Shown: positions 1 through 22,075 of the stretch, in pieces
Position numbering within the stretch: the stretch's first letter is position 1
Layout: the number at the start of each line of letters is the position of its first letter
IMG/VR virus record: IMGVR_UViG_3300021425_000215
Coordinates: 1 to 22,075 of that record
Origin: a virus
Length of the DNA stretch: 22,075 nucleotides
Reading direction: 5' to 3' (one strand)
Notes under the pieces: generated by a model
The model's input: only the letters and a program-made list of their open reading frames with translations
What the model was told of the DNA's origin: nothing
Database searches by the model: none
Made by a program: the position numbers and the translations under genes

Positions 1-165
1 TACAAGAAGCCTAGCGGTAACCTTGTGCTACCCAGCGCATGTAAGTTCTGTAGCTTTAAACACAAGTGTCACCCGACACTACAGTCACTACCCTCACGGG
101 TATCTAAATCAGCTAACCCACCAGAGGTAGACTATGTGTTAATAGGTGACGGACTTGGCTCGTAA
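1..165 (+). CDS. RecB/Cas4-like PD-(D/E)XK exonuclease, C-terminal fragment
   Basis: This reading frame is open from the first base and stops with TAA at 163-165, so only the last 54 residues of the gene are present. The fragment contains a cysteine cluster, C14-x2-C17-x5-C23 (SACKFC...KC). That pattern matches the C-terminal three-cysteine part of the Fe-S or structural cluster seen in Cas4/AddB/RecB-type PD-(D/E)XK nucleases. The catalytic core would lie to the left of the window and cannot be verified. In T7-like and marine podoviruses such an exonuclease usually sits next to endonuclease I, which is what follows here with a 20-base overlap. Together they would digest and debranch DNA during replication. 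The family assignment rests on the Cys spacing and gene order only. Confidence 0.6.
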   Translation, partial: YKKPSGNLVLPSACKFCSFKHKCHPTLQSLPSRVSKSANPPEVDYVLIGDGLGS

Positions 166-583
166 ACACAATAAAAGAATCTATCGTAGTGGCCTCGAAG
201 AGGAGGCCGCTGCATTCCTTAAGACTAGACAGAAGAAGGTAGAGTACGAGAAGCTAAAGATAGAATGGGAAGACCTAAAGTATCGCACGTACACACCAGA
301 CTTTGAGCTAGATAACGGTATCATAATAGAAACTAAGGGCATCTTCAGTGCTGCAGATAGACGCAAACACGTTGAGATACAACGACAACACCCTGACTTA
401 GATATTCGCTTCGTATTTAGTAACGCTAACGCTAGGCTTTACAAGGGTGCTAAGTCTAGGTATTGTGATTGGTGTGAGCAAAAGGGTTTCAAGTGGGCGC
501 ACCGTGTGATACCTGAAGGGTGGTTGCTTGAGAAGGGTGACCGACTAAAAGAGCAACGACTAAAAGTAAAACGGAGAACGTAA
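146..583 (+). CDS. T7-type endonuclease I (Holliday junction resolvase)
   Basis: The protein (145 aa) is close in length to T7 gp3 (149 aa) and follows its motif order. RSGLE carries the acidic residue E18, YTPDF carries D52, and IETKG carries E62 and K64, which correspond to the catalytic E20, D55, E65 and K67 of T7 endonuclease I. The later blocks ERRKH-like, LDIRFVFSNA and RLYKGAKSRY also match. The enzyme is a dimeric structure-selective nuclease that resolves four-way junctions and branched DNA, clearing recombination intermediates before packaging and helping degrade host DNA. The start is GTG at 146, the first possible start after an in-frame stop, preceded by an AGAGG element at 123-127 with long spacing. 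It overlaps the end of the upstream nuclease gene, so translational coupling is likely. Identification is confident. Confidence 0.95.
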   Translation: MTDLARKHNKRIYRSGLEEEAAAFLKTRQKKVEYEKLKIEWEDLKYRTYTPDFELDNGIIIETKGIFSAADRRKHVEIQRQHPDLDIRFVFSNANARLYKGAKSRYCDWCEQKGFKWAHRVIPEGWLLEKGDRLKEQRLKVKRRT

Positions 584-939
584 TGCCATATGAAGTTAAG
601 CCAGGTGAGATAGCTATTGTTATGAAACCTGTAGTAGATACTGACGGAGATTGGACTGGAGATATACACACAGGTCTTATCTTTGGATCAGAGAAACATG
701 TAGAGGCTATGCGTATTGAGTTAGACATGGCTTTAACTATGGCATCAACAGCACGTTTCTTAGATGATAACCCTGAGTTCATCGAACTGTATGATGAATA
801 CAAACACGAAGCATTGCAAGAGATGTTCCCTGAACAGTATGAACAAACCTTACAAGAGCTAGAAGAGGAAGAGGGTTACACTCAAGAAGACAACGTGATC
901 CGACTAAACAAATGGACGAAGACACAGGGCAACGCATGA
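583..939 (+). CDS. Acidic hypothetical phage protein (118 aa)
   Basis: I do not recognise a named domain. The N-terminal half (residues 1-45) looks like a small beta-rich segment with hydrophobic strands (EIAIVMKPV, DIHTGLIFG). The middle is helical, and residues 80-100 are a strongly acidic helix rich in Glu and Gln. The C-terminus turns basic (RLNKWTK). The start codon shares one base with the stop of endonuclease I (TAATG), and the last bases overlap the ATG of the DUF3310 gene, so it is part of the same translationally coupled transcript. Its place between a resolvase and a nucleotide-metabolism protein suggests a role in DNA or nucleotide metabolism, but nothing in the sequence proves one. 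Confidence 0.85.
   Translation: MPYEVKPGEIAIVMKPVVDTDGDWTGDIHTGLIFGSEKHVEAMRIELDMALTMASTARFLDDNPEFIELYDEYKHEALQEMFPEQYEQTLQELEEEEGYTQEDNVIRLNKWTKTQGNA
926..929 (+). promoter_or_regulatory. Ribosome binding site choosing the 936 start
   Basis: An AGGG element lies six bases upstream of ATG 936. It supports 936 over the in-frame ATG at 912 as the start of the DUF3310 gene. Confidence 0.4.
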
Positions 940-1157
940 CTGATCCAGTTAATAAACCAATACACTATAACACAGGTGGCATAGAAGCAATCGAAGCTAT
1001 CCTAGCTGCAACCAATGAGCAGAGTGAAGGGTACTTACAAGGTAACATCATGAAGTATATCTGGCGTTACCGTTATAAGAATGGCCTTGAGGATTTGCAA
1101 AAGGCACAGTGGTATATAAATAAACTAATCGAAGTGTATCAAGAGAAACATAAATGA
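936..1157 (+). CDS. DUF3310 family protein (T7 gp1.7 C-terminal-like)
   Basis: This short protein (73 aa) is nearly all DUF3310. The signature 'VNKPIHYNTGGIEAIEAI' is followed by 'GNIMKYIWRYRYKNG' and a C-terminal helix 'DLQKAQWYINKLIE'. The domain occurs alone in many marine phages and within T7 gp1.7, which has been reported to act as a nucleoside monophosphate kinase. Whether the stand-alone domain has that activity is not established. A start at 912 (81 aa) is possible, but ATG 936 is preferred. It forms an ATGA overlap with the preceding stop, like most junctions in this operon, and has an AGGG element six bases upstream. It lies just before MazG and RNR, consistent with a part in dNTP supply. 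Confidence 0.85.
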   Translation: MTDPVNKPIHYNTGGIEAIEAILAATNEQSEGYLQGNIMKYIWRYRYKNGLEDLQKAQWYINKLIEVYQEKHK

Positions 1158-1321
1158 AAAAGTTTAGCATTACATTTGTAGTTAAGGTAGATGAAGATAA
1201 TAACTTCCTGTCTTCCTATGAGGATGCACATGAAGAAGATATGCATGATGTAATAATCAACGCTATGCATGACGTTGATGATGTAGAAGTAGAAAACTTA
1301 GTAGTGAAGGAACGAGGATGA
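1154..1321 (+). CDS. Small acidic hypothetical protein (55 aa)
   Basis: This small ORF fills what would otherwise be a 160-base gap and has ATGA overlaps at both ends, with the DUF3310 gene upstream and the MazG gene downstream. That arrangement is strong support for it being translated. The product begins MKKFSITFVVKVDED, an amphipathic strand, continues with a helix rich in Asp, Glu and His (EDAHEEDMHDVI), and ends with a second strand (VEVENLVVKERG). The pattern is compatible with a small alpha/beta (ferredoxin-like) fold. No catalytic motif is visible and the function is unknown. It is very acidic except for its first residues and its Lys/Arg tail. Confidence 0.75.
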   Translation: MKKFSITFVVKVDEDNNFLSSYEDAHEEDMHDVIINAMHDVDDVEVENLVVKERG

Positions 1322-1698
1322 TAAGTGAGAAGGACTTAGAGAGTATGGGATATTATGATATGTTCCCAGATGCTGACCCTGTTAACTGGGCAGACTTCTA
1401 CTCAGGTTGGGTAGAGAAGAAGATACTTACCAAGGATCAGGAACGCTTGGTTGAGAACACCCTTGGTCTTGTAGGTGAAGCAGGTGAGGTAGCGGAGAAG
1501 ATTAAGAAACTAATCCGTGACAACAACAAGTATGCTAACGAAGAGATCATGAAGGAACTAGGTGATGTGGTATTCTATGCCACTGCACTAGCAAACATCT
1601 ATGGGCGGGGGCTACAAGAAGTACTTGAGCTTAACATCCAAAAGCTAGACGACAGACAGAAACGAAATAAACTAAGAGGGAGCGGGGATAACCGATGA
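1318..1698 (+). CDS. MazG-like nucleoside triphosphate pyrophosphohydrolase
   Basis: This single-domain all-alpha NTP pyrophosphatase is 126 aa long. The MazG metal-binding pattern EXXE...EXXD is clear: E54-x2-E57 within GLVGEAGEVAEKIKK and E80-x2-D83 within KELGDVVFYATALA. The first 40 residues (MFPDADPVNWADFYSGWV) are an extension typical of phage versions. MazG proteins hydrolyse (d)NTPs or related nucleotides to monophosphates and PPi. In marine phages they have been proposed to modulate (p)ppGpp or the nucleotide pool, and the substrate cannot be told from sequence. The gene overlaps both neighbours by four bases and directly precedes the RNR, which ties it to nucleotide-pool control. 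Confidence 0.92.
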   Translation: MISEKDLESMGYYDMFPDADPVNWADFYSGWVEKKILTKDQERLVENTLGLVGEAGEVAEKIKKLIRDNNKYANEEIMKELGDVVFYATALANIYGRGLQEVLELNIQKLDDRQKRNKLRGSGDNR

Positions 1699-3596
1699 GC
1701 AATCTACTACCAACAGACTACCAGTCATTCATTCACAAGTCACGCTATGCGAAGTACTTCGATGGTAAGGGGCGTGAGAACTGGGATGAAACAGTAGAGC
1801 GTTACATGGATAACGTTGTGCGTCCTGCAGCAGGTGATGACTCATACATCAACCAGATTCGTGATGCCATCCTAAGCCTAGAGATCATGCCATCTATGAG
1901 AGCTATGATGACTGCAGGTCCAGCACTAGAGCGTGACAACACAGCAGGGTACAACTGTTCGTACCTACCAGTAGATGACCCTAAGAGCTTTGACGAAGCT
2001 ATGTATATCCTACTATGTGGTACAGGTGTAGGCTTCTCTGTTGAGCGACAGTACATCAAGAAGCTACCTGAAGTGCCTCAACTATACGACAGTGAGACTA
2101 CCATCGTAGTACGAGACAGTAAGGAAGGTTGGGCTAAGGCATTCCGTCAGCTACTAGCATTGCTATGGGCAGGTGAGATTCCTAAGTGGAACGTAGATAA
2201 GGTACGCCCTGCAGGTGCGCGACTAAAGACATTCGGTGGACGTGCCTCTGGTCCTGCTCCACTAGTAGAGTTGTTTAACTTCAGTGTACAGACATTCAAG
2301 AATGCACAAGGGCGTAAGCTATCTTCACTAGAGTGTCATGACTTGATGTGCTTCATTGGGCAGATCGTTGTGGTTGGTGGTGTTCGTCGCTCTGCTATGA
2401 TCTCTCTGTCTAACCTGAGTGATGACCGTATGCGTCACGCTAAGTCAGGACAGTGGTGGGAAACTGCAGCGCATCGTGCCCTAGCTAACAACTCTGTATG
2501 CTATACTGAGAAGCCAGATGTTGAAACATTCATGCGTGAGTGGACTGCTCTTGTAGAGTCTAAGTCTGGTGAGCGTGGTGTCTTCAACCGTGAAGCATCT
2601 AAGAAGCAAGTGGCTAAGTTTGGTAGACGTAACCCTGAGTTTGACTTCGGGACGAACCCATGTAGTGAGATAATTTTGAGGCCTTACCAATTTTGCAACT
2701 TAACGGAGTGCGTAGTACGTGCAACAGATAGTCTTGAAGACTTAGAGCGTAAGGTTAAGTTAGCCACCATCCTTGGTACTATTCAGTCAACGCTAACTAA
2801 ATTTCCCTACCTACGTAAGGTATGGCAGAAGAACACAGAGGAAGAGCGTCTACTAGGTGTGTCTCTTACAGGCATCATGGACAATCCTCTACTAACATCT
2901 AAGAACAAAGGATTGGATAAGACCCTTGAGCATCTACGATCCATCGCTGTTACTACTAACGCTGAGTGGGCTGAACGCCTTGGTATCCCTGCTTCTGCTT
3001 CGATCACATGCGTTAAACCATCAGGTACGGTATCACAACTGGTTGACTCCGCTAGTGGTATTCATGCTCGTCATAGCCCCTACTATATTCGTACTGTCCG
3101 TGGTGATAACAAAGACCCACTAACACAGTTCATGATCGACAACGGTATCCCTGCGGAGCCATGCGTCTTTAAGGGTGACACTACTACAGTGTTTAGCTTC
3201 CCAGTGAAGTCACCTAATCGTGCTGTGACACGTAACGATATGACAGCCATTGAGCAGTTAGAGATGTGGCTAACATATCAGCGTCACTGGTGTGAGCATA
3301 AACCATCGGTGACTATCTCAGTGCGTGACCATGAGTGGCTAGAGGTAGGTGCATTCGTGTACAAATACTTTGATGAGATGTCAGGTGTATCGTTCTTGCC
3401 GCACTCAGATCATACCTATCAGCAAGCACCTTATCAGGACTGCGACAAGGCAACATATGAAGAGCTACTAGCTAAGATGCCTAAGTCTATTGATTGGACA
3501 CGGCTCTCTGAGTATGAACAAGAGGACAACACTGTAGCTATGCAGACAATGGCTTGCTCTGGTGACTCATGCGAAATCGTAGACCTCACAGCATAG
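1695..3596 (+). CDS. nrdJ: Adenosylcobalamin-dependent class II ribonucleotide reductase
   Basis: The enzyme reduces ribonucleotides to deoxyribonucleotides using a cobalamin-generated thiyl radical, so it works with or without oxygen but depends on host B12. Key residues of the monomeric class II type are present. C88 (YNCSYLPVD) is one partner of the active-site cysteine pair. FGTNPCSEIIL gives radical C323 and E325, and FCNL gives C334, the other cysteine. The 323-334 spacing of 11 equals C408-C419 in Lactobacillus RTPR. The C-terminal shuttle pair is C621-x4-C626 (CSGDSC). At 633 aa it is about 100 residues shorter than RTPR (739), as phage versions often are. ATG 1695 overlaps the MazG stop (ATGA). 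The glutaredoxin just downstream is a likely reductant. Codons around 2655-2705 differ from the rest of the gene (see findings). Confidence 0.96.
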   Translation: MSNLLPTDYQSFIHKSRYAKYFDGKGRENWDETVERYMDNVVRPAAGDDSYINQIRDAILSLEIMPSMRAMMTAGPALERDNTAGYNCSYLPVDDPKSFDEAMYILLCGTGVGFSVERQYIKKLPEVPQLYDSETTIVVRDSKEGWAKAFRQLLALLWAGEIPKWNVDKVRPAGARLKTFGGRASGPAPLVELFNFSVQTFKNAQGRKLSSLECHDLMCFIGQIVVVGGVRRSAMISLSNLSDDRMRHAKSGQWWETAAHRALANNSVCYTEKPDVETFMREWTALVESKSGERGVFNREASKKQVAKFGRRNPEFDFGTNPCSEIILRPYQFCNLTECVVRATDSLEDLERKVKLATILGTIQSTLTKFPYLRKVWQKNTEEERLLGVSLTGIMDNPLLTSKNKGLDKTLEHLRSIAVTTNAEWAERLGIPASASITCVKPSGTVSQLVDSASGIHARHSPYYIRTVRGDNKDPLTQFMIDNGIPAEPCVFKGDTTTVFSFPVKSPNRAVTRNDMTAIEQLEMWLTYQRHWCEHKPSVTISVRDHEWLEVGAFVYKYFDEMSGVSFLPHSDHTYQQAPYQDCDKATYEELLAKMPKSIDWTRLSEYEQEDNTVAMQTMACSGDSCEIVDLTA

Positions 3597-3769
3597 GCAA
3601 TGTTGAATCACCCTGCGTACTCGTATGCCGCATAGAAAACGGTGAGTGCGCTGGGTGTAAAAGAACAGTTGACGAGATACGTGATTGGGTGATAATGTCT
3701 GAGTACGAACAAAAGAAACTGTTACATGAACTGAAATGGAGAAGAGATGTACGTGATAATCACACGTGA
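3569..3769 (+). CDS. DUF1289 family protein (Cys-cluster, putative Fe-S/zinc protein)
   Basis: The protein (66 aa) matches DUF1289: SPCVLVC (C16, C20), GECAGC (C27, C30), then RTVDEIRDWVIMSEYEQ, the usual 'GC-RT-DEI-W--MS' block. The family is common in proteobacteria as short predicted metal- or Fe-S-binding proteins of unknown function. A phage copy inserted between RNR and glutaredoxin is notable, because all three are redox-active or Cys-containing. The start at 3569 lies inside the 3' end of nrdJ (28-base overlap) with a GGTGA-like element upstream. The first 13 residues are unusual for the family, so an alternative downstream start is conceivable, but none with ATG, GTG or TTG exists before the Cys cluster. 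Confidence 0.85.
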   Translation: MRNRRPHSIGNVESPCVLVCRIENGECAGCKRTVDEIRDWVIMSEYEQKKLLHELKWRRDVRDNHT

Positions 3770-3971
3770 TCAATGTAACTTCTGCGATGATGCCAAAGCT
3801 CTGATGAAGGGCAAAGGTATTCAGTACGTAGAATATAATATACAATCTAAGTCTAGCGCATGGTTGCTATACTTACTGAAGCGTTCGAGTATAACTACAG
3901 TACCACAAATCTTCAACGATAAAGGGACGCACGTTGGAGGGTACACAGAACTTAAGGAGTATCTAACATGA
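3747..3971 (+). CDS. Glutaredoxin
   Basis: This short glutaredoxin (74 aa) has the dithiol active site C10-N-F-C13 after strand MYVIITRD, the conserved cis-proline segment TTVPQIF (P53), and the glutathione-side GGYTEL motif near residues 64-69. Glutaredoxins transfer electrons from glutathione to target disulfides, and the most obvious client is the adjacent class II RNR, whose C621/C626 pair must be re-reduced each cycle. It overlaps the DUF1289 gene by 23 bases and the next small gene by four (ATGA). The fold is complete though the last helix is short. Phage glutaredoxins beside RNR genes are well known, for example in T4-like phages. Confidence 0.93.
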   Translation: MYVIITRDQCNFCDDAKALMKGKGIQYVEYNIQSKSSAWLLYLLKRSSITTVPQIFNDKGTHVGGYTELKEYLT

Positions 3972-4108
3972 TCGAGTTTTTAGTAGCTAGTGTAGTCGCA
4001 CTAGGTTTAGGTGTAGGAGTATTTACAGAAGTAGTACAGCCTACAGCAGAGTATGCACTTGACCAAGGCAAGGCAGGGTATGAGTACGTACAAGAGAAGC
4101 TAGACTAA
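3968..4108 (+). CDS. Small single-pass membrane peptide (46 aa)
   Basis: This ORF is joined by ATGA to the glutaredoxin and by TAATG to the next gene, which supports translation. It begins MIEF and has a hydrophobic stretch of about 17 residues (FLVASVVALGLGVGVF), followed by a hydrophilic helix (EYALDQGKAGYEYVQEKLD). The layout suggests one transmembrane helix with a cytoplasmic or periplasmic amphipathic tail. No family is recognised. Small membrane peptides in early accessory regions of phages can act in superinfection exclusion or host takeover, but there is no direct evidence here. Confidence 0.65.
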   Translation: MIEFLVASVVALGLGVGVFTEVVQPTAEYALDQGKAGYEYVQEKLD

Positions 4109-4296
4109 TGTGGATTCTGGTAGTTGTATTGATTGATGGTCCACTTATGTTTTCTTACGCTGAGTCGTTCCCATACACTGACGAGGAGCGATGTTGGACA
4201 GATGCATATGTGTCATACCAAAAGCATATGGCTACCAGACCTAACGAAAACGCTTACGTTGTAGCGTATTGTTCTGAAGTACCTAAAGGAGTATGA
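4108..4296 (+). CDS. Small putative exported protein (62 aa)
   Basis: The N-terminus (MWILVVVLIDGPLMFSYAES) has a hydrophobic core and an SYA-E site resembling a signal peptide cleavage site, though it lacks a basic n-region. The predicted mature part is about 43 residues with two cysteines (ERCW and AYCSEV) that could form a disulfide in the periplasm. The start shares one base with the preceding stop. An AAAGGAG element near its 3' end probably serves the next gene. The function is unknown. Exported two-Cys peptides next to a membrane peptide could modify the envelope during infection, which is an inference only. Confidence 0.7.
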   Translation: MWILVVVLIDGPLMFSYAESFPYTDEERCWTDAYVSYQKHMATRPNENAYVVAYCSEVPKGV

Positions 4297-4299
4297 GAC

Positions 4300-4845
4300 A
4301 TGGCATGTGTATGTACAAAATGTGATGAAGTTTTAGGCGATCATAATTGGAGTCCTTACAGAAAAAAGCATGATCACCGCTTATGTAATTCCTGTAAGAG
4401 TAAGACCAATGCTCAGTCAAACCCTAAGCACAATCATCTTAGGATGTACGTCAATGGTAAATACATTCCAAAGACACACCCTTTGTACAAACCAGGACGC
4501 TACAAAAGCTTCATGGATTTAGGTATAGAGAAGGTTAACTCTGTTAAGCATGGCTACGTATACATCATTACCAATCCTGCATTCCCTGACTGGGTTAAGA
4601 TAGGCATGGCCTTTGATGCAGAGGATCGCTTAAGTGGTTATCAAACAGGCAGTCCCTTACGTGATTACGAACTAGCTTACTATGTATTTACCAATAACAG
4701 AGTTAAGTCAGAAAAAGAAGCACATATAAAAGCAGAGAAGATCGCTAAGGAATGTAACTATGAATGGTTTAAGATGACAGTAGAACAAGCGAAGGATGTA
4801 CTGAACAGCCTTAACTTGTACCTTGAAACTGAGAAGGCGTGTTAA
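4300..4845 (+). CDS. Zinc-finger plus T5orf172 (GIY-YIG-like) nuclease
   Basis: The protein (181 aa) has two parts. Residues 1-35 carry C5-x2-C8 and C29-x2-C32, a likely zinc finger. Residues 84-175 match the T5orf172/MUG113 branch of the GIY-YIG superfamily: GYVYIITN (the GIY part), WVKIGMA (the YIG part), conserved R110 in EDRLSGYQTGSP, a Glu/His block SEKEAH (E138, H142), and YEWFKMT (residues 154-160). GIY-YIG enzymes cut DNA and include free-standing homing endonucleases, restriction enzymes and phage accessory nucleases. Such two-part layouts of DNA-binding finger plus nuclease fit a free-standing homing enzyme or an effector against host or competitor DNA. It lies about 700 bases downstream of nrdJ. 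An upstream AAAGGAG supports ATG 4300. Confidence 0.85.
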   Translation: MACVCTKCDEVLGDHNWSPYRKKHDHRLCNSCKSKTNAQSNPKHNHLRMYVNGKYIPKTHPLYKPGRYKSFMDLGIEKVNSVKHGYVYIITNPAFPDWVKIGMAFDAEDRLSGYQTGSPLRDYELAYYVFTNNRVKSEKEAHIKAEKIAKECNYEWFKMTVEQAKDVLNSLNLYLETEKAC

Positions 4846-5054
4846 TGAAAAGGATAGAGCTAGAAGCACATGACTTTGTTGAAGCTAAGAAGAAGCAGTT
4901 CAGCGAAGGACTACGTGAAGCTGTGCATAATCTAGACTCCTACATCTTTAATAACTTACATGAGTGTGAACAGAGGGAAAATGCGAGGGAGAGACTTATA
5001 GAAGCTATGATGTGGGCTAGGTTAGCAGCAGATAGTCACGGTATAAAAAAGTAA
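4845..5054 (+). CDS. 69-aa helical protein, Acb2/DUF7681-like C-terminus (tentative)
   Basis: The start is taken as ATG 4845, which forms TAATG with the previous stop, rather than the GTG two codons upstream. The protein is almost entirely helical and charged. The C-terminal half (RENARERLIEAMMWARLAADSHG, residues 44-66) resembles the end of small phage proteins of the Acb2 type, whose typical closing pattern is SRE-S-A-TKLEEA-MWA-AAIA. Acb2 proteins bind cyclic oligonucleotides and so block CBASS and related defences. The length (about 70 aa) and helical-hairpin appearance fit. The match is from memory of the pattern and covers mainly one helix, so it is tentative. It is the last gene of the plus-strand module, just before the terminator. 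Confidence 0.7.
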   Translation: MKRIELEAHDFVEAKKKQFSEGLREAVHNLDSYIFNNLHECEQRENARERLIEAMMWARLAADSHGIKK

Positions 5055-5080
5055 AGGGGCCATTCGGCCCCTCTCTCTTT
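5055..5080. terminator. Bidirectional rho-independent terminator between convergent modules
   Basis: A perfect seven-base stem, AGGGGCC at 5055-5061 paired with GGCCCCT at 5066-5072, encloses the four-base loop ATTC. On the plus strand it is followed by CTCTCTTT. On the minus strand it is followed by a run ending in six T (complement of the A run at 5045-5050). It lies exactly between the plus-strand module ending at 5054 and the minus-strand module ending at 5079, so it can stop transcription from both sides. Confidence 0.9.
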
Positions 5081-8000
5081 AGTTACGTCTGAACTTTGAG
5101 TACGCTTTGGCACCCTCTATGTATCGTCGTAAGAGTTCGTGATCCATAAAGACCTTCTCCTCTTGCGTATACTGATCAGATGCTTTTATCTCCTCACGTG
5201 CTTCCTCTAATGTCTTATCACCTAGTCCTACTTGGTGTGACAATGAGATATCCCAATAAGCTTTAGCATCAGAGGCTGTCTTACCTGCAAGCTTCTTATA
5301 CTCACCACGAATGTATGCTTGGTAGTCACCTTGATACTCTTCGCTCTTCTCTGCCCAGTCTGATAGTGTCTCACGTGCTGCATCTCTTGCGTCTGTGATA
5401 CGTTGACGTACCCATCCCTCAAGTCTACCACGTTTTTGTTCTAGCGTTAGCTGTGCATAAGCTTCATCATTCTCAATGAAGTCCTCTGCAGCTACAGCTA
5501 AGCTACCCTGTAGTCCCATCTGAGTTAGATACTCTAGTGCGTTATTCTTTTCACGGTAAGGATTATAGATAACGAATGGATCAAGGTTAAGCTTAACCAT
5601 CTCACGCTGTAGTCGTGTCTTAGGTGGTGACTTAGTGAAACCTGTGTACTGTTTCTGTAGTGGATCAAGTACACGCACAGGCCCAGCGCCAAAGACATCG
5701 TAACGTACAACGTCATAGCCTTTGTCTTTATTGAGTGGGTCTTCTAACTGGAACTGTGTACGAGCTACACCACCCATATACTTGAACAGTCCTTCCATCT
5801 CTGTTGTGCCTAGGTCAATACCTGTAGCATCACGCAGAGTATTAGACATCACGTTCAAGTTAATGTCAGGTAGGTTACGTGCCATACGCTGATACAGTGC
5901 TATGTTAGTACTCGCATCACCATACAGATCATGCATAGCTACAGTAGCATCTAGTGTGTCAGGATAGTAGGATGAACGTGGATCAAACTGTCCATAGAAA
6001 TCCTTCATCACTGCAGCAGGATACATAACAGAACCTACGTAGTCACCTAGTACCTTCATAGCAGGTTGTAGGTTCAAGTCACCATCAGCAATAGACTGTG
6101 CTGTTAGTAGTGCTTCATCTACGATAGTGCCACCAGGACGGAACTCTGTACCGATCAACAGCTTACTTAGGTTCTTACTTAGTATCTCTGGCTGTTGGAA
6201 GTCATTAGGTAATCCCTCACCCATACGTGCAAACTGTGCCATAAAGTAATGCATGGGTGCTGTTGGTCCCATAGCAGCTTGAGCATTGATAACTTCTTCT
6301 GTTACAGTCTCGTCTTCGAACCAAGCTCTATCATTAAGTGCGTTCTCTTTTTGCACCATGTAGAAGCCAGCCATCATAGCTGCACCTGTAGCTTGCTTAG
6401 CCCACTCGTCGTCTGTTAAGTCAAATCCCTTGTAAGCTACGTTAAGTACAGAGTAATCCTTAATGAACTTAGCCTGTGATGCTAGGTAACGAGGGAAGGG
6501 TATAACTGTAGTGACAAAGTTGCGGTGCATAAAGCCGATGCCTTTGTTCACAGCTTTACTAGTATTACTTGCATCCTTACCACCAAAGCGATTCTGGAAT
6601 GTGAAACGTAGGGCTTCATCCAGTGCATCATGGATCATGTCCTCAGATACAACGTCTGAATCACCTAGTTTACCTTGACGCATTACTTGCTCAAGTGATG
6701 TACCCTGCTTACGCAATGAACGGTTAAGACTAGATGCTACCACAGCCTTCTTAAACACGTGGTCAGAGAAGGTGTTGAGTGTGTTGAATAGGTTACCTGC
6801 CTTAGCAAGCTTTGTGTTACGTACAGTCTGGGATTCAGCCTGTGCTGCGTCCATGAATACACGGCTCACAAGTTCAGGCGATTCTTTACCTAGTAGATTT
6901 ACGACACTATCTGCTACATATGCGTCCTTTGTAAGGTATGCAATAGTATCTAGTGTACCAGCAAAGGTATCACCTGCGTCTGACTTACCACGTACAGCCT
7001 TAATAGCACCAGAGAATACCTGATCCATAGCATCAATGCCTGTCATAGCTACACCAAAGATGTTGTTCCGTAGTGTAGTAGCAGGTTGTGATGTCATCAT
7101 GGCACGTCTGAAGTCTTCTACATCACGTGCAGAACGGTATATCTTACCCGCCTTAGACATACCTGCAGTAGCATCAGCTAGTTCTCTTGCCTCTTGTCCA
7201 GACAAAGGTGACAACCCTTCATCCCACAGCTTATCAAGTTTACCTGCGTACTCTTTAGCTTTGTCTTTAGCTTCTTGCCCAGTAAGCTTGCGTCCACTCA
7301 TAGTGATCCACTGCTTCTGTTGTTGTAGCAAACGAGCAGCATCAGATACTTCAGCAGCATACACAGCAGACAGTTGCCTACGTGTAAGTCCGTAACGTTT
7401 AGCTATCTCATCAAACAGAGGAGTAACTTGCTTACCCTCATCCATCTGACGTGCAAGGAACTCAGTGATACGCTGTCCCGGCTCTGCCTTAAACGACTTG
7501 TCACGCTTAGCAATCTCTGTAGCTAAATCAGCAGATGCTGCACTCAAGCGTTGCATCAGTCCCTTGTCAAACCCACCAATCAAACCATCAGGTAGATCAG
7601 CAGACAGAATATCTATCTTAGCTTCACGCCCTTCTTTTACAAGCGCTGGGTCAATAGCTGCCATAAGCTTTGACTTAGAGAACTTAACAATCTTCTCACC
7701 CTCTGGTGTAGCCATCTTTGCTTTGAGTGATTCTATGGCACGGTTAGAAGCCTCTGCCATCTGTAGCTTATTAGCTTCTACACCCTCTTCGATGACATCA
7801 GCCATACGCTCAGCACCCTTCTGCATCCTACGTAAGGGAACATAGGAAGCTACACCACCTGTGACACCACCGATAGTACCAGCCAATGCAACGTTAGCAC
7901 CACTTACTTCGTAGTCTTCACCGATAGTAGCACCGCCACGTTTCTTGATAAGCTCTGTGCCTAACTGTGATGCTGCAGCAGTACTGCCGTCTAAGGCAGA

Positions 8001-8510
8001 AGCTAGTAGTGTCTTCTTCATGACGTTCTTGCCAAGGTTCTTCAAGGCAATCTTGCCACCCTCTTTACCCGCTTGTACTGCAGCAGCACCTGCACCAGCA
8101 GTGAAGGGTATCGCAGCAGCAGAGACATAGGTAGACGGTGCAGTTATGATACTCTCTCCATAGTCCCATACCTTAGCTCCACCACCGTCAAGCCATCCCT
8201 CACCCTTAGCATTATCAAACGCATACATAAGACGTGCATACGCCTGACGTTCCTGCTCTGGTGTTGTTTCATCATTCATGAAGTAGTAGTCCTTAGACAT
8301 CGTAACTTCATTGGTATTCATAATACGGAAGTGCTCAAGGACATCGTATGTGATATCCTCTCCAGTCATGTTAGAGAAGTCAGCATCCTCGTAACCTTTA
8401 CGTCTAGACTTTAAGAACGTAATAGCATCATCAAGGAAATACTTATCATTGCGGAGATCAGACAGTTTCTTCTCTGTCATGTTCTCCTCTGTGTAGTATT
8501 CGTAACCCAT
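5079..8510 (-). CDS. Large internal virion / DNA-ejection protein (1143 aa)
   Basis: This is the largest gene of the window and the last of the minus-strand virion operon. The protein is mostly helical. Two Ala/Gly-rich hydrophobic stretches, at about residues 128-147 (SAAAIPFTAGAGAAAVQ) and 204-224 (ANVALAGTIGGVTGGVASYV), could insert in membranes. The remainder contains long amphipathic helices with no enzymatic motif I can name. Size, composition and terminal position parallel the large core/ejection proteins of podoviruses (T7 gp16-like), but it has no visible transglycosylase motif, and the lysozyme domain of this phage is in a separate gene. An AAGG element eight bases upstream supports ATG 8510. 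The role as an ejection protein is an inference from size, hydrophobic segments and context. Confidence 0.8.
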   Translation of the reverse strand: MGYEYYTEENMTEKKLSDLRNDKYFLDDAITFLKSRRKGYEDADFSNMTGEDITYDVLEHFRIMNTNEVTMSKDYYFMNDETTPEQERQAYARLMYAFDNAKGEGWLDGGGAKVWDYGESIITAPSTYVSAAAIPFTAGAGAAAVQAGKEGGKIALKNLGKNVMKKTLLASALDGSTAAASQLGTELIKKRGGATIGEDYEVSGANVALAGTIGGVTGGVASYVPLRRMQKGAERMADVIEEGVEANKLQMAEASNRAIESLKAKMATPEGEKIVKFSKSKLMAAIDPALVKEGREAKIDILSADLPDGLIGGFDKGLMQRLSAASADLATEIAKRDKSFKAEPGQRITEFLARQMDEGKQVTPLFDEIAKRYGLTRRQLSAVYAAEVSDAARLLQQQKQWITMSGRKLTGQEAKDKAKEYAGKLDKLWDEGLSPLSGQEARELADATAGMSKAGKIYRSARDVEDFRRAMMTSQPATTLRNNIFGVAMTGIDAMDQVFSGAIKAVRGKSDAGDTFAGTLDTIAYLTKDAYVADSVVNLLGKESPELVSRVFMDAAQAESQTVRNTKLAKAGNLFNTLNTFSDHVFKKAVVASSLNRSLRKQGTSLEQVMRQGKLGDSDVVSEDMIHDALDEALRFTFQNRFGGKDASNTSKAVNKGIGFMHRNFVTTVIPFPRYLASQAKFIKDYSVLNVAYKGFDLTDDEWAKQATGAAMMAGFYMVQKENALNDRAWFEDETVTEEVINAQAAMGPTAPMHYFMAQFARMGEGLPNDFQQPEILSKNLSKLLIGTEFRPGGTIVDEALLTAQSIADGDLNLQPAMKVLGDYVGSVMYPAAVMKDFYGQFDPRSSYYPDTLDATVAMHDLYGDASTNIALYQRMARNLPDINLNVMSNTLRDATGIDLGTTEMEGLFKYMGGVARTQFQLEDPLNKDKGYDVVRYDVFGAGPVRVLDPLQKQYTGFTKSPPKTRLQREMVKLNLDPFVIYNPYREKNNALEYLTQMGLQGSLAVAAEDFIENDEAYAQLTLEQKRGRLEGWVRQRITDARDAARETLSDWAEKSEEYQGDYQAYIRGEYKKLAGKTASDAKAYWDISLSHQVGLGDKTLEEAREEIKASDQYTQEEKVFMDHELLRRYIEGAKAYSKFRRN

Positions 8511-8519
8511 TAGCGTACC

Positions 8520-10280
8520 TTACTGTTGTTCGTCTAGTCGTTTCAAAGTTAGGTACATGATACGTGCTACATTACGAGCATCAATATCTGAACCTAGATT
8601 TAAGTTCGCTCCCTGATCTCCAAACCATGCAGCTACAGCACCCAATACATCATCCATAGAGTCTGCACCTGTTAGCTCTTCCTCTTCACGTAGATATGTA
8701 AGTAAGTCTTGTCCACTCTTACTGATGATAAACTCTGTGCTAGACATAGGCTTCTCTGACTTAGGCTCTACGTAACCTTTAAAGTATTGCTGTGGGTTCA
8801 TGTAACCGTAAGCAAAGCGGTAGTCAATAGGACGTGACGGTAGACCTGCATCCCGCTTCTCTTGACGGCTCATGTCCTGATACTCTTCAAAGGTGTAGTT
8901 CTTTGCAGCCTCAATGAAGCTTTGCTTAGTCTCTTCGTTGCGTTCCTGTACACTCTTAGTGGTGTCTTCAGGTTTAGCTTCAGGCTCTGTCTCTACTATG
9001 TTATTAACAAGAGCTTCATTCTGTAGTGTAGGCTCTTCAGCTGCAGGTTCTTGTGTAACTTCCTCTTGTGCAGCAGGTGGCTCAAGTACTAGCTCCATCT
9101 GCTCCTCTTGTGTGGTAACTACGGGTGGCTTAACAGTAGGTGTCTCTGGTTCTACTACTTCTTCTTGCCCGTCACCAAATAAAGTATCTAGTAGTTCTTC
9201 AGTAACAGCACCCTCTTTTATAATCATATCAGCTAGTGCACCTGACTTAACTGCTTCACTAAACTTACGTAACTCTTCAGGTGTGTTGATCTCACTGGAG
9301 ATAGATAGCAATGCAGAGGCACGGTTGTCGTTAGTGTTGAAGCCGTTGTAGTAGCCCTTCTTAAGTAGCTGTAGTTCTAGCTCAGCGAATTGCTTACCAC
9401 CCTTAGCCATAGTCTGCCCAAGTGCCGCACGTTGCTTAGCTCTATCATCTGTAGCATCCTCTACTTTAAGTAGGCTTGCCATTGTACCCAGCGCATCGTC
9501 AGGTACATCAGTGATGTCATCAAACTGACCGTTACTAAAGTTACGTGTTAACTCTGCACGGTACTTAGTCTGTGCTGCCTCGTAATCAGTAGCCACTTTA
9601 TAGTCATGCTTAAGTTCACCTAGTGTACCAGTAGCACGTGATACACCGGGGAATGTTTGATAAGGGGTGCCATCCATCTGTGCAGCCTGATACAGAAGCA
9701 AGTCTTCTACAGGGATACCCATAACTTGCATCTGTTTAATAGCATCCTCTGCTCTTGCACGTGGGTTAGTCATAAGAGTCTCACCGATAGCTTGCGCCCA
9801 AGACTTTAGCTTCTTACCTTCAGACTTATCTTCAGGATTCTGTGCCATATTATTAGCGTAACCTAGGACAGCCCTACGTAGTGCCATCTCTGGTGTCACA
9901 CCTTCAGGTAATTCTAGTACGTCACCCTTCTTAATGTTCAATACACTCAGTAGGTCTTCCTTACGTAGCTGTACGTTCTCAGGTAGAGAAGCTTTGTGTG
10001 CAGCAAACGTAGAGTACAGATCATTGATGTCATACTTCTCAGCAAGAGCTACATACTCTGCATCATTGATACCAAACTCTGTGTTGAATGTATTCATCAA
10101 CTCCATCTGTTGTTGTAGCTGAGCAGTAGACTTAGAAAAAGCAGGGGCTACACTTCTAGCTCTAGTAAGTTGATTGTCTAAATGCTTCTCATAAGTCTCA
10201 CGTCTTTGTTCTGTAGACTCTTCAAAGGCTTCACCAAAGCCCTCAATTAAACCCGCCTGAAACGCTCCAGTTATAGCCAT
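8520..10280 (-). CDS. Internal virion protein candidate (586 aa)
   Basis: The protein has no motif I recognise. Residues 1-360 are helical (N-terminus MAITGAFQAGLIEGFGEAFEES). They are followed by an acidic, Pro/Glu/Thr-rich disordered linker of roughly 70 residues (EEVVEPETPTVKPP and similar). A C-terminal domain of about 150 residues contains YTFEEYQDMSRQEKR and RPIDYRFAYGYMNPQQYF. It precedes the 1143-aa gene with a nine-base gap and is joined to the upstream 181-aa gene by a one-base overlap. An AAGGAG element precedes ATG 10280 with a rather long spacing. Its place among the large internal proteins and its helix-linker-helix architecture suggest a core or ejection component comparable in position to T7 gp15. 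This is inferred, not shown. Confidence 0.78.
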   Translation of the reverse strand: MAITGAFQAGLIEGFGEAFEESTEQRRETYEKHLDNQLTRARSVAPAFSKSTAQLQQQMELMNTFNTEFGINDAEYVALAEKYDINDLYSTFAAHKASLPENVQLRKEDLLSVLNIKKGDVLELPEGVTPEMALRRAVLGYANNMAQNPEDKSEGKKLKSWAQAIGETLMTNPRARAEDAIKQMQVMGIPVEDLLLYQAAQMDGTPYQTFPGVSRATGTLGELKHDYKVATDYEAAQTKYRAELTRNFSNGQFDDITDVPDDALGTMASLLKVEDATDDRAKQRAALGQTMAKGGKQFAELELQLLKKGYYNGFNTNDNRASALLSISSEINTPEELRKFSEAVKSGALADMIIKEGAVTEELLDTLFGDGQEEVVEPETPTVKPPVVTTQEEQMELVLEPPAAQEEVTQEPAAEEPTLQNEALVNNIVETEPEAKPEDTTKSVQERNEETKQSFIEAAKNYTFEEYQDMSRQEKRDAGLPSRPIDYRFAYGYMNPQQYFKGYVEPKSEKPMSSTEFIISKSGQDLLTYLREEEELTGADSMDDVLGAVAAWFGDQGANLNLGSDIDARNVARIMYLTLKRLDEQQ

Positions 10281-10825
10281 TACATTTGCTCCTTAGACAT
10301 TAAGCCACCTGTAGGCATCTCTTCTTGTGGCGCTTCTTCTTGCTCTAGCATAGCTTCTGCTACGTCTTGTTGTAGCTCATCACCTGCATCCATACCTTCA
10401 GCTGAACTTAAGCTACGCTTCATTTGAATCTTAGAAGCTAGTCTACGTGCACGTTTGATACGAGCTATCTCATCCTTGTCATCGTAGTCAGCCATAGTTT
10501 CTTTGTATTCAATCTGTGCAGCCATAGCCAAAGCTTTTACATGGCTAAATAGCAGAGGCCCAATTAGTAGCTTAACATCTACAGAATGAATACCATCCAT
10601 TACACCACTGGTAAGCATAGTACCTACCATAATATCAATAGGTACACCTGTATCTATCATATCAAGTAAGTTATCCATTACCTCATCGTCAGATAGCTTC
10701 TCAATATGGTAGTTCAACGCATCTGCAGGTTCACTAAACTTAGCGGGTTGTTCCCAAGGTACACTACCAGGTTCGTCTGTAAGAGACTGCCCGGGAATTG
10801 GTCTATCAAAAGGAGAGTGTTTCAT
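10280..10825 (-). CDS. Conserved marine-phage virion-associated protein (181 aa)
   Basis: The N-terminus (FDRPIPGQSLTDEPGSVPWEQP) is a signature I recognise from hypothetical proteins that recur in marine phages, including cyanophages and other ocean isolates. It is followed by a helical domain containing DMIDTGVPIDIMVGTMLTSG and HSVDVKLLIGPLL. Residues 110-135 are strongly basic and helical (KDEIARIKRARRLASK). The C-terminal 40 residues are acidic, rich in Glu, Gln and Met, and probably disordered. The function is unknown. Its presence in the virion operon between a holin-like gene and the internal proteins suggests a structural or assembly role. An AGGAT element lies upstream of ATG 10825. 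Confidence 0.82.
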   Translation of the reverse strand: MKHSPFDRPIPGQSLTDEPGSVPWEQPAKFSEPADALNYHIEKLSDDEVMDNLLDMIDTGVPIDIMVGTMLTSGVMDGIHSVDVKLLIGPLLFSHVKALAMAAQIEYKETMADYDDKDEIARIKRARRLASKIQMKRSLSSAEGMDAGDELQQDVAEAMLEQEEAPQEEMPTGGLMSKEQM

Positions 10826-10833
10826 AATATATC

Positions 10834-11280
10834 CTACTTAGCAAACCCAGCACCGAAGTATAAACCTACGATAGCTGATACAATATGTGTGTCTAATGGT
10901 GTGATTACAAAGCCTTGTGCGTACTTCCACTTAACTTGCTCAGGTCCAGCACCAAAGATGAAATCAAAGAAGCCTGTCTGTACTTCAGTGTAGCCTACAA
11001 TAACATTTACTTCTGGGTAGAACACAGCGACTAGCTTTGGTAAAACAATTATAGCAAACACAGCAGACAATGCAATAAGTCTTCGCGTCCAAGCAAAGTG
11101 TTTATCGTTCTTACCTGCATCACGTGCCATAGCTACTTGCTTAGCGTTGAAGTTAGCACGTTCCATGAGCATCTTCTGCTCAGCTTGACGAGCCTTTATA
11201 CTCTGGCCCCATATGCTCATGACTCCACCTAATACGGTAGAGCCTAGCATTGTTACGAGTTCTAATGGTAAGCCTAGCAT
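10834..11280 (-). CDS. Holin-like membrane protein (148 aa)
   Basis: Hydrophobic segments are visible at residues 4-24 (LPLELVTMLGSTVLGGVMSIWG), about 68-90 (LIALSAVFAIIVLPKLVAVFY) and 130-146 (HIVSAIVGLYFGAG). A basic amphipathic helix (about 27-62, KARQAEQKMLMERANFNAKQ) and a WTRR motif lie before the second segment. This order of hydrophobic N-terminus, charged helix, W-R motif, membrane helix and C-terminal hydrophobic segment resembles the three-TM holin family of gene transfer agents (GTA_holin_3TM). The gene directly follows the lysozyme-domain gene and overlaps it by one base at its start, which is the classic lysis pairing. A structural inner-membrane role during ejection is the main alternative. 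Confidence 0.7.
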   Translation of the reverse strand: MLGLPLELVTMLGSTVLGGVMSIWGQSIKARQAEQKMLMERANFNAKQVAMARDAGKNDKHFAWTRRLIALSAVFAIIVLPKLVAVFYPEVNVIVGYTEVQTGFFDFIFGAGPEQVKWKYAQGFVITPLDTHIVSAIVGLYFGAGFAK

Positions 11281-12482
11281 TATTCGTCATCTCTCAATCT
11301 AGGACGAGGAGACACACCTCTAGTATTAGCTGAAGGTACACTGCCTTTATTCTCTTCTAATACTTTTAATGTTTCAGCTACTGTGTGCTGCGCTTTATTA
11401 CCGCCTTTGCCTCCAGATGCGTAAAAAGAATCACCCGCCTCTAGGTCTGTTTTAGGCCACTTACCATACTTACCTTTTTTAATAGCATAAGGGACAGGAA
11501 CAGATGCAAACTCCATAGCTAAATCTAGCATAGCTCTCTCCGCACTTACATCACCTATATTTTTTAAATAGTTACTTAATCTTTTACGTCCGGGTTTTTC
11601 AGAAACCAGATATAAACCTACCTTCTCTTGTACTTCAGGTGTAAAAACGGTATCCCCTGATAACCCTAAAGCCTTAACAGCCATAGGGAATGTTCTATTA
11701 TCTGTCTGGTATTTGCCTACAGCAAAAAGCCTATCTTTATTGTTAGGGTCTTTTATAGCTTGGTATTTTAGAATCTCATCTACTGTTAGCTCACTAATCT
11801 TTTTACCGCCACGAGATGCTACCAACTGAGAGCCTACAATCTTATCTGTTGTAGTACCTTCTTTTGATTTTACAGGTATTGTTCCTCTGTTTGCTGAATC
11901 ATACCCGCCCTCACCAGAAGCAATAAACTCTAGTAGGCTGTTCTTCTTTACAGGCTTAGACATAAGCCCTAGCTCTTTAGTATCAATAGTACCAGGGTCA
12001 ATCTCTTCAGCCATCTTATACAGAGGTTCTGGGCTGCTTAGCTTACCCATGTCAGAATCTGTTACATCAACCATAGCTGTCTCTGTAGCACCTGAATCTG
12101 TAGGCATAGCTATCTGTGCATCCAGTGAAGCACGTAGACGATCAGCCTGTGCCTGTGTAACATCCTCAGTGTTATCTACATCCATGCCTTGGTACATGTC
12201 TAGCGTAGGAGAGTTCTGTAGAGGTGCAGCAATCTGTGCCATCTCCATCATAACCGCTTGGTCTGGTATGATAGGGGCTAGCGGCTCAGTCTGAAACGGT
12301 TCTATTGTAGCCTCTGAAGTCTTACCAAATAAACTATCATAAAACTGTGACAGCCAAGACTTACGATCTTCACCTGTCTTCTTCATAAGGGCTTCTGTCT
12401 GAGCCTTAGTATCCATCTGCTGCGCTTCTTCTAGGCTAGATAGAATTAGGTTCTCGTATTCTTTTAAGCTTAAGTCTGCCAT
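11280..12482 (-). CDS. Lysozyme-fold peptidoglycan hydrolase with N-terminal extension
   Basis: I choose ATG 12482 (400 aa) because it has CAGGAT eight bases upstream. The in-frame ATG 12515 lies inside the preceding gene without such a site. Residues 1-178 are acidic, low-complexity and rich in Met, Gln and Ala, and look like a virion-type extension. Residues 180-330 look like a lysozyme/transglycosylase fold: LLEFIASGEGGYDSANRG with candidate catalytic E191, then ELTVDEILKYQ, FAVGKYQTDNRTF (residues 253-265) and FTPEVQEKVGLYLV. This is the usual order in phage muramidases that cut glycan strands. It could be a virion enzyme that opens the wall at entry, or the endolysin; the neighbouring holin-like gene allows either. 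The catalytic half appears more AT-rich than the N-terminal half. Confidence 0.82.
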   Translation of the reverse strand: MADLSLKEYENLILSSLEEAQQMDTKAQTEALMKKTGEDRKSWLSQFYDSLFGKTSEATIEPFQTEPLAPIIPDQAVMMEMAQIAAPLQNSPTLDMYQGMDVDNTEDVTQAQADRLRASLDAQIAMPTDSGATETAMVDVTDSDMGKLSSPEPLYKMAEEIDPGTIDTKELGLMSKPVKKNSLLEFIASGEGGYDSANRGTIPVKSKEGTTTDKIVGSQLVASRGGKKISELTVDEILKYQAIKDPNNKDRLFAVGKYQTDNRTFPMAVKALGLSGDTVFTPEVQEKVGLYLVSEKPGRKRLSNYLKNIGDVSAERAMLDLAMEFASVPVPYAIKKGKYGKWPKTDLEAGDSFYASGGKGGNKAQHTVAETLKVLEENKGSVPSANTRGVSPRPRLRDDE

Positions 12483-12490
12483 TAGTAGTA

Positions 12491-12496
12491 ATCCTG
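12491..12496 (-). promoter_or_regulatory. Ribosome binding site choosing the 12482 start
   Basis: On the minus strand CAGGAT lies eight bases before ATG 12482. No comparable purine-rich element precedes the upstream in-frame ATG at 12515, so the shorter 400-aa product is favoured. Confidence 0.55.
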
Positions 12497-12505
12497 TTAT
12501 ACCTA

Positions 12506-14572
12506 TTATAGCCATTTATTAATAACTGCATCCACGATAGTATTGATAATCTTACCTGTACCAGTACCCTTAGCCTTATCAATCTCAGCTTGAATCTCTG
12601 CTTCCTTCATAGAGTTAGCCATAAGCTGTAGACGAATAGCGTTCTCTCTATCCATCTGAGACTCAGCTGTACGCCAAGCATAAGAGATAACGTCACGCTC
12701 TAACTGTAAGGTATTGTTATACGCAGTCATAGTGAAGTTGTTAGCTGCCATAGCTGCATCACGATTTGACTGGTTCTTCGCAGCGTTCTCAATAGTGGTT
12801 GTCTTCTGCGCCCACGCTGCGTTAGCTTGTGCAATAACCAAGCCTTGCTCTGCGTTGAACTGATCACGTGCAGCCTGTGCTGTAGCGTTGAAGGTAGAGA
12901 TAGCGTTAGCCTCACCTGCATTAAAACGTGCAGTCTCGTTGGCTTGTGCATTGTTATGCATAGCTACCTTAGACGCTAGGTTAGCAAAGAACTGATTAGT
13001 CTGGTTCTCTGATGTAGCATTGAACTGACGTGCTGCATTCTCTGCTGCTGCATCTGACAACAAAGTATTAGCAATAGTCTGAGACTTAAACATAGCTGTC
13101 TGTTGCTCGTTGTTTAAGTTAGTCATGTCCATATCCAAGAACGCCTTAGCATTCTGAACTTGTGCTTGTTGTCTATTGTTTAGGTTAGTGATGTCTAGCT
13201 GTGTCATAGCTGCAGCATCAGCAAGTACTTTAGCGTTAGCCGCATTCAAGTTAGCCATATCTACAGAGTTAGCTAGTCGTGCATTCTCTAAGGCTACTTG
13301 CTGCTCAGCAGTGAAGTTCATATTAGCAATATCACTGATCTTAGCTGCGTTAGCTACACGTGCTTGGAACTCTTGGTTGAACTCTAAGCCTAAAAATTCA
13401 GCACGTTTTTCTGCTGCAAACATAGCAGCTTGTTGGCGATTGCTTAAATTTTGTGCTTCAAATCGTGCAAAGGTTGCAGCGTCTGCTTGTGCTACTGGTA
13501 GTGCAGATTCCATTGCTGCCTGTACTACAGCTTGACCCGCCATAGATGAAGCAGATAGACCACGTGCAGCCATCTTAGCTGCCGCTGCTCTCATAGCACC
13601 TGCTGCCCACGCTGGAGGTTCGTTACCTTCGAACTGCTCCATCAAGCTTGTAAGTTGTCCTTGTACTGTAGCATCTGTTGAAGGAGAGCCTGTAGCTGCA
13701 GCAAAGTTAGTCTCTGCTCTAGCACGTGCCATATCTACAGTAGAACCAGCGATCATCTCACCAGCTTGTACTTCACGTGGAGTAGGTGCTTGTACCTGTT
13801 GAGCTTGTGCAATCTGTGCAGCACTCAATCCTAGTTGAGCTAGTTGCTCAGGTGACATAGTAGCTGCTTCAGCTAGGGCTTCATCACTAGGCTTACCTGT
13901 AGCTGCAGTAAGCTTATCCATAGTAGCTTGTACAGCTTCTTGTGCTGTCACTGCTTCTACTGTAGCTGCCGCTGCTGTCTCAGGTGCTGCTACTTCTGGT
14001 GCTGCTCCTGCCTCTGTCTGTACAGCCTGTGGTGCAGTCTCATCTACCTGACCTGTACCTTCAGCAATCTGTCCTGCTGCCTTATCCTCTGCAGTAAACT
14101 CTGTTACTTCAGGCTTCTGCACAAGAGCCATAGGATCATTCATTGCAGTAGCTGTAGTCTCAGCTGCAGTAGGTACTTCTGTTACGTTAAACGCTGCTTG
14201 TGCAGACTGCATTCTTTGGTTAGCTGAGTTCACTGCAGCTTGTGCTTTGTTTACTGCTTCAGCTAGTGTCGCGTCATCAGGCTTAGCTTGTTGTGCAGCA
14301 ATAGCATCTTGTAATTTCTGTTGCGCGGTTGCTACTGCCTGTTGTGCTGCATCTAGTTTAGCTTGTCCACCTTCAGCATAGCCATTACGTACCATACCAC
14401 CAGTCGCCATACCAATGCGCTTCTTAGCAGTCTCAGCCATCTTACCTACACGTGCTGCAGCAGCAGGGTTAGCAGCTAAGTATTTAGCTTGTTCATCACC
14501 TTGCATACCTTGCATCTCAGGTACAATCTTACCCATCTGTTCTGGGGTGAAACCTGCAAATCTTTTAGCCAT
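12506..14572 (-). CDS. Ala/Gln-rich hendecad-repeat virion protein (688 aa)
   Basis: The protein is dominated by Ala, Gln, Asn and Thr. Residues 1-70 include a Gly/Met-rich segment (GMATGGMVRNGYAEGG). Residues 70-130 form an Ala/Gln helix, and 130-215 an Ala/Pro/Thr/Glu linker. From about 369 to 590 there are 22-residue repeats (units at 437, 459 and 481 begin VDMANLN, LDITNLN and MDMTNLN) and then 11-residue units (FNAGEANAIST, FNATAQAARDQ, FNAEQG...). The 11-residue period predicts a right-handed helical bundle. Position and composition fit an internal core or ejection protein; the gp14-like role is inferred. The C-terminus is an amphipathic helix (IINTIVDAVINKWL). The ribosome binding site is weak (GGGA, long spacing). 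Confidence 0.82.
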   Translation of the reverse strand: MAKRFAGFTPEQMGKIVPEMQGMQGDEQAKYLAANPAAAARVGKMAETAKKRIGMATGGMVRNGYAEGGQAKLDAAQQAVATAQQKLQDAIAAQQAKPDDATLAEAVNKAQAAVNSANQRMQSAQAAFNVTEVPTAAETTATAMNDPMALVQKPEVTEFTAEDKAAGQIAEGTGQVDETAPQAVQTEAGAAPEVAAPETAAAATVEAVTAQEAVQATMDKLTAATGKPSDEALAEAATMSPEQLAQLGLSAAQIAQAQQVQAPTPREVQAGEMIAGSTVDMARARAETNFAAATGSPSTDATVQGQLTSLMEQFEGNEPPAWAAGAMRAAAAKMAARGLSASSMAGQAVVQAAMESALPVAQADAATFARFEAQNLSNRQQAAMFAAEKRAEFLGLEFNQEFQARVANAAKISDIANMNFTAEQQVALENARLANSVDMANLNAANAKVLADAAAMTQLDITNLNNRQQAQVQNAKAFLDMDMTNLNNEQQTAMFKSQTIANTLLSDAAAENAARQFNATSENQTNQFFANLASKVAMHNNAQANETARFNAGEANAISTFNATAQAARDQFNAEQGLVIAQANAAWAQKTTTIENAAKNQSNRDAAMAANNFTMTAYNNTLQLERDVISYAWRTAESQMDRENAIRLQLMANSMKEAEIQAEIDKAKGTGTGKIINTIVDAVINKWL
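12827..13468 (-). repeat. Hendecad (11/22-residue) coding repeat array
   Basis: This covers residues about 369-582 of the 688-aa protein. Units of 22 residues begin at 369, 391, 413, 437, 459 and 481 (one 24 long). After a 14-residue break, 11-residue units beginning FN, FF, HN, FN, FN and FN run from 517. The repeat is degenerate at DNA level and best seen in protein. Confidence 0.7.
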
Positions 14573-14574
14573 AA

Positions 14575-14832
14575 TTATTTATTCCCTATTTGCATCCACA
14601 CAGATGCAGCTATAAATGATAGCAATGCTACTGTTGATATTCTTACTACTGTTGACCAAATGCTTTTCTTTGTATCACGATAAGCTTCGAGTAGAGTACG
14701 CATCTCATGTAAGTCTTTATGTGCGTCATCATCTTGCAAGCCTAGCGACTTTAGTGCCTCTCTAGCACCACGTCTAGCTGCACGATCAAGCATAGCCTCT
14801 AGCTCTTCTGGTGTCAAGTTGATGTTGCTCAT
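14575..14832 (-). CDS. DUF6127-like membrane protein (85 aa), possible holin or spanin-like role
   Basis: The N-terminal half is helical with the pattern MLDRAARRGAREALKSLGL, then DDDAHKDLHEMRTLLEAYRDTKKSIW. A single membrane helix follows near the C-terminus (about residues 62-80, VVRISTVALLSFIAASVW). This matches what I recall of DUF6127 phage proteins, in which a GAREAL-LGL motif and an LR-LL--WR-AK motif precede one TM. The start overlaps the upstream zinc-protein stop (ATGA). It could be an accessory lysis or membrane-tethering protein, but its partner genes are two or more genes away, so a role at the virion or membrane remains open. The function is not established. Confidence 0.75.
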   Translation of the reverse strand: MSNINLTPEELEAMLDRAARRGAREALKSLGLQDDDAHKDLHEMRTLLEAYRDTKKSIWSTVVRISTVALLSFIAASVWMQIGNK

Positions 14833-14993
14833 TGGTGCTTACCTATTGGACAAGTGTTGCCGCTCATTCGAGCTTTGATTGGCATTATGCATTTACATAT
14901 ACTACAGGTCTTAGTTAGTTGCTTATAGTTCTCACAAGATTTACATGTCTCTATCTTTTTGAGGTATTTATCTGTCGCCTCTAAGAAGGACAT
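14829..14993 (-). CDS. Small zinc-binding protein (54 aa)
   Basis: This gene is short, but it fills the gap between two minus-strand genes and is joined to them by TAATG upstream and ATGA downstream, so translation is very likely. Cysteines are paired: C17-x2-C20, C30-x2-C33 with C35, and C48 in the ending NTCPIGKH. The CxxC...CxxC...CPxGKH/W layout recurs in tiny phage proteins and predicts one structural zinc site. No enzymatic residues are present. It may serve as a nucleic-acid or protein-binding adaptor; the specific role is unknown. Confidence 0.85.
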   Translation of the reverse strand: MSFLEATDKYLKKIETCKSCENYKQLTKTCSICKCIMPIKARMSGNTCPIGKHQ

Positions 14994-15367
14994 TACGTAC
15001 TAAACTCATGTATAGATGTAGCACCTGAGATATCATCAAAGTTAACCTGCATGTTTAACCAGTTAGTGATGGTTGTCTCTAAGTTAGTTGTATTAGAGAA
15101 TGTACCTAATGCTTCCCAAATACGTGTGCCATTATGAAGGGCTAGGATAGCTGGTAGTACTGGTGGGGCAAACAGAGGAATGTCATCTGATGTAACATCT
15201 AGCTTAGAAAATGTAACTGTAGGGTAATTACCTGCAATACCTTCTAGCTGTCCCTCAATGTCGCCACAAGCTGTGCATTCACTGTGGTGTAGTAGTACGA
15301 TATCCCATGCATTAGTCTCTGCACGTTTATCAAATAAGTCTTGTTGTGTTACTGTTGGTAAAGCCAT
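14993..15367 (-). CDS. Thioredoxin-fold protein in the tail module (124 aa)
   Basis: Strand WDIVLLHHSE leads to the active-site-like C31-T-A-C34, followed by a helix, the strand TVTFSKLDVTSDD, and the cis-proline segment PPVLPAILALHNGTRIWEALG with P72. This is the thioredoxin order of CxxC, beta, cis-Pro and beta-hairpin with 'NG'. The C-terminal 30 residues (TITNWLNMQVNFDDISGATS) extend beyond the fold. It may catalyse disulfide exchange. Its location directly after the Cys-containing candidate receptor-binding gene (one-base overlap) suggests a role in forming or checking disulfides in tail proteins, or a structural use of the fold. An AGGAT element eight bases upstream supports ATG 15367. 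Confidence 0.8.
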   Translation of the reverse strand: MALPTVTQQDLFDKRAETNAWDIVLLHHSECTACGDIEGQLEGIAGNYPTVTFSKLDVTSDDIPLFAPPVLPAILALHNGTRIWEALGTFSNTTNLETTITNWLNMQVNFDDISGATSIHEFST

Positions 15368-15861
15368 TATACGTATCCTGTTGAACCTGCTGTTCTATAA
15401 CAATATCTAATTGAGTATCCTGCAACGTATCCTGATGGGCAACCGTATGCATTTACAAAGTAGAACATCCAAGGTATAGTACTGTGTTGAACACCTGTAG
15501 CACCACTGTAATCTAAAGCATTGCCTGTGCCATTTACTACACCACCATCTGTGTAACCAGAGCTACAAGCACCTGGGGTGTTATAACTACCTGCAAAGTA
15601 AGGTGACCAACAAGGTCCAGTTGCATGTGCAGTAGTGTTGACATACAAACTATTACTGTAGCCGTAGCCTCCTGTATATTTGTAAGGGAAGTAATTATAA
15701 ACAGACTCACGTTCAGCAGCAGTGGCTTCTGGAATAAACATAGTATAACCAGAGTTATTGTAAAGGTATACCCACCTGTTTAACTCTGGTCTACCACTAT
15801 CGCCACCAGGTCCATATCTACCTAGAATAGTAGCTCCATCTGCTATATCACGACTGCTCAT
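15367..15861 (-). CDS. Tyr/Gly/Cys-rich candidate receptor-binding tail protein (164 aa)
   Basis: No named domain is recognised. The composition is striking: many Tyr, Gly, Ser and Asn, with Cys near residues 100-115 and at the end (GPCWSP, GACSSGY, AYGCPSGY, RYCYRT), so two disulfides are possible. It starts DGATILGRYGPGGDSGRPELNRW and ends GYSIRYCYRTAGSTGYV. It is encoded immediately after the S74 tail fibre with a 14-base overlap, in the position where podoviruses keep fibre-tip or adhesin genes. I infer a tail-tip or receptor-binding function and a fast-evolving surface. An AGAGG element lies 13 bases upstream within the fibre gene. The assignment is contextual. Confidence 0.7.
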   Translation of the reverse strand: MSSRDIADGATILGRYGPGGDSGRPELNRWVYLYNNSGYTMFIPEATAAERESVYNYFPYKYTGGYGYSNSLYVNTTAHATGPCWSPYFAGSYNTPGACSSGYTDGGVVNGTGNALDYSGATGVQHSTIPWMFYFVNAYGCPSGYVAGYSIRYCYRTAGSTGYV

Positions 15862-17689
15862 TTAAACGATCAACCTCTGCCTTAAGCTCTTTAACTGCCT
15901 CAATCAAGTAAGCAATAATCGGTGCAGCACTAACTGTCTTATGCTCTTGTTCTTTTACAGCTTCAGGAATAACAGCTTCTACTTCTTGAGCAATAACACC
16001 AATGTCATGTACGCCATCTTCCTTCCAATCAAATGAAACACCACGTAGTCTATCAATTACATCTAGTGCATTTGTGACTGGTGCAATGTTTTCCTTCAAG
16101 CGTTCATCTGATGAGTAGTAGAATGCTGTAGCTGTTACAGAGCTAGATGCTGTAAGCGCACCACAAGCAAAGTCTTGTCCACTTGTACCTGCTTTATATG
16201 CATAACGTCCATCTGACTCAGACTCAGTGTAATAACGACCATCGTGTGTATGGCTATCATCTGCGACAGTGACGGTTAGAGTAGCATTACCTAAGTTAGT
16301 AAATGTAGCTGAACCTGTTGCATCTCCTGCCAGTGTAAGTGTAGGGTCTGCAGTAGCTGTTGTAGCAATACTAACACTGCCCAAGTTAGTCATAGTGCCA
16401 GAGCCTGTGACTGCTCCTGTGAGTGTAATTGTAGGGTCTTTAGCTAAAGTTACAACACCTGATGCTACAGAGAAGTCTGTACTGTTAAATGATGCAATAC
16501 CTTTGTTTGTAGTAGAGGCATCCTCACCAGAGATAACACCAGATGAAACATCAATACCTTCACCTGCACTAAAGTGTGCACGTACTTCTGTTGCGCTGGG
16601 GCCAGTGTAAGTAATAACACCTGTGCTGTTGTTGTAAGACAACGAACCGTCACCACCTGCATCAGTTACAGATACTGCTGTTCTAGCTCTAGCAGTTGTA
16701 TGGTACAGATTTGTAGAACCTTCAGCTAGATCGTCTGTAGTAGATGAGGCTAGACCTTGAGTACTGATAACACCTGTCGAAGAGTTATAAGAGAGGTCAC
16801 CACTTACACTAATAGCAGCTCTTGCTCTTGCATCAGTGTAATAAAGATTAGTACCTTCTGTTAGGTTTGTAGTGCTGTGGTTACTAATACTTGATACTGT
16901 ACCTGTAACATCTCCTGTGACATCTCCTGTGACATCACCAGTTACGTTGCCTGTGACATTACCTGTTAAGTTACCTGTAACATTACCTGTAACAGCGCCA
17001 CTAAGAGTACCAGTAATAGTACCAGTGACACCTAATGTACCACCAATAGATACGTTACCTGTGTTGACTGTTAAGTTACCTGTAGAAACAGATGTATTAC
17101 CAGTAACAGTCAGGGTACCACCAACAGTGGTATTACCTGTAACGTCAAGAGTACCTAGAGCATCTACATCTGCACCGTTTAACCTTAGTGACTCCACACT
17201 GCCAGAATAAATAGATAACTGGTTAGAACGATTAGTAAGTTTACCGTAGTCAACACCACCGTCTTGTAATTTTACATCACCATCATCAGCATCAAGTACG
17301 ATATCACCCGCTACATCAAATGTTAAGTTGCCTGAAGATACAGCATACTCGTTGTCTTCGATTGTAGTATAGCCGTTAACGCCAGCATTAATAGTGTCAG
17401 CATAAAGAGTACCGTCAAAATAACCATCCTTGTATTGTGCAGCACTAGAACCTAAATCTATGATGTTGTTAGCTTTAGGTAGTACCGTAGATGTACTTAC
17501 AATGATGTCCTGTGCTGGACCTACTTTTGTAATAGGTGCACCTCCACCTACAGTACCATCGTGAGTGTGACCAGTTGAAGCTTGAAAAGCATCTTCGACA
17601 GCGTTGAACTCACTGTCAAGATCGTCAGCGTCAATGACGTTACCGTTAGCAATGTTGTTTGCCGTATCTTGGCGTGTGTAACCTGCCAT
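15848..17689 (-). CDS. Tail fibre with C-terminal Peptidase_S74 intramolecular chaperone
   Basis: The protein (613 aa) has an N-terminal anchor-like region (residues 1-60: TRQDTANNIANGNVIDADDLDSEFNAV, GHTHDG), a beta-rich repetitive shaft, and a C-terminal S74 domain beginning at S527-D-E-R-L-K532. In this family the Ser and Lys form the self-cleavage dyad. The rest of the domain (SFDWKEDG, DIGVIAQEVEAVIPEAV, and the coiled-coil end LIEAVKELKAEVDRL) is complete. After trimerisation the chaperone is usually cut off. The shaft contains TGNV/TGDV tetrapeptide repeats, also visible as a 12-base tandem repeat, and 'NLYYTDARAR' and 'NLYHTTARAR' blocks. AAGGAAG precedes ATG 17689. It directly follows the tail tubular B gene. 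Confidence 0.92.
   Translation of the reverse strand: MAGYTRQDTANNIANGNVIDADDLDSEFNAVEDAFQASTGHTHDGTVGGGAPITKVGPAQDIIVSTSTVLPKANNIIDLGSSAAQYKDGYFDGTLYADTINAGVNGYTTIEDNEYAVSSGNLTFDVAGDIVLDADDGDVKLQDGGVDYGKLTNRSNQLSIYSGSVESLRLNGADVDALGTLDVTGNTTVGGTLTVTGNTSVSTGNLTVNTGNVSIGGTLGVTGTITGTLSGAVTGNVTGNLTGNVTGNVTGDVTGDVTGDVTGTVSSISNHSTTNLTEGTNLYYTDARARAAISVSGDLSYNSSTGVISTQGLASSTTDDLAEGSTNLYHTTARARTAVSVTDAGGDGSLSYNNSTGVITYTGPSATEVRAHFSAGEGIDVSSGVISGEDASTTNKGIASFNSTDFSVASGVVTLAKDPTITLTGAVTGSGTMTNLGSVSIATTATADPTLTLAGDATGSATFTNLGNATLTVTVADDSHTHDGRYYTESESDGRYAYKAGTSGQDFACGALTASSSVTATAFYYSSDERLKENIAPVTNALDVIDRLRGVSFDWKEDGVHDIGVIAQEVEAVIPEAVKEQEHKTVSAAPIIAYLIEAVKELKAEVDRLNEQS
16901..16996 (-). repeat. 12-base tandem repeat encoding TGxV units of the fibre shaft
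   Basis: About eight adjacent 12-base units (consensus on the plus strand near ACCTGTGACATT) encode TGNV, TGNL, TGDV and similar. Three central units are identical or nearly so (TCCTGTGACATC), making slippage or recombination likely. Confidence 0.85.
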
Positions 17690-17700
17690 GTGTTACTTCC

Positions 17701-19239
17701 TTATTGTCTATCGTTCTGCGTATATTCTAGCAGAGCCGTGTCTAGTGTAAATGCTGGGTTTGTTGAGTTGTCTTCAATACGAATAGCTATAACTTTACCT
17801 GAGCCTATGATCTGGTTTTGATACACTTTATCCAACTCGCCACCGTATGTAGATGTACCAAAGATAGCTGCAACAGAACCATAATAGGATACTGCAGTAC
17901 CCGTACTTGTAATAGTTGTGGCTGCTGGTTGAATCAGGTTTTGGTTGTTAAGTCGAGTAAAGTCATACTTAACTGCTAAGTCAATTTCAAAAGAGCCTTG
18001 AGGATCAATGTACGTAGTTAGCTTATAAAATGTCTTACGTACCTGTGGATCAGATACTGGCATGTAAGGTGATTCATATATAGCTTCAATGGCCTCACCG
18101 TCAAAGTTAGCACCTTGCTCCATTTGATATAAATAACCATCTTCATTAGCAAAGACAATAATTTCAGAGTAGTTATCTACATATTTAGAATCAGCTACAA
18201 ATGCTTTAATACCTGATGTCTCACCCCAAGCTAGGTTAGCTGCACCTTGGTCAGAAAACTTAGTAACTAACAAACCCCGTGCAACTTTAGCCTGTTCTGA
18301 CTCTGTGTAAGCAAAGATACGATACTGTGCTTTTTCACGAATGACAATAGAGCAGAAATTAGATGTGCTTTGTGCAAACTTGTATACGTCATCAGCAATA
18401 GGATCAGATGCAACTTCAAGAGCAAAGTCACCAATACGGTCTGTTGCACCTAGTAGTCGGATACCATCAGGTGACATGTACATAATATCACCACCAACTT
18501 CCTGAATAGTATCAGGGTCAAGACAACCAATACTCTCTGTAATAGGGCTTAGTTGGAAGTCTGAGATAGTCGAACCAGTAATTCGTTGAATCTTGTTACG
18601 ACTAAAGATAATAAGCTGATCACGAAACGAGATAAGTCCAGTAATCACATGGCTTACATTGATAACGCCACCACCATTAGCTGCTGTAAAATCATCAGGA
18701 TCACCAGGGGCTGAGAAATACAGGTTAGAACCTTTAGAGAAGAACACAGTATTCTTAAATACTGCTACCTGTTCTGCACCCTGTAAGTCTGTAGAAGATG
18801 TTACAAAGCTAAGTGTACCTGCTGTATCATCATAAAGGGCTGGGTAATTAACACTATCTACAAAATAAATAAACTCACCAGCACCAAAATTAAAATCTGT
18901 AGAACGAATCTTATTACCAAGTAAAGATGTTGTACCTAGTGAAGACCAACCTGCACCTGTAGTTTTGTGATACTCAGTTACACTACCATTACTTCTAGCT
19001 GCAATAAACTCTGAAGGTTTAACAACTTTAACACCTAGTACTCTACCTGATCCTGGAATTACATCAGTCTCAGCTTTATCATAACCAAGTATTTTAGAGT
19101 AGCCACCTGAACGTGCAGGTTCAAAGTTCTGTAAAATAGTAGCAGAACCAATAGCATTAATCCCCTGTTGTAGAGGACTCATGTTTGAGATAAGGCCACC
19201 CTTAAACTCAATAGGAAATGTCTGCCAATTAGTAGCCAT
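17701..19239 (-). CDS. Tail tubular protein B / nozzle-like protein
   Basis: The protein (512 aa) begins NWQTFPIEFKGGLISNMSPLQQG and continues with repeated beta-strand blades (YFVDSVNYPALYDD, AVFKNTVFFSKGSNLYFSAPGDPDDF, GLISFRDQLIIFSRNKIQRITG, DIMYMSPDGIRLLGA). This is the pattern of podoviral tail-tube/nozzle beta-propeller proteins, where blades carry 'F-S-P-DP-DF' motifs. It follows the tail tubular A analogue with a one-base overlap, the same A-then-B order as T7 genes 11 and 12. Its role is to form the distal tube of the short tail, closing the channel before DNA release. Length is below T7 gp12 (about 790 aa) and closer to the shorter marine versions. Confidence 0.88.
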   Translation of the reverse strand: MATNWQTFPIEFKGGLISNMSPLQQGINAIGSATILQNFEPARSGGYSKILGYDKAETDVIPGSGRVLGVKVVKPSEFIAARSNGSVTEYHKTTGAGWSSLGTTSLLGNKIRSTDFNFGAGEFIYFVDSVNYPALYDDTAGTLSFVTSSTDLQGAEQVAVFKNTVFFSKGSNLYFSAPGDPDDFTAANGGGVINVSHVITGLISFRDQLIIFSRNKIQRITGSTISDFQLSPITESIGCLDPDTIQEVGGDIMYMSPDGIRLLGATDRIGDFALEVASDPIADDVYKFAQSTSNFCSIVIREKAQYRIFAYTESEQAKVARGLLVTKFSDQGAANLAWGETSGIKAFVADSKYVDNYSEIIVFANEDGYLYQMEQGANFDGEAIEAIYESPYMPVSDPQVRKTFYKLTTYIDPQGSFEIDLAVKYDFTRLNNQNLIQPAATTITSTGTAVSYYGSVAAIFGTSTYGGELDKVYQNQIIGSGKVIAIRIEDNSTNPAFTLDTALLEYTQNDRQ

Positions 19240-19928
19240 TAGTATGCAACTCTACGATCCCGAATATATTCAGTACGATTAATGTTTTGAGATCGCATGT
19301 ACTTAATGCCATCAGTAAATTTGTTTTGTGATACTGTAGCTGCTTGCATGTCGCCTCTGAATACGTAGGCATAATACATAGCACCATCTACAATAATGTG
19401 TCTAAATTGTTCTGGTATTGCAGGTACGTCTGCAGCTTTTTCCATGTCAACACCAACAGTGTAGTACTCATATACTACTTCATACGCTTGGTCTGGTGCA
19501 GGGATAAAAAGTAGCTCACGGCTAGGTGCACGTATTACAGAGTGTGGTACAGTTCTGTTGGATGTATTAGAGTTATACTCATAATCGGCGTATTTGTCAA
19601 GGTATTCTTCATAATTCAACACTTTTAACTTATTAGTACCCACACTTAAAGTATCATCTCGTCTAATGCGGAAGCTATTCATGTTAATAGTTTTAGAGTC
19701 ATACGGCATACTGTAACGAACTTCACCAGGTGTCAGTACTTCTGTTTCCTCTACGTGATTCCAAGGCCACTCAAACTCTTCTTGGTGTATGTGCCTAATA
19801 GATGCATTAACAGCATCCTTAGTAAGGTTGTAGTAACCCTGTGCACCAGCAAAGTTAGACGTGGTAAGCTCTACTTCGTTAAGGCGGCGGTTAACGTCAT
19901 TTACTAGACCGATAAAATCGTAAGCCAT
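19239..19928 (-). CDS. Tail tubular protein A / head-to-tail adaptor
   Basis: The protein (229 aa) is similar in length to T7 gp11 (196 aa). Recognisable features are the N-terminal helices (DFIGLVNDVNRRLNEVEL, YNLTKDAVNASIRHIHQEEFEWPWN), the beta section (RYSMPYDSKTINMNSFRI) and the C-terminal helices (AIPEQFRHIIVDGAMYYAYVFRGD). The adaptor binds under the portal as a dodecamer and joins it to the nozzle. AAGGAGA with good spacing precedes ATG 19928. It lies between the fibre-tail adaptor-like gene and tail tubular B. Confidence 0.9.
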   Translation of the reverse strand: MAYDFIGLVNDVNRRLNEVELTTSNFAGAQGYYNLTKDAVNASIRHIHQEEFEWPWNHVEETEVLTPGEVRYSMPYDSKTINMNSFRIRRDDTLSVGTNKLKVLNYEEYLDKYADYEYNSNTSNRTVPHSVIRAPSRELLFIPAPDQAYEVVYEYYTVGVDMEKAADVPAIPEQFRHIIVDGAMYYAYVFRGDMQAATVSQNKFTDGIKYMRSQNINRTEYIRDRRVAY

Positions 19929-19930
19929 TC

Positions 19931-20248
19931 TTACTTCTCCTTAACCCGTAGATATACACTACGTTCATACTGCAAGCCTTCAACTGTCGTAATCTTACAT
20001 GTCACTTTGTATCGCACGTTATTAGTGCCAAGTGATAAACGAATAGTGGCTACAGTAAGAGTGTTAGTCTTCTGTACCATCTGTAAGCCATTGACTACAC
20101 TAGCTGCATTTACTTCTGTCTTAGTGCCATCAGCATCATCAATATACCAAGTTACACCTGAGATAGTGTCATCGCCAAGAAAGCGTGACCAATCAATGTT
20201 GTAATCTAGTAGTTCATCTTTATCTTTGTCAGGCCACTTGTATGACAT
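19931..20248 (-). CDS. Fibre-tail adaptor-like protein (Gp77 type, 105 aa)
   Basis: The protein opens with the pattern DYNIDWSRFLGDDTISGVTWYIDD. It then has an Ig-like beta-sandwich with TVATIRLSLGTNNVRYKVTCKITTVEGLQYERSVYLRV. The order 'D(W/Y)x2-WLGDDTI...T-W', 'LS-GT--VRYKVTC-ITT--G--YERS--L-V' is the signature of phage fibre-tail adaptor (Gp77-like) proteins. These are small single-domain virion proteins that connect tail fibres or stabilise the tail. It is two bases upstream of tail tubular A and shares its operon. AAGGAA precedes ATG 20248. Confidence 0.85.
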   Translation of the reverse strand: MSYKWPDKDKDELLDYNIDWSRFLGDDTISGVTWYIDDADGTKTEVNAASVVNGLQMVQKTNTLTVATIRLSLGTNNVRYKVTCKITTVEGLQYERSVYLRVKEK

Positions 20249-20259
20249 AAATGTATTCC

Positions 20260-20940
20260 TTACGCTGCGATACGAACTGTTCTGTCAGTATCCATAGCTT
20301 CTATATAAACAGTTCTGTTAGATAAGTCTGCTGGGATACGTACTGTGTAACCCTGATCTGTAGCTGATACATAAACAACACGGTTACGATCAAAGCTATC
20401 TTTAATACTTTCATAGTCAAACTGTACGGTAGTGACTACAGGACGTTTAGTGTAGATGTTTAGAGGTACAGACGTAATCTCAATAACGTTAACTGTACGT
20501 GTAGTTACAGTACCTATAGCAGAGTTAGCTGCTACACCTACTGGCAATACAACAGCCTTAGCTTTAACAGTAGGTGATCCTGCAGTAATACTTAAGGCTG
20601 GTACTGTAACGCTTACATTAGCTTCTGCTAGTACAGTAGTTGTACCGATATTGCCTGTAGAGTCAACCCCTTGTGGTTCTACTACAGCTTTAGCTACTAC
20701 TGTTGTATCACCTACAGAGCTAGTTGCAGCTATTGAGCTAGGAACTACAACAGCTTGAGCATCTACTACGACACTGTTGACTGCACCTGTAGCTCCTACA
20801 CCTGTAAGACTTAGGTTAGCTGCAGATACAGTAACAACAGTATTAGTGCTGCTTGTGGCTGCTACACCAGTTGCAATAGTACGTACTTCACCACCAGCGG
20901 CAAAGGCATTTACTGAAAATGGTGTAGAGCCAAAGAGCAT
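20260..20940 (-). CDS. Beta-repeat virion protein (226 aa)
   Basis: The N-terminus (MLFGSTPFSVNAFAAG) is a form common in small marine-phage virion proteins. Residues 25-156 comprise six degenerate repeats of about 22 residues (units starting G25, G47, S69, G91, A115 and G135), each with 'A-V-xxP-GV---S-IGTxTV'-type strands. This predicts a stacked beta or Ig-like rod. The C-terminal 45 residues are different: repeated R-V-Y-V/I-x-A-x-D and TVRI strands. The composition (Val, Ala, Thr, few charges) suits a decoration or tail-shaft protein. It sits four bases after the DUF6447 gene and just before the fibre adaptor. No enzymatic motif is seen, and the role is inferred. Confidence 0.8.
   Translation of the reverse strand: MLFGSTPFSVNAFAAGGEVRTIATGVAATSSTNTVVTVSAANLSLTGVGATGAVNSVVVDAQAVVVPSSIAATSSVGDTTVVAKAVVEPQGVDSTGNIGTTTVLAEANVSVTVPALSITAGSPTVKAKAVVLPVGVAANSAIGTVTTRTVNVIEITSVPLNIYTKRPVVTTVQFDYESIKDSFDRNRVVYVSATDQGYTVRIPADLSNRTVYIEAMDTDRTVRIAA
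20473..20868 (-). repeat. 22-residue beta-strand coding repeats
   Basis: Six units of 20-24 residues in the 226-aa virion protein, visible as recurring VVxAxAVVxP and IGTxTV blocks. At DNA level the repeats are degenerate. Confidence 0.7.
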
Positions 20941-20943
20941 TTA

Positions 20944-21162
20944 TTATGCAGCCTCTTCTTCAGGTGTTTCAACAGAGGTAGCAAGCATCTGTACAAACGC
21001 ATCACGTCCTACAGATAGTTGATCTAAGTTGAAACGCACACTAGATAACTTACGGTCTAAGTCATTAATGTGATTCAACATAGTCTGTTGCTCTTGTGTT
21101 AAATCTTCAACGAAGTATTCTTTATCGTTGATAGTGATGGGAGTCTTTTTATCTTTACCCAT
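20944..21162 (-). CDS. DUF6447-like small protein (72 aa)
   Basis: The sequence KTPITINDKEYFVEDLTQEQQTMLNHINDLDRKLSSVRFNLDQLSVGRDAFVQML matches what I recall of DUF6447: a short strand pair (ITINDKEY), then two helices forming a hairpin with a heptad pattern, and an A(R)-F--ML end. The family is frequent in marine phages near tail-fibre genes and has no known function. The acidic tail (ETPEEEAA) is short. AAGGAGA precedes ATG 21162. Its place between a fibre gene and virion proteins suggests a tail-assembly or chaperone-like role. Confidence 0.82.
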   Translation of the reverse strand: MGKDKKTPITINDKEYFVEDLTQEQQTMLNHINDLDRKLSSVRFNLDQLSVGRDAFVQMLATSVETPEEEAA

Positions 21163-21174
21163 TGCTAATCTCCT

Positions 21175-21396
21175 TTATGAGTTTGCTTGTATTGCTGCAT
21201 TAACAGCAGTCATATCTTCGTCTGTCCAGAAGTCTTTGTCAACCATTAGCTGTAGATGCTCTACGTTGCGTGACACAGTGTCAGCCCAGTCAGCATCGTC
21301 CATGCCCTCTGGTTGCCCAGCGTTTAGCAAGTCAACAGAGTGACCCATTGCTGTGTAGTGTTGTGCGATTTCTTCCGCAGTTGGTGTATCAGTCAT
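21175..21396 (-). CDS. Small acidic helical protein downstream of fibre (73 aa)
   Basis: The sequence TPTAEEIAQHYTAMGHSVDLLNAGQPEGMDDADWADTVSRNVEHLQLMVDKDFWTDEDMTAVNAAI is helical and acidic. I recognise it as the type of small ORF often found right after an S74 fibre in marine phages, without an assigned function. It has a strong ribosome binding site (AAAAGGAGA) seven bases before the ATG. It may act as a fibre assembly factor. The start is secure. Confidence 0.8.
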   Translation of the reverse strand: MTDTPTAEEIAQHYTAMGHSVDLLNAGQPEGMDDADWADTVSRNVEHLQLMVDKDFWTDEDMTAVNAAIQANS

Positions 21397-21420
21397 TTGT
21401 TTCTCCTTTTCTGACTAATG

Positions 21421-21861
21421 TTAAGCGTTTTCTAAGGCAGTGATCCGTGCCTCTAGTTCTTTGATTGTAGCGACCAAGAGTGGCACTAGCTTGCTTTGGT
21501 CAATGCCTTGGTAGACAGGGTTGCCATCTGCATCTACTTCATCTTTTGTGCCGTGAATTGCCTCTGGTACAACTGTTTGAACTTCGTGCGCTAGAAAGCC
21601 ATCCACAGTAGTGTCGGCGTCTGCAATAAAGTTAAAGCGATATACTGGAATTTGTTTTATACGATCTGTTGCACCTGTTAAGACAACTACGTTCTCTTTA
21701 AGTCGATAGTCAGATGTTGTGTTGTAAGATACAGATGACCCGTTTGTAGTAACCTTTGCAACCTCAGTAGAAGAAGAATACCAACGAATTAAGTCTCCGC
21801 TGCCATTTCTTTTAAAACTTGCCGCTGTTCCACCACCTGATCTTTGCTGCTCAGCCCACAA
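21421..21861 (-). CDS. Tail-fibre C-terminus with Peptidase_S74 chaperone (frameshifted from its upstream part)
   Basis: The product carries a full S74 chaperone: S-D-Y-R-L-K-E-N with the Ser/Lys dyad, VYRFNFIADADTTVDGFLAHEVQTVVPEAI, and the C-terminal coiled coil LVPLLVATIKELEARITALENA. Just upstream is the distal shaft (SFKRNGSGDLIRWYSSSTEVAKVTTNGSS). The apparent start at 21861 is TTG without a ribosome binding site. The frame is open to 21909, where a stop bounds it, and upstream fibre coding continues in another frame at 21875-22075. I therefore read it as the 3' part of a longer tail-fibre gene. The S74 domain chaperones trimerisation and then cleaves itself off. Confidence 0.85.
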   Translation of the reverse strand: MWAEQQRSGGGTAASFKRNGSGDLIRWYSSSTEVAKVTTNGSSVSYNTTSDYRLKENVVVLTGATDRIKQIPVYRFNFIADADTTVDGFLAHEVQTVVPEAIHGTKDEVDADGNPVYQGIDQSKLVPLLVATIKELEARITALENA

Positions 21862-21874
21862 ACAGTCAAATTCA

Positions 21875-22075
21875 CTAGTTACAAAATAAACAGCACCATT
21901 GCGAAGTGGTTAAATTTAAAGATGCACCAGTGCCGCCAGACCCGAAAGTACCTCCAGTAGAACCCAAAGTAATGTTTCGGTTGCTATCAATATGCACCCT
22001 AGGATTACCATCCCCATCCGACAGCACGATGTTGTTGCTTGAGGTGCGGATGTCCAAGCCGCCTTGGTTGCCGTT
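21875..22075 (-). CDS. Tail-fibre shaft, partial (upstream part of the S74 fibre)
   Basis: The frame is open through the right edge of the window, so the gene starts outside it. Residues resemble the fibre repeats that precede S74 domains: IRTSSNNIVLSDGDGNPRVHIDSNRNITLGSTGG. The frame ends in TAG at 21875-21877, just after ASLNLTTSQ, while the adjacent frame continues as NGAVYFVTSEF towards the S74 domain. Dropping a single base in 21878-21909 would fuse both parts into one fibre protein. The break may be a real mutation, programmed frameshifting or an assembly or sequencing error. Confidence 0.75.
   Translation of the reverse strand, partial: NGNQGGLDIRTSSNNIVLSDGDGNPRVHIDSNRNITLGSTGGTFGSGGTGASLNLTTSQWCCLFCN

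Follow-up and report, generated by a model that had tools for sequence, protein, structure and literature searches.

A phase-locked hendecad array, quantised in elevens, in a candidate ejection protein of HMO-2011-type podophages

What does a podophage build with a long protein whose middle repeats every eleven residues, and where in the infection does that structure act? The window in which the question arises is a 22,075-base viral contig, analysed whole, whose minus strand encodes a series that begins with tail adaptor and fibres, includes a 688-aa repeat protein and ends with a 1143-aa protein, while its plus strand carries endonuclease I, MazG, ribonucleotide reductase and glutaredoxin. 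The genes needed for the argument are as follows.

19239-19928, minus strand: 229-aa tail adaptor, SU10-adaptor-like (PF24175, E 1.8e-17; phrog_10775, E 3.7e-35)
14575-14832, minus strand: 85-aa DUF6127 protein with one membrane-like segment, upstream neighbour of the array gene (PF19622, E 1.3e-23)
12506-14572, minus strand: 688-aa array protein (P0001), HMO-2011 gp25 family (tblastn to 26 phage records)
11280-12515, minus strand: 411-aa protein with an endolysin-like region, next gene after the array gene (phrog_90, E 1.9e-21)
10834-11280, minus strand: 148-aa membrane-like protein (hydropathy maximum 2.59; phrog_38283, unknown function)
10280-10825, minus strand: 181-aa constant partner of the array protein (downstream, same strand, in 277/277 loci where found)
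8520-10280, minus strand: 586-aa cassette protein (downstream in 68/68 loci where found)
5079-8510, minus strand: 1143-aa cassette protein (downstream in 161/161 loci where found)

Two further proteins, encoded at 15848-17689 and 21421-21861 on the minus strand, carry Peptidase_S74. At the right end of the window the frame shifts between the ORFs 21875-22075 and 21421-21861, so that the gene there appears split or cut by the contig end. A T5orf172/MUG113 domain protein (4300-4845, plus strand) adjoins the late operon, and the 613-aa fibre gene holds 12- and 36-base tandem repeats at 16900-17155, with lags of 4, 8 and 12 in its protein.

The initial annotation had described a hendecad array at 12827-13468 (aa 369-582), with 22-residue units followed by 11-residue units. 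That array is confirmed, its regular register extending somewhat beyond (aa 364-605), and the two kinds of unit do follow one another, all in one 11-register and with no slip. The parts of the protein referred to below are these.

14180-14368, minus strand: separate N-terminal helical segment, aa 69-131, in the variable-length part (AlphaFold2 helices 69-96 and 101-131; block pLDDT 79-95, aa 71 to 130)
13484-13615, minus strand: conserved N-terminal anchor, aa 320-363
12758-13483, minus strand: hendecad array, aa 364-605, 22 units in one register (rows of 11; length quantised in 11s; no proline)
13088-13483, minus strand: 22-residue units, about aa 364-495, with a family consensus of about NAQAFAQMDLA-NLSNEQQAALA
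12758-13087, minus strand: 11-residue units, partly FNA-type, aa 496-605, helical in AlphaFold2
12638-12805, minus strand: conserved C-terminal anchor, aa 590-645

An 11-residue period stands above chance in aa 364-605, as the initial annotation expected: residue similarity peaks at lags 22 (z 7.0), 44 (6.8), 33 (3.6) and 11 (3.5), and the top value was reached by 0 of 2000 shuffles. Periodicity is not significant in aa 1-263 (top lag also 11, z 2.9; 181/2000 shuffles), aa 264-364 (1674/2000) or aa 606-688 (top lag 24; 100/2000). The main hydropathy periods are 2.75 and 2.2 residues, both harmonics of 11, and not 3.67. Tandem Repeats Finder returned no DNA array across the region encoding aa 364-605, only one 21-base row inside it, and because no DNA tandem array spans the protein array the repeats are old. 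The 688-aa protein matches nothing in Pfam or PHROG at E<=0.01 or in NCBIfam at E<=0.1, and it is presumably a virion protein.

Such periodicity is rare among the proteins with which it was compared. In the best 150-residue window of each of 22 proteins, the array protein has by far the strongest family of lags 11, 22, 33 and 44 (mean z 4.9), followed by phiX174 H (mean z 2.5). Besides these two, no protein of the 22 combines a leading lag 11 with elevated lags 22, 33 and 44; in the T7 gp17 fibre (4.2) and BPP-1 bbp12 (3.5), lag 11 is high by itself, without multiples. The earlier remark that these repeats are uncommon in podoviral ejection proteins holds up well: the family is absent from all 11 internal or ejection proteins, annotated or presumed, of T7, P-SSP7, P22 and BPP-1 (mean z 1.7 or below) and from SU10 gp20-gp23, the set compared, and is present in only one of 11 further proteins, gp17 of Pseudoalteromonas phage H6/1. 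Phage 7-11 gp20, DB2 gp18 and AH02 gp11 have no 11-residue periodicity.

The relatives of the array protein belong to HMO-2011-type podophages, short-tailed and for the most part aquatic phages that the available text of PMC9038755 describes as a dominant and broadly distributed marine group. The 26 phage records reached by tblastn comprise Roseobacter (10), Pelagibacter (4), Rhizobium (3), HMO-2011 (2), Vibrio CHOED (2), Aeromonas (2) and other (3) phages. By this search HMO-2011 gp25 and its homologues in CRP, HTVC, phiM6, RHph, CHOED, MQM1 and Slicky01 phages form one family with the window protein, sharing its anchors, its array and the 181-aa partner; they differ from it in array length, by whole hendecads, and in the C-terminal module, which varies between a plain, an S74 and a CWVAREVYG-type end. 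HMO-2011 gp25 is annotated as a hypothetical protein and the homologue in MW202701 as huntingtin, and the one in Aeromonas phage 1233 is unannotated. Among bacterial genomes, 20 pattern matches included no relative of the array protein. The literature searched yielded no virion proteomics for HMO-2011-type phages; the terms structural protein and mass spectrometry were among those not found in the text available for PMC9038755, and none of the papers found on hendecads and phages concerned HMO-2011-type phages, judged by title.

The most striking property of the family emerges when array length is compared across it. Anchor profiles were built from the conserved stretches aa 320-363 and 590-645, and the distance between them was measured in each relative; 334 loci besides the window's were considered, of which 19 lacked both anchors in one ORF and were excluded and others were dropped as duplicates, leaving 248. 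In all 248 unique relatives, the window included, the anchor-to-anchor length equals 6 modulo 11, in 17 distinct sizes (149, 160, 171, 182, 204, 215, 226, 248, 314, 336, 424, 446, 534, 556, 644, 666 and 776 aa). The flanking parts behave otherwise: among the complete ORFs in this set, 154 different lengths occur ahead of the N anchor and 45 beyond the array, in both cases distributed over all 11 classes. The 248 relatives cannot be counted as independent cases: 16 length changes are the least that can safely be assumed, and 40 are suggested by a weak tree (100 columns, no support test).

The rule was not equally clean at every stage of the measurement. A first length test with regular expressions put 2 of 35 sequences off phase (L067 and L073), assigned L060 a length of 338 and left 44 of 79 unplaced; with profile anchors instead, 74 of 74 were on phase, and in a further round with other anchors than the final ones so were 66 of 66 new sequences. 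One relative, L071, measured 237 in one round, but its alignment shows no indel and 237 is absent from the final set, so that it was counted as an anchor slip. Phase is thus unbroken along the array in 248 of 248 members, as expected of a hendecad coiled coil. No such length rule was found in the literature searched.

Several observations bear on whether the array is helical. First, proline is absent from all 70,491 array residues of the 248 arrays and occurs 5,414 times in the 96,420 residues before the N anchor of the same proteins; Asn and Gln together make up 29.4% of array residues. Second, AlphaFold2 with 38 sequences predicts helices at 343-393, 400-418, 422-437 and 445-687 and no strand, with block pLDDT of 74-86 at aa 511-610 and 39-67 at aa 301-510 (39-62 at 401-510). 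A run with 68 sequences over aa 290-688 gives helix throughout and again no strand (pLDDT blocks 71-83 at aa 300-409, 42-58 at aa 410-519, 63-91 at aa 520-669). Both runs interrupt the helix near aa 395-399, 420-422 and 440-444, one of them also near 503-509, and neither monomer run yields a confident tertiary fold (pTM 0.27 and 0.29). Given the low confidence and the breaks, one continuous helix is something that we infer from the phase lock, not something that the models predict. Finally, a solenoid or beta-helix was rejected, as odd as well as even multiples of 11 are seen, net indels of any other size are missing, and both AlphaFold2 runs show helix only.

Judged by sequence, the array fits a long alpha helix with 3.67 residues per turn, and sequence and models together suggest that aa 364-605 form an elongated, phase-locked hendecad array that is most likely helical, which bears out this part of the initial annotation. 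The symmetry of any assembly is harder to read. A hydrophobic stripe at 3.67 residues is weak (reached by 81% of shuffles in the window's protein; family mean 55%), and among the controls phiX174 H passes (2.5%) while the trimeric coil of P22 gp26 (29%) and the P22 portal barrel (58%), over what we take to be the boundaries of these two regions, also miss. As a trimeric coil and a barrel likewise lack the stripe, symmetry cannot be read from this test. Two hydrophobic seams were rejected as proof of a barrel, since the control P22 gp26, a trimer, shows that second harmonic too. The array helices may form the right-handed bundle of the initial annotation, a tube or a trimer. By sequence the array protein has no significant relative in the PDB; Foldseek against the PDB gave a best E of 1.1 and none at E<=0.001, and against viral models four matches at E<=0.001, mostly unnamed.

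A clue to function lies in the company that the gene keeps. It opens a cassette in the order array protein, lysozyme-like, membrane-like (148 aa), 181-aa, 586-aa and 1143-aa protein. The 181-aa protein was found in 277 of the 333 loci with an array ORF, and among 50,697 phage records the 27 with the array protein are also the 27 with the 181-aa protein. Where found, the lysozyme-like protein (411 aa) is downstream on the same strand in 44/44 loci, the 148-aa protein downstream in 66 of 70 and upstream in 4, and the DUF6127 protein upstream on the same strand in 89/89. Among ten isolates, sequence identifies the 181-aa protein in all ten, the 1143-aa protein in three and the 586-aa protein in one; for the remaining isolates, size and order alone mark the middle and large cassette proteins. 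The 181-aa protein has no Pfam, PHROG or NCBIfam match at the thresholds used; it makes a good marker gene.

A comparable cassette is known from phage SU10, whose gp20-24 are, according to the available text of PMC9509320, present in the virion and absent after genome release, with mass spectrometry support. The SU10 gene table lists them as a transglycosylase, two DNA ejection proteins, a protein of 551 aa and one of over 1400 aa. Order and sizes are similar to those in the window and the adaptor family is shared; unlike the window's cassette, however, that of SU10 has no 11-residue array in gp20-gp23, and its gp21 has no detectable homology to the array family. From position and sizes we infer that the window's cassette, array protein included, is the counterpart of the SU10 cassette.

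Homology to ejection proteins was tested directly and not found, so we say that the array protein may work like one and do not file it as a member of a known family. Against SU10 gp21, 7-11 gp20 and H6/1 gp17, hhalign gave E 0.44-0.55, and a profile search against 19 candidates returned no homologue, a reversed decoy scoring best. Ejection proteins are poorly conserved. The 11-residue periodicity is shared by H6/1 gp17, the first of three genes annotated as putative ejection protein, with z of 4.3, 4.0 and 4.1 at lags 11, 22 and 33, 22% Asn and Gln and an S74 end; it differs from the array protein in its size of 358 aa, and outside S74 the two show no similarity that could be aligned. A TVxxQ...GSSxxG stretch in 7-11 gp20 looks similar by eye, which is a lead only. 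In viral contigs, two relatives of 7-11 gp20 and none of H6/1 gp17 were found.

A structural precedent is the DNA pilot protein H of phiX174, a tube of ten helices in which lag 11 is likewise the top lag. As described in the available text of PMC7354561, the tube region opens with hendecads, and mainly N, Q and R face its lumen. By that account it has only three hendecads, then a transition, then heptads, unlike the array protein; phiX174 is, moreover, a single-stranded DNA phage, and there is no sequence similarity between the two proteins.

We propose, at roughly even odds (about 0.5), that the array protein is an ejection protein of HMO-2011-type podophages, encoded by the first gene of a conserved cassette. 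Several copies would be packed in the head and would leave it before or with the DNA. Their array helices would then associate laterally into an elongated rod or a channel wall of parallel helices, which may help the DNA through the envelope in the manner of the N/Q/R-lined phiX174 H tube. In such an assembly only whole hendecads could be gained or lost: a change of any other size would rotate the two ends of the helix against each other and disrupt the lateral contacts.

Of the two roles first suggested for the repeats, a trans-envelope tube formed by the array protein is possible, and no observation favours a scaffold in the capsid. A simple tube across the envelope does not agree with the longest relatives: an array of 776 aa would measure about 115 nm if straight, which exceeds the 70.6-nm capsid (tail 9.2 nm) reported for the relative MQM1 in the available text of PMC10410586. 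An envelope ruler is not supported either. Phages of one host strain, FZCC0040, differ in array length (215 aa in CRP-207, 160 aa in CRP-3 and CRP-235 and, with a weakly matching N anchor of E 0.033, 160 aa in CRP-212), which means that the array does not serve as a ruler for that envelope. A membrane-inserting C-terminal tail is a weak candidate, with a median best 19-residue hydropathy of 0.77 over 243 tails.

The alternative that survives best, although we consider it unlikely, is an external trimeric fibre or needle in which three array helices form a coiled-coil shaft, the array sets shaft length and the S74 domain of some relatives acts as the self-cleaving trimer chaperone usual in tail fibres. 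The array gene does come after the fibre genes, array lengths of 22-115 nm suit fibres, and seven relatives, all with 160-aa arrays, end in Peptidase_S74 (L081, L090, L177, L181, L182, L095 and L096, in a scan of relatives chosen for long tails that took in part of the 14 with a 160-aa array). Many fibre families match these S74 tails, and the tblastn matches of one tail include fibres. Yet S74 also ends annotated ejection proteins: the same tblastn search matched ejection proteins of H6/1 and 7-11, and five tails (L177, L181, L182, L095 and L096) score best against phrog_6121 'virion structural protein' and phrog_4287 'DNA ejection protein'. The window's own array protein, moreover, has no C-terminal Peptidase_S74 by Pfam. 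Fibres keep a conserved N-terminal virion-binding end, whereas here conserved domains flank an array in mid-protein, and the gene opens a conserved cassette instead of lying among the variable fibres. The array lengths are thus easier to explain for a fibre and the cassette position for ejection; gene order, the nearest S74 tails and the ejected SU10 cassette lead us to favour an ejection protein over a fibre. A separate C[WY]VAREVYG-type C-terminus occurs in L082, L055, L076, L128, L154 and L157, where it replaces S74 in part of the 226-residue class, and it has no Pfam or PHROG match in the members scanned.

T7-like phages have internal cores, and an Asn- and Gln-rich helix could contact DNA, which would suit a core or scaffold that organises DNA or portal within the capsid and is not ejected. 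We regard such a role as decidedly improbable, since array length ranges from 149 to 776 aa and does not grow with the genome among isolates (63-68 kb genomes have 149-182 aa, 53-55 kb genomes 160-336 aa).

The longest arrays show a second level of repetition, which bears on how lengths change. Long members fall on two ladders with a 110-residue step, from 226 to 776 and from 204 to 644. Lag 110 is strongest in arrays of 534, 556, 644, 666 and 776 residues (identity 0.25, 0.36, 0.30, 0.45 and 0.54); in the 446 class it is level with other lags, and the 314, 336 and 424 classes have lag 22 or 66 on top. The 110-residue block consists of five 22-residue units. These super-repeats and length steps are what unequal exchange of 33-bp or 330-bp units would give, and repeat mutation of this kind, with no strong selection on phase, might by itself produce the multiple-of-11 rule. 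We find that account highly improbable. In the ten longest arrays (556 to 776 residues) most adjacent 330-base blocks have drifted apart, with neighbours at 34-83% DNA identity, which makes no more than some of the duplications look recent; in the window, no tandem array of DNA extends over the repeats. No net indel other than a multiple of 11 occurs in any of the 248 arrays, and eight length classes remain once the 110-aa steps are folded out, so at least seven length changes are of another kind.

How podophage DNA passes the envelope is only partly solved. The array protein may even form, in phages with double-stranded DNA, an equivalent of the phiX174 H tube, a helical conduit of hendecads lined by N and Q whose wall height comes in quanta of 11 residues, in some lineages 110, up to 776; we put this forward as a tentative and somewhat doubtful extension. 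The array protein and its 181-aa partner provide a two-gene signature for HMO-2011-type phages, and the strict length series from 149 to 776 residues offers a natural test of whether helix length sets the length of a channel or fibre.
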